From Diphasiastrum complanatum (taxonomy: Eukaryota; Streptophyta; Lycopodiopsida; Lycopodiales; Lycopodiaceae): 64,000 bases of DNA. The position numbers were made by a program, and so were the translations under genes. The notes beneath the pieces were generated by a model, which was not told where the DNA came from, ran no database searches, and saw only the letters and a list, made by a program, of their open reading frames with translations. The stretch lies in contig CM055095.1 of assembly GCA_029204225.1 (NCBI GenBank), positions 41,820,684-41,884,683 of the forward strand, in the 5' to 3' direction. Positions 1 to 64,000 of the stretch are shown in pieces (position 1 is the stretch's first letter; each line of letters opens with the position of its first letter).

Positions 1-103
1 ACATCCGATGAGTTGCATTCGGCGAGTTGCATCCAAAGAATTTACATCTGACGAGTTACATCCACGAGTTATTGAATCTAGATCCGACATTGTAACTATA
101 GCT

Positions 104-278
104 ACATCTGACAAATCACTTACCACAGACATTCGGCTGATCACTTACCTCAAACATTCGGTTGATCACTTACCTCAAACATTCGGTTGATCACTTACCA
201 CCGATATCTGATTGATCAGTTACCACAAACATTCGGCTGATCACTTACCATAGATATTCGACTGATCATTTACCACAT
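104..278. repeat. 25-bp tandem repeat array (7 units)
   Basis: Units begin near 104, 129, 154, 179, 204, 229 and 254, with a constant period of 25 bases. The core reads ATTCGGYTGATCACTTACC with scattered substitutions. The preceding 1-103 holds looser 14-15-base units around CATCTGACGAGTT, so the array may continue left of the window. There is no coding potential. This looks like a small minisatellite. Confidence 0.85.
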
Positions 279-288
279 ACATATGCCT

Positions 289-290
<2 letters not shown>

Positions 291-327
<37 letters not shown>
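291..327. repeat. (CA)n microsatellite
   Basis: Uninterrupted CA dinucleotides, read directly from the sequence. Confidence 0.97.
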
Positions 328-332
<5 letters not shown>

Positions 333-380
333 TGTCTAAAGCCTAACCCTAAAACATAATATGTAAAGCCTAATGTTGTG

Positions 381-853
381 GGATTCTAGGCCCGTCAAGC
401 CAAGAATTGGTCAGATTCAATAGAAAACAATCAGAACCTCGAACGAGAGGTGTCCACAAGTTCGTGGGCTTGACACGAACTCACTGGACCATTTGCAGTT
501 CAATTCTGATGTCATTTGTCCAGAAACGCCCTTTCTATCGGGGGGAATCCCACTAAATGGACTACTTTTCAGCATCCTCAAGAACCAGTTCAATGTCACC
601 GAACGAAGTCCATTTTTCAGACCGTCTATTCCGTCATGTGCTGCACATTGATACGAATCTACAACACTAAACTGGACTCCAAACGTTTCAGTTTTCATAG
701 CGAAATGTGCGTCTCCAAACCAAAAACCCTAAATGTAGTTCTAGGATTCTAGGCTCGTCGAGCCATAAATTGGTCGGATTCAGTCAAAAATAGTTAGAAC
801 CTCGGACATGAGGTGTCCACAGGTTTGTGGGCTTGACACGAACCCATAGGACC
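381..853. repeat. Pair of ~110-bp direct repeats
   Basis: Positions 381-490 recur at 744-853 with roughly 85% identity by eye. Both copies start GGATTCTAGG, contain GAGGTGTCCACA and GGGCTTGACACGAAC, and end near GGACC. The intervening 250 bases are unique here. The arrangement could be a decayed tandem repeat or a short terminal-repeat element. No protein similarity was recognised in either copy. Confidence 0.7.
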
Positions 854-924
854 GCATTTAGGCCATTTGTGGTCCTTTAGGCCACACATTTCACCGCAAA
901 TGACCCCATTTTGATCGCATCATT

Positions 925-953
925 GCCCGTCAACGACGGGCACTCTTTACTAG
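925..953 (+). mobile_element. Helitron-type 3' terminus (copy 1)
   Basis: A perfect hairpin (GCCCGTC, loop AAC, GACGGGC at 925-941) is followed nine bases later by CTAG (950-953) and then a T. A hairpin just upstream of a terminal CTRR, with T following, is the signature of Helitron 3' ends. The matching 5' end was not found, so the element's length is unknown. Confidence 0.6.
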
Positions 954-1626
954 TATATATATATAACTATTTGTGCGCATGTGGTGCGCATGTGTATGGG
1001 TGCACCCATGCATCCTCCTCTCCCCACCCATGCATACACACTTTCTTAACTAAAAATGATGGGGAGGGGAATGCATGTATGGCGAAAGTGCATATCCCCA
1101 TACATTTGCACATTGTGTGCATTGGGGGGTGGGCCCCAAAAAGATTTCCCTCTCCTCCCTCCCAATCACTAAATTCAAATATCTTTCTCTAAATTCAAAT
1201 ATTTGAAGTTTGAAGTTAAGGTTTTATTTTCTTCACACACTTCAATGTGCTTTAAACTTTAGCCAATAATCTTTATTACATGGCTTTCTTATTTATTTTG
1301 AATTACCAAAGTTTTATCCATAAATCATGAACATAAAAATTTTCTTGACTACCTAAAACAGCTTCTTCTTTTTTCAATCCTTCAAATCCCCCACGATTTT
1401 CATGAATGTTTAACCACAAGCCCAAACTTACTATCTTTAACTCCAAAGGATCGAATTTTTCCAAAGACTCGAATTTCTCCAAAGGATTGAAGGACCCTTT
1501 TTTTGTACTGTCAAGTCGAATTTTTCAAAAGACTCGAATTTTTCCAAAGACTCGAAGGTTTGATATTCGATGTGCGAGATTGGCCATCATCCAAATCATC
1601 AGCCGCCACCTAGATCGACCTCCATT

Positions 1627-1654
1627 GCCCGTCAACGACGGGCACTCTTTACTA

Positions 1655-1655
<1 letters not shown>
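1627..1655 (+). mobile_element. Helitron-type 3' terminus (copy 2)
   Basis: This is the same 29 bases as the copy at 925-953: hairpin 1627-1643, spacer, CTAG at 1652-1655, then T and a TA microsatellite. Identity to the first copy is complete over the terminus, while the sequence upstream differs. That argues for two separate insertions, or a tandem insertion, of one family. Confidence 0.6.

Positions 1656-1699
<44 letters not shown>
1656..1699. repeat. (TA)n microsatellite
   Basis: Direct TA dinucleotide run immediately after the Helitron-type terminus. ORFs crossing it encode Ile-Tyr runs and are artefacts. Confidence 0.95.
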
Positions 1700-1700
<1 letters not shown>

Positions 1701-2503
1701 CATAGTTGCAGCGAATCGCGATTCGCGAATCACGATTGTGCGAATCGCGGTTCCGACCCCAAAATCGCAAAATAAAAAAAATAAAAAAATTTGAAAAAAT
1801 AGCATATGGCGGAAATGTTTTTAGGGGATCAATGGTCAAACCAACGTTTTGCCTCTCAAAAGTGCAGTAGATGAGACACAAACAGATCTTATTTTCAATA
1901 GCTATCTAGTTGTCATTTGCTCTGGTTTTCAGTAAATGTGAATCCTACAGTTTGGGCTATCAACTATATGGATGATGATTACTTTTGCAATCGTTTCACT
2001 AGAGATGTGAGTGCAATGTGCATACAGTTGGGGGCATAAATATTGAGGGGGGCGGTAGCATTTTTATCTACAGTGTCTATATAGCAAGAAGTCCTAGGGG
2101 GTTCGGGGGGCAGTAGTCCCCCGCGAAACAAGGGGTTCGGTGGGCAGTAGCCCTCCGAGAAACAGGGGGTCCAGGGGGCGGTAGCCCCCCTATGGGGGGT
2201 TTGAGGGGCATTGCCCCCCAACGGCAGAGTCCGGGGGCTGCCGGTAGACCCTCGACGGTAAGGCCTCTTCATGATTTGGCCTTCCAACTCCCTGAGTGAA
2301 AACACACTTTTTGGTGTTTCGCACCCGAAACAATCAACAAACTACACAGTCATAATGCTCTCAACCAAAGCTTTCATCTGATACCCGTATTGCCTAAAAA
2401 AAATTCAAAAAAAAAAAACGATTCTGCACGATTCTAGAAAAATCCCGAAATGCGTTTCTGAATCGCATTTCTGATCACGATTCAAAATCGCGGTGCATCT
2501 ATG
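1701..2503. mobile_element. Candidate non-autonomous DNA transposon with short TIRs
   Basis: The left end CATAGTTGCAGCG (1701-1713) and the reverse complement of the right end (2491-2503, CATAGATGCACCG) match at 11 of 13 positions. The subterminal zones on both sides are rich in GATTCGCGAATC-like palindromes. The eight bases outside each end (ATATATAA and ATATAGAC) are similar, as an 8-bp target duplication would be. No transposase is encoded. A hAT-type MITE is the best guess, but the end-point choice is uncertain. Confidence 0.45.
2097..2255. repeat. G-rich imperfect tandem repeat with hairpin units
   Basis: About four units of 30-37 bases, each with a G run, a short CAGTAG or CGGTAG loop and a C run (for example GGGGGCAGTAGTCCCCC). 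A single related unit lies at 2045-2060. The minus-strand translation is a Gly/Pro-rich repeat, which I take to be a by-product of the repeat rather than a gene. Confidence 0.75.
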
Positions 2504-2509
2504 ATATAG

Positions 2510-2514
2510 ACACA

Positions 2515-2550
<36 letters not shown>
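2510..2550. repeat. (AC)n microsatellite
   Basis: Direct run of AC dinucleotides with one or two interruptions at its ends. Confidence 0.95.
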
Positions 2551-2552
<2 letters not shown>

Positions 2553-4527
2553 CACACAACACATCACTAGATAAATATATGTAAATGTATGTGTACAAGA
2601 CAACACATTATAAAGATTAGATTTATATATGTAAAGGTTGGGCTCAAAAAATGTACAACATGTTGATAATTAGCATTCATTGGCTGGGTATACACATTGA
2701 GTTACAAGTGTTTGAAAGACCCATGGATATTTGAATATGCCGAGAGCCATCTTCAACCAAGCACAAAGCCCGCAATATTGACCGAGAGCTTCAAGGTCCT
2801 ACCCACACACAAGCCAAAGTGAATAAAAGCTATTAGACTAAAGATCTGCCTTTGGAAGATCTTTAGTCTAATAGTTTTGCCAAGTTAATTTTTTGATGAG
2901 TATGGTGTCTGAATAAGAATTGATAGTTTTGTACGTAAGAGGCAACCAAAGTTTAAAGCAAGCAGATGGAAGATAAATCCAAGAGAATATCGAACAGTCA
3001 GCTTGTATTAAATGGATTATTTTGTTGTGTAAGTTCACTTAATCAGGAATAGCGTGTGTTGTTTTCTCTTGATAAGAATACTACAAGCAAGAAGCTTCAC
3101 AAACGTATTCTTTCAACGCTGTGGCACTGGTGTCCCTCAAGTCACTAGCTTCTGACTTCAAGGTGGTGACAACATACATTCACATCTCCAGTTCGCAAAA
3201 CTAGATGAGAATCCTGCCTAGAACACAAACAGGAATCAAACACAAGCCACATAATCATTGACATTCTAAGGTCAATATACCTCTCTGATATAACACTCTG
3301 CAGAGTCAGCTGAATTTATCTCCATTGACAAGCCAGCAACACTCCAAATGTGACATCATAATACAAAGAAGAGCAGTTTCAACCAAAATGCTGACATGTC
3401 CCCAGCTTATACATACGGTGGGTAAGGCTTCAACCTTTTAAAACTACACTCCACGTTGTTTACTAACGATTGATAAAAGGCCTACTATTTGAATGGCACG
3501 TATATACTTATTTTGGTTTTGAAAAGATAATAGGAATGTTCGACTTGTTATATGGGCATGTCGATGTCACAATATAAAGAATTGGAGAAAAAGGTTAGGA
3601 GGCTTCCAACCAGATAGTCCCTACATTTGTCGAATGAAGAACATACTGTTTGGAGCATAATGAAATAAAGCAGTCAAAGCAAGCCAATCACATTTTTCCT
3701 GATTCAAATAGAGTAACTTGAACTACGTTTTTACAAAACCCACCTGCAATGAAATTCACAAAAAGAACCAACTTCAACTTCAAAGCTATAGGTTCATCAT
3801 TATAATAAAAAACCAAATTGGAGAAGTGATCAAAGCTGGAGACGGTCTACAAAGCAATGACAAACTCTCAACGAGCCAATTTCATACAAGTTGGTCAGAG
3901 ATATAGTCAAGTGAACTCTTTTCTCCACATTTTCAACCGATGTAGATATTTACAAAAACAAGTTTTGAGTTAAAGTTCACTGTCATGCACTGAACAATTC
4001 ACCATAGAAAGAATATTAAAAGTAGTATCCATGACAAATTTCTGGACTTCACCAATGAAAATGGAAATCAATGAGCAACTATTGAGTAGTAGATTCCACT
4101 TGTGACTTGATCTAACGGAGAAGGCAAAAAAAGAATGCCTTGAGGATTTTATAAATGCGTTACCTGAACACACACTACCCGATTTTGCTTTATGTGCATG
4201 AACTCTTAAGGAACAACGAAATGTGCTCATCCAATTCCTAAGAGTGCCACATCATATGGTGTGTCTAGAAGAGCACAGATCAGCTCTGCAAACATTTGAT
4301 GTGATACTTTGTTTATATTGGAAAGTGATATTTGCAAGCTGGGAAAAAGCACCAAGGGTGTGTGTATAATCACTCAACGTTTCCTCAAACTGTTACATCC
4401 GATCATAGTACAATAACCTGTACATGTCGCTAGCAAGATAAAGCCTTCCAGATTTTATTTAGCAACTCCATATTTCATTCTTCAGGTCGTTTGTTAATAC
4501 AGCAACAAACTTAGCACTTTCTCCAGT
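2551..4527. other. Intergenic region downstream of the 837-aa protein gene
   Basis: About 2 kb of AT-rich sequence. No splice-consistent coding stretch, repeat array or transposon domain was recognised. A canonical AATAAA on the minus strand (4454-4459) lies about 70 bases beyond the stop codon at 4528-4530 and is a reasonable poly(A) signal for that gene. The short ORFs here lack recognisable motifs. Confidence 0.5.
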
Positions 4528-7500
4528 TCAAATGACCTGAACTGATGACCTTGAAGGATTATGTTTTTGCCTGCAAAGCAAATGTAAATCTTAGTCAAGC
4601 ACTCAGTTGCACATGCATAATCTACGTACAAATATGAGATGCTAGAGAGCAAACCAACATGCTGGAGTGGTCTGTAGAGTGCTGGTGGAAGTTGAAAAAT
4701 AAAGAGGTCTCTATAGACGATATAGTAAAAATCAACTTAAAATGGAATAGATGTCTGATGAAGTATGAAGCACTAACCAAAAGGAGTCTTTCTTTTCTTG
4801 AGCAAGCAACTCTTCAAAGGACATCTCTTCTGCTTCCCCATCCAACTTTTCGATTAACTGACCAGTGTTAGGTTGCAACTCAAAATGCGTGCGGCCATAT
4901 TCCAGCATCTACAGGTGATGATTTAGGCCCCAAGGCAAAATCTTCTGTAAGAACTTATGCATATTCAAGTTGTGTAGAGTATCAGATACTAAAACCTACT
5001 CACGAATACATCCAAATTTCAATTTAGCTGTGACACGGATATCTCCCTCCCTCCCATGTCTGAACGCATGCACAAACGCAGGTGCACGCGCGCACACACA
5101 CACATTTCCAGAAAGTTAAAGAAAGTAACAACCTATAAATTTCAGATAATCATGGACCATAGCTACACAATACTTGCAGCTTGATAAAAGAGAAACCATG
5201 GAAGTGGAATGAGTTACAGCTTACAACTTTAGGAAGCAGCTTGATAAAAGAGAAACCATGGAAGTGGAATGAGTTACAGCTTACAACTTTAAGGTATTTT
5301 ACAGAAGAATCTTTGATCTGAATTCCTAGAACAAAGTGACACTGCTTAACAACTATACTCTTCAATGTTGCAGCTTGAAGCCAAAGAGAAGAGGACAAAT
5401 TGACATCTTACGAGAAAATGTCATGAAACAATTATGTGGAAGCTTCCTGCAAAGAAAGGTAAGATGAGTACCCCTAAGTAAGATTGGTACCCATCTTCCA
5501 AAACCTCCTATCAAACAGCTTGATGCTGCAATCTTGGGAGAATATGTCATAAAACAAATATGTGGATGCTTATTGCAGAGCCATTCTCCTCAAGTAGAAA
5601 AGAAGATGGCTGATCTAATAACTCTGTGGAGGTATCTAGTCTTCTATTATTCAATCATTTGAGATCTGAAAATTAAGAAGCAAAAGAACAATCTGTGTCA
5701 GTGTTTTCCACCATCGGGCCACCCAGCCTCAAAATACAGATGAAAAAGGTCCAGTCACACTGCGATAAGGCCACTGCCCACGATTTGGGACCAGCCATGC
5801 AGAAGGCTCAGCCACCTGGCTGTTAGGCAAGCAGAGCCCTACCCAGGTCCCATTTGAGCCAGTGAGGCCACATTTGAGTCAGCCACAAGCTTCCATCAGG
5901 ACCTAAGTTTCATCGGAAAGCCATTCCAGACCCTCGGTGTTCCAGAACAATGTTCCCGAACCCCTGAACCAAAGGGGAGTGATCGGAGCCATAGGAGGCC
6001 AATTTTGGTGAAGGAGGTTGGCGTCCATGTAATTGTGGCATGTTTTCAGAGTTGATAGATCGCATGTGGAGAAAAATCAACAAAAACTTATTTGAGCTCA
6101 TTTTCCATCATTTTTCTGTTTGCTTTTGTTTGGAGGCTATAGTGCATCAATTTCTGTTATTCATGTTGCTAAGATCTGACAAAGGGTTGCTAGGAATAGA
6201 GTGTTGCAGTTTTCCAGCTTGTATCAGCGAAAGTGGCCGCTCCAAGCATTCAAGTTATTGGATTGCATTAGGGCTTTATTTCATTTCTTCTTTAGGATTT
6301 TTTACCGAATGCATATCATCTGTTAGTTTTGGTGGCACATACATAGGCTATTACAGTGTTGTGGAAAGACAAGGCATTTGAGTGGAGATGCATTTACTAG
6401 CGGAAGATGTGGTGCTGTATGCAAGCTCCAATGCTAGGCAACATTACCTACATTATGGACAACGCAATCCAGCACATCTACGAGGATCAAGGCACACTTG
6501 CTTGGTCTGAGCAAGTCAGTAGATGGACCATGGGCACTGAAGATGATTCCTGCAAACATCTGAGATCATCCTATGACTACATATGGAGAGGCAAGCTCTA
6601 CTAGGTCGGCTTCCAGGGCCTATGACTACATATGGGGAGGCAAGCTCTGCTAGGTCGGCTTCCAGGGGCCACACACCTCAGCGGTCAGTGCTACAAGTTG
6701 GCCGGCAACTTGGGTGAATTGTGTAGGATCACCAGGTTCATGGCTAGGATAGAGGCACAGACTGCAGGAGATGAGGGTGGTGACTAGGGAGGGAAATGAG
6801 GAGGGAGGCTTTGGGGATGAGTATGAGGTGCTCTGGATAAGATGGACACCAATGAAGGTGTCAATGATGTGTAATTGCATGATGACCCAGAAGCAGAGAC
6901 AGCTTGAGCCTGCATCACCAATACGCAAAGGAAGGGGTAGACCTAGGGGTTCTTGCCAAGTTAGGTTCATGAATTTGCATGTTGAGCCATGGGCATCTCA
7001 CGCACAGCCAACAGAATATCAGGCACAGGCAGCAGAGCACTGGCAAGCATCGTGGTAGGCCAAGAGGTCGTGGAAGAGGAAGAGAGACAAGCAATGTAAC
7101 AACAAGACATATGTATCATAATGAACTATGAACTATTGCAAAACCAATACGACATTGGCACGTATGCCACTCACTACATGAACATGAATCTCTCACAAAA
7201 TGCCAGAACAACAAATAGCTAAAACAAAGCTAGAGTTAGGGGATTATGAACTTAATAGATGTGTAGCATCACACAAACCATAAACCTCAATTGAAGTAGA
7301 CTCATCTAATTGATCTAGATGTGCATGCTCTACTATATAAGCATCATCCATAACATCTGAAACGATTGCAAACATGGATGAAAAATGATGAAATGATGTA
7401 TCCAAGCATATATGATCTCGAGCTATAACACCAACAAGAAAATTTGGATAATCCCTGCTCCAACTAGAGCCTCACATGGGGCAATACAACCGCTACTAGA

Positions 7501-10500
7501 GTTTGAACATCAATTACAAGAAGATCATGTATGTTAAATTCTACTGCAACAGAGTCTGGTTCAGGAATCTCAATTCCAGCATCATAGAGGTCTTTAGCAA
7601 TAGGAGGACACACAAAGATAGAAACAATAGAAGAAAAAATGACATGAATGAAGGTGATTGTAACATAGAAAACAAAGAACCACAGTTAATAGCATGGTCA
7701 GTACTATGTTTGGTAGCAAAGTGTGTGTTAATGTCGACAAGCCAATGATCATAAGAAGAATGAGTGGAAAACATGATGAGAAAGGGCAATACAAGACGAG
7801 ACCACAAAGTGCATACGAGGAAGGAAAAATGTACAAAGAAGACAAACAAAATATGAAAGAAGTACAATCAAAGAAATGCAAGTACATCAACTATGCCAAA
7901 GAAGATAACCCAAATCTTCCACACACAAGAGTTGGGTGATAAAAACTAGTAAAGCTTTGGAAAGGTGGAAATCTCAATAAGTGGTGTTTGAATGATTAAA
8001 ATCGATATCTATATTGCGGAATAGAAGTGATTCGTGTTAGGAAGATCAATGATGGAAAAGTGTCAAATATGATACAAAAAAAGTGAACACTAATAAAAGC
8101 TAATAAAATGACAAAAAAAAGGTTTTTTATAGTAGATGACTTCTATGAATCATGTTCGCAAAAAATGACAAACATTTAGAAAAAGGACACAAGAATGTAC
8201 CAAAAATGTTCATTAATGCAATATCTTGAACTAGGCATGTCGGATCAATGAGCTGTAAAGTGCTATGAACTCATGAAAAAACAAAGAATAGGAAGATCCA
8301 CATAACATCTAGAAAAAATCTTCATGACACAAAATAGAATACTCTTTAATTTGACCAAACTTTGACTAGCACGATATTGTGTGCCCTCATAGATACAATT
8401 AATTTCCAACTTCTGTCGCAAAAAAGTACAACGGGATACTCATGTGCACAAGTTTTAGTTCAAGGGTAGGCTTTATTCTATCGCCTGAGGATGAATTTTG
8501 CACAGGCATTTAATGCCACATTCAAAAGAATGCCCATCCAATGATGCACACTAGGTGAGAAAATGGCAGTGCCATTCTCTCACCTAATGTACACCGTTGA
8601 ATGGACATCTTCATGTACTTGGCATTTAGAGCCTATGCAAGGACTAGCACAAGGCCATTCTATCTATGGGAGGCAGAATGCACCCACCACCTAGATCACT
8701 TGTTTCATTTATGCAAAGAATCGTGATTCAAAGTTGAAGGCAGGGATGAGGGTCCGGGCCGGATTGCCCGCGTCCACGTCCGCGTCCGCGTCCGACGTCC
8801 GGACCCGGACGCGTCCGACCCCCGGACGCGGGGTCGAACACATCCAATTTTTTTTTTTTAAAAAAAATAGATGCGTCTGGGGTCCGGACGCCATTTTTTT
8901 TTTAATTCTTTAAAAAAAAATTTAAAATTAAAATAAAAAATAAAAAAACCGGACGCGTCCGGACGAGGACGCGTCCGGACGAGGACGCGCCGCGTCCGCG
9001 TCCGCCATCCGCTTCCTTAGATTCAAACACATTCGAATTGCATCAAATCAATTGGTTTGAATCAGTTTTTTTAGAAAGTCATTTTTTTTGATAAATTTTC
9101 ACACTATTTTTGAAATTTTAAAGAACAAGTTTACTTTTTGAGATTGTATAGCAATATAACAATTCAAAATTTTTTAAAACGAATTGATTTGAATTGACTT
9201 GTGACTATTTATAAGATATGTCCACTAGTGCTAACGAGAGTACATGCGGCAAGTGTAGATGAATACTACCAATAAATTGGATCAAGAGATTAAGAGGGAG
9301 TTTGTCGATGTGTTGATAATTTGCCATCTACTTTGACTCTAATCAAAACATTAAACATAAGATTGAATTGTGTAATAAATCGTGTCTAATAAAAAAAAAC
9401 CTCCTTAAGAAATGGAACTAAGGGAAGAAGAGGAAGTCAAAAGTATGATAGACTATTATCTAGACAAAGGGAAACTAGGAATAGTTGTTTGTCTTTTGCC
9501 TCATTGATAATTGTTGTGAAGAAAGATGGATATTGGCATATTGTTGGGGCTTGAACAAGATGATTGTCAATACTGATGTGCTTAGAAGGATTGATCTAAC
9601 GAGGAATGCATCATGTTAGAGTTTGTGAAGACTCAAAGGAGTCTACTAAGCTAACTTTCTGTAAAGCAGCGCTCGACAAATCAAAGGGACATAAGTCCTA
9701 TGTTGTATGAGACAATTGGTCCAATACATGAGGGACATGTCTAACAATTTTAGCTACTTCTGTCTTTCATGCCTAGGTGTTGTCAGGGTACTACCAAGTG
9801 GTATGGCTAGTGGCTTCATTGCACGTAAGTTACATGTTAGCTAAGGATGAGTCATGATTAATGGTTGCTCGAGGCTTTGGGCATGAGTTCCTATGCAGGA
9901 AATAGTTGGGTGGAGATTATGGCACACTCTCCCCTATGTTACTATAATGTACTTTGAAAGAGATCAATATAGTGCAAAGTCTGCAAAGTTTTCATCCTGT
10001 TGTGTAGTTTTCCTTGTGATAATCCATCTAAACATAATCTCAAAGTAGTATTTTCTTCTTAGCGACAAGCACCTTTCTCCAATCTCAATGGGGCTGATTG
10101 GGCCAAAGGCCAAGACGTAAGGAGAATCCTCTTGCGGCCCATGCCATGTTGACATATATATGAAGTATATATTAGCTTCTCAAAAAGATTTGTTAAAGGC
10201 ATACGTAATACAATAAGGGTAACATAGAGCTTATAGCATAGTAACGAAAAGATTTCCAACATTGTGATGAAAAAAAATTAAGCAAGACACTGGTTTTCCT
10301 ATAAGAAAAAATTGCGTTTTGGGTTCTCAATAACGTGGTTGCAGCAGAACGCATTCCGCTGCAACCATGTCTGAAACATTCCAATACCATCTCATATAGT
10401 GCCATGACTATAGTTTGCAAGGACAGAATATGCTAGAAGGTGCAACTCCCACATCCTCCGGATAAGTATGTGGCGTGGAATAGAATCAAAGCCTTTGTCG

Positions 10501-13500
10501 AAAGTTAACAAAATCACAATCTCACAATCTACTAGCTCCTTTTGATGTTTCACTATCTCTATAAGCATCATGAGTGTAAAAATAATTCGTGGTGGAGTGC
10601 TATTTCTTGAAACTAGACTAACCCAAAGTGTGTAGATGCCCAACCTCTGCTTCTGTATTTATTGCAATCTCCAAAATGGTCTTGTACAGCTTGGCCATGA
10701 TTTGTGCGATCATGATAGTGTGATGGCTCAACTGTGATAAGTCCTGATAAAGATGAATCCTCTAACTGATAACTTTATTGCACCTATGCCTAGGCCCTAC
10801 ATGTTACTTTGGACTGCACTTTAACCAATTGTGGAGGTGTCAAGCTGTCCATCATGAAATCCTTGGCCTCTTCAAATGGACTATTTCATCTTCACACCTA
10901 CACATTGATCGATCTACTCTACCTACAAGACAATCACATGCTTGCCATTATTCAAGCTTGATCTTTTACCAATAAACCATTTCTCTTGTTGGAAATTGTG
11001 GTATCGCACTGTAGTCGCCACATGCAACTACTACAAAGTTGCATTTCCGTTCCGGAACGCGATCATGTGAAAGGATTTCAAAAGAGCATTTTCTGTTGCT
11101 TGGTTTCAGATGGTTAACCCCCAATATTTGCTATTCACTTCAATCAGATACTGAAGCAAATGAATATCAGATACTGAAGCAAATCGTTTTTGCAGATATG
11201 TTCATTGCCTATTCATTTCAATTCTATCTGCTTCAATATTTCTGCTATTCATGTGGATTGCAACCAGTGGTGGATCCCTGCCCAATGAGAAAAAAGTTTG
11301 CAAACTTTTTTGCGATCCGGGACAGCGTTTCTGGTCCCAGATCGCTGGCGATCTGGATCGTTTTTGCAGCGGATCACGATCCGCTGCAACTCAGAACTAC
11401 TAAAAGTGCCACCAATAATTGATGGTGCCATATTTCTAGTCCATAAGAAATAGGCATTGATTTGAATAAACTCCAACCAATTTCACTGAAGTTTGAAATT
11501 TTATGTGATCAATCAAGTTGTATCTCCTAGCTGTTGATTCATTAATCACAGATGTTGAGTGCTCCATGGCTTAAGTGGTCACAGTGTTATAAGTTATATA
11601 ACTTAAGAAAATTGAAATTTGAAGCTCTTCGAAATTGTTTTGGAACACAGGCATAGGTTACATGATCAAAGATACTGTGTATTCCTATGTCTTGCACTTA
11701 GTGTTCTTGTGCATTGTTTGCATTGAGTACAACTCATTCATCCTAATGAAGCTCAAGAGGTGCAAACTATATGCATCCAATACTGATATCACCTTGCAAA
11801 GGGAAACAATCAGTTTGCATGCACTCAATCTTATTGATGTCACAATTCAAGCTTGTCAACAGCACAATGGACATCAAGCAACTTGTTCCTCCACGATGTT
11901 GTGATTGTCAAGTTCCATTGTATCAAACATGCAACGCACAGACAATCACACTTTTTTTCCATTACAAACCTTATGTCGGAGTTGTCCATCCTACTCCTAG
12001 GGTGGAACGCATACAGGTTTCTTCGGTGGTTCCAAACTTGCATAGGCAGCTGAAGCGTGCAAGAGTATGAAGCAAAGAATTTTAGTCTACAGAAAACGAT
12101 GTGCTTGGCCTTAATAAAATCATAATACTTTGAATAATCAAAGGCACAGTATCTAAGTCATTGATCTCAAATATGGTCAATGCTTGCACGGTGATGCCAA
12201 AAGTGCAAAACTTTTAGTTCTAAGCAGTATAACTGTCAAAGAATCAGAAGCTACCTAGACATAAGTCCCTAAAATCAATAACCATATCAGAACAGACCTC
12301 ACCTTTTGATACGCTGGTGAAAGTTTCAATTGCTCTTGTAGGCGATTATATACTAGCGTATCTTCTTCCATCCTCCTTTGCTCGACCTCAAGACCATAAA
12401 TCTAGAGCAAAACAAAAACCATGAAACTGGAAAGTTGACTATTGAAGACATAAGTTCATCTGATACAAGCAAAAAAGCAGATAACAGTCATAACAAACAC
12501 TGCGATACCAACCTGCCCACAAAGTCGGTCAAAGGACGACTTGTCTGCCTTACACAAGAGAGACTTTGCAATGGTGAATTTTCGTTGAACCAAGTCAGAC
12601 CTGTTTAGAGAAAAATCTGAAGAATAAGCACTGCAAAGAGCCAGTAACTATGGCAAAGTAAGCAAGGCTGAAACAATGAATCCTACATACTTATGCTGGA
12701 GAGAAGCTTTTGCATCCACTAAGCATGTTGTAAAGCGCCCAACCTGTAGCACAATGAAATGAACTTAAAGAATGCACCTCTTGTATGACAAAACTAGAAC
12801 ATAGGCAAATAAGAAGTTGTTCAACTTAATATTATCCACAGACAGGATTCTCGTTTACGTCAAACACTTCTGTTGCCTTGCAAATTATGTGTTAAGCTCA
12901 CCAATGAACAATGGTTACCTGAGCCAGAGTGAGAGTCTTGTTTATGTTTGAGCGAACTAGATCATCATACTGCTCTTTTAGTTTTCGCTGTATCATACTT
13001 CCTGAAGATGTGAAAGGATATGGGCAGTCACTACTATGAATACCCCCCTTTACTGTCCCGCAGAGACAACCAACCTCCACTGCGTTTGGCGTCTGATTAT
13101 GCTTACAAGAAACTGGAACACTTTTGCAAATTTCCTGCTGTGCCTGCACTTCTTTATCTGTGGTCATCACCACTGCGCCCTTTGCTTTCTGTCGTTTACT
13201 ACGATTCTTTTTTTTCTTCTTCTCCTTCTTTGAAATCAAACCTGATACCTGATCAGAAGCACCTGAAGCGCTTAGCAAACAGTGATGCTCCTCCACTTCG
13301 TCCATTCCTTGTTCGGATCCACTTTCCTCCCAATGAGCTTCTTCGTCATTCACATATTTAGAAAAAAGTTTGTTACAATTACTTTTGGCAGCTGCCCCTT
13401 TCACGCAAGAATTAACAGGCAAACCCATGTAAGGTACTCCTCTTTCTGTTGATTTCTCACCGACTGAATCAACTGTAAGTGCTGTCAATGCAGACGCTAT

Positions 13501-15018
13501 ATCTGCAGTGCCTCCACTGGAGTAAGACTTGCTCTTGGAAACTGCCTCTAACGACCGTATCTGCAGAGAACCTAAACCTTCCAAAGCAGTGAAGGTCAAC
13601 GCAGAGCTCGAAGTTGTGGGCTGCTGCACAGTCACATTTCTGCAAAATTCCTTTCCATAGTCCCCAAGAGTACAAATATGTACACTGCTGCTGGTCTTTA
13701 TATTACAGCCAGTAGATTCACTGGTTTCAGCCATGTGGATGCTTGCTCTAGGAAGCTTCAAATCCAAGGGCTTCGAATATCCACATAAAGTCGTACCGTG
13801 TGGAGTTGAGAGTAGAGAACTGGCATTGCAGATTTCTCCTTCTGCAACATGGTGAATGGGACCAACATCTCCCACAAAAGGCTGGGAAATGGCTGAGATT
13901 AAAGCTAGAGGATTGTTAGCGTTAATTTTTCCATCCTGACAAGTATGCAACTCTGTCGATAAGCGTGCATTTGTTTTTTGGTCTTCGATCAGCTGCTTTG
14001 CAGCCTTACCTGTCAGGTCGACGGCTAATCCAGCTGTTCCAACCAAGCAAACACCGTTCTGAGGGTTTTTGTCCGATGCCTGCAATGTAACAGATTCAAA
14101 TGTGCTTCCAATTCCACCAGTTCCGTCCTTTCTAGACATACTTTCCACGCTTTGGACTTCATCACGCTCAATCCGTGAAGTAGCAGCAGCAGCAGCAGTA
14201 AACCTAGCCAGATTCTCAAGACTCGTGTTCGTCTCCAACTTAAGGCGCACACCGGTAGGGCGTTGGAGTTGACCAGTGTTCCCATCTGCAGCCTGGGATG
14301 GTGACAACAAAATCTCCAAGACAAGTCTTCTCTGAGGTTGCTTTTTTGAACCCGTGCTGTCTATGATGCCTCTGTTCAAAGAAACATCTAGTGTAGGCTC
14401 CAAGGATGAAATGCCAAAGGACAAAGGCGAAGGAGGTAAAATAGGAGAAATTGACCCTGTCGATGTCATAGAAGCAAGCTTATTATCTACTTTAAAATTA
14501 TTTGCAAAATCAGTGGGTGAGGCTGTTGCACTGCTAGAAATAGTGTAGCCTGATGTGGCCGACGATGCGGATCTGGCGACGGCAGACTCCAACTTTGTTT
14601 GTAAATCCCTTAACTTGCTCCATTCCACATTCTCAAGTAAGTTTCTGTTGATGGATGTCTCTTTGGGGCTCCGTGGCTTCCCATGTCTAAGACCTGATTT
14701 GCCGCAAGCAGATTCAAAGAAAGGTTGAAGTAGATCCCAAAGGTTTCCATTGCTTCTGCTGTGACGTTCGCTTTCTGATACGAAATCGGTTCCTTCAGAA
14801 ACCTGAAACTTACGATTTCTGACGTTACCACACATGCAACAGTGTTGTTCACGCGGTTGATGATGATGATACGAAGCCTGCGCCTTCACAGACCCTGGCA
14901 TCTGACTCTGCTTGCGCACGTTTCCACGTGAATCCAAGGTATAAACTACTAAAGCAAGAAACAAAGCTGCTAACAGCAATACCGCCATCACTACAATAAG
15001 CACCAGCATCATCACCAT
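4528..15018 (-). CDS. Plant-conserved protein of unknown function, 837 aa, six exons
   Basis: Exons in transcription order: 15018-12919, 12743-12691, 12600-12513, 12401-12303, 4908-4778 and 4570-4528. All have GT donors and AG acceptors, and the phases close exactly to a TGA stop. Residues 3-28 are strongly hydrophobic (signal anchor or membrane segment). Residues 29-590 are Ser/Thr-rich with a CCMCG motif near residue 60. About 597-614 is a Lys/Arg tract, and about 650 holds a small Cys cluster. About 670-837 is a charged, probably coiled-coil C-terminus with motifs LKEQYDDLVRSN, GRFTTCLVDAK, QLKLSPAYQKMLEYG and MSFEELLAQEKKDSFWQ. From memory of plant proteomes this C-terminus is conserved, but I cannot name the family and infer no reaction. 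The first Met was chosen; an acceptor-like AG at 15039-15040 suggests a spliced 5' leader. The 7.4-kb fifth intron carries repeat debris. Confidence 0.85.
5176..5291. repeat. Perfect 60-bp tandem duplication
   Basis: The copies 5176-5235 and 5236-5291 are essentially identical; both run from GCAGCTTGATAAAAGAG to GCTTACAACTTTA. A looser repeat of the next segment pairs 5410-5455 with 5537-5582. The identity implies a recent event inside the intron. Confidence 0.95.
6571..6668. repeat. 49-bp tandem duplication
   Basis: The copies at 6571-6619 and 6620-6668 begin CTATGACTACATATGG and end TCGGCTTCCAGG, with about two differences. It lies within the giant intron. Confidence 0.9.
8741..9016. repeat. 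GC-rich CGTCCG palindromic block, possible MITE
   Basis: Two clusters of GCGTCCGGAC and its permutations (8760-8830 and 8945-9005) flank a poly-T/poly-A centre. They are inverted relative to one another, so the block could fold on itself. The left end CAGGGATG resembles hAT-type termini, but the right end (CCATCCGC) matches poorly and no target duplication was seen. Its base composition differs sharply from the AT-rich intron around it. Confidence 0.45.
10338..10365. repeat. GTTGCAGC...GCTGCAAC inverted repeat
   Basis: Eight-base arms at 10338-10345 and 10358-10365 enclose a 12-base loop. The arm sequence matches the subterminal GCAGCG motif of the element at 1701-2503 and the palindrome at 11364-11389. 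Confidence 0.6.
10392..10690 (-). pseudogene. LINE (non-LTR) reverse transcriptase relic
   Basis: The minus-strand translation, with frame changes and stops, reads AKLYKTILE, then STTNYF, IIFTLMMLIE and FDKGFDSIPRHILIRRMWEL. These follow the order seen in non-LTR RT domains: the nucleotide-binding/thumb approach, the RS(T)TD segment, then the DFEKAFDS(I/V) motif A, where the catalytic Asp is retained as FDKGFDS. No YADD motif or endonuclease was found, so only about 100 residues survive. It lies in the giant intron of the 837-aa gene, on that gene's strand. Confidence 0.65.
11364..11389. repeat. 26-bp near-perfect palindrome
   Basis: The arms TTGCAGCGGATC and GATCCGCTGCAA flank a two-base centre. 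Upstream (11310-11360) are further GATCC/GGATC inverted pairs. The sequence relates to the GCAGCG palindromes at 10338 and 1705. Confidence 0.8.
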
Positions 15019-15599
15019 GACGCCAGCCGGATAACTAACTGATTTTTGAAAAAAGCACCAAATTAAGATTCTATCAGCCTATTAAACCAGAGGTTTAACA
15101 TTTAACGCCGCTGCATTTCACGCTTTGCAAATCCAATATCCACAACTCAAGACTAGGGTTAGCAAGAACTTCGTTGCTCCTGGAAGAAAATCTGTCCATT
15201 AATCCGTCTTTTTCTTACACTAAGATCCGCAAGCATGAGTTCCCATTTAGGAACTGCAAACAACTACGATAATGATACTGTTGAGTACAAATCCATGTTC
15301 ATAAACAAAATAATAAGATCCATCTCCAGAGATTTCCATAAGCACGCAATCCCGTGAAGCAGGTGAAGGATCCCTATCGCATCTAGTTGATGCTCGTGAT
15401 ACATGTACAAGGAAACATATTACCGGAAATGACGAAAAGATATTCTTCGAAACTTGGAATTCTCGGCAGGAAAGTCTTGAAAGATCACGAACCTGTCCCC
15501 TCCCTCATTCTCATATGTTATCGCGTCGATTCAAGCATGGTGTTCCATGGCAGAAAACAAGAAACAGCATCTATCAATCGATCGAGGAGGCATGGTGTT

Positions 15600-15725
15600 T
15601 ATCGATCTCCACGCAATGGCAGAAGAGTAAAAAGCGAGAGAGAGGAAGAAGAGCGAGATCGAAGGAAGAAAGCAGAGAGCGAGAGCGAGAGAGAGAGAGA
15701 GAGAGACAGGACAGAAGAGAAAGCA
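15600..15725 (-). promoter_or_regulatory. Pyrimidine-rich probable 5' leader of the 837-aa gene
   Basis: On the minus strand, 15725-15600 is a CT-rich tract including an uninterrupted (CT)n run at about 15684-15708. It lies some 600 bases upstream of the chosen start codon. CT-rich 5' untranslated regions are common in plant genes, and an acceptor-like AG at 15039-15040 could join this leader to the coding exon. Transcript evidence is not available here. The only other sequence noted in 15019-16830 is a set of short ORFs without motifs. Confidence 0.4.
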
Positions 15726-16830
15726 AAGATAAATAAAAGCGGCCAATCCAAGGGTGTCATCGATGCCCACAGGCAAGAGACTACTTCAAGCCCCCCTCAC
15801 CGTTGGATATTAATTGACCGTTAAGATTAATCTTCAATGCCAGATTATGAGACGTGGCAAAAATCCAAGCGATCAAGTGTGCTAGTAAGCCACCTTGGGG
15901 CCACGACTCAGTCTCGAGACCCATCTGAGGTATGGGGTAGGTGCCTCGTAGCTGAGGAGGAGTTTGGGCCTCGTGCCTGCTCAACCACTCGTTTTATAGA
16001 GCTTCATGTGGGTAGGGACTAGGTGACTGCGTGGTCGTGTGGTGTTAGAGAGGCCCTCCAAATCCTTTCAAACAAAGAAAGGCAAAAATTTAGCAAAATT
16101 GTCTCTTCTCAAAGGCACACTTGACCCTAACCGTTATGGTTTACTTTGAAAGGTAAATTCCATATAAAAAAAATTTAGCGGTTTACATTTAAACTAGCGA
16201 TGTGAGCCTGCAAGTGTGTGGGCGGGCTTGCGTTTTGGGCGGGCAGGGCAAGGTTTTGGGCGGGTAGGCAAAGGAGAAAGTTAAAAATTTGAAAAATGAG
16301 GAGTTTTTTTTTTTGGCCAGGGTAAGGTTGTCCTGCCCGTTGGGCAACACGATCGTTGTCCGAAACAAAAACATGAAGGATACCTTGTGAATATAATGCC
16401 CATTTTTAAACGGATTAAAAAGCGAAAAAATATATGCACTTTTTTTCAAACGCGGATCCTGCACTTTTCTGCTGCTGGACAGTGTCCATACGACTGCCAC
16501 ATGGCACGTTCATAGTGGTCGGTCAAAGTCAAACTGTCTATTATGCTTCGTAATGTACATGTGAACAAATTTAAGATACCCATTACACAATGGAAGGCGC
16601 CCGAGCACAAGCCATTCTGCCCGGTTCGGCTTTCCAAAATTTATTAGGCTCAGCCCCTCAGGGCCTCGCCATAAAAAATTCTCAAAATCCTTACCAGGAA
16701 CAATGGCCTGTGCCCGACCCCTTCCATAGTACATAATGGTTGTTTGGAGGTATATTGAAAGGATACAATGATAAGTTAGTCCCTTTGTAGAGTATGCCAA
16801 AATTCCTAGTAGTTGAGATTTACCTTAGGA

Positions 16831-17353
16831 CATCAAGTCTAGTTATAGTCAAATAAATTAAGGAGCGTATAAGCCTTCTATAGAGAGTGATGTCCTCAAA
16901 GGATGCTTCACAACAACTTATAGATGCTTTTGAATTTTGCTCCATTAGAGTCTCAATGCCTTTACAATTCTTCATTCCAAATCTATCTAGGATGGATTTA
17001 GCATATTTATATTAACATATGAAGCTAAAATCCAATCCTCTTATGACTTCTATTGCTAGAATGAAGTGCAATAGGCCAAGATTAACCATCCTAAACTCTT
17101 TAGATAGAGCAATCTTAACATCTCTTATTCCATCTAGATCATTTCCACTATTTTTTATCATCATACAATACAAGTACAATGATCTTTCCATCATGAAATT
17201 TTATATACAATGACGAATCATATGAACTCAATACAAAATTGATGGAATTAAGAAAAGAGTTTAGCCTAGAATACCATGCTCTAGGTGCTTGCTTGAGTCC
17301 ATAAAGACTCTTTTTCCAAAAACAAACTTTTCCTTCAAGCTCCAAGTTTGATG
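16831..17353 (-). pseudogene. Ty1/copia reverse transcriptase relic
   Basis: The minus strand reads, with frame breaks, SLYGLKQAPRAWYSR, then DSSLYIKFHDGKIIVLVLY, a damaged YVDD region, FRMVNLGLLHFILAIEV and CQYKYAKSILDRFGMKNC. This is the order of copia RT from palm to connection. The catalytic dyad is disrupted (VLYDDKK in one frame). It is truncated on the upstream side by the LTR at 17354-18185, which appears to have inserted into it. RNase H sequence is at best fragmentary towards 16600. Confidence 0.8.
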
Positions 17354-18199
17354 TGTGCAAAAAGTACAAAAAGGCCCAAGAGTGAATCCTAATCTGATCC
17401 TCGAGAGGGATTGGTTGTCAGATTACTTGATCTATCAATCTACTTAAGATTAAGATCAATCTAGATCAATTCTAGACACAAAATTCTAACAAGAACAATC
17501 ATTAATTGAAGGTAGGTGTACTTTCTGGTTTTCCACGTGTGAAACCATGTCTGAGTACAAACTCCAACTTGAAAATCAAGTACACATTGATAGAACCTCA
17601 AAACAATCAAAACAAATGTAGACAAATGGAGAGAATCACTCAAAATTGCTTCCAAAGCCAAGATTGGTGTCTCACATTGATTATGGCCAAATGTGGCTCT
17701 ATATATACAATAAGTGGGAGCTCATGGTACTAATCATCCCTCTGATCCCACATGTGTGAAGGTGCTTTGTCATATGATAATTCATCATGCAAAACTGACA
17801 CTTGGACAAAACCTTCTATTTTGAGCACTTTTGGTCCATTTTCCTTCTATATGGAGATCTACTTGGAAATCTTCTCGAAGTCAAAATTTGCCTACTTCAG
17901 CTTATTCCACACATGTGAGTTGTCCTCTACACATGTGATATGACACCTAACCAAAGGATGTGGCTCATTCAATCAATAGATTGATGCCATGTGTCATATG
18001 TCTAGAAAACTAGTTTTTGGCCTTTTTAGCCACTAGAACTTGAATTAAATCATATGTACAACCTATATGATTATGGTACATGACAAGTACACTATTTTCA
18101 CATGTGGGAACAGGCTCCACACATGTTTGTTTATCTATATACAGGATTTTTGGCCTCTACCAAGCTTATTTTTGCATTTTTCACACTCCTCCTCAAAAA
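17354..18199 (-). mobile_element. B-family copia LTR (832 bp) with adjoining polypurine tract
   Basis: Positions 17354-18185 align along their length with the LTR at 39647-40443 and start TGTGCAAAAAG, ending TTTTTCACA. On the minus strand the tract TTTTTGAGGAGGAG (18186-18199) precedes the LTR, as a polypurine tract precedes a 3' LTR. I therefore read it as the 3' LTR of a minus-strand element whose body lay beyond 18200. The five bases on each side (TGATG, CTCCT) do not match, which fits a lost 5' half. Confidence 0.75.
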
Positions 18200-19236
18200 T
18201 CTAGCTTGGTAAATCTAGCTTGATGGAAAACATGATGATCTTGAACTTGACTCCATGGGCTGAATTGGTCTTTGCTGGTTTAAAAGGTGTGAAGATCAGC
18301 TAATGAGCTTGATGTTGATCTGAAATCACCATATCTATGATAGTGCTTCTTTGATGTTGACATCTTTGATGAGCTTGAGAGCTTTGCACCATCTTAGCAC
18401 CTCCAAAATTAATTCCTTCCAATTTTCATGTAGATGCTTGACCTTGAGGCTTGCTTCTTCTTCATGTGCATGCTCCTTCATGAGAAAATAAAGACTTCTT
18501 GATTTATTATGATCACAAAGATCTAACATCATGTTACATATCTAATAGTAAACTACAAGATGATGTATTTTCAGACTTCAGATTCATTTTCAATGGTAAA
18601 CTCGTAAGTAACTGTAAACACTCGATCTTTTATGAATAGTTTCAATCAAAACTTTCTAATACAATCTCTATACTAATTGTAACTAACTGTGTATTAGTTT
18701 TATGCAGGTACATAAATGACATGAGCCCGAGATCAAATGCAGACATTTTGGCGAAATGATCCAACTTATGGATGTTGGAGAGAGAGAGGGGAAGAATAAA
18801 TGACGAAGACGAACAAGAAACGAACTCGAACAAGAAATGAACGAGAAACGAACTCGAACAGAAAATGTTCGTGCGCAGCGGAATGAACTATACATCTCTC
18901 CGTAAGCGTGATTATGCCTATCAAAATGACAGAGCTTTAGTGATAGAAATCACGATCATTCTAGATTACATAGCCAAACATTAGTAGATGAAGCACCAGA
19001 AGAATAATTTGTTGCGAATAGCAAGACAAATTATATGTCGCAAATGATTCGCAAAGAGCTAGACTGTGCTCAACTGATAATTAGTCACGAATGATTCGCA
19101 AAAGACAAGACAAAATGTTAATCGTCTATTACCAGTAAGAACAACTAGAAAGGTCAAACAGAATGAAAGATAAGCATATCAATATTAACATGGATCTGAA
19201 TGTAGAACAATGAACTATATCAAATTAAGTATATCA
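18200..19236. other. Gap: probable decayed interior of the B-family copy
   Basis: No intact domain was recognised. A short minus-strand ORF (18335-18532) is Lys/Glu-rich. Positions 18800-18870 hold loose repeats of ACGAACTCGAACA-like units. By position it is probably internal sequence of the element whose 3' LTR is at 17354-18185; the element at 19237-24205 inserted at its right side. Confidence 0.4.
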
Positions 19237-19350
19237 TGTGAGAGATTTCTTAGTCTAGTTTAGTCATATTTTGGTAAATTGTCAATAAGAGGCCAAAACT
19301 CATTTTAGACTTAGAGATAAACTTTTTAAAGTTATATTAGTATAAAATAC

Positions 19351-20435
19351 AAGTGAAAGAATGTAAAGAACACCATCAAGTCTTGCTTTCCTATTAGTAG
19401 AGAGACAAATAGGAATTGTACCAATACCACACACTCACCACCATTGGCCATGTGAATTGCTTTCTTGGCTCCATCATAAGTGACCAAAGAAGTAAAGAAC
19501 TCCTTGTGACTAGTCATGTGTGAACTAGCTCCACTATCAATCCACCATGAATCTTTGTCACCTTCACTTGATATTAGACTTGAAGAACACATTAAAATAG
19601 AATCAACACCACCTAGATCCTCATCATTAGTAGTAAAGTTGATTTGCTTGCTACCTTCATCTCTTTGCTTCTTCAAACATTCATTTGCAAAATGCCCTTT
19701 GATTCCACAATAAAAGCATTTCAACTTAGACTTGTCTTTCTTTTTGCCAAAAGAGGAAGTCTCATCTTGATCTTGCCCTTTAGACCACTTGTGTTTGCCT
19801 TTGCCCTTGAACTTGCCTTTGATGAACATAGCCTTCTCTTCATAATGAGATGTTGATGTAGATCCACCTCCTCTTAATTGAAGCCTATACTCCTCATTCA
19901 AATCCACAATATTTGGCAAAGTCTTTTGAATAGCAAAACTTTGAACAAGATTAGCATGATCATCCAACAAGCCATTAAGTATAACTTGAACAAGTTCTAC
20001 CTCCTTAATGCTTTCATCAATACATGCTAACTCATCATTGAATGCTTTAACCCTCAAAACAAAAGCATGAGTACCCTCTTCCTTCTTTTCCAAATTTTGA
20101 AAAATTTGCCTCCTAAGAGTAAGCACTCTTGATGTAGACTTGGATTCATAATGCTTCTTCAAAGCTTTCCAAGCCTCCAAAGATGATGTGCACTTACCAA
20201 CTTCCTTAAGAAGCTCATTGGTAACATTCATCTTGATCATGTGTAGAGCTTTCTTTGCTCTCTTGTCATACCTAACTTGATCTTGAGGTGCTTGAGGTCT
20301 CTCCTCCACACCTGGAACAATCTCCATCAACTCATTCATCTCCAATGAGGACTCCATCCTCAGGTTTCAAGTAGAATAGTTGATTGAGGTAAGCCTATCA
20401 TTGCTCTCCAACATAAAGCCTCCACTTGTAGCCAT
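19351..20435 (-). pseudogene. Copia gag and start of protease, inside the inverted segment
   Basis: The likely start ATG is at 20435-20433 (MATSGGFML..., typical of copia gag). A one-base deletion near 20370 breaks the frame, which then runs open from 20357. That 341-residue reading contains a UBN2-like gag domain, a CCHC zinc knuckle CFYCGIKGHFANEC at residues 214-227, and the protease active-site motif WWIDSGASSHMT at 281-292. A second frameshift near 19420 moves the protease continuation (GIGTIPICLSTNRKARLDG) to another frame. The inversion joint then cuts it off; the last residues of the open frame are LTR sequence. Confidence 0.85.
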
Positions 20436-21024
20436 GTTGAAGTGTTCTGATCTTCTTCTTTCAACCTGATCCAATGCATGACACACTCTCTTGAATGTCA
20501 ACAAATGAACTCAAGAAGAAATTCACAAAGATATGGAACCTCTCAAATCTCTTCTAGCACTCTAACTAGAAAATCAACACATAGAATAGTGAAATCTTGA
20601 TCAACCTATGATCTATCATCAATATAATGATTCTTGCCACTTCCTAAGATTAAAATACACTCAAATGAAGTTCAGTAACCTCACAAACTAGAGAACCAAT
20701 CAAAATTAGGGTTTTGACAAAATCACAAAAAATTGAATATCTCAAATTCTACATGCAATTTCTAGAAACTTGATATATCTTCTTGTAGATTCCAATGAGC
20801 CTTCCTAATGCACCAGAAATCATCTAAATCTAGTAAGCCAAGTGTGAAATCAAAATTGATCAAGTATATAACCCTATATTGAGTTTTGACCTACAAAAGA
20901 TTAATTCTACACATGCAAAAATGCTGATTTTTGAGTAGAGATCAATCTAGCATGCTCTAGAATTGGTAACTCCTCCAAATCCTTGCTAAATATGGCTGAT
21001 ACTTTCATAACCTAAAACAAAATA

Positions 21025-21036
21025 GATCTAATACCA
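21025..21036 (-). other. Primer binding site of the copia element
   Basis: On the minus strand TGGTATTAGATC abuts the LTR end (CCTTCACA). It differs at a few positions from TGGTATCAGAGC, the initiator-methionine tRNA-type PBS of many plant copia elements. The exact abutment supports the LTR boundary at 21037. Confidence 0.8.
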
Positions 21037-21364
21037 TGTGAAGGATCTCAGATCATTCAAGATCCAATCCATGTCCCTGATCTTTGGTTACAATAAGGAA
21101 CAAACCAACAATCCTGCCAATGTAGAAAAAACAACATCTACATACAAAATGAGATGCAAACTCTAAGAGATACTGATCAAACATGAACCAAAACATAAAA
21201 TATACTTGTGTCCGTACAATTACAGTACCCTACTATATTTCACACATGTGGAACCGAAAATAGCAATAAATGATCATTCTACACATAGAATTGCAAGATA
21301 ACACCAAGATAGTGCAGCAATAAGTAGTAAAACCCAAAGAGAACCATGTATAATGATGAAATGA
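21037..21364 (-). repeat. Right part of the 5' LTR, inverted
   Basis: Its reverse complement matches the 3' LTR from about 23880 to 24205 with few differences, including GGTTCTCTTTGGGTT and the TTCACA end. It is the second half of the LTR whose first half lies at 19237-19350. Confidence 0.9.
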
Positions 21365-22294
21365 TACTAGATCTAGATCAAGATCTAATATGCTTCTTGG
21401 AGATGTTCATCTTTGTGCTAACTTGGCTAGTCTTGAGGATAATGATGGTGTTTCAATGGTTCTTCATGGCAAGTGCAAGCATGCAAAAGGTAAGGAAAGA
21501 GCTAACTTCATCAATGGAGGTGGTGAAGGTTCTTCCTTGGAAAAGATTGTTGTTAATGATTTCTTTGATCATACGAAAAAAGATGTTGTAGGTGCATTCA
21601 TGAAGGAGGTGGTTCTTCTACATTATTTTGTTATGATTCCAAGAAAGTCATTTTTGCAGCAAGTGGAGTCACATGTCTTCATAAAGAGAGTAGATCAAAT
21701 GGTTCTATCAAGAGACTTGGTGAGGGAGATAGTCACAAGTCAAGAAGAAGAGAAGTATGTGAAGAGTTCAAAGTAGGATGTACTTTGAATGATGTCATTG
21801 TGAATAATAGTGAGGAAGAATCATTATTATATGAGTCATTACCTAAAACATTGAATGGAAGTTCTTGTTTGAAAAAAGAGAGTACTTCAATCATCCTTAT
21901 GTTGAAGGTACTAATCATTTTTTTCATGGCTTCTAATGTTTTTGAGGTTTCTACTTCTTATGATGCAATCATTAAAAGGGAGTCTTATGAAGGAAAGGGC
22001 AATGGAATATTGGTTCCTGGGAAGATCCAACTAGGCATGGATCTCACATCTCTTCATCAACTCAAAGGATTCTATGATTGTGAATTGATCGCTCATTATC
22101 AAGATGGCAAAAGGTTGGCTGAAGAAGACTACATGGAGCAAATTGAAAAGCAATTTTTTCAAGGCAAGGGAGATCTCATTGGTGAGCTTATTGAGGTTTG
22201 TTATGGACTCAAAAGACTAGATTTATTAGGTTTGATACTCATCTTCACCCACTCTACTTCATGTTGGATGGAAAGTTTGGAATCTATCTTTTGA
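21365..22294 (+). pseudogene. Internal ORFs with a decayed copia RT beginning
   Basis: Two overlapping ORFs (21390-21776 and 21785-22294). The first is unrecognised. The end of the second contains EEDYMEQIEKQFFQGKGDL and CYGLKR, which correspond to the EEIYM(E/Q)QPEG...SLYGLKQ segment of copia RT. The frame then shifts, and the RT-like text continues in the next ORF as FDTHLHPLYF. The base composition matches the rest of the element. Confidence 0.6.
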
Positions 22295-23580
22295 TTTATG
22301 ATGGTGACATTGGTGACATTGTTTTCACTAGCATTTGTGGAAGATCGAGATCAAGCATTGATGAGATCTTGTTGGATCTAGATCATATGTTTGAGAGGGA
22401 GTATTTTCAGAGGTTCAGGTCTAAAGATATTCATGTCTTTGATATCTTTGATGATCAAGAGAAAGGTAAGCAAGTGGAAGCGACTCACTTTGCTTTACTC
22501 ACATGTTTTGGAGAATCTTCTTGTGTAGATGATGCTATGCAAGTGGATATTGGTTCTCATGGTTTTCATACTGGAAAAGCAAGTAATGGATCTGGAAAAA
22601 AAATTTTGTTCAATGAATTTGATGGTCAAGTTGATGATCAAGAGGTTGTTCTCAAAGGGCTTCAACAACACAAAAGGAAAGGTGGCAATTTGGAGCTAGT
22701 CAAGAGCATCAAAGGAGAGGTATTTGGCAAAGATGTTATGGATCTGTTTTTGCAGCTTATTGAAGACTCAAGTAAGGTCAAAGAAATAGCAATGAGGTGT
22801 TGTTCAAGTTTACTTTACTTGTTCTATGAGCTATTTCATGTGGATGTGTGCAAATTGTCAAGATATGGAAAAACTAGCTACATTGTCTTGCAATATCTTA
22901 TTGTTGGAGTTGTACTAACATTCTTGGCTGGTTTTGCTGATGGAAATGAAGATATTGGAGGCTCATTATATCACTCATCCATGATCAAGTTCTCAAGTTT
23001 TGAGCTACTTGATGCCAATGTTTGGATATTGTCATTTTTTGGTGAATGCATAGTCATTTTCTTGTGTCAAGTAGATCTTGAAGATGGACTATTGCAAGCT
23101 ACTTGGTTTATGGAGTTATGTGATGCTGGATTTGCATCATTAATGTACTCACCTACTCATGGATTTCCAAGGTTTGATGATATCTTGTGGCAAGATGGAG
23201 ATGGAGGCTCATTCATGGAGTTTTATGGTGGAGACATATCAAGAAAGGACAAAGTTGGAGGAGACAAGCAAGCAAATGGCCATCACTCACATTTATTGTT
23301 TGGTTGCTGTAATTTTCCTGAGATTTCAAAGTTTGAAACATGGAGGAATCATTTCATTCACATTCTATTTGTTTCTTCATGTTCTAGTTATATCTTGATG
23401 TGTAAAATTGATGTAAGAGATAGTGAAGCATCCAATTTGGACACTATTCTCTATATCAATTATGAAAGATACTTTAGAACCTTAGAAATGAGATCTACAC
23501 TTAGGATGGAGATCATTCTAAAGTTGGATCAAATTTCTATTATCAAAACTATGCCAAAACTAGTTGAAGAGGGAGTGTGA
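22198..23580 (+). CDS. 460-codon ORF of mixed retroelement origin, probably not functional
   Basis: It is open for 460 codons, ending TGA at the 3' LTR boundary. Residues 15-75 resemble copia RT (FDTHLHPLYF, then GIYLLIYDGDIGD where YVDD is expected), so the catalytic site is not preserved. Residues 85-165 (EKGKQVEATHF, SSCVDDAMQVD, GLQQHKRKGG) match the integrase-RT linker of the copia element at 63042-64000. The rest has hydrophobic segments and no recognised domain. The start is uncertain because the frame merely opens there. In a canonical copia element the linker precedes RT; here it follows. Confidence 0.5.
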   Translation: MLWTQKTRFIRFDTHLHPLYFMLDGKFGIYLLIYDGDIGDIVFTSICGRSRSSIDEILLDLDHMFEREYFQRFRSKDIHVFDIFDDQEKGKQVEATHFALLTCFGESSCVDDAMQVDIGSHGFHTGKASNGSGKKILFNEFDGQVDDQEVVLKGLQQHKRKGGNLELVKSIKGEVFGKDVMDLFLQLIEDSSKVKEIAMRCCSSLLYLFYELFHVDVCKLSRYGKTSYIVLQYLIVGVVLTFLAGFADGNEDIGGSLYHSSMIKFSSFELLDANVWILSFFGECIVIFLCQVDLEDGLLQATWFMELCDAGFASLMYSPTHGFPRFDDILWQDGDGGSFMEFYGGDISRKDKVGGDKQANGHHSHLLFGCCNFPEISKFETWRNHFIHILFVSSCSSYILMCKIDVRDSEASNLDTILYINYERYFRTLEMRSTLRMEIILKLDQISIIKTMPKLVEEGV

Positions 23581-24205
23581 GAGATTTCAACTAGTTTAGT
23601 CATATTTTGGTAAATTGTCAATAAGAGGCCAAAACTCATTTCAGACTTAGAGATAAACTTTTTAAAGTTATATTAGTTTAAAATACATTCAATAAACACT
23701 TTTTGAAAGTGTGGGAAGGTTGGAGAGATTCAAATTTGAACTTTGGGTACATTGAATCTAGACCCAAAATTAGTAGGGTTTACATTTTAGAGAGAAAGCC
23801 AAATGGCCAAATAGGGTTTGGACACTCTATAAAAGGATGTAACTCGTGGAGAGACACATCTTTTCTCTTCTATTTCTCATTTCACCATTATACATGGTTC
23901 TCTTTGGGTTCTACTACTCATTGCTGCACTATCTTGGTGTTATCTTGCAATTCTATGTGTAAAATGGTCATTTATTGCTATTTTCGGTTCCACACGTGTG
24001 AAATACAGTAGGGTACTGCAATTGTACAGACATCAAGTATATTTTATGTTTTGGTTCATGTTTGACCAGTATCTCTTAGAGTTTGCATCTCATTTTATAT
24101 GTAGATGCTGTTTTTTCTACATTGGCAGAATTGTTGGTTTGCTCCTTATTGTAACCAAAGATCAGGGACATGGATTGGATCTTGATTGATCTGAGATCCT
24201 TCACA
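23576..24205 (+). repeat. 3' LTR of the copia element (630 bp)
   Basis: It starts TGTGAGAG after the purine-rich GAAGAGGGAG and ends GATCCTTCACA; the termini TGTGA/TCACA are inverted copies of each other. It contains a TATA-like CTCTATAAAAGG at 23826-23837 and a CCACACGTGTGAAA palindrome near 23990. It is the only complete LTR of the element. Confidence 0.9.
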
Positions 24206-24403
24206 TATCATGTATACATGTCAATAATGCGGTAGAGCACAATACATCAGTGGACGAAACCGCGTGCCCTACAAAGCTTATTTCAATCTGTAAAAAAGAA
24301 TTAAACCTTTATTCTAAAAAAAATGAAAAATCAATGCTCAGGGCATCTACTTTGTTTATGTCGTCTTCTTCTTCTCTCTTCATCATCTTTTACACGAATG
24401 GTG

Positions 24404-24409
<6 letters not shown>

Positions 24410-24471
<62 letters not shown>
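24410..24471. repeat. (TA)n microsatellite
   Basis: Direct run of TA dinucleotides, about 60 bases. Confidence 0.97.
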
Positions 24472-24473
<2 letters not shown>

Positions 24474-25240
24474 CATAATATTAGAGGTGTGTAGATGTGA
24501 AAGTACAGAGTGGATGTGCTGTTTGTAGGAGATCGTGGGTGGCTGCAATCGTTGTCAAATCCGTTAGCGCAACTGCATGGGGTGAGCGTGAAAAGGATGA
24601 GACGTCAGTCAGTGCTGAAGTGAACATTGGTGATGATGCAAAACGTGCGTCACTCTTACGAATGGCCTTAGGATAAGATTTACAAGGTGTCTTAACTTTT
24701 GAAGCACTTTTGGCATTTTCTGAATCTGTGAACACGGTTTTATTGTTGTTTCTTTTACTTCTTCTTCTTTTTTCATTCTTCTATAGTTACGGTTCTTATG
24801 GATCTTCTTCTTATTAGAACAATTACTAAACAAAAGTGTTACTCAGGTTGCAGTGTGTATTTCACAACCTGTCAGTGGGAGTCACAGATCCGATACTCAG
24901 CTACATGCATAAACCAGCCATGTCACTAGACATAGCTCAAGAAGATCAACGTTCTGAAACAAGGAGCAACCCTGCCACTATCTACTAAATTAGAAAGCGA
25001 TCAAGAATAAGATTAACTACTGAAACAAGGAACAAGAAACAAGTAACTAGATTCCTAACAACATTTTAACAGTCTAAGAATCAAGAAACACTTATTTCTT
25101 GATGTCTAGATTGCTCAAGAACAATCAAGAACTGGAATGTAAGAAAGTATGCAAGATCTACACCACTATTCCAGCCTATTTAGTTTATTTGAGTGATTCC
25201 TATCTTATTCCACAAACAAGAAATGAATCCTAATCCACAA
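24472..25240. other. Gap with no recognised feature
   Basis: Short ORFs only; no domain, splice-consistent exon or repeat array was seen. The left part encodes Ser/Thr-rich stretches on the minus strand without similarity to anything I recognise. Confidence 0.4.
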
Positions 25241-26330
25241 CTAAGCAAGAAACAAGAAAAAAGGAAGCGAACAAAGATCCACGTTTTTCCAAGTGCCAAG
25301 CGGAAAGACATCACCGGTGTTGCAGTGGGTCCTGCAGTGCCAATTGTGGTTGAGGTTCATGTCTAGATTGTCTGGACAACTCTTGTATATGGACTTGATT
25401 GTTTCATGGTTGGTAGTGCGTGTGTTGGTTTTGTGAAACAAACGGTTGTCGAGGAGGTTGAGTATGTCCTCCTGACCAGTTGTGAGGCTGGTTCCTCGAG
25501 TTATAATAGCAATAAAGAGAGGTATGCCCCATAAAGTCGCAGATGTCACATTTGATCAAGGAAGTATCTGGGACCGGTTGGTATGAAGTGCACTCATTGC
25601 AAGTGTGTGCACCTCGACAGTGAGGGCACCACGTGTTCTCTCGTCTATGGTGGATTTGGCCACTGGGTAACTAACCTGACATCGAGCTTTGGATAGACTT
25701 AAGAGTGTTTTGAAACTCTTTCGTGAGTTTCTCCATCTGTTGTTGGTGTTGCTGGTTAAGCAACTCCATCTGTGTTTTCCACAACTGTTCTCGAGTTTTG
25801 TCGTTTGGTCGAGCTTCTTGGACAGCACGATGTGCTCTCCGTTCACATGGTTCATCGACATCAGAGCCCTCATCTTCCTCTTGAATGACATCAGACATGG
25901 CTTATTTCAATGATGTATATTCATCATTGGAACGAAGTTCACATCTTATCCATTGTGGGAGTCCAACGAGGAATCAAATTATGAGCATAGACTCAGTGGG
26001 TTGTTCTTGTACCTGACTTTTTAATCTTTTAAATTGTTCAATATAGTCACGTACTTTCTCGTCTTTTGTCATTTTGATGTTACTTAGCTTGACAAAAGGA
26101 CTTTCTATCAAGCGAAATGGCTTGAAGCGTTTGATAAAGGCCTCCTTCAAGAGTGACCAGTCACGTTTATTTTCACGATCAAGGTTAAAAAACCACTCTC
26201 GTGCCTGGAGTTTTCTAATCTCCCTCAGCCAGACCCACTTCCTGCCACGTCTACGGCCAATACCAGGGGGAACAGGGGAATGGGATGGCTGTACAGTGAT
26301 TATGGCATGGGCAGTGGATTTGGTCTAGGC
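25241..26330 (-). pseudogene. Ty3/gypsy-type gag relic
   Basis: Read across frames on the minus strand, 26215-25670 gives WFFNLDRENKRDWSLLKEAF, then KRFKPFRL, DEKVRDYIEQFKRLKSQV and LPQWIRCEL, a clear retrotransposon gag (capsid) domain. A Gln-rich coiled stretch follows (25898-25671, NQQHQQQMEKL). A Cys/His segment then reads CPHCRGAHTCNEC and CDICDFMGHTSLYC, resembling paired zinc knuckles. There are several frameshifts and a stop right after the putative ATG GCC near 26326. No adjoining pol was found, so this is a gag-only fragment. Confidence 0.7.
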
Positions 26331-27155
26331 CATCATTCTCAGAAGAAAAAAAATTAACAAAAAGAAGTTTGAACAAAAGCAAAGTGGATGAAAACAAAAA
26401 AATTCACGATAAAAGAGCGCTTGAGATCGATACCGGAACTGAATATCGGTTTTGAGCGCAAGATATACACAGAATATTTTAAGAAACGAGATGCGCGCTC
26501 GAAAGTGATATTGGACTACTAGCGGTATTGGTCTCGAGCATACTGTGAGAGGGCAGACGCTTGAACGGTGAGAGAGCACGCTTGAGAGCGATATTGGGAG
26601 CGAAAACCGAAAATTTTGCGAAAAAAATGAAAATTTTGAAGACTTATATATACAAAATTTTTGCACATGTGAAAAGACGGCCGAGACACGTGTCGTCAGC
26701 TAATTGGTCCACATGGAATGTCCGTATTGACAATGATGACTCAATTATGAGGCCATGTGGGCTGGGACACGTGCACCAATCCATTTTTGACATGTGTCAT
26801 TCTCGCACGTGACAGATGTCAGATCAATCATTCTAGATACGACGCATTAATTTTGACCAATCACAAGTCGACACATGTTCCTTCGCTATTCCTCCACACG
26901 TGCAAATTTTTTTTTATAAATAAGTCTTTTTCGGCTCGAATTTTCATGCAAATTTACGATTTCTTGGTCGGATATTGATTTCAAGCATGCCGTTTGCACT
27001 AATTACTCTTCGTTGACTAATTTGCGCCTGGAACCGATACTGCCTCGTCCGGTTCGCATTCAAGCGTGCATTGCATCTCCTTTCTTTTGTGCTCTATGTT
27101 CATGCGCTCGGATTCGATACTCTAATTTGTATATCTCTTTCGAGCGCACATTGCC
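26331..27155. other. Repeat-rich spacer, possible LTR
   Basis: Motifs around CGCTTGAGAGCGATATTGG recur near 26419, 26500 and 26578, with related forms near 27060-27140. A TATA-like TTTTATAAATAAG lies at about 26911-26923. The position next to a gag relic makes an LTR or leader likely, but no terminal boundary or second copy was found. Confidence 0.4.
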
Positions 27156-27805
27156 TTGACATGCTTGGATTGCTTTAAAACGGCTGTGGAGGAAATGCGC
27201 AACAAAGAAGATGATCTACCTTTTGAGGAGGAGTTTCTTAGAATCCAAAGTCAACTTGGTTTTTCACAACCAACTGTCTATTCACCAACAATATTGACAT
27301 CGAAAGGTGGACATAATATTGATGTCAGATTATATACTGGAGCTTACTTTGTTTTTTATCATTTTAGAAAACAATTTTCCTTGATGATTTCGCAATTCGT
27401 CGAGGAGAGCAAAGATCTTTTGCTGGAGAATTTTCAAGAGATCATGCATTGGGGCACTATCTGAAGTTTTTCAAGAATTAAGAGATAAGTGTTGCCCATT
27501 CAAAGTTTCATCAACATGGTGAAACTATGATTATGGCAATCAAAACACTATCTCATTTTCTTGGAGGACATAATTTCAATAAGGTGCATAAAATAATTTT
27601 TGTAAAGAAAACCATTGCGGTTAAAATTTTAGGATATGGACCAGTAAATTCCATGCTCATATCATCTCATTTTGCATTGTATGCTGCTTACGTTGATCTG
27701 AGTAAGCATGAAAACTATGAGCTATTGAATCCATCCGAAAGAAGAAAATTGTTGCATGATTCTAAGTTGCAACTTTCATTGGAGAAAATATCGGAAACAG
27801 AGTAG
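27156..27805 (+). other. Two unidentified ORFs (102 and 92 codons)
   Basis: 27156-27464 encodes an acidic protein (EEMRNKEDDLPFEEEFL) and 27527-27805 a second with HFLGGHNFNKVHKIIFV. They are in different frames, separated by about 60 bases, and could be pieces of one decayed ORF. I recognise no domain. A retroelement origin is likely from the neighbourhood; a host gene fragment cannot be excluded. Confidence 0.3.
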
Positions 27806-28689
27806 ATTGTGGCCCCCACCATGCATTCGTGTGTGAAAAATGTTGGGTGGAATGGCAAGAAGGTTCGTTTATGAACTATAAAGCCAATTGATCACTCTAG
27901 AGAGTCGGTTTATCCTAAAACTTTAAGAGTCAAGTGATTCAATTGAGCTAGCTACCACATGGTATGGCACATGGGCTATACATCGCCCCCGTAAGTAAAT
28001 GGAGCCAAAGTGTTTATACAAATAGCTATATGCAACATGCTCAGTGAAAAAATAAAGATAATGCACACTGAAAGTCATCAAAATTCTATAGTACCTTGGA
28101 ATGGGTCTCACACATAGGGGTAGCAAGCTTAGAGAGCGATGTGCCAGTTCATTCGAAATGTAATGTTGTATTATGCTTGCAACCTTCTTGTTGGTTGTAA
28201 ACCATAATGGAATATGTCTTCCTACTTATCATTGACTATAGACCATAATGAGCATGTAAAAAAGTGAACTTGTGCTTTTTCATCCTTTGGAAAATCTACA
28301 ATTCACTAAGCAAAATCCGTTACCCTATGATTCATGTTTATGAGTTCAAAAAATGCATATGTAATAACTTTTATTCATGGTACCCCAAATACATTGGTGC
28401 ACATCAACAAAGTATTGGCCTTTCAAATCATATGCATATTGCATTAAAAAAGGTTGACAATATGCTTTTCATCAAAACGCATCTTATTCTTTAAAAAAAG
28501 TGTGATTTTATAATTTTTTTAAAAAATAAATTTTTAATATTTAATTTTCATGATTTTTTGATATTTTGATATTTTGATTTTGAACATTTATAATTTATAA
28601 TTTTTTTTATTTTATTTTATTTTTTTTGCATTTTAATTTTTAATTTAATTTATTTCTTCAATTTTCAAAACTTTCAAGTACTTTCTCTT
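27806..28689. other. Gap: AT-rich sequence without recognised features
   Basis: 28490-28690 is extremely AT-rich (poly-T and TTTTA motifs). No exon, repeat array or transposon domain was seen. Confidence 0.5.
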
Positions 28690-29330
28690 GCTATACTAAA
28701 CATAGCAATAGAAACTTTGGCTATGTTGAGCATAGCAAGAGAAACTTTGGCTATGTTGAGCATAGCAAAAGAACAGACGTTGAAGTTCCTTTTGCTATGC
28801 TCAGCACAATAATGATCATGGGCCTTCATTGCTTTTGTCAACAAAGCGTAGCTACGTTCAACATTTTCGTGATGATCAACGAAATGTTGAATCTAGGACC
28901 ATTTTGTTGATGAAGTTGTCAATAAAGCGTAGGACTCAACGAGGGAGCATTTTGAGTCCTATGCTCAACATATGACTCATTGAAGGAGCATTTTGAGTCA
29001 TAGGACTCAAAATGGGCCTTCATCGTTTTTGTCGACATAGTAGTCGATCTTCTATAATGTGAACATTTCTAAACAAACAACATATTGACAAATCTTAACA
29101 ATTCTCGATCCCTTTGCTCGGCTACACGAGAATTTTTTTTAAAATTGCTATGTCGGGCATAGCAATTTTTTTTTTGCTATGCTTGACATAGAAGAATCTT
29201 TTTGTTTATATAAAATCTTTTTACTATGTAAATTAAAGATTCGTGTGAAAAAAAAGCTTCACTTATGCTAAGCATAGGTGAAAATCTTCAAGAAACAAAG
29301 AGAGAGATAGACTTATGCTAAGCATAGGTG
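28690..29330. repeat. Cluster of short hairpins with a CTATG/CATAG stem
   Basis: The motif GCTATG-N5-CATAGC, or a close variant, occurs at 28690-28706, 28720-28736, 28750-28766, 28794-28807 (partial), 29147-29163 and 29176-29191. The compact form TATGCTAAGCATA occurs in a 50-bp tandem duplication at 29261-29310 and 29311-29358. The 29147 copy has longer arms (AAAATTGCTATG and CATAGCAATTTT). Between them (28850-29035) are further inverted pairs such as GAGTCCTATG/CATAGGACTC. Confidence 0.8.
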
Positions 29331-29337
29331 AAAATCT

Positions 29338-29348
29338 TCAAGAAAGAA

Positions 29349-29407
<59 letters not shown>
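29338..29407. repeat. (GA)n microsatellite
   Basis: GA dinucleotides with a few interruptions, arising at the end of the duplicated 50-bp unit. Confidence 0.95.
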
Positions 29408-29409
<2 letters not shown>

Positions 29410-30201
29410 TCCAAAGCATGGCATCTTGATGGCAAAGGTGAAATCAGTTTGATATTTAATATTGAGCACACATTCCTTGCGCATGAGATGATGTTACGCT
29501 GAGGTAGCTCCCCACCTTTAAACCTGGTAGCTCGCTTACCAATGCTCGTAATGGCCACCCCTTCCTATCCTATCGTCCACAAGTTCTTGCAGCAGCTAAT
29601 TGAATCTAATTCCTCAGCTGCTAGCTGCCACGATGAATATCCAAATCCCGCCTCATGGCATCAATATGTGTCTGGTATAGTTTTCTATTGGGCATGAGCA
29701 GCCATACAAGCATTTGAACCCCTTTCGGAGATTTGCTGCTTCTAGAGAAGCATCTAATCTAGGCAGGCCTTAACTGCTGAAACAATCTGCATCGGAGCAA
29801 TAGTGATCACAAAAGATGGATCTGCTTTATCCTTCCGAAGTTGCGTATGCTTTATCGGAAGCATGCACGTACACGCCAGATGTCACGGAAAAGCAAGTTT
29901 GAGATATAGATATTAATGTGAGTCTTTGTTGATGCATGGAGGTATAATTAGATCTAGAGTAAGTTTGCCGGAGTAGCAGCTGGCTATATAAAAAGATTCA
30001 TTTTATGACAGCGATTAGAATGTATGTTTGAGAACTCAAAGGAGAGAGGTTGCTTCAATATGCTGAGGAGATTTAAGGTAGACAAGTCTGAGAAATCTTG
30101 ACTAGCAGTTTAATTTCTCTTTGAGGTAGAAACGAGTTGCTCTTGAGCTTGTGCAGTGCGTGACCATAACAGGAATTCAAATTTCGAAGTGAATTCACAA
30201 C
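29408..30201. other. Gap upstream of the GRAS-like fragment
   Basis: No coding exon was recognised. A TATA-like CTATATAAAAAG lies at 29983-29994, about 210 bases before the ATG at 30202, and would fit a promoter for the GRAS-like locus or its ancestor. Confidence 0.4.
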
Positions 30202-30846
30202 ATGGCTGATCCTGTTGTACGATACATGTCGCAGATCTTGATGGAAGATGAGCTTGATGAAGATGGGAGCATGTTTAATCCGTGCCACTCAATCCAGGCA
30301 GTTGAGCAGGAGCTTGCAGATCTTCTCACAGACAGTTCTTCGAACGAATTTTTTAATCAATCATCTGGCTATGCAGGATCCAACGGGAAAGCCCATGTTT
30401 GTGCTTAGCCTTGGGAGATCAACTCCAAGAACTGGGCAGATAACCTACGCCGAGAATTGCAGATAGAAGAAGATTATTCGAATGCTAGTTTGAGTGAATC
30501 GTACGCATCGTCTGGCTCATTAATCTCCTCACCCGGCATCACATACTTGGACCTATGCATTGATGAGGAAAGGAAGTCATTGGAGCAATGGTATGATAGC
30601 AAAATCCCGGTTAGTCCTTACAACACTCCCACGGATCAGCTATTACACTTCCGAGGGCTATCTTTGTCTTCTCCAATGGGAAGTTATGGCACAAGCTGGC
30701 AGGCTTCAATAGGAGACGTATCTTCACCTCCGGCTGTTGCATTTCACGCTCAAAATAGCCCAGGATTGCGATCAAATATGAATACAGCATATATGCAGCA
30801 ATCCAGCTATTCCATTGACAGAAACAAGTTTCTCAGACATCATTAA
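30202..30846 (+). pseudogene. GRAS (PAT1/SCL-type) N-terminal fragment with internal stop
   Basis: Residues 1-45 (DPVVRYMSQILMEDELDED, MFNPCHSIQAVEQELADLL) match the conserved N-terminal motif of SCL14/SCL33/PAT1-like GRAS proteins (D-V-L-x-YISQ-x-LMEE-D...MF...ALQAAE). The frame is interrupted by a single TAG at 30406-30408, then stays open in the same frame to TAA at 30844-30846, giving a Ser-rich, disordered second half like the linker of those proteins. The roughly 370-residue GRAS domain (LHRI, VHIID, PFYRE, SAW) is absent from the following 3 kb. The likely explanation is a truncated pseudogene. A sequencing error at the TAG would not restore the missing domain. Confidence 0.55.
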
Positions 30847-30915
30847 ATCGCCGACAGATTTGAATCAGTGAGCGATAAGGAAAGGTAATTCAATGTAACA
30901 GGGGATCATGATCGT

Positions 30916-31020
30916 GACAGTGGAGTGATGGAGCTGATCAGCATAGAATACAATACTGCCGGATACGGAGGACAGTGGAGTGAAGGAGCTGATCAGCATA
31001 GAATACAATACTCGATACGG
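30916..31020. repeat. 55-bp tandem duplication
   Basis: The copies start GACAGTGGAGTGA at 30916 and 30971 and share GAGCTGATCAGCATAG and AATACAATACT, with a small indel before GATACGG. It sits just 3' of the GRAS-like fragment. Confidence 0.9.
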
Positions 31021-31418
31021 GGATTCAGCAAAATCTGCTGCAGCACAGAGATGATATTCAATACGACTAAGGCTATACTGTAACGTATATGTTTTCCATG
31101 AGAGGGAAGCTTGAAGATAGATTTGCTGCACTCTAATCAATAGATCATGTGGAAGGCTTGTATAAACACATAAGCACTGTTGTTGTTTGATATGATGTAA
31201 TATATTATAGCTAGAGATAGATTGTCAAAGCTTTGCTTATATAGCCATCCATACTCAATTTTACTTTTTTTTTTTTGGTTCTTTCATTTTAACACTTCAA
31301 AGATAAGGTGTTGATCCATCATGGCCACTTTTAGTAGATAGCTACCTTTCCAAATCATTTAGCTATTTTAGCTTTGTAGCCTTAGCGGTGATATGGGTTT
31401 TGACATTCTCTGAGTAAA

Positions 31419-32104
31419 TTTTTTGCGAGTTTATTCCATGACATGCTCCAACAAAATGGTAGCACATGGTGTGGTACACTTTTTATGCCACGACATGATT
31501 TTTTAAAAATGAGAATTGTGGTTTGATGCATACTTAAAAATTTGACTATCCATCAAATTCTAAATAGACTTTGTTACTCTATAAATACAGGTTCACTTTT
31601 ATTTTAAAACAAACTATTCTTGAAGTTGTAAAAGTTAGAATGCCGGCGTGCTAGCCCGCAAATTTTTTTATTTAAAATGAACTTCTTTTGAAGAACTTTT
31701 TGAAAAAATAAATTGCTTTTTAAAGTTGATTCGGCTAGCTTGCCAGTGTGCTAGCCGAAAATAGAAAAGCTATTTTGACACATTTGAGAACCAACTTTTG
31801 AGTAAAAACATTATTTCAGAATATTTATTTCAACCTCCCAACATAGTAAGCCGACTTGCTAAGTAAAACAATAAAAAAAAATTTACAACCTTTAAAGATA
31901 GCACGTCGGCGTGCTATATGAAATGTGAAACTTTTTTTTGCAACCAACCAAAATAGCGTGCTATATGAATTGAGAATTTTTTTTTGCAGCCAACTCAAAT
32001 AGCAGTACGCCGGTGTAAACCACATTCAACTAGTAGCATAAAAAGGGTGGCATACCATGTGTTATCTTTTTGTTGAATGATGGCAAGAAATAAACTCGCA
32101 AAAA
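31419..32104. mobile_element. Fold-back / MITE-like element with ~65-bp inverted ends
   Basis: The left end (31419-31485: TTTTTTGCGAGTTTATT, CAACAAAATGGTA, CACATGGTGTGG, CTTTTTATG) reappears as reverse complement at 32035-32104. The interior repeats CGGCGTGCTA-type motifs at 31642, 31728-31758 (as an inverted pair TCGGCTAGC/GCTAGCCGA), 31905 and 31955. No ORF with transposase similarity and no clear target duplication was seen. A non-autonomous DNA transposon is the simplest reading. Confidence 0.65.
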
Positions 32105-32900
32105 CACAGTGACCAAAAAAAAGAGAAATGACCTAGACACCCATTTTTTCAAAAGGTTGAAAATTGTTTGAAAATTTGCCAAAATATTGAATGTCAAATC
32201 TATAAAAATTAATCAAAATTTTAAAAAAGTTTCATTTTGTTATAATTTACAAATATGGAAAAACATAATGAGTTAATATTATTTTTTTCATTTCCAAATT
32301 TGGCTCTACTATAAAATTTCAAATGTGAATAAATTATTGATTTTTTTTTTTTTGTAATAATTTCGGATTTTCAAACTTTGGAAGTTTAACTTTTGGATAA
32401 ACAATTGAAAATTTAAGTGATTTGAATAGCTTAAAAGTTCTATAAAAAAAATATCTGTTGAATTGTTTCTAAAATACACATATTAAACTTATTTATGACT
32501 AATTATGATGACTAAAATATTAATACCTAGAATTGATTGAATTGAAAAATGTGTGCAAAATACAACTAAAAAATTTGTGAAAAAATGTACCACTTAAGAA
32601 TGTCACTCTTGCATTAGTACCACCAATTTTTTTTTAAAATTATGGGGTTCACAATTTGAGACTCTCTTAAAATAAAAGGCTGGAACCACATTTAGATCAA
32701 CTGAATACGAAGCATAATTTATAATGAGATTTTTGTGAGAAACATAAATTCCAAGAGCAAAGCAAAAGAAGAGTTTATTGTCAAATTGAGTTTGACAAGA
32801 GTCTATTTCCACACCATTGACTTCACATTAGCTCTTGAAACTTGGACAATCACTGGATCTGACCTAGATGCATCTATGACAACCTCTACGAGAGTTACTG
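32105..32900. other. Gap: AT-rich sequence
   Basis: Low-complexity AT-rich DNA with homopolymer runs. No feature was recognised. Confidence 0.5.
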
Positions 32901-33340
32901 ATGAAAAAAACATCATTTTTTAGTGTGTGCGAAGGTTCCCAGAAGCAGAATCTTCAAAACCCTCACAGAGTATCCATCAAATTAAGGGCAACTTCACACG
33001 TTGACGGTTCCCCTACAATGGGTGGAGAAAATCAGAGCTTTCCTTATGCACTCATAAATTTGCATGACCTGGACGTTGAAAAATTGCATTCTTGTGAAGG
33101 TGAGGTGATGTCATCACAAATGTTATCCAGCCCCACGTTGGGCAAGCCCGCCCTCCAATCCAAGCACACTGCACCACCACACCACATGTGGGCCAAAAGT
33201 TGGATAAGTTGGACAAGTTGTGTGAAACATGTGCCCATGGAAAATCAAGCTCTAGCCTCTTGTTATGTATCGTTGAGATGAAGAGCCTTGTGCTCCTTGG
33301 CTTGGCCTACTTGGGAGTTGAATATTCTACATAACGATGC
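32901..33340 (+). pseudogene. Possible copia GAG-pre-integrase relic
   Basis: In one plus-strand frame near 33195-33300 the text reads KLDKLCETCAHGKSSSS followed by a short hydrophobic stretch, like the C-x2-C...GK(Q/S)-x-R/S segment that precedes copia integrases. Frame shifts and lack of flanking integrase make the call weak. Confidence 0.35.
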
Positions 33341-34639
33341 TAGTGCAAATTACGTATATTGCCAAAAGAAAAACTAGAAACAAAGGCCAGCCTCATAGAC
33401 ATTAACATGTAAGTTAAATTTCAACATTCTAGAATGCACTAAACATGTAGTCAATTTTTAGAATGTCATCCTACACAGTTTGATGAGAAAATCTCCTTAA
33501 AACATATTTCAATAAAAATGTTTATTAATCACAAAAGAATGTATAACTCTCAAAGCCATACATCACATAAATGCAATGTTTCATATGTTGGTGATTCTAA
33601 TACCTTCAAGTAGAAGGCCAAAATGACAATCCATCTTAAAGACATGTACTTATGAGCGTGATGTTTATGAATAAAATTAAAAAATATGAGATTGATGTCG
33701 CATTTCTTTAAGGGATTCATGTAAATTTGTGTGTAAGTTAATAGTAGACAATAATTTCATACATGTTATATTGCATGTTATTGAAATCAAACAAGATGTT
33801 GATTTGGAGATTATGTCCTTCTCTATTGATAAATGAAAACATAATTTAAGAGTTTATAATTGATATTCAACTTCATTATTATATTCATATGTAAGGATGT
33901 CAAAAGTACCAATATTTTTTTGAATTGCTTGGGTTGTTTTTTGAATGTTGTAATAATTTGAACCACATGAAGCAAATTAATCTATATAGAATGACTATAT
34001 ATTATTTGCAACCCTTTTGTCATGAGTAGTACTAATTGTAGATATGATAGAATTATTCTTTACAGGAACATATAGGAATGCATCTGCCATTTATTTTTAA
34101 GCAAGATTTTCTATGTGTTGGTGATATCTTTTTGTCAACAATGTAGTTTGTCCAATGTAATTTTTTTTGTTTTTGTTTTGGTGCATTCTAACTTATAAAT
34201 GTGAATAATCTTTGTTCTCTTTTTGGTGGTGTGTTTTTTTGCATCCAAATATCTGATGTATGTTTTTGTAAATTGAGCGCAAAGCAATATCTTTCAACGT
34301 TAAGACAATAGTCTAGAAAATGATCTCTGGATTATAATGACAATGATTTTGTTTCCAAAAAATCACTATATTACACATTGATCAATTTGATCGTTATACA
34401 TATAATGTACATGACTTGGTCTAAGGTTGTTTGATAGTGTGGTCCAATGAAAGGTCCATCATTGTTGACGGTTAGGTGGTTTTGAGCGGTGGATCAAAAA
34501 ATAGTTATGAAAGGTCAGAATAGATACTTGAATCTTATTAGAAACAAATTAAAAATTATTCAGGGTAAATTCAAATTACAGACCCACTATCTATCTAGCA
34601 TGTGTCATTAGAATTGCTTTTGCTTGTTGTTGATATGGT
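33341..34639. other. Gap: no recognised feature
   Basis: AT-rich, with short ORFs only and no domain. Confidence 0.5.
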
Positions 34640-34870
34640 TATGCCATCAAAGATGATTCAAAATCATTTTTCTCCTCCTCATTTGTAAGATTACCTTTCT
34701 TGCCCTCCTCTTGTGCTTGTGCTTACATCCTCTTGAAGCATTTGGATGCAGAAAGTCCTTTCTTACCATAAAAGAAACGCTTTTCCTTGGATTGTCCTTC
34801 TTTGCCTTTCCTATAACTTTCTTAACCTCCTTCACTCTTTGATAGATCTCATTTAGTAAAGCATTAGGGT
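34640..34870 (-). pseudogene. Copia gag zinc-knuckle relic
   Basis: The minus strand reads KEGQSKEKRFFYGKKGLSA then SKCFKRM with a stop. It resembles the copia knuckle CFYCGKKGHxxSKCFK with two zinc ligands lost. The upstream sequence (34871-35640) is unrecognised leader-like sequence, with a TATCAGAG-like match near 35385 that may be a decayed PBS. Confidence 0.5.
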
Positions 34871-35737
34871 TCTGGAAAGAATTTTTTTAGGCTCCAAGGG
34901 TACCTACAAAATCTTGTAGAAATTGTCAAAAAATTGGCAAATCTAGCTTGATCAAAGCCATGTAAATTGTACATAGGTGGGTCCCACATGGGTGAATCCT
35001 TGTTGGCACGTGTGAGATGAGGTCAAAGTAGTTTAGATCTAATTCATAGGATTACTTAGGCTTGTTAGGTCATAATTCCTAAATTATAGGGCCAAATTCC
35101 TTGACTCATGGAGGTGGATAACCAACCTAGCCACCAACTTGGCAAAACTCTAGGGTTAGGTAAGATTGAAAAATTAGGGAAAAAATGGTCAATCATCTCC
35201 CTTATTACATGCTGGATTTTCACTTAACTTGAGATGGGAAGAGCTTATTGTACATACAATCCAGCATTCCATAGTGAGGAGATAGAATTTTTGGAGCAAA
35301 TTGGCAATCTTGAGTTTTATACGCATTGGTCTTGAGTTTTTGTGAATGCTTTGATATCTAAACTTGATTCTACTTAATCTCTGATAATAGGCTATACTGG
35401 AGTTCGTACCACACACGTGGGGTCGGAATTCCATGTTTGTGTTGGGTGGTACTGTGGTGGTTCGCTCACACCAACGACAAATGAGAACTATGAATAACGT
35501 TATTATTATGATAAGGATCTCGATTATTTGGAGAATGGAGATTATAGAGCTGTTCTGATTGTGTTGATTAAGAGTATCAGTGTAGGAGGCTTGGACTACC
35601 ATAAAGAGAGATTGCAAAAACAACAATTAGGCGTCTGGGCTAAAAGCATGGTTTGGTGGTACAACATGGACTTTCAAGGACACTACCTTTTTTGAGTAGA
35701 AATGCACTTTTGTATTATTATACACTATTTTCAGCTA

Positions 35738-36044
35738 ATACTTTTGACTTGCAATAATGTTTTAATTGTACCTCGGAAGTATGTCATGTAGCATATTGGA
35801 AAGCGCTCGTCAAGCACTTTTTAAGGCACTAAACTCCGTTGAAATTGGACTTACAAATAAAAAGTTATGTCATTTTTAATGTGGACTCAAAAAATTATGA
35901 TTAATAAAATTCCCATACTTTTGACTTGCCATAACTTTTTAATCATAACTCAGAAGTATGTCATGTAATATATTATTGGAAAGTGCTCGTCAAGTGCTTC
36001 CTAACGCACCAAACCTCGCTAAAATTAGACTTACTTGTAAAAAG
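35738..36044. repeat. Pair of ~125-bp direct repeats
   Basis: 35738-35864 and 35915-36044 share ATACTTTTGACTTGC, GGAAGTATGTCATGTA, TGGAAAG(C/T)GCTCGTCAAG and GGACTTAC/AGACTTAC, at roughly 80% identity by eye. Function unknown. Confidence 0.85.
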
Positions 36045-36763
36045 TGAAGAGTGAGAGTTAATAAACATTCAACGGAATGTAGTGAGAAATAACAATAGCG
36101 AATCTATATATTAATGTTGTAATAACAACAATCAGATCACAATACAATTGCGCTGATAAGTGTGTGATCCTACATACAAAAATGAAACAATTACTATAGT
36201 TTTGAATATTTACTCTCTATGTTCTCTAACTCTGAGGAATCAGATACAATGAAGACTATTTTTGATCATTTGATCTCTGTCGGAGTATCTTCATACATCC
36301 TTATCCATCTACAATGCTCATTTACTTATATAGCAACTGGATCATCCTGTGCTATTCTAACTTTACAGTTACAAGATCGTTAATAGCTATTTAACTGATC
36401 AATTAGAACGGTTATTATTGGAGCGTGAGGATGTAGACAGTTTATACTTGAAATCTTGTGTAAATTTGTAGTGTCACATTTTTCAAAAAATATCGCATTT
36501 TTGAAAGTGCCTAAAATGGCCCAAAATTTTGAGTGAACACTTTGTCGCATTTTCACAAAATCCTTTTGTATTCAGAATGACCCGAAAGTGAGGTAGAAGA
36601 CTGTCAAGTTTTTTGTCTTTTTTGGCTATTGAAGTTTGCTAGTAAAAATGTAGACTGTCGCGATAAACAGTTAAAAAATACAGATTACTTTAATGAGAGA
36701 GTGATTTACTTAGAAGAAAAGCAGGGCAGTTAGGATGAGTAGGAGAAAGATTAAACTCCAACA

Positions 36764-38096
36764 TTCCCCATTAAGCTTACTACTACGAATCTGAATTGCA
36801 ATTGAGATTTATCATATCTACTAAAGTAGAATGTTTATCTCTTGACAATGGCTTTGTCAAAATATCAGCCAACATGCTGTTTGTATGACAGTAACTTAGT
36901 ACAACATCTTTATTCTAAACTTTCTCTAAGAAAATGGAACTGAACTTCTATGTGCTTAGTTCTAGTATGAGTATGTGGGTTCAGCCCGCAAGGAAACTAA
37001 TATAACCTGATGTGGATTTTCAAGTATGCATCTCTCCTGCCCAATCTAAATTTGAATATGTGACCAACAAAAGTGCAGCTTCTGTATTACCGTTATAGCT
37101 CAAAGCATAGTGCTTTGTAGCTTGGATGTACTTCAGTGTTCTTTGTAGAGCCTTCCAATGCTAGCTGTAGGCCTGGAGTGGACATGTATTGAGACAATAT
37201 GCTTACCACATATGCTAGATCAGGTCATATACAGATCATAGAATACATTACAGATCCAATGACAGACTAATAAGGATATCTAAATATTTCTTGTTGATTT
37301 GCTTGAGTTCTGGAGTACATGTCTTTAGACAACTTGGATCCTAGATCCATGGGTGTGTCTATCAGTTTGCAGTCTTCCATGCCATATCTGCGAAGCACAT
37401 TGTAGATAGGACTCCTGGCTTGTAGTAATCCTTCTGCTTGCGCGATCTCTATTGATCTACATACTGAGTAGGTAATGAACTGGGCGTAAATCAGTCATCT
37501 CAAATTTTGATGAAAGCAAAGATTTGGTTTCATGAAGTAACTGATGTAAATTGCTGATAATTAATCGTCAATGTATAATGCTATTATAACATAGCTTGAC
37601 CATTCACTTGAGATATACATTTGAGTCTGCGGAGCAAGAAGTAAAATTATGCTGCAACAAGAAGTGATTGATTCTATCATACCAGCAGGCCCTAGGAGAT
37701 TGCTTGAGGCCTTATAGTGCCTTATGCAATTTACATACCAAATGCTCTTGGCCTTGAAGGACGTAACCTTTTGGTTGATAAATGAATATTTCTTCTTGTA
37801 TATCTCCATGAAGGAACGTTGTCTGGACGTCCATTAGTGAATGTCCAGGTCTTCTGCAACAACTATAGCTAGCAAGGTGCGAATAGATTGATGCTTTACC
37901 ATTGGATTGAAGGTGTTAGTGTAATCTATTCCATAAACTTGCTCAAATCTCTTAACCACTAATTGAGCTTTTCATTTGGATATTGATCCATCTAGCTTAA
38001 GAATATCGCGGCTGACTTGTATCAACATCATAAATGCGGTATGCCTTATGTGATGTTGAGTACCCAATGAGAATATTCTTACAACTTATTGGATAA
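36764..38096 (-). pseudogene. Element A: RT and RNase H remnants
   Basis: The minus-strand text EIYKKKYSFINQK... with LLAPQTQMYISSEWSSYVIIALYIDD spans 37809-37561 and corresponds to copia RT from the EIYM segment to motif C. Upstream, next to element B, is the integrase C-terminal FVGYS-like text (ILIGYSTSHKAYR). Towards 36780 the frame is heavily broken, and RNase H is inferred from position only. Confidence 0.65.
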
Positions 38097-38388
38097 GTTT
38101 CTGTGGAAAAAGTACAAAAAGGACCAAGAGTGGATCCTAATCTGATCCTCAAGAGGGATTGGTTGTCAGATTACTTGATCTATCAATCTACTTGAGATTA
38201 AGATCAATCTAGATCAATTCTAGACACAAAATCCTAACAAGAACAATCATTAATTGAACGTAAGTGTACTTTATGGTTTCACACGTGTGAAACACTGTCT
38301 GAGTACGGACTCCAACCTGAAAATCAAGTACACATTGATAGAACCTCAAAACAATAAAAACAAATGTAGACAAATGGAGGGAATAAAT

Positions 38389-38865
38389 CCAAGTTACTTT
38401 CATGAAAGTGACATCTATCTTTGCATCTTGAACCAAACAATGCACTTCCAAATGAAAAATTTCAAAAGATTTGACATGTGTTGTGATGGACTCTTGAAGA
38501 CAAATCTTGCAAGTCCTTGTGAGACTCCAAGCCTCATTCACCTTTCCACAAAGGAAACACCTTTCCTTGGACTTGTCCTTCTTGTATTTGCATTTTGAAC
38601 TTGAAGCTCCATCGTTCACCTCGGTCCCCTTGCTTTGGTTCTCCTTGGATGGACTAGTCTTCTTTTTGTAGCATCTTGAGAAAAAATATCCTCCCTTGCC
38701 ACAAAGGTTGCACTCAGGATCCTTTCTTTCCTTCAATAGGATGCCACCTATTGATGCCATGTGAATAAAGACCTGTGATATGATTCTACAAATGTAATTT
38801 GTGACTTTCAAGAGACTAGATTTGAACATCTTCAACAATCTAGAAGGATCTAGACAAAAGCACAC
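38389..38865 (-). pseudogene. Element B gag remnant with two zinc knuckles
   Basis: Open from ATG at 38865 into the LTR. It contains CNLCGKGGYFFSRC and, about 40 residues on, CFLCGKVNEAWSLTRTC, both like copia CCHC knuckles but the first has Tyr in place of His. A Lys/Ser-rich linker separates them. The N-terminal gag domain is missing; the leader 38866-39634 is noncoding or decayed. Residues after about 160 are LTR-derived. Confidence 0.7.
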
Positions 38866-39634
38866 AATCTTTGAATCAAATCACAAAAGAAATCAGATCC
38901 AATCTCCTATTGGACTCATCAAATACCAATGACTCTTTCTTTTGAAAGTTGAAATGGATATGAAAAAGATTTGACACCTAGATTTTCCTTTTCACTTGAC
39001 TAGTTCTCTCAACACTTGAGATTCTTGAACAAAAGATGAATTGTGTTTCAAATAGATGAAAATCAAAATTAATCACTTCTTTTGGACTCACTCTTGACCC
39101 AAATAATCTCACACTTGAGATTTAGAATGAATTTGATTTGATTTGACAACAAACCATACCACCATTTTTTCACAAAACTTAAAAATTTAGACAACTAGAG
39201 ATTCACAAAGATCTCAACCATGCATGAATACTCAAATATGGACTCCTCATCATTCTAGACATCCAATGGGATCACAAATTGACCCTCACACTCTCACAAA
39301 GAAAGTTGAATAGAACTAATTTGAGTTTCATACATACTTTGTCAATTTTTGCTCAACAAATTGAATTCGATCACTCCTATTAGATTCCCTCTCAAATTGG
39401 GTGTGTGAGTCAAATTGTACAAATTTTTTATTTTCTCTACCAAAACCGGAGCTGTATGGCCTCACAAGTGTGAAAAGGGTTCCTGCAGCCCACAACAAGT
39501 TCTGGTCCAAAAATTTTGAGAATATCTATCAAATCCAACTTGCTACCCAAAATTTGACTAGTTTCCAAAAAACTGCTAATTTTGGCTTTGATTTGGATTA
39601 ACCCTATCAATTTCAACAAAACCTCTTGTACTTG

Positions 39635-39646
39635 GCTCTGATACCA
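39635..39646 (-). other. Primer binding site of element B
   Basis: The minus strand reads TGGTATCAGAGC directly after the LTR end (TTTCCACA). This is the classical initiator-methionine tRNA PBS form of plant copia elements. Confidence 0.9.
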
Positions 39647-40443
39647 TGTGGAAAAAGTACAAAAAGGACCAAGAGTGGATCCTAACCTGATCCTCAAGAG
39701 GGATTGGTTGTCAGATTACTTGATCTATCAATCAACTTGAGATGAAGATCAATCTAGATCAATTCTAGACACAAAATCCTAACAAGAACAATCATTAATT
39801 GAAGGTAAGTGTACTTTATGGTTTCACACGTGTGAAACACTGTCTGAGTACGGACTCCAACCTGAAAATCAAGTACACATTGATAGAACCTCAAAACAAT
39901 CAAAACAAATGTAGACAAATGGAGAGAATCACTCAAACTTGCTTCCAAAACCAAGATTGGTGTCTCACATTGATTATGGCCAAATGTGGCTCTATATATA
40001 CAATAAGTGGGAGCTCGTGGTACTGATCATCCCTTTGATCCCACATGTGTGAAGGTGCTTTGTCATATGATGATTCATCATGCAAAACTGACACTTGGAC
40101 AAAACCTTCTATTTTGAGCACTTTTGGCCCATTTTCCTTCTATATGGAGATCTACTTGAAAATCTTCTAGAAGTCAAAATTCGTCTACTTCAGCTTATTC
40201 CACACATGTGAGTTGTCCTCTACACATGGGATGTGACACCTAACCAAAGGATGTGGCTCATGCAAGCAATAGATTGATGCCATGTGTCATATGTCTAGAA
40301 AACTGGTTTTTGGCCTTTTTAGCCATGATTATGGTACATGACAAGTACACTATTTTCACACGTGGGAACAGGCTCCACACGTGTGTGTTTATCTATATAC
40401 AAGATTTTTGGCCTCTACAAAGCTTATTTTTGCATTTTTCACA
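39647..40443 (-). repeat. 5' LTR of element B (797 bp)
   Basis: On the plus strand it begins TGTGGAAAAAG and ends TTTTTCACA. It aligns with 17354-18185 and, in part, with 38102-38388. It contains at least six CACRTG palindromic sites, including the 18-bp perfect palindrome GTTTCACACGTGTGAAAC at 39821-39838. A TATA-like CTATATATAC lies at 39992-40001. Confidence 0.9.
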
Positions 40444-41573
40444 GTTTCTTCCTTAGATTAGACGGTATTTGTGCATAGCAGTGACATCCAAACACACGTA
40501 AATATCTCAGACCTGGTTTGTAGCTATAGTAGACTTCAAACAGTGTTCTAGAGTTGATTGCCTTCGTGCTGAAATAACTCTATAGATAACAGGCTGTAGA
40601 AATCGCTTAATCCAAAAGTTCTTGGGTAACTTGATTGTCATGGATCCAACAATATTCGATTCTTTCACTCAGCTACACCATTCTGTTGCGATGTGTAACT
40701 GGCAGTGAACTGATGGTGCACGCCGCATGAAGATAAATAGTTTGGCATTTCATTAGACATGTATTCTCCCCCTTAATCAGACTGTAGAGCCTAATTGATT
40801 CTTTGACCAGTTTGGGTCTCAACAAACTGCTTGAATTCTCTAAAACAATTAAACGTCTCAAATTTCTTCTTTATGAACATGCTTCTAGTGAATCAAGAGA
40901 AGTCATCAATGAATGTGATGAACATAGAGTTTGACCCAAAGAGGGTACACTCATAGGACCACATAACTAGTCACTGTGAATCAGTGACAGAATGGACTTC
41001 GCTCTTTTGGCTTGTCCTTTTAAAAATTTTGTTCTAGGTTGTTTCTCTAGTAAGCACATTTCACAGACAATTTGGTTTGCTATGGGGACAATGTTAATAT
41101 TCATGTCCTTGACCATACTATTTTAATGCATGTACAAGATAGACCTCATGTTTAAATGACCTAATCTTTGATGCCAAACAGGAGCATCAGAACTACTCAT
41201 AGACAATGCATAATCATGACTCAAGATATACAAGTTTCTTCCTCTGTGTGCAAAGAGGATCTCATTATAATTCCCATCAATAATAGTACATCGACTAGCA
41301 GTAATAAAGCTCTATAGCCTTGATCAGTGATCTTGCTTAAAGACAATAAATTCTTTGTTAAATTTAGGTATGTAAAGTACACAGTCTAACTATCTAGTGA
41401 TGCCATCAAGGAACTGTAGTTTGATGTGAAATGGTTCAAAATCAATTAATAAGGGTCAAATGCAATCGTAAACATTGGTTTGGGCAATGATTTTGTCATC
41501 CTCTGTCAAAAACTTTGTAAAATACTTGGCATCATAGCTGGTGTTTGTGGCAATGCCATTTCAAGAAATAATA

Positions 41574-42857
41574 TGTCCTAGCACAATACCATGTGTGTCG
41601 TACTATACCAACAAGGTTAATATAGATTTTGTAGTAAATAATGTCGTTCCCACAGAGAACAACGTTAGAAAATTATGTTTTTGGTACAATTTATGATAAG
41701 TAGTTTCGAGTGTTATTCTGGTTGTCAATAGACATTAGAAAGTAACCAGTATTACTTGTGTTGGGGCATGTAATATTAATAATTTCAGAACAACAATCTG
41801 GCCTCTATCAAATCGAATGAAACGTGTTCTACAGATGAGATGTTATCAGAGTAGTACAACAGTACTACACTCTGGCTGATTAAGGTGTCAACAAGAGTCG
41901 AGAAATGTTCGATGTATTCGCGGTTGTACAGACAATTAATTAATTGCGTTCGTGAACTATTCGTTTCTAGACAGAAGTCCTCAACTACTTAAGTCTAACT
42001 TAATGGTTAACGAGCACGAATAGTTTTAGAGCACATTAGAAACCTATGTCAATTACAATCAGGAACACAGATCAAAGACTCAATTCTTCAGACAGGGACT
42101 GTCATCTCATATGTATACATACAACTTTATTCAATGATCGTGCTAGACTATACCAAAGATAGTCATTATTCGAGTGTCAAAGAGGAAGTATTCGTGACAG
42201 ACGAATAAGATGATTGTAAGACAGTTCTTTAGAGCATGTTTTACGGATACACACTGGCAAACAACTGTAATGCGCTAGAGAGTCTGTCTGATCAGAGAGT
42301 AATTCATGTAATGTGCTAGAAATTGCTAGTAGACTCAAGATCACTCACACTCAATAGTGCGAAGAACAGAGATAAGGGAGAATAACTCTCAGGACTCTAT
42401 TCACTTCTTCAACCTCTTACATATGCATAAACTCTTCTCTCTCGATGCTCGAGACTGAAGTGTGAGATCATATATGTTCTACGGGACAAACAAACACACC
42501 TCTAAAACAACAGGTGCGTCGCTCCCGCAAAAGGGTCTAGTTAACAATTAGACTAAGTATACGTTCAATTATACCATAAGACGTATATTTAACTAAGAGT
42601 TAAAATGACTCTAGTTTAACATGTCTTTTCATTCTAGTCGTTTCGCGTGGACGGCCTAGTAAAGGTTATCCAAGGCAATGTCTTTCCTTTTAAAGGTCTT
42701 GTCCTTTATTACAAGGCAAGTACTTAGGAGATATATTATCGAAAAATGACTTAGGCCTCTTCATGATTTATACTTATCCAACGTATATATTCCTTTTTGA
42801 GTATATCATGCCATATTGAGGTTGATATTCAATATTTAACAATAAAGTGGCATGACA
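41574..42857 (-). repeat. Probable 3' LTR of the gypsy element (1284 bp)
   Basis: It is bounded by TGTCCTAG and CATGACA on the plus strand (inverted TGTC/GACA termini). On the minus strand it starts directly after GAGGAAGGGGATA, which serves as the polypurine tract. The second LTR is missing, so the left boundary is inferred from the terminal inverted repeat and the end of element A. Confidence 0.65.
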
Positions 42858-43488
42858 TATCCCCTTCCTCAAATGTGAAACGTCCTCGTGAACATATCAT
42901 CTTCGTTTCAAGGATTATTCGCGAAACATTATGTTCTTCAGATTTTTGTTAAGGCAAAAAGATATTTCTTCATATGATTCGTCCTTTAGATATTTCTTCG
43001 TCCTAGAGAATATTTGTCTTGATGTTTTAGTAATCGAATAGGTTGTTTTGAGTTGATCTTTGAATTGTTGATAAGAACTGAATCAAACTTCAAAACATCT
43101 TCAAAACTTCAAATATCTAAATTCAGCATCACATATAGAAACATCACCACGACAAAGGCACAAATGAATATTCATGAATGATTCAATTCTTCATGTAATT
43201 TCTAAGCAAACTCCAAGTTTTGTTGAGCCTCAATCAACAGCAAGTCTTGTTTTGATTTCATGTAATGGCCAACTGGGAGGTCGAATTCTTCTAGTTTAAC
43301 CGGGAGCAATGTTCCATCGAACAGCTCCTAAGTTACTTTCTATTTTTGTCTGAATCACTAAGAAGTGTGATTTCTTTACAGTAACGAGCTGACAATCTAA
43401 TAAAAGAGCTTTTAGCATAAATATTTTGAACGAAAAATAATGTCTTTGCCGCAAAGGTACCAAACTACCAAAATGAATATGTACAAAA
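42858..43488 (-). other. Spacer between extra ORF and 3' LTR of the gypsy element
   Basis: Contains the purine tract (42858-42870) next to the LTR. The remainder shows no ORF with recognisable similarity. Confidence 0.5.
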
Positions 43489-45905
43489 CTACTTGTAACA
43501 GAATGACTTCCTTCGATCTTGCAGATTGTGTCGAATCTTCGCAAAATATTCTACAAGGTTCCGCTCCCAATCCACATAAAGACTGAACAATTCTGGATAG
43601 GCCATATTTACATTAATTAGTAACCTTGCATCGTCGAACGCGCCTAGATCCACAACAACTTGAGGTTTGTACTGTTGAAACTGCGACTTTCGCTTCCAAA
43701 AATGTCGCTTATTGTCTTCATTCCGCAAAAATTGAAATTCTTTGATTCGAATGTATTCAAGAGCATAAATAGCAGAAGAGCCTATGTATAACTCTGCTGA
43801 ACCAAAAGGCACGACCTAGAATTTACCCTGGATTATGACCCAGCAGAGGCATCATTTCTGCTCGATAGAGAGTTGGGCCCATAACCAGAGAAAGTCGTCT
43901 TTTTCCCAATGTCGCTTCCACTCATCGAAGGCAATGCCTACTGCGCCTGGTAGCATCATGTAATCCACATGCCATTGCAATTCAATGTTAAATACATGTG
44001 GACACCACTTCTAGAAGCATTCAGCAAATGCACATAATCTTTCAGCACATACCTTCGATTGATTACGACTTGTTCGCTTTGCCTGTGTAGATGCAGTTGC
44101 CAAATCCTAAGTTTGAAACTCAGCAACCAGCTTCTGATCTTCCAATTGTTGCTTGAGACCTAACAGCTCCTGCTCGAGCTTGTCGATCTTCGCGACTGCC
44201 TCCAAAAATTCAGGATGGTCTGAGGCTCCGAAGTAGACAGACACAGCTTGGATTTGTTGTGTGAGGTCATCAATGCGAAGCAGGGCCTAAAGGAATTCTT
44301 TGTGAGAGTCGAGCCCACTGCAAGATGGGATGGTGTCACTAGACAGCTCCTTCAGCTCAGCCAACTCTTCCTCGACAAGTGCTTTCGCATCCTCGAGCTG
44401 TTGCAAGAACTCGACTCAAAAATTTTCGAGCATCTGGCCTTGGAGCTGGTTCAATTTTGTGAGGTCTACTGTGATTGACCTTGCATTGCTGCTCAGAGAA
44501 AGAGCAGCTTTTGTCTTTATTCGCGTCATTTATTCCTCTTGCAAATATTTTTGGAGAGCGACATTGTGTTGATTTGCAGCCAAAAGTTGTTGTTTCAAAG
44601 AATTATTTTGAGTTTGAAAATTTTCAGACTTGGCCTCAATCGTCTTATTTGTCTGCTTCAAAGAATCAGTTTCTTTTATTACAGTCTGAAACTGTGTTTT
44701 GAGAGAACGATTTCATTCAATCAGTTTCGTATTGTCTGATTCGAGCGAATCGATCTTCTCGTAGGACTCCTTTAGAGAGTCTTGTCATCTTCTCTCTGAG
44801 TTGACAAACTCCATGGTGAGCTCTTGGTGGTACTTGTCAAATTCATAAACTTCAGCCACTAAGTTTTGACTCTCTCTGTCATGGTGCGAAACCACTGGGG
44901 CTGGTTGTCTGGTTCGTCTTCATCTTCAATAGGTGCCCCAGTGTCACCTTCAGCAGTTGCTCGTGCCTTTTCTGATGTGTCGGATTGAGTTGCATCATCA
45001 TCTGAGATAGATGCACTCTACTGCTTCTAGGATGTGGAAGCATATGCTGGCTTTGAAGAATCAGTAGCAGCAGCAGTAGCTCCATCTGTATCCATAGCCA
45101 CGATTGGAACTGTATCTAGTTGGGGTGGTGCAGCATCAATTTCCATAGCGGTGGTAGCTGCTACTTCGACTACTGGTGCAACGTCTAATGTAACCGGGAT
45201 AGGAACAATCAGGACGCTGGAAAGATCAATAGGTTTTGGAGCCAATATCCTTCCTATCAGCATGGTTTTCTCTTGCTCAGTTAGAATTTCAAAATGAGCG
45301 CACAATCGAAAAATATGTGCTCCAACTCTAGAAAACTTTTGGTGTTTAATCCACCGCAAAAAAGCCTTGTATGTAATCCCGAAGCAAACTGGATTTCCCG
45401 CTAGCGCATCCAATATATAGCCAAAATTTTGTACCGAAATTGTTGCATCTGCATCCGTCAATAATATTGCTTGATTGGCATATTTACAGAATAACTTGAA
45501 TGTGGTATCCCTAATCATCGAGATTTTGTATCCCTTCGTGGGTACAAAACAAGTGCTTAGAAAATGGGCCGCTTCATCCACTGAATCTTTGTTTGTCGAA
45601 ACAATCTTCCCATCCAATGGTAATCCGAGGGCTGTGCAGAACATGTCTTCAATAATGGTGAAAAATTTGCCTCGCACATGTACATTGAAATCCACCTTAG
45701 AGATTGAGTGAATGGAGTTCATAAATTCAGTACTGACTTTAGATAGGATGATTGATGGGTCCACTTTCAAATCACCCAACCTGCATCGATCCAAAAAGGA
45801 CTGGATGAATGCACGTACTTTCCAGATGATAGTAGAACTAGAGCTCGATCCAAAAGCCATTGCGTCGAATGATTGACGACAACTCCGTAGATCGCAATAG
45901 GGCAC
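43489..45905 (-). pseudogene. Extra 3' ORF of the gypsy element: novel domain plus coiled coil
   Basis: 45905-45027 is open for 292 codons: a globular-looking region (FIQSFLDRCRLGDLKVDPSI, KGYKISMIRDTTFKLFCKYA, FLRWIKHQKFSRVGAHIFRL) followed by an Ala/Thr/Val/Pro-rich tail. With stops and frameshifts it runs on to 43489 through heptad-like text (QFQTVIKETDSLKQTNKT, QTQNNSLKQQLLAANQH, ELEQELLGLKQQLEDQ-like). It ends in a Trp/aromatic-rich terminal domain (43812-43489, FGSAELYIGSSAIYALEYI). The ancestral protein would be about 800 residues. It lies 3' of integrase on the same strand. I do not recognise the domain; accessory ORFs in this position are known in some plant gypsy lineages. Confidence 0.55.
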
Positions 45906-46199
45906 AATAAATCACTTTGATCACAAAGAGAGTGAGCGCAGGAAAGCATGAACTCGTAGGAAGAAAGTGTAAGGAAGAAAAATGGAAAATAACTTTGTTA
46001 TGCAGTAGCGATGTGGAGGGAATGATGACGTGGCATGGTGACATGACATCTGTCATTTCCATTTACGGAGGACATGCATGGCTCAGTGTTTCAAACTATG
46101 AATTGACAGATCAATCTTAACGACGGAAGACCGTTTGTAAAAAGAAAAAGAAATAATTAAGAAGAAACAATATCCGTTTTGATATGTGGGCGTACACAC

Positions 46200-46800
46200 G
46201 CGTGAATAATGATCACGTGGCCATCATCTTTAATGGAGGAATACAAAAAGTAGGTCGAGAGATTCTCAAGAGATTCTCGAAAATATGCTAGAAAGATTCT
46301 AGAAAGTTTCGAGGAACCTTCTCGCAAGATCCTAGAAAATGATACAGAAACTCACGAAAATTTCTCAAAAATTTTAGTAAGATACTAGAAAATTTCTTGA
46401 AACATTCTCAAAAATTGAATAAAATTATAACAATCACTCAAAAGGAAAATGCTAGAAAATTTCGCGAAAAATTGGAAAAAAATGCTAGAAAAGTTTTTAG
46501 AAAAATTGGAGAAAAATGCTAGAAATTTTTTTGAAAGTTGTCCATGAAAATTAAAACACGTTTTGATTTACAAATTGAGGGTCGCGAAAAATTCTCGAAA
46601 ATACTTTTAAAATATCTTGAAAGATTGAGAGTAGTCTAGAAAATTTCTCAAAAATACTTTGAAAAATGTTGGAAGGTGGTAGAAAATTTCACGAATATTT
46701 CTCGAAGAGATAAAAGAAAAGTCACGAAAAATACCAGAAAAGATAAAAAATTTCCGATCAATTCTAGAAAAATACTAGAAAAGAATAAGAATAATAAAAA
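46200..46800. repeat. Degenerate short tandem repeats between pol and extra ORF
   Basis: About 550 bases built of variants of CTAGAAA(A)TTTCTCGAAAAA with a period of roughly 12-25 bases. Examples are TGCTAGAAAGATTCTAGAAA near 46288 and GCTAGAAAATTTCGCGAAAA near 46450. It is A-rich on the plus strand, with no ORF. Confidence 0.75.
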
Positions 46801-46804
46801 AAAT

Positions 46805-49800
46805 TCTGGTCAAAAGTAGTATTTCTTGAGTCTGGACCCATTAATATGTGTAGGTAATAGTTCATCTTCACGTGATTGAAGTTGTACAGAACCATTGTCA
46901 AACACCTCTATGACTTTATAAGGTCCAAGCCATCTCATATGGAGTTTTTCGGGAAACTTTTGATGTCAACTGTCATATATCAATGCAAAGTCATCAGTTT
47001 TAAGATCACATTTTTTGATACGACTGTCATACTTCTTCTTCCTTTGTTCCTGGATTTCCTCCGTTAATTTTTGTGAATTCTCATGAGCTTCAGCTAGTTC
47101 TTTAATATTGGTCAACCTTTCGTTTATACATTTGGCATCTGTTCATTGAGCTTGAATACGAAAAGTTTTCACCTCAACTTCAATTGGCAAAATAGGATGC
47201 ATACCATACGTAAGAAAATATGGCGTCTGCTTCGTCGTGATCTTTTCTGTGTTACGATAAGTCCAGAGAACTGATGGTAACTTCTGATCCCAATCCGTTG
47301 CATGTGCAATAGTAATTTTGTTCAGGATCTTACATAAAATTCCATTAGCTCTCTCTGTCAACCCGTTTGCTTTTGGATTGTACGGTGTCGTTTTTTAGTA
47401 TTTGATCAAAATATATGTTGTCAGCAACCGTATGCTGTCATTTAGAAAATGTGTTCCACAGTCACTTACTAGTTCAAGTGGACAACCATATCTTGTGATT
47501 ATACTTTTGAATAAGAACGTCGCGACAGTTTTCGCATCGTTTCATTTCGTCGCCTCTGCTTCAACGTTCTTTGTAGCATAAGCCGTTGCAACTAGAATAT
47601 AACAACATTTTGTATGTCGGGTAACAGATTTGATTGGACCGACAAAGTCAATCTCCCACTTCTCAAATGGTGCAAGAGGCAGGATTGGTGTCAATGGCCA
47701 ATTCATTGCTTTTGTAGGCTTACCAATCTCTGACATGGATCACGTGAACGAATAAAATTTGATACATCTTTGAACATTGTTGGCCACCAGTGCTTGGCAG
47801 TCAATATCTTATTAACTATGTTCTTTAAAACAAAGTGTCCTCCAACATCTTCTGAGTGTAAGGCTTTAATGATTTTTTTAATGTCTTTAGTTTCGAGACA
47901 TCTTCGTAGTTGACGATCAGCACCAAGCTTGTACAGAACATTGTTAATAATTGTATAAGGTGCTACCTTATATTGAAAAACTGTCTTTTTCTCCAAATCA
48001 TAATCATCCGGATATATCTGATCTTTGAGATAAATAATGATATCAGAATATAACAAATTTGTAGATGAAATCTCGAATAAATTTTCGTTTGGAAAATCAT
48101 CATTGATTGGTTTTTTAACTTTTCCCGTGCTAAGTCATGATAGATAATCAACATTCATATGATATTTTCCTTGACGAAGCTGTACTTGATAAGTGAATTC
48201 CTGCAGAAGTAGAACCCATCGAGCAATTTGTCCTGATAGATTTGGTTTATTCACAAGATATTTTAGAGCATAGTGATCAACATGAAAAATAAATGCATAT
48301 CCCAGCCAATAATGCCGAAATTTCTTAACAATGAAAATCATTCCAAGTGCTTCCTTTCTATAGCTGAATAATTCTTCTCTGAGGCACTGAGCTGTCGACT
48401 CGCATAGTAGATGGGATGATCTTTCTTCTAATCGTCCTTCTGGCTCAGACAGACGCCAATAGAAAATGCAGAAACATCAACATAACTATGAAATAAATTA
48501 GCCCAGTTGGGTGGTCTCAGAATAGGAGCATTGATCAACATTTGCTTAAGTTCTTCAAATGCTTTCTGCTGTTCATTTGTCCACAAGTATTCCACTTGTT
48601 TCTTGAGTAGATGAACAATAGAAGCACGATTTTGAATAAATCTCCGATAATAGCTGACATGTCCTAAGAAATCTCTTAGTTCACGTAAATTGATTGGTAT
48701 ATCTTTATAAACTCGACTTTATCTTTGTCGACTTCTATTCTTCTATTATATATTCTGTGTCTGAGTAATATTCCTTCTTTCATACCAAAAAAACATTTCT
48801 CTAAATGAAGGGATAAGCAAGTATCTCGACACCGTTGCAATGTTAGTTTCAGCTTCTATAGGTGTGTCTTTATATCACTATATACACAGAAATCATCAAT
48901 AAATATTTCGAGAAAAGTTCTTAGGAAGGCAGCGAAAATTAACATCATGATTCGCTGAAAAGTCGTTGGTGCGTTACAAAGACCAAAGCGCATTTTGTTG
49001 TAGGCATAAGTGCCCCAATCCGTAGTGAATGTGGTCTCTGAACGATCCTCCTTTCGCACTCCAACCTGATTATAACCAGAGAAACCGTCATAGAAACTGT
49101 AATGCTCTTGACCAGCAACCTGATCTAAGATAGAATCAGTGAAGGGCAAAGGATGATGATCCTTCCTTGTGGCAACATTGAGCTTGCGGAAATCCTGGCA
49201 TATTCGAATTTTGCTAGTCTTCTTCTTTGGAATGACAACAATGGATGAAACCCATTCACTGCTTAAGACGGGATGGATAATACCTGCCTTATGGTGCTTG
49301 TTGAGTTCGTCCTTAACCATGAGGGAGTACTTTGGATTGAGATGATATTGTCTCTATCGAACATGTATAGTGCATCTTCCTTAAGGTCAATATGGTGCTC
49401 TCTGAATTCTGTAGGTATACCTTTCAAAACGTCGAGCGACCAGACAAAAACATCTTGATACTCCTTCAATAATTCTGTGAATTCCGCCAATTCCGATTCT
49501 CCAAGTGACTTTGAAACATGCACAAATCTGCCAGGTGCAAGTTCAATTAGTTTAGTAGAATCTGGTAATATGATACCTTCTGTCATACTAGCCTTGGTGT
49601 GGCCATGAATTTCACGCATGGTTGACTCCGTAGATGTGTTCTTGTCATCAGCCTGGTTCTTGTTACCAGATTCATGTTCAGATTCGTCACTCGAATCATC
49701 AGACTTTTTCGAGTTCTTGTTTGCAACTTCAATTTCTTCAATCGAAACATCTGCTTTAGTGTTGTAGGCATTGAAGAATTCTTCTTCGTCAGCATTCTCA

Positions 49801-50158
49801 TAACATTCGAAATATTGCACTTCGATGTCAGATGCATTAGAAAAAATATTTAAGGCATAAGAAGATTCTTCTGAGGTAAAACTGGTGTCAGACAAAGGAG
49901 TTTTACCTTCATATTTGTCACGGCTCCAGGTGATTATTTGTTCTGCTGGCTTACCTCGACTATTGGTCTCACCAGTCTGAAATCTAAACTCTCTGGATTT
50001 CCAATGAACACTTGCGTTTGATTGATAAAGCCAGGGCCGTCCAATTAGCACAGAATAAGATGACAAACCAAGTGGTTTGATAACTATGAAATTCATTGTA
50101 AAAGGTTTGGCTTGAATGTAAACAGTGACATCCTTCAGTTCTCCAACTGATAGTGGGG
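46805..50158 (-). pseudogene. Gypsy pol (protease linker, RT, RNase H, integrase)
   Basis: 50158-49263: end of protease (YSVLIGRPWLYQSNA) and an acidic linker. 49320-48856: RT with WVSSIVVIPKKK, RICQDFRKLN, FYDGFSGYNQV, FGLCNAPTTFQ and motif C IFIDDFCVYSD, in which FIDD carries both catalytic Asp residues. 48480-48135: RNase H C-terminus (HVDHYALKYLVNKPNLSG). 48056-47720: zinc-binding HHCC domain (LHSEDVGGHF...WWPTMFKDV...CQR). 47735-47150: integrase core (WEIDFVGP, SDCGTHF, NGLTERANG). 47060-46808: GPY/F module (MRWLGPYKVIEVF). There are at least four frame breaks and several stops. The active-site Asp of the protease lies beyond the truncation. Confidence 0.88.
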
Positions 50159-50564
50159 GGCCCTAATGCTGCCAAGACGATCTCCAGTGGCCGTGGACAG
50201 CCGTGGAGAGGCAAGGGAATTGGATCATATCCAAGGAGGGCGTCCAAAACCCTAGCTATGGTGATGGTGAAGAAAGAAAGCAAAGAGAGAGAGGAGGAGC
50301 TCGTGGCTCAGCTCGCGCACGTTAAACAAGATGATCTCATAGCGCTTCTAAGTGTCCAGCGCATGAAAGGGATGAAGTCAGCATGCATGAATGTACATAA
50401 TCGTCGGATTATGGTCCACGTTGATCAACAATGGAGATCGCGAGCTGGAGGACGAAGCAAGGCCGTTGGATGTAAGCCAAGCCATGGGATGGGCTTGAAG
50501 TGGGCCTTTGAAGATTTGAAGGCCATTTTTGAAGGTTTTTCATTAAAAATCTTCATGTGAAGTT
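50159..50564 (+). other. Unrecognised sequence at the gypsy truncation point
   Basis: A 135-codon ORF (50153-50560) begins at the junction; its Lys/Glu/Gln-rich text (KKESKEREEELVAQLAHVKQ) looks gag-like, but no domain was identified. It runs into the dispersed repeat that starts near 50565. Confidence 0.3.
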
Positions 50565-50940
50565 CCAGTGAAGGGACTCAAAGTCCAAAATGGACTTCAC
50601 TTCATTAAAAATCTTCAAAATGAAGAATCAGTTCAAATTTGTAGGTCACCCTTTGGAAAGGGATAACTTTGGCTAGAGGGCATCTTTTTTGGCCATCCTT
50701 GGGCCAAAATGACCCCTGAAACTGGCTGCTCAGAGCCAGCAGACATAGCAATGTCACAGAGTAGGGACAAATATGTTTTGGAGAGTTTTTGTTACCATTC
50801 CATCGAGCGGAGTGCAGGTGACCTAGTGATGGGCTACATTCGCTATTTGGATACAATAGGGCCGAATTTGGGGCGATTTTTTTGGCTGGTGAAACTTGCT
50901 ACAAGGCAGTACAATGAGGCATTATTGCTTCGGAATCATT
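50565..50940. repeat. Dispersed repeat, copy 1
   Basis: It matches 60665-61025 at roughly 75-80% by eye in the same orientation. Shared strings include TTCATTAAAAATCTTCAAAA, TAACTTTGGCTAGAGG, CATCGAGCGGAGT, GTGACCTAGTGATGGGCTAC and TACAATGAGGCATTAT. No recognised protein. Confidence 0.85.
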
Positions 50941-52926
50941 ATTACTTACTCTTGAGAGGGTGACAAGGTGTTTGGAAGTGGTAAATACAGTATGGAGACG
51001 AATGATAGCGGAATTGTGTGGAGATAGCTAGTATTGGCGACGGAAGTGCAGTTCGAAGGCGTGACTACTCATCATTGGCAACAATTTTGAGAGGGCAAAC
51101 AATCACAGGTGAGAGGTAGGCATGGTATGCCGATTACAAGTGAAAAATTCTTGTGATCAGGTTCAACTCTTGGGGTTCGAACCGACCAACGTCAAGTGGC
51201 GTTTTGGGAGAACGCTCTCACAGGCATGATCGGCAATGGTATTGTCGAGTCAGGTGATAGCTGCATTAACACATGCATCTATAGCTTGGAAATTTCTCTT
51301 TAGAAGGGAAATATGGGCTAGCTTGGAGGTACACACATATTGGCGGTCACAGGTGACGAAAGTGCGAGGTGGTGCCAGTTGGAAGCCATTGGGCAAGATA
51401 GCAGACTTGCATTGGACGAGCTGTGTGTGGGACACGTAGAGGATGAAGAACGGGTCAATAATCACACTTTGGAGACTCTTGGAGAGTGGTGAGTGTGATG
51501 ATTTTGCGGTTTTACAGTCGGTAAGTCAATTTTGATCAAGCCATTTTAGCTGTGGAGCAATGTATCAGGTTTGTCATCGAGGAGATACACTTCAACTGCC
51601 TATTCTGGGTAAGTCAAGTCAATTTGTCATATCATGATTGCATCAGGGATGCAGATTCCAGTGATGACAGGGTGCAGATCGTTTGGTTTGGGCCATGGAA
51701 GATCTCACAGGTTCACATGGAGGGATATTGGCATGCACAGTCATGTGAGGGACTTGATGGTGGCTTTGGAGTTCACATCTCAGTGTATTCTCAGGGAGTG
51801 GTTTGGAACCATTCAGAGGAGCAGCTTGGAGCTAGCTTGGGGGAATACAGATGGGCACTATAGGGTAGATGCTCAGATCTTTGTGATCAGGGATGGCATT
51901 GGAATATCTGATAGGGATAGCACTACAGGATGACATGGGATAATCATCAAGGGGCAGCTATTTCATATTGGACTTGAGTCATTGGCATGGACAAGACTTA
52001 CAGGTGCGATTCATAATGGAATCAGGAAGTTGCAAACACAAATGGGCAAAGCGTGAAGCTTTGGAAGCCAGCTCTAGGTTGGAGAGTTGATGGAGATCAC
52101 ACGGGGTGTGATTGTAGGGCAAATACCATGATGGGTGTTTTGCTAGGGATCTACTGGACGGGACACTGATGGCGAGGACTTCATGGTGTGCTCATTTGGG
52201 AGTACAGGATGACATTACAGCAAGGGGCCAGTTTTGGACATTGGCATTGATGGGGAGACATCTATCATCACGGGCGTGGATAAGCTACCTATAACTTTCA
52301 TGCATTTGGTTATATTTGCAGGAGTCTAGGCTTGGCACATGTGTTGGAATTTCCATAGTGCAGATTCTCAGGTGGTGAGATCAGGGATAAGCCTAGAGGG
52401 AGTCACTTGCATTGGCATGGTGTCAGGCGACACATAGCCAGGGAGAACGAGCAGATGCTAGGAGCCAGGTGGAGCAGGTGATGCTTTGGAGTTCGACTTG
52501 TCTAGCGATTGAGTATGGTCACCAGGATCAGAGACATCAGGTGAGCATAGTATGTGGATGACGAGTCCATTTGGGTGGCACTCAAGGAGATGCTACAGTT
52601 GCTCAGGTATGATATGTCATTTGATGTATGGACGATGTTCTTCAGCTAGTGCATCATGTGTGATGACCTAGGGACGGATCATGCCTACTGTTGGAGTGTA
52701 CCTGGGGTGGTACATATCCTGAGGGCACGAAGTGCATTAGGGGGTGATGTGGATCCAGCATGCCCATGGTTGTGAGCCAGCAGGGATGGAGATGGTTGCT
52801 CAAGGAGTGACAACTAATACTTTGGCGAGTGATCAGGTGAGCTGCATGGTTATATGCACAGTGATCTCCAGGTTGGCATCACATGTTGTTTCTATCCATC
52901 ATTATTTGGTAAGCAGGATGTAGTTT
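50941..52926. other. Gap: GT-rich decayed sequence, probably retroelement interior
   Basis: About 2 kb unusually rich in GG and TGG words (CATGG, GGATG, CAGGTG), with only short ORFs. It lies between the dispersed repeat and an LTR at 53528, so it may be the interior of the same element. No domain was recognised. Confidence 0.4.
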
Positions 52927-53527
52927 TTGGTTAGATCCAGTTGGAGTCTAGTTGCACTACATGTGGACAGATTCTTGGGGAGCTATCAACGGGTAACCAA
53001 GGTCAAGAATAGGATATTTTGGCCCAAGCTCATAGGCGTCGATACCGAGCACTTAGCCGAAGACATGGTCACCAACTGCTGTGTATTCTACTACAAGCAC
53101 CATGGCAATCCTGATCGCGTCGTCAGATATTTTGCGGACAAGTATGGCCTGGTAGAATTTCTGATAGAACTCAAGGGGTTTTTGGGATCGAGGGCTACCC
53201 CCAATAGCCCTTGATATCAATAAACTATTGCGAACACAAGAAGACCACATCAATGTAGCAATGCTTTATTATCGTGTTGCACTCACTTTAGCCCTGCACG
53301 TTGATATGGTGGAGCTATGGAAAATCTACAACTTTCTATAAGGTATGCTCCATTACTACAAACCAATGTCCTTCCTAAACAAATTATGGTGGCAAATGAT
53401 GGAGGGCATCGGCACCACAATCTACCACTCTCGACAGCAACAGTCTCGCCTCCAAAAAGCGCAAAAGATCCAGAAAGAAAAGGCTTCGATTAGTGTGGGA
53501 CCACCAATCCAATAAGGAGGGGGATAA
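52927..53527 (+). pseudogene. Unidentified retroelement-like ORF ending at a purine tract
   Basis: 52927-53214 is open (KVKNRIFWPKLIG, FYYKHHGNPDRVVRYFADKYG). In a shifted frame the text continues as LLRTQEDHINVAMLYYRVAL, HVDMVELWKIYNFL and QSRLQKAQKIQKEKA up to about 53505. The tract AAGGAGGGGGATAA (53513-53526) directly precedes an LTR-like TGTTAG. By position this is the 3' end of a retroelement polyprotein; the domain is not one I recognise. Confidence 0.35.
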
Positions 53528-54322
53528 TGTTAGCATCTGTGCTAACACAGAGAAGAATAAAACTCTGTGGCATGTGTTTTGTAAGTCCAGATACGAGTGT
53601 CTGTTAATAAACTTCTGCCATGGCATGTGTTTGTAAGTCCATGAGTGAAGCTTAAAAAAATAATAAAATAGTTTAAACTTAGATTTAGAACTTAGACTTA
53701 GGAAACTTAAGAATAGAAATATTTTGTCTTAAGTTTTTCTAAGTTAAGGAACTTTGAAGCTCTAAATCCTAAGTTAGAAGTTCTAGAAAGGCTAGAAATA
53801 GATTAGTTCCATAAGTTAGTGGATACTTATGGAAGACCCTCCTTGCCATAAAAGGCGAGGTATTTGCCTTGTAAATAACACTTTGATCTTATGCTAAATT
53901 AATCTCTATTTGAGAAATCATTCTATTTCTTTGTGTTTCCATTGGAAGGTGCATAGTTTGAGGGAAGGTGCTCGAGCCTCCTCTTGCCTCCTTTCATTGG
54001 TTTTTATTGTGACATGTTTTTAATCGCCTTATGATTAGTTTAGCCGCATTCTATCATTCTCAATCCCTTTGGGTGTTAATCTAGGATTTAGTTTAATCAT
54101 CTTGCTAGTTGGGTAAGCCTTAGTAAGGTTTTGTATTTTGTCATCTTAGGTAGTTTCATTTCCGTTCCGAGCACTAATTGGGTAAGCCTTAGTGCTTCAT
54201 CATTGTTCTTTATTTCTGCATTTCCGTTTGAAGCTTGGTAGAAACTTAAACGATCCTCTTTATACTACACCGCATCGTGAGTAGATCTAGCCAACACGCG
54301 CAAACAAGATTTACTTCCAACA
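53528..54322 (+). repeat. Probable 3' LTR (795 bp)
   Basis: It starts TGTTAGCATC after the purine tract and ends CTTCCAACA; the termini TGTT/AACA are inverted. A TATA-like CCATAAAAGGC lies near 53847. The second LTR was not found in the window. Confidence 0.55.
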
Positions 54323-54324
54323 AC

Positions 54325-54429
54325 TGTTGCGATAAACAGTTCAAAAATGCAGATTATTTTGAGAGAGTGATTTACTTAGAAGAAAAGAAAGGCAGTTAGG
54401 ATGAGTAGGAGAAAGATTAAACTCCAACA
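54325..54429. repeat. Solo copy of the element-A LTR (105 bp)
   Basis: It matches 36656-36763 at about 90%: both begin TGT(T/C)GCGATAAACAGTT, share GAGAGTGATTTACTTAGAAG and end AAACTCCAACA. It carries inverted TGTTG/CAACA ends. The flanks (ACAAC, GTTTG) do not match, so the insertion history is unclear. Confidence 0.7.
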
Positions 54430-56577
54430 GTTTGATCCATGGTTTTGATTGCTCTTGATTGTGGGATCCAATATTGCTTTTCTAGATCAAGATCTTGTGA
54501 CTAGTTTTGCAGTAGATAGATGTATCAATCAATCAATCACTCTTGGAGCCTTATGTAGGTTCATTTATGGTCCTTTGTACTGTACTTTCAACAAATCTTG
54601 CCCTACTGATCCACTTATAAATTCCAACATTTAGTTGGCAGAAACCTCTCCTCTCCTATATTCAATCATCGTGGCTTGAGGGTGAAGCTGATTGAGAGTT
54701 GATCTTTACTTTCTATTTGGTTGGGTGGTTTGGCTCCATAGCACTCCTTTTGGCGTTAGGGATCTATGCTTGGCATTCTTTACGCAACCAAATTTATTTG
54801 GTCATGTGGGAGCTATTGACTTAATGACCAAATTTTAAATGCACATATATGAGGTGTTGGTTCAATATCTTTTAGTCTCTTATAATTGTTTAGATAGATG
54901 AATTAGTCTATCGTTCCAACGGTCAGGTATGGGGCCAAGACTCCTTCAAATAAGCTTAAAAGTGAAAGCTAATTCTACACATATTTGATAGAAAGACATA
55001 ATTGTTGCTTGAGATGGTAAAGTTTTGTTCCTCCACATATTTAGGACAATGGTATGGATGTAAATTATTGACAACATTTGATTTGATGTTAAGGTTGTGA
55101 CTGTCAATATTACATTTGGGCTAGAATTTTACTTTTGAAATTTTGTATCCTACTTGTCACCATTCTACAACTTGGACATTGATCTACTCTAGTGATTCAT
55201 TATCATCTCATGTTGCTCACATAAGGCAGTATATAGGTTTCTATATCTACTGTTTTTTTGGAATTTGTGTATGTTGTCACTCCCTCCATGCATGTGTGCA
55301 AAACAAACATTTAATATAGACTTTACATAGCTACAAGTTTTATGCCTATGTGATTGCTCTGATTTTCTCTTGAGTTTTTCTTTCAATAATGGGCACCTAT
55401 TATGTGTTGGGAAACCTTGCTTAAGATTATGGGAACCCTGCTTCTGTGCAACATGTCCAACCAGCTATTATAGACAAGAATTTGGTAGTAAAAGTATTTC
55501 AAATGGTGATGTTTCTTCTTTCTTAATAGTAGGAAATCAAGAGATGGCACTTGAGGTTCAAGTAGCTTTTTCTAATCTAGAGCATTTTGCCCAATGCCAA
55601 CTTGGTCAAAAACTTTTGGAACCTATACGAGAAACAATATTCAAACTTTGATGAATATTTGAATCATGCACTTGCTTTATTCCAAATCAAACACTTTATG
55701 AAATCTCCAATGAGATCCTTATCAGTCTAATTTATGTACTAGTGACCAAAAAAACAAGTTCCAATATCGTTGTGAGGAAATGTCCCAAACAAGGTGCATT
55801 GACTTAAAAAATTACACCTAATAGAAAAGATGTCATTGTTTATTAAGGGTTTAGGGTAATTTTAGGAGTAAACCTTGGGCAAAGGAAGGGAGGGAAGACT
55901 TGGACCCTAGTTAACCCCTCAAAAGAGGCTCTCAAGTACTACAAACTCCATTGTCTAGAATTCATAAGCACTTTTATAATCTGGTTTGGAAGGGATAGAA
56001 TCATGTTCTTGAGTTTGAACAAAGAACCTAGACTTCGACATGAAAATTTAAGTCGTCTGTACAGAGTAGAAATGCAGTCAACAATTTGGGAACTTGCATT
56101 TAACTGATCATGTTCAGGTTTTGCCAAATGCTAATTATTGTCAGTTCTGCAATAGGCTTGATCTTTTTACAGAAGTATAATACTTATGTGTGCAATTAAA
56201 GGCCTTAACCCCTTCAAGGCATACTCCATTTCCGCTTTTTGAAGTTTGCAACATGCTCCTCATTTCCCTTGAGAATCTTGTACTAGAAAATTCTGACTAA
56301 ACTTTCTCAAATTGCTGAACTTCTGACATTAATGGATGCATCTTAATAAATCAAAGCTTGAGGCAGGCTTTGGTATGAAGATCACACCACAGAAAGACTA
56401 ATAGATTATGCTAGCTGCATTGAGTACTCTCTGAATTTCGCTAATTGTTCATCGTAGCATCTGCACCTGGAAGCCCATTTAATGGGATCTATTTTCTTAT
56501 CCCTCTATTGCACAGATGAGATTGCCACTGCAAGCTATTTCTTTGTCAGAGCAATATAACATTCTATTTACGCTTTT
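54430..56577. other. Gap downstream of CSP41b
   Basis: No recognised exon or transposon domain. The longest ORF (55370-55651, plus, 93 codons, FSNLEHFAQCQLGQKLLEPI) could be a decayed retroelement piece but is not identifiable. The 3' untranslated region of CSP41b presumably occupies the last few hundred bases (minus strand). Confidence 0.4.
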
Positions 56578-59500
56578 CTATGCAGCTACAGCTACCTTGA
56601 TCCCAAGCTTTTCCAAAATCATATCATCCGTTGAGAAATCGGCAGCTTTGCGAAACGTCCCGCGACCAAAGTCCAAATTATAGGAGTCTGCGAGGCCATC
56701 GACTAGGCCAAACTCAGGTGCCCAGCCTAAATCTTTCTGGGCTTTCTCTATGGAAGTGAAGAAATGCTGCACAGTTCCCCAAAAAACCCAACATAGCACG
56801 TATGAGTCAAAGCTGCTACAATTTCAAGGTACCTCCATTGCAATCTGCTAACAGTCTTACTAGGTGTTTAATGTGACAGTCTGACTAGACAAAGAACATG
56901 CGGTTGATTGAATACGATCGCAACTCAACTATAAAGTCCTTGTACCTGATCACGCAACGGAAAAGCCTTCTTTTTACCAAAGTCAAACTCTTTGGGATTG
57001 TAGTGAACAATTTCGGGTGTAGCAAATCCAGCAGCCTATGCAAATCAAGATATTCATCGTCACAGAGATATCCTTCAATTTGCTACTTTAGTGATTAGGA
57101 CAGAACCAGCAATTCTACAAATCTCTAGGTATTAGACGATTGTAAATGCCAACAGAGGTCAGAGTAGTAATCTAATAGCTGTACAGGAGAGATTTATCAA
57201 TGTGATTAGATGCCTCCTGGAAAAGTATTGTGGTGCGGAATCGGTACCTTGGCACAAGCTCTAGCTATGCCATCAAAGGTCACGTATTTTGATCCAGATA
57301 TGTTGTACACCTCTCCAATTGCTACCGGGTTTTGAAGTACCGATACGAATGCTTTAGCTAGATCCTGCAAACCAACAAGCATTGATTTGTCTATTGCAAG
57401 AGGAACATTCTACATAAATAAACACCTAGTTAATGAGCTTGGAAGAGCTCAAAGCCTGCTCCAAGTAATAAAGGCTTATGCGGTCTTGAATTCATACTCA
57501 TATAGAGGCTTCCAGTTTATATTGCCAAGTATCGTTGCACAACAGAAACAAGCCAATTGAGAGCGCTGGAGTATACTCGAAATAGACAGAGGTGTTCTAT
57601 ACGGTCAGCAAACACTTATATGAAAGTGCTTCACATTAGCAAGATACCAGAGAAGCTGTTACCCAAAAAGATCAATTGTACCTTCACATGACCAAGCTGC
57701 GTGACCTGAAGCCCTGAATTGGGAACTGGAATGGGTCTGCCGACCTTGAGGCGATGGAAGAACCATTCCTCCACTGGATTATAGTTGAGAGGACCATAAA
57801 TGTATACAGGTCTTATTGATGTCCATGGCACACCCTTCTTTTGCAGCAGAGATTCTGTATCCAATTTCCCCTTGTGTCTGCTCTTGGGGTCTACCGCATC
57901 CACCTATCAATCAGCATCAAAATCAAATAATGGATTGCGAGAAAAACCGGTTGAACAATTAAAATGAAAATAAATCTTGAGACTGCTAACACAAGCTAAC
58001 TATGCTTGCCTGTAAAACTTGAAGTTGGATGTCCTTTCAACGGAAAATAGTTTGGTTTGCTCACCTCAAAGTGAGGCAATAGGTCTGACTTCAGATAAAC
58101 ACCCGCGGATGAACAGAAAATGTATCTGGGATGATGTTCAGCAGTTGAACTCTTAATGAAAAATTTGAATCAGTACCTATAATTGAGGCCGAAGGGGATA
58201 CTTAAGTACGTTTTCATCCATTGTATGTCAAAGAAAGCCACTTCCAGGAAAAGGCTTACTGTTTAATGTTTGGTAATGCTTCCAGAATAGGTTCCACTTC
58301 TACTGCTTCTCGTCCTGCCATGAAATTTGGTCAAGGAATAAGCTTTCTTTATTTCTTCTATCGTAAGCATGATAATTGACATGCTCGCATAATCAGATAG
58401 GCATTTAAACGGAGCAACATGGCACCATTTATATCATAGACAGCTTCAAATCCTGTCCCCGAAAGCTTGCTCTTCAATCCTTCAAAATCTAGGCGATCTC
58501 CTTGAATATGCTTCACCTGCAAGCACCAGAGCTCAAAACAATTTAATGTGTGAAGCATGCCTCGCTCTCTTTCTCGTCTGTGACAACAAAGGATTTCAAA
58601 TACATTTCCAAAGTGTGCGTCGCTAGTAGTAAACCGGGGATTGAAAAACTTATAATTTGCAGCTGCCCAAACATAGTTCGTACGTACTTTGCCTGAAAAC
58701 TCTGCATAATCTTTGTCCGATTCATCAGCTAATTGTTGTGTTATTGCCGCTTTGCCTCTCGTAAACATAGTCACCTGTTTATCACAACCTCAAGCACAAC
58801 TCAAACCTTTCCATAAACAATAATGAACTCGAAAAGCATCTGTCTCAGAAGCAGCTGAGCATAATCTAACGAAGTCGTAGAGGTTTTCATAACAAAATTC
58901 AACAATTGCAACTGCCCCAAGCAAGCCACAAAACACACTTATATCTATGCTTCTAGAGCCAGAGTGGACCTCATGCCCGGCTTCAACAAGCAATCTCGCA
59001 AGATAAATGCCAATGAACCGGGTTCCTCCCATCAGCAAAATTTTCTTTGATTCAGTCTGGCCAGAGGAGGCAGATACAACAGCCCACCGGCTCTTCCTCG
59101 ACTGCTGAAGATGCGTAGCCGACCTCTGTAACGCTACCTGTTCACGCTCCATACATACATAAATCATTCGATACCTTCACCTACTCTGATCTAACTAATC
59201 ATCAGATCAACAATTTGCAACCATCCCAATCCAGCTATTCTTATTCATTCACAGAAGGGATTGAACCATTAAAATCCAGATCATAAACGAACAAATTTAA
59301 TCTGGGCAATATAAATGCTACCCACCTCGGAGATTCCAGAACAGAAACGATGTTGACGAGGGCATAGAAAGGCTCCAAAATCTGTGCAATGCAATCCAGT
59401 GAATGCAGCCTCAAGCAAATTGGGACGAGACAAGGAGGCTACTTCATACTTGTGCTGCTGCTGCTGCCGCCGAGCAAAAGAGGCACTGCCGGTTGAGCGC

Positions 59501-59586
59501 ACGTCCACAGTTATTAATGTTGTCACAGAATGCATGGGACGTGAGGTCGCCATAGCTGCCCCAGCTCCTGCAGCCATGACCACCAT
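56578..59586 (-). CDS. CSP41B: Chloroplast stem-loop binding protein of 41 kDa b (CSP41b)
   Basis: Ten exons: 59586-59326, 59137-58970, 58774-58688, 58516-58426, 58314-58260, 58125-58065, 57903-57682, 57364-57248, 57035-56946 and 56766-56578. All have GT-AG introns; the 1341-nt frame closes (446 aa). Residues 1 to about 115 are a Ser/Arg/Gln-rich chloroplast transit region. An atypical SDR/epimerase fold follows, with the nucleotide-binding motif KKILLMGGTRFIG at about 118-130, VYDING, FCSSAGVYLKSD, SIRPVYIYGPLNYNPVEEWF, and a C-terminus (YNLDFGRGTFRKAADFSTDD) typical of CSP41b rather than CSP41a. The family binds and processes plastid RNAs and associates with ribosomes. I chose ATG 59586 because it gives a typical transit peptide; the frame also opens at 59682, but that would translate the CT repeat of the leader. 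Confidence 0.96.
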
Positions 59587-59593
59587 CGCCAAA

Positions 59594-59620
59594 TCTCTCT
59601 CTCTCTCTCTCTCTCGCACA
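59594..59620 (-). promoter_or_regulatory. GA/CT microsatellite in the CSP41b leader
   Basis: On the gene's strand this is a (GA)n run starting about eight bases upstream of the chosen ATG, with (GT)n just beyond. It must lie in the 5' untranslated region or proximal promoter. GA/CT repeats at this position are common in plant genes. Confidence 0.7.
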
Positions 59621-60470
59621 CACACTCTCCTATATGGGAATGGATGAATGGATGGGGGACTGTGGAGTAACCGTAGCCTCAAGTCATATTTTACCCCTTG
59701 AATCTATTTTCATTGATTACTAATATGACCTCGGTATACATTTTTTTCATTTTATCCTCTTGCATTACTATACTTTCTTTTGTATTTCTTTGAGATTCAA
59801 AAGTGAAACTACATGACCCAAAATTGGGAGAGTGTATTCCACACCACCACTACGTGGTGGTGGCCCACATATATCCAAGGGTTAGCAACGATAGCAAAAA
59901 AACATTGCTATCATTGCCCATCTCCATTAGATGGGCACTACAAAATATGGGCACTACAAAATAGGAATTTCATGGAAGTTATGTGGTGTAATCTCTAAAT
60001 TGAGTGGAATTCTCTTGAAAAGTTATGCATTATCCATATCATAAGGTGATACTATAATGATCATGATGATTCTAAGACTCAAGTTAGGCGCAATACCCAA
60101 GTGCACAATTTTTGTCATGTCCTAGAGTAAATGGACAAAATGTAACCTCATGATTTGAAATTTGAGTCAAGCCCGAAGGCTTATCTCATTTGGTTTTCTC
60201 GAACACATGCGTGTCATATTAACTACAAGAAAACATGTCATTAGAGGCAGCCAGGAGGGTGGGGCAAAGTTAAGTGCCCCTTAATTTTGCATCAAGGGTA
60301 GCTAGAAGGGGTGGAATATTGAATGTCCCCCTCTCTTTTTGTTGCATAAGAGGCAACTATCACGGGTGGGGTTTGTATTGTGCCCTTTCATTTATGTTAA
60401 AGAATATGTGCACATGTCCATACATGCATGCATGTGTGATGTGCATGTGATTGAAAATGGTTTAAAACTA

Positions 60471-60473
<3 letters not shown>
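59621..60473. other. Gap upstream of CSP41b
   Basis: Presumed promoter side of CSP41b. No distinct motif beyond weak TATA-like text (TAAAATATGA on the minus strand, about 59684-59693). The rest holds no recognised feature; GGGTGGGG-type words recur at 60257-60372. Confidence 0.4.

Positions 60474-60531
<58 letters not shown>
60474..60531. repeat. (CA)n microsatellite
   Basis: Direct run of CA dinucleotides, about 58 bases. Confidence 0.97.
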
Positions 60532-60533
<2 letters not shown>

Positions 60534-60664
60534 TTGATATTATATGTATGACACATACACATTTTATCATCCTACGAGTTATAAATTATGATTTATGTGT
60601 AGGTAATTATACAATATATACACTACATATATTTGTTGGCCTTGCCTTGCAAAGGCAATACTAT

Positions 60665-61025
60665 ATTGGAAAGGGCTTGAAGGGACTTGAAGGGCAGAAA
60701 TGCCATTTCTTCATTAAAAATCTTCAAAACGAAGAAACAATTCATTTTGCAAGGGCAATCTTTGGAGAGGCCTAACTTTGGCTAGAGGACACCTTTTTTG
60801 GACCATCCTTTGAAATGAATCCTTGGCTCAGAGCCAACGGACAGAGCAACGTCACAGAGCAGGGAGAAATGTGTTTCGAGGTGTTTTCATCACCATTCTA
60901 TCGAGCGGAGTTTAGGTGACCTAGTGATGGGCTACGTTCGCTATTTGGATACCATAGGGCCAAATTTGGGTCAATTTTTGGCTAGTGAGACCTGCTACAA
61001 AGTGGTACAATGAGGCATTATCGCT
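60665..61025. repeat. Dispersed repeat, copy 2
   Basis: Second copy of the sequence at 50565-50940, same orientation. Both end near TACAATGAGGCATTAT(T/C)GCTT, after which the flanks differ, so this may be a real element boundary. Confidence 0.85.
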
Positions 61026-63041
61026 TTGTTAGCCGATATTTCCGCACAAAAAATCGGGCTAATATTGAAGTTTAAGTTTGCAATAATTGAAAAAACCGGC
61101 ATGTAAAACCCGATTATTAGAGAAAATTGGCACAAATTTGTCGTAGAATGGGTCCCAACCTGCCCCTAAAGTGGCTAGACACAGTTTAAAGAAAGAAACT
61201 GACTTTCGAAAAAAAATCGTAAAAAAATATATTTTGTGGTCAAGTTTTGTAAGACCGGGCCAAAAATGTTGGTCCACCTAGAAATGGGTCCTAGCCCGTC
61301 CTAAATGAGGCTAGAGCAAAGTTTGTGGCCTTAGAAATGGCCTGCGATAAAGTTTTACGGCTTTTTGGCTAGTTGTAAAAATAGCCGACATAGCCGTGCT
61401 AAAATCCTACCATGTACAGAGTTGGTTTTACTAATATATGGTTGTCTAGTGCATATTTCAGGGAAACCGTGTTGTCGTGGGAGCCCTAGTCATGAATGCC
61501 AGAAAAGTCAACCCCAGTCAAAGAGCCATCAAAGAAAAATATTTATCGGGCAAAACTTAAGCTATGAATTATGGGCAATACTGAAAACTTGCAGAAACCC
61601 TAACTAGTAAAATTGGGCAAATTACGGGAAATGGACAAAGTACGCAAGTCAGTCGGTAATCTCGAGAAACCAAAAGCCAAAAGCCGGGCTATGCATACTA
61701 CAAGGAAAAATCAAATGAAAAGCCAAGGAAAATGGAGGATCGAGGGAAATAGAGGACACCTAACAAGAGAGAGAGAGGTTGGCAAGAGTCTTCAACCACC
61801 TTTTGGATCATAAATGCAAGAAGGCCTTAGAGGCTAGCAAAGTTTAGTATATACCTCCTCTAGCTATTGACAAAAGAAGCATATTGGCTAGTTTTGGAAA
61901 GGGGCCTTAAATGGCACCGACCCCTACACCCTCAAGGAGGCCACTTGATGTACTTGCCAATGGGGATTGGACAGATGTAAAGAAGGTTGAAAGGGCATGA
62001 AAATTGGCAAAGCGTCATTTTGAAGGGGGACACTTGGGATTTACTATAAAAGGAGGCCACTCTTTGTGTTAAGATATAGTTGGATGATAGTTGGCTAATA
62101 ATGTGATAGTGAGGTGATGGTAATAGTTGGAGTTGATGAGTGTGATGTGATAGTGGAATGCCATGTGCATTGAGAGTGTCATGTTGATTGAGAGTTAGTT
62201 AGAAGTCATTTGAGTTGGAAGTCATGTTGGTTGAGAGTCTTTTGGAGTGTGAGTTTGTTTGTTTGTTTGAGGGAGCTTGTGGTTTAGTTCCATTTTGTGT
62301 CTAATGTTACTCAAAGTTAGTATTACTTTGATGTTAGTTGCTTTGTGTAGTGCTTGAAGTTGGATGTTTGCAATGTGCATTAGTGATATTGGAAGTGATA
62401 CTAATTTTGAGAGGGATGGTGTAGTTGGAGGAGTGCATTGTTGAGTTCCATTGGTGGTGGGTAGGGTGTTTCTTACCATGCTTGTGTAGGGATTGTGGTG
62501 GATTGAAAGGATTTTGTTAGTAATGTTGCCTTGGAGGTATTGTTTGAAGTTGGAGTGATTGGTTGTATGATTTGTTTGTGCAATGGTAAGGAGGAAGTCC
62601 CTTGATTAGTGGTTTGATCAAGGTATTCTAGGGTTTTTGAGTAAGACCAATGTTTGTATTTAAGAGTGGGTTGAATGCTTGATTATGAGTAGTTGGTTGA
62701 GTTACGAGTTGATGTATGGAAGAGGTATGGTCGCATTTATGATTCAATGATTTGGTGAGGAAAGAATGTGGGCTAGTGTTTTGGAGTTATTTGCTATTTA
62801 CTTGCATGTTGATGGAGGTTGTGCCAATATTTGTGAAGTAGGGGGTTGAGAGTGGAATCCTCGCTTGAATGTCTTGTTGGGGAGTGATCTTAACCATGTT
62901 GGAAGGAGTGAAGGATGTTTTCAAATACCATTTGTGCAAGTAAAAGAAATCAGAGATGGAACAACATTGGCGGTTTCCCAACGACCTGCAGCACACTCAG
63001 ATGTCGCAAGCATTTATGCCACGCCCTACCTGCTACATGGT
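61026..63041. other. Gap with a possible LTR-like promoter
   Basis: 61026-61840 is unrecognised. 61990-62870 is GT-rich, with ACTATAAAAGGAGG at 62041-62054, a good TATA box of the kind found in LTRs (compare CTATAAAAGG at 23828). It may be the LTR or leader of an element, but no boundaries were found and gag is absent before the integrase at 63042. Confidence 0.35.
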
Positions 63042-64000
63042 GGTGAGTATATCTCAACCAAGTTCAAGGCCTTTTGTGATGAGCATGGGATCAAGAGGGA
63101 GTACACAACTCCAAGGACACCACAACAAGATGGAGTGGCTGAGAGGAAGAATAGGACTTTATGTGAAAGTGCCAAAGAAATGAGGTTAAGTGCTAACCTT
63201 GATAAACCATTTTGGGATCAAGCTTTTTTGTGTGCTAATTTTCTATGCAATAGTGGCCGAGTGCTATATTGGATGGAAGAACACCTTTTGAGATGCTATT
63301 CAGGAGGAGGCCGAGTGTCAACTTTTTAAAAACTTTTGGATGTTCTTGCTATGTCAATATAACTCTTGATGATAGGACAAAGGAAGATCCATCTTCAAGG
63401 AAAGGTATATTTGTTGGATATAATGAGGTGAGTAAAGCCTACAAGGTTTACATTTCTACTACTAATAGGGTGATTATTGGGAGAGATGTCATCATTTATG
63501 AGGGGAATATTCCAAAGGTGTCTTCAAGTGATGATGTTGTGGATGGATCTAACATTCTTGATGTTGATGTAAAGGATTCTACTTTAGATGGTGATGATGA
63601 TGGACCTTCATCAAGTCAAAATCCAAGGAGAACATCAAGGGAAAGACAAATGCCTTCAAGGCTCACATATGATGAGAAAGGTAAGCAAGTTGTTGGAGAT
63701 ACACACTTTTCTTTTCTAACCTCTTTTGATGAATCTTCTTGTGTAGATGATTCTATGCAAGTGGATGGATATTTTCATGATTTTTTAGAAACTAATGGAA
63801 AAGATATCTTAGTCAATGACTTTGATGGTCAAGTTGAAGATCAAGAGGTTGATCTCAAAGGCCTTCAACAACATGAAAGGAGAGATGGGTTTGGAGCTAG
63901 TCAAGAGCATGAGAGTCAATTGGCAAAGATGTTATAGATCTATTTTTGTAGATTATTGAAGACTCAAATAAGTTCAAAGGAGCAGCAAGGAAATGTTGTT
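63042..64000 (+). pseudogene. Ty1/copia integrase and linker, runs off the window
   Basis: Similarity starts abruptly at GGEYISTKFKAF, within the integrase core, followed by TPQQDGVAERKNR (catalytic Glu in the VAERKNR motif), FWDQAFLCANFLCN and, after a frameshift near 63265, GRTPFEMLFRRRPSVNFLK, FGCSCYV and KGIFVGYNEVSKAY. The acidic integrase-RT linker then runs to a stop at 63935-63937 (EKGKQVVGDTHF, SSCVDDSMQVD, GLQQHERRDG). The linker matches part of the 22198-23580 ORF. The 5' part of the element is missing; RT would lie beyond 64000. Confidence 0.85.

Follow-up and report, generated by a model that had tools for sequence, protein, structure and literature searches.

An internally inverted, copia-derived LTR element with intact target-site duplications in Diphasiastrum complanatum

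Ty1-copia elements (Pseudoviridae) and their non-autonomous derivatives share with the element described here a copia gag, a CCHC knuckle, a Pol_BBD domain, TG...CA LTRs, a 5-bp target-site duplication (TSD) and a polypurine tract (PPT). This element departs from them in carrying a long open frame unmatched in Pfam where integrase, reverse transcriptase (RT) and RNase H would be, and in being internally inverted. Three described systems come close to such a rearrangement. The complex insertions of Triticeae likewise combine a single insertion, marked by a 5-bp TSD, with an internal order that is not the normal one, but they are reported to have three LTRs and two complete cores (PMC1950507); the present element lacks a third LTR and instead has an inverted block and two losses. 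Autointegration in retroviruses and Ty1 also yields an inverted segment within one element; for HIV-1, LTR CA ends are described as attacking inner sites and producing circles (PMC2644782), whereas our element is linear and its joints lack LTR ends. Inversions formed by end joining in gamma-irradiated plant chromosomes share two breaks and a reversed rejoining; those of one study span 15 kb to 14.9 Mb (PMC8775353), compared with ~2 kb here, and ours came with larger losses. Among the open-library matches listed, no title or abstract opening described an LTR element that is inverted internally yet keeps its TSDs intact, and passages of PMC9258317 contained nothing relevant.

Architecture and host site of the element

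We analyzed a window of 64,000 nucleotides (contig C4, positions 41820684-41884683), in which positions 19237-24205 (4969 bp) constitute one LTR element with the outer ends TGTGA and TCACA (Table 1). Alignment to the 630-bp 3' LTR (23576-24205) revealed that the 5' LTR is split: LTR positions 1-112 were recovered on the plus strand (19237-19351; 4 substitutions, one 3-bp gap) and LTR positions 302-630 on the minus strand (21037-21364; 15 substitutions, one 1-bp gap), while LTR positions 113-301 (189 bp) were absent. This bears out the original prediction, made from the letters alone, of a 5' LTR with one plus and one minus piece. The same prediction placed a reversed PBS and gag between these pieces, and we indeed found minus-strand profile matches to gag (PF14223, 1.6e-19), the zinc knuckle (PF00098, 6.2e-05) and Pol_BBD (6.4e-09), together with a PBS that immediately adjoins the inverted LTR end and that we take to be tRNA-iMet-like. 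The final codons of the gag and pol-start frame cross joint 1, and comparison with the frame of family copy L013 indicated that pol homology extends, in a shifted frame, up to this joint. The GC skew was -0.24 across 19351-21364 and +0.27 across 21365-23575, as expected of an element whose sense strand is rich in G along its whole length and in which one block has been flipped.

Table 1. Features of the inverted element, in window coordinates.
Feature	Position	Strand	Basis
Left TSD, TATCA	19232..19236	.	Sequence; unoccupied site in two paralogs of the host repeat
5' LTR, first part (LTR positions 1 to ~111/112), uninverted	19237..19350	+	Alignment to 23576-24205
Joint 1: LTR position 112 / reversed pol start; 1-bp overlap (A); ~189 bp of LTR lost	19350..19352	.	
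Gag and pol-start frame (Retrotran_gag_2, zf-CCHC, Pol_BBD), inverted	19332..20366	-	
PBS TGGTATTAGATC, inverted	21025..21036	-	Sequence
5' LTR, second part (LTR positions 302-630), inverted	21037..21364	-	95.1% to 3' LTR
Joint 2: LTR position 302 / interior start; 1-bp overlap (A); ~260 bp of pol-interior spacer lost	21364..21365	.	
Imperfect palindrome, top scorer of the element, beginning at joint 2	21364..21391	.	
Family interior, original orientation	21365..23575	+	
Polypurine-rich tract adjoining 3' LTR	23564..23575	+	Sequence
3' LTR, 630 bp, TGTGA...TCACA	23576..24205	+	Alignment
Right TSD, TATCA	24206..24210	.	Sequence; empty site

The host site shows a single insertion. TATCA stands on both sides of the element, and when the host flanks were joined with one TATCA, two copies of the host repeat that lack the insertion (on contigs C3 and C6), each with a single TATCA, aligned to them across the site without interruption; the only gap noted in the C6 copy, of 26 bases, lies elsewhere in the left flank. 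The repeat is multi-copy, and these results refer to the best 40 of 3913 first-look candidates. As the flanks align through the empty site, all 4969 bp of the element represent one clean insertion, in agreement with the single insertion that had been read from the duplications and the TGTGA/TCACA ends. We conclude that a non-autonomous, copia-derived LTR element was inserted once, into a repeat.

Family copies and family identity

We searched the genome (1.745 Gb in 5176 contigs) for relatives and read the first 20, in list order, of the 38 places that matched only the interior side of joint 2, taking into account matches that were 50 bp or longer and at least 80% identical. In 13 of these 20 copies, the gag-pol piece adjoined the interior in normal order, across a gap of 239-266 bp (mostly 262 bp); the remaining 7 had no gag-pol piece beside the interior, and none of the 20 displayed the inverted order. 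With the filter removed, opposite-strand gag or interior matches in these copies were few, short or diverged (31-380 bp); those to gag were 66-77% identical, and all lay far from the interior start. A further copy that was found via its LTR (L006) also had the canonical order, plus deletions of its own. The 13 canonical copies are partly non-independent, with L012/L013, L015/L016 and L018/L030 being 98.6-99.6% alike, and L026/L027 96.7% alike, in the interior piece compared. Given their ~262-bp gap, the inverted copy has lost ~260 bp between pol and interior, in addition to the 189 bp of LTR. The original prediction held that flipping the block restores the order at the cost of ~190 bp of LTR, which stands as to the LTR; the second loss escaped it, since that loss is visible only against other copies. 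Compared with the canonical letters, and placed by eye, the overlap at each joint amounts to a single A.

The assignment to a family rests on several common traits. The LTRs are of the TG...CA type with a 5-bp TSD, the gag is copia-type with a CCHC knuckle, and, as read from the sequence, a PBS lies beside the 5' LTR and a PPT beside the 3' LTR; we also counted the presumed iMet-like identity of the PBS as a Ty1-copia likeness. The 2.2-kb interior holds a stop-free stretch of 460 codons (frame 22195-23580), a length reached in 0 of 1000 dinucleotide shuffles. The two longest interior frames had no Pfam match, no integrase or RT match was obtained in the element frames scanned, and RNase H was not found in the element. 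A PDB sequence search with the 461-aa interior frame gave no match, nor did this frame match bacterial, archaeal or viral contigs; gag had no match in viral contigs, and Rfam and tRNA searches of the window were both empty. The predicted fold of the interior frame was uninformative (mean pLDDT 31.8). Because Pol_BBD was the only part of pol found, with no match to integrase or RT, the family is best called non-autonomous and copia-derived rather than a full member of Ty1-copia. In an element nested in the second copy of the locus (see below), gag, Pol_BBD, integrase and RVT_2 follow one another as in copia; its gag DNA is ~77% alike to that of the element studied here.

Joints, duplicate and order of events

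A genome search for other copies with the same two joints, which had been proposed beforehand, returned only the element itself and one segmental duplicate among the best 40 places scored per joint (from 480 and 407 first-look candidates for joints 1 and 2, respectively). Joint 1 was spanned by 2 of the 40 places, both at 100%, while the other 38 matched one half only, with the match ending within 2 bases of the joint. Joint 2 was likewise spanned by 2 of 40 (100% and 99%), and the other 38 matched one side. The second joint-spanning place (C4:41745432-41756295) is located ~94.5 kb to the left of the window element, and window positions 9800-32977 matched C4:41736000-41765000 in pieces, at 96.8-99.2%. 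It has the same flanks, TSD and joint letters as the window element, so that it is no transposed relative, and it carries a nested insertion of its own. We take it for either a segmental duplicate or another haplotype that was kept in the assembly. In total, joint, LTR and flank searches (best 40 each) found two copies of the locus in the assembly, both inverted, and no third LTR copy above 93% appeared among the best 40 of 3677 candidates. With full-span joints at 2 of 40 scored places each, both within one segmental duplication, we rejected an inherited inverted subfamily; the inversion looks like a single event that was later duplicated.

Sequence divergence allowed these events to be ordered. 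K80 between this locus and its duplicate was 0.0116 and 0.0093 in the 2-kb flanks and ranged over 0.004-0.013 in parts of the element, compared with 0.045 between the element's own two LTRs. From this we infer that the insertion is oldest and that the inversion preceded the duplication. As the inverted copy has neither an intact 5' LTR nor a forward PBS, it can presumably no longer amplify, which agrees with the finding of no transposed descendants among the places scored.

Origin of the inversion

We regard it as probable, though well short of certain, that the element inserted, suffered two internal breaks, had the fragment flipped by end joining, and was then duplicated. A double-strand break in the 5' LTR of the integrated copy and another between its pol and interior would have freed a fragment of ~2.0 kb. 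The broken ends would have been trimmed, and 189 and ~260 bp are indeed missing; the fragment would then have been reinserted backwards, with 1 bp in common at each joint. The surrounding region would subsequently have been duplicated, or be present twice as haplotypes, and the same joints are indeed found 94.5 kb apart. Little common sequence together with losses at the joints is what end joining would leave, and breaks in an integrated element followed by end joining would account for the sequence lost at both breaks and for joints that overlap by 1 bp and are not seen in other copies. Of the routes originally suggested, namely reverse transcription or integration, autointegration in particular, and later recombination, the last, as end joining, thus fits best. 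The size of the losses speaks somewhat against simple end joining, as they exceed those usual in an Arabidopsis study in which most structural variants are reported to have had indels of 0-5 bp (PMC8775353).

Alternatively, the inversion could have preceded integration, by RT strand or template switching or by end joining of cDNA in the particle, with the rearranged linear cDNA then being integrated. This would likewise leave both outer LTR ends and the TSD intact. Reverse-transcription switches usually use homology, however, and here there is 1 bp in common per joint and sequence lost at both joints. Template switching has been invoked for the complex Triticeae insertions with TSDs, but these are unlike our element in their third LTR and two complete cores (PMC1950507). 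We therefore consider a pre-integration origin unlikely, and we are similarly doubtful, if slightly more so, of its specific form in which joined reverse-transcription products kept both ends and were integrated normally, as distinct from autointegration. An attack of the element's LTR end on its own interior is itself very improbable. While autointegration is known to yield inversions, its products are described as circular (PMC2644782), whereas this element is linear, with both ends and its TSD. Neither joint contains an LTR terminus, as they lie at LTR positions 112 and 302, so that both would have to have been eroded later; the earlier suggestion of autointegration was rejected on these grounds.

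The block might instead have been copied rather than flipped, through MMBIR-like replication template switching, with the template lying either inside the integrated element or in another copy, which would give an identical-looking product. In a U5 tree of 28 LTR pieces (excluding pieces below 290 bp or 84% identity and the double of the duplicate's LTR), the inverted LTR was sister to its own 3' LTR with a support of only 0.278, and it differs by 4.3% from the LTR of copy L008 versus 4.6% from its own 3' LTR. Yet among undisturbed copies, too, the LTR pairs of L006 and L022 were sisters and those of L024, L012 and L013 were not. Moreover, the two 5' LTR pieces diverge alike from the 3' LTR (4/112 versus 15/328 sites; Fisher p 0.79), and no forward copy of the block is left in the element, so that the replacement would have to have been precise. 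On balance, we hold copying to be improbable. An error of assembly seems scarcely credible: the inverted LTR piece and the 3' LTR do form inverted repeats, at which assemblers can err, but joint 1 lies outside any inverted repeat of the element, and both joints recur with the same letters at a second assembled place that is ~1% different and has its own nested insertion.

The element's strongest palindrome begins at joint 2. Of all window positions, ~0.7% are no more than 4 bases away from where a palindrome of such strength has its edge. A weaker palindrome (tied third, LTR positions 85-108) lies 4 bases from the other LTR break. These palindromes, noticed post hoc, hint at fragile sites at the breaks. 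Templated filler was nothing unusual: for the 28 bases after each joint, the longest repeat elsewhere in the element was 11 bp (joint 2) and 10 bp (joint 1), and 147 of 1279 other element stretches reached at least 11 bp. Finally, the 15 sites at which the inverted LTR part differs from the 3' LTR were polarized by 24 family LTRs, with one site (A>G) tied and some others variable in the family. In element sense, this gave 6 C>T in the 5' piece, and 4 G>A, 3 T>C, 1 A>G and 1 A>T in the 3' LTR. On the genome plus strand, in the present orientation, all 10 deamination-type changes are G>A, where the normal order would give 6 versus 4; a split of 10 versus 0 arises by chance ~1 time in 500. The uninverted first LTR piece has one C/T difference, a T>C in the 3' LTR, that bears neither way, and mixed patterns were seen in five control LTR pairs, of which two are near-duplicates. 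The G>A pattern, found post hoc in few sites, would faintly suit mutations acquired after the inversion under a strand bias.

Overall, the rearrangement is real, was encountered nowhere but at this locus and in its duplicate, and can be well accounted for by processes already known; it leaves views on how retrotransposons work unchanged. Matching TSDs and LTR ends do not guarantee a normal internal order, which matters for annotation. The locus is a well-resolved example of the decay of an LTR element by breakage and rejoining, in which insertion, inversion and duplication can be ordered at one place and the other family copies reveal the sequence that was lost.

A region present twice and a nested insertion in one copy

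The surroundings of the inverted element (window 19237-24205) were found a second time on C4, where window 9800-32977 matches C4:41736000-41765000, i.e., over at least 23 kb, at a distance of ~94.5 kb and with ~1% substitutions. The pair represents either a segmental duplication or an unpurged haplotype. Only the duplicate copy, and not the inverted element of the window, carries a nested element, which displays a stop-free frame of 1330 codons on the minus strand with gag, Pol_BBD, integrase, and RVT_2 domains.

LTR features discussed in the text (window coordinates unless stated)
Feature	Position	Strand	Remarks
Nested element of the duplicate copy	L010:4537-10000 and L001:1-3402, two pieces of that place (C4:41748536-41754401)		insertion point corresponds to 22321-22325
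Another LTR element	38102-40443	minus	GTTTC on both sides
Related LTR	17354-18185		91% match to 39647-40443
Copia integrase pieces and SH3-like domain, then sequence like the family interior	62850-64000		cut by window end

Palindromes and neighboring LTR elements

Within the inverted element, the strongest palindrome (window 21364-21391) and the third strongest (tied; 23660-23683) lie at, or at most 4 bases from, two of the four break ends, where the latter palindrome was assigned to its break end via the equivalent position in the 3′ LTR.

The related LTR, ~1 kb from the inverted element, is bordered on the right by a purine-rich tract; a matching target site duplication was looked for around this LTR and not found, and the element to which it belonged seems truncated. 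The minus-strand element possesses a primer binding site, TGGTATCAGAGCCAA, and retains only 301 bp of its 3′ LTR; an internal deletion extends into this LTR. We also observed a motif, CACACGTGTGAAA, common to LTRs from two families that otherwise differ (window 23988-24003, 38276-38293, and 39821-39838).

The family and a relative of its interior

The family of the inverted element is large, with 3677 unverified first-look candidates in a genome search with the LTR. As seen from window 21365-23575 and the genomic copies L006 and L011-L030, the family has gag and the start of pol, with a long open frame in the place of integrase and reverse transcriptase. Comparing this interior with window 63669-63888 over 217 bases, we counted 9, 14, and 16 differences by codon position, which does not constitute a clear coding bias. 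The sequence that follows the copia pieces at the right end of the window shows 77.6% identity to 22459-22804 of the inverted element, and this right-end stretch is perhaps a relative of the source for part of the family's interior.
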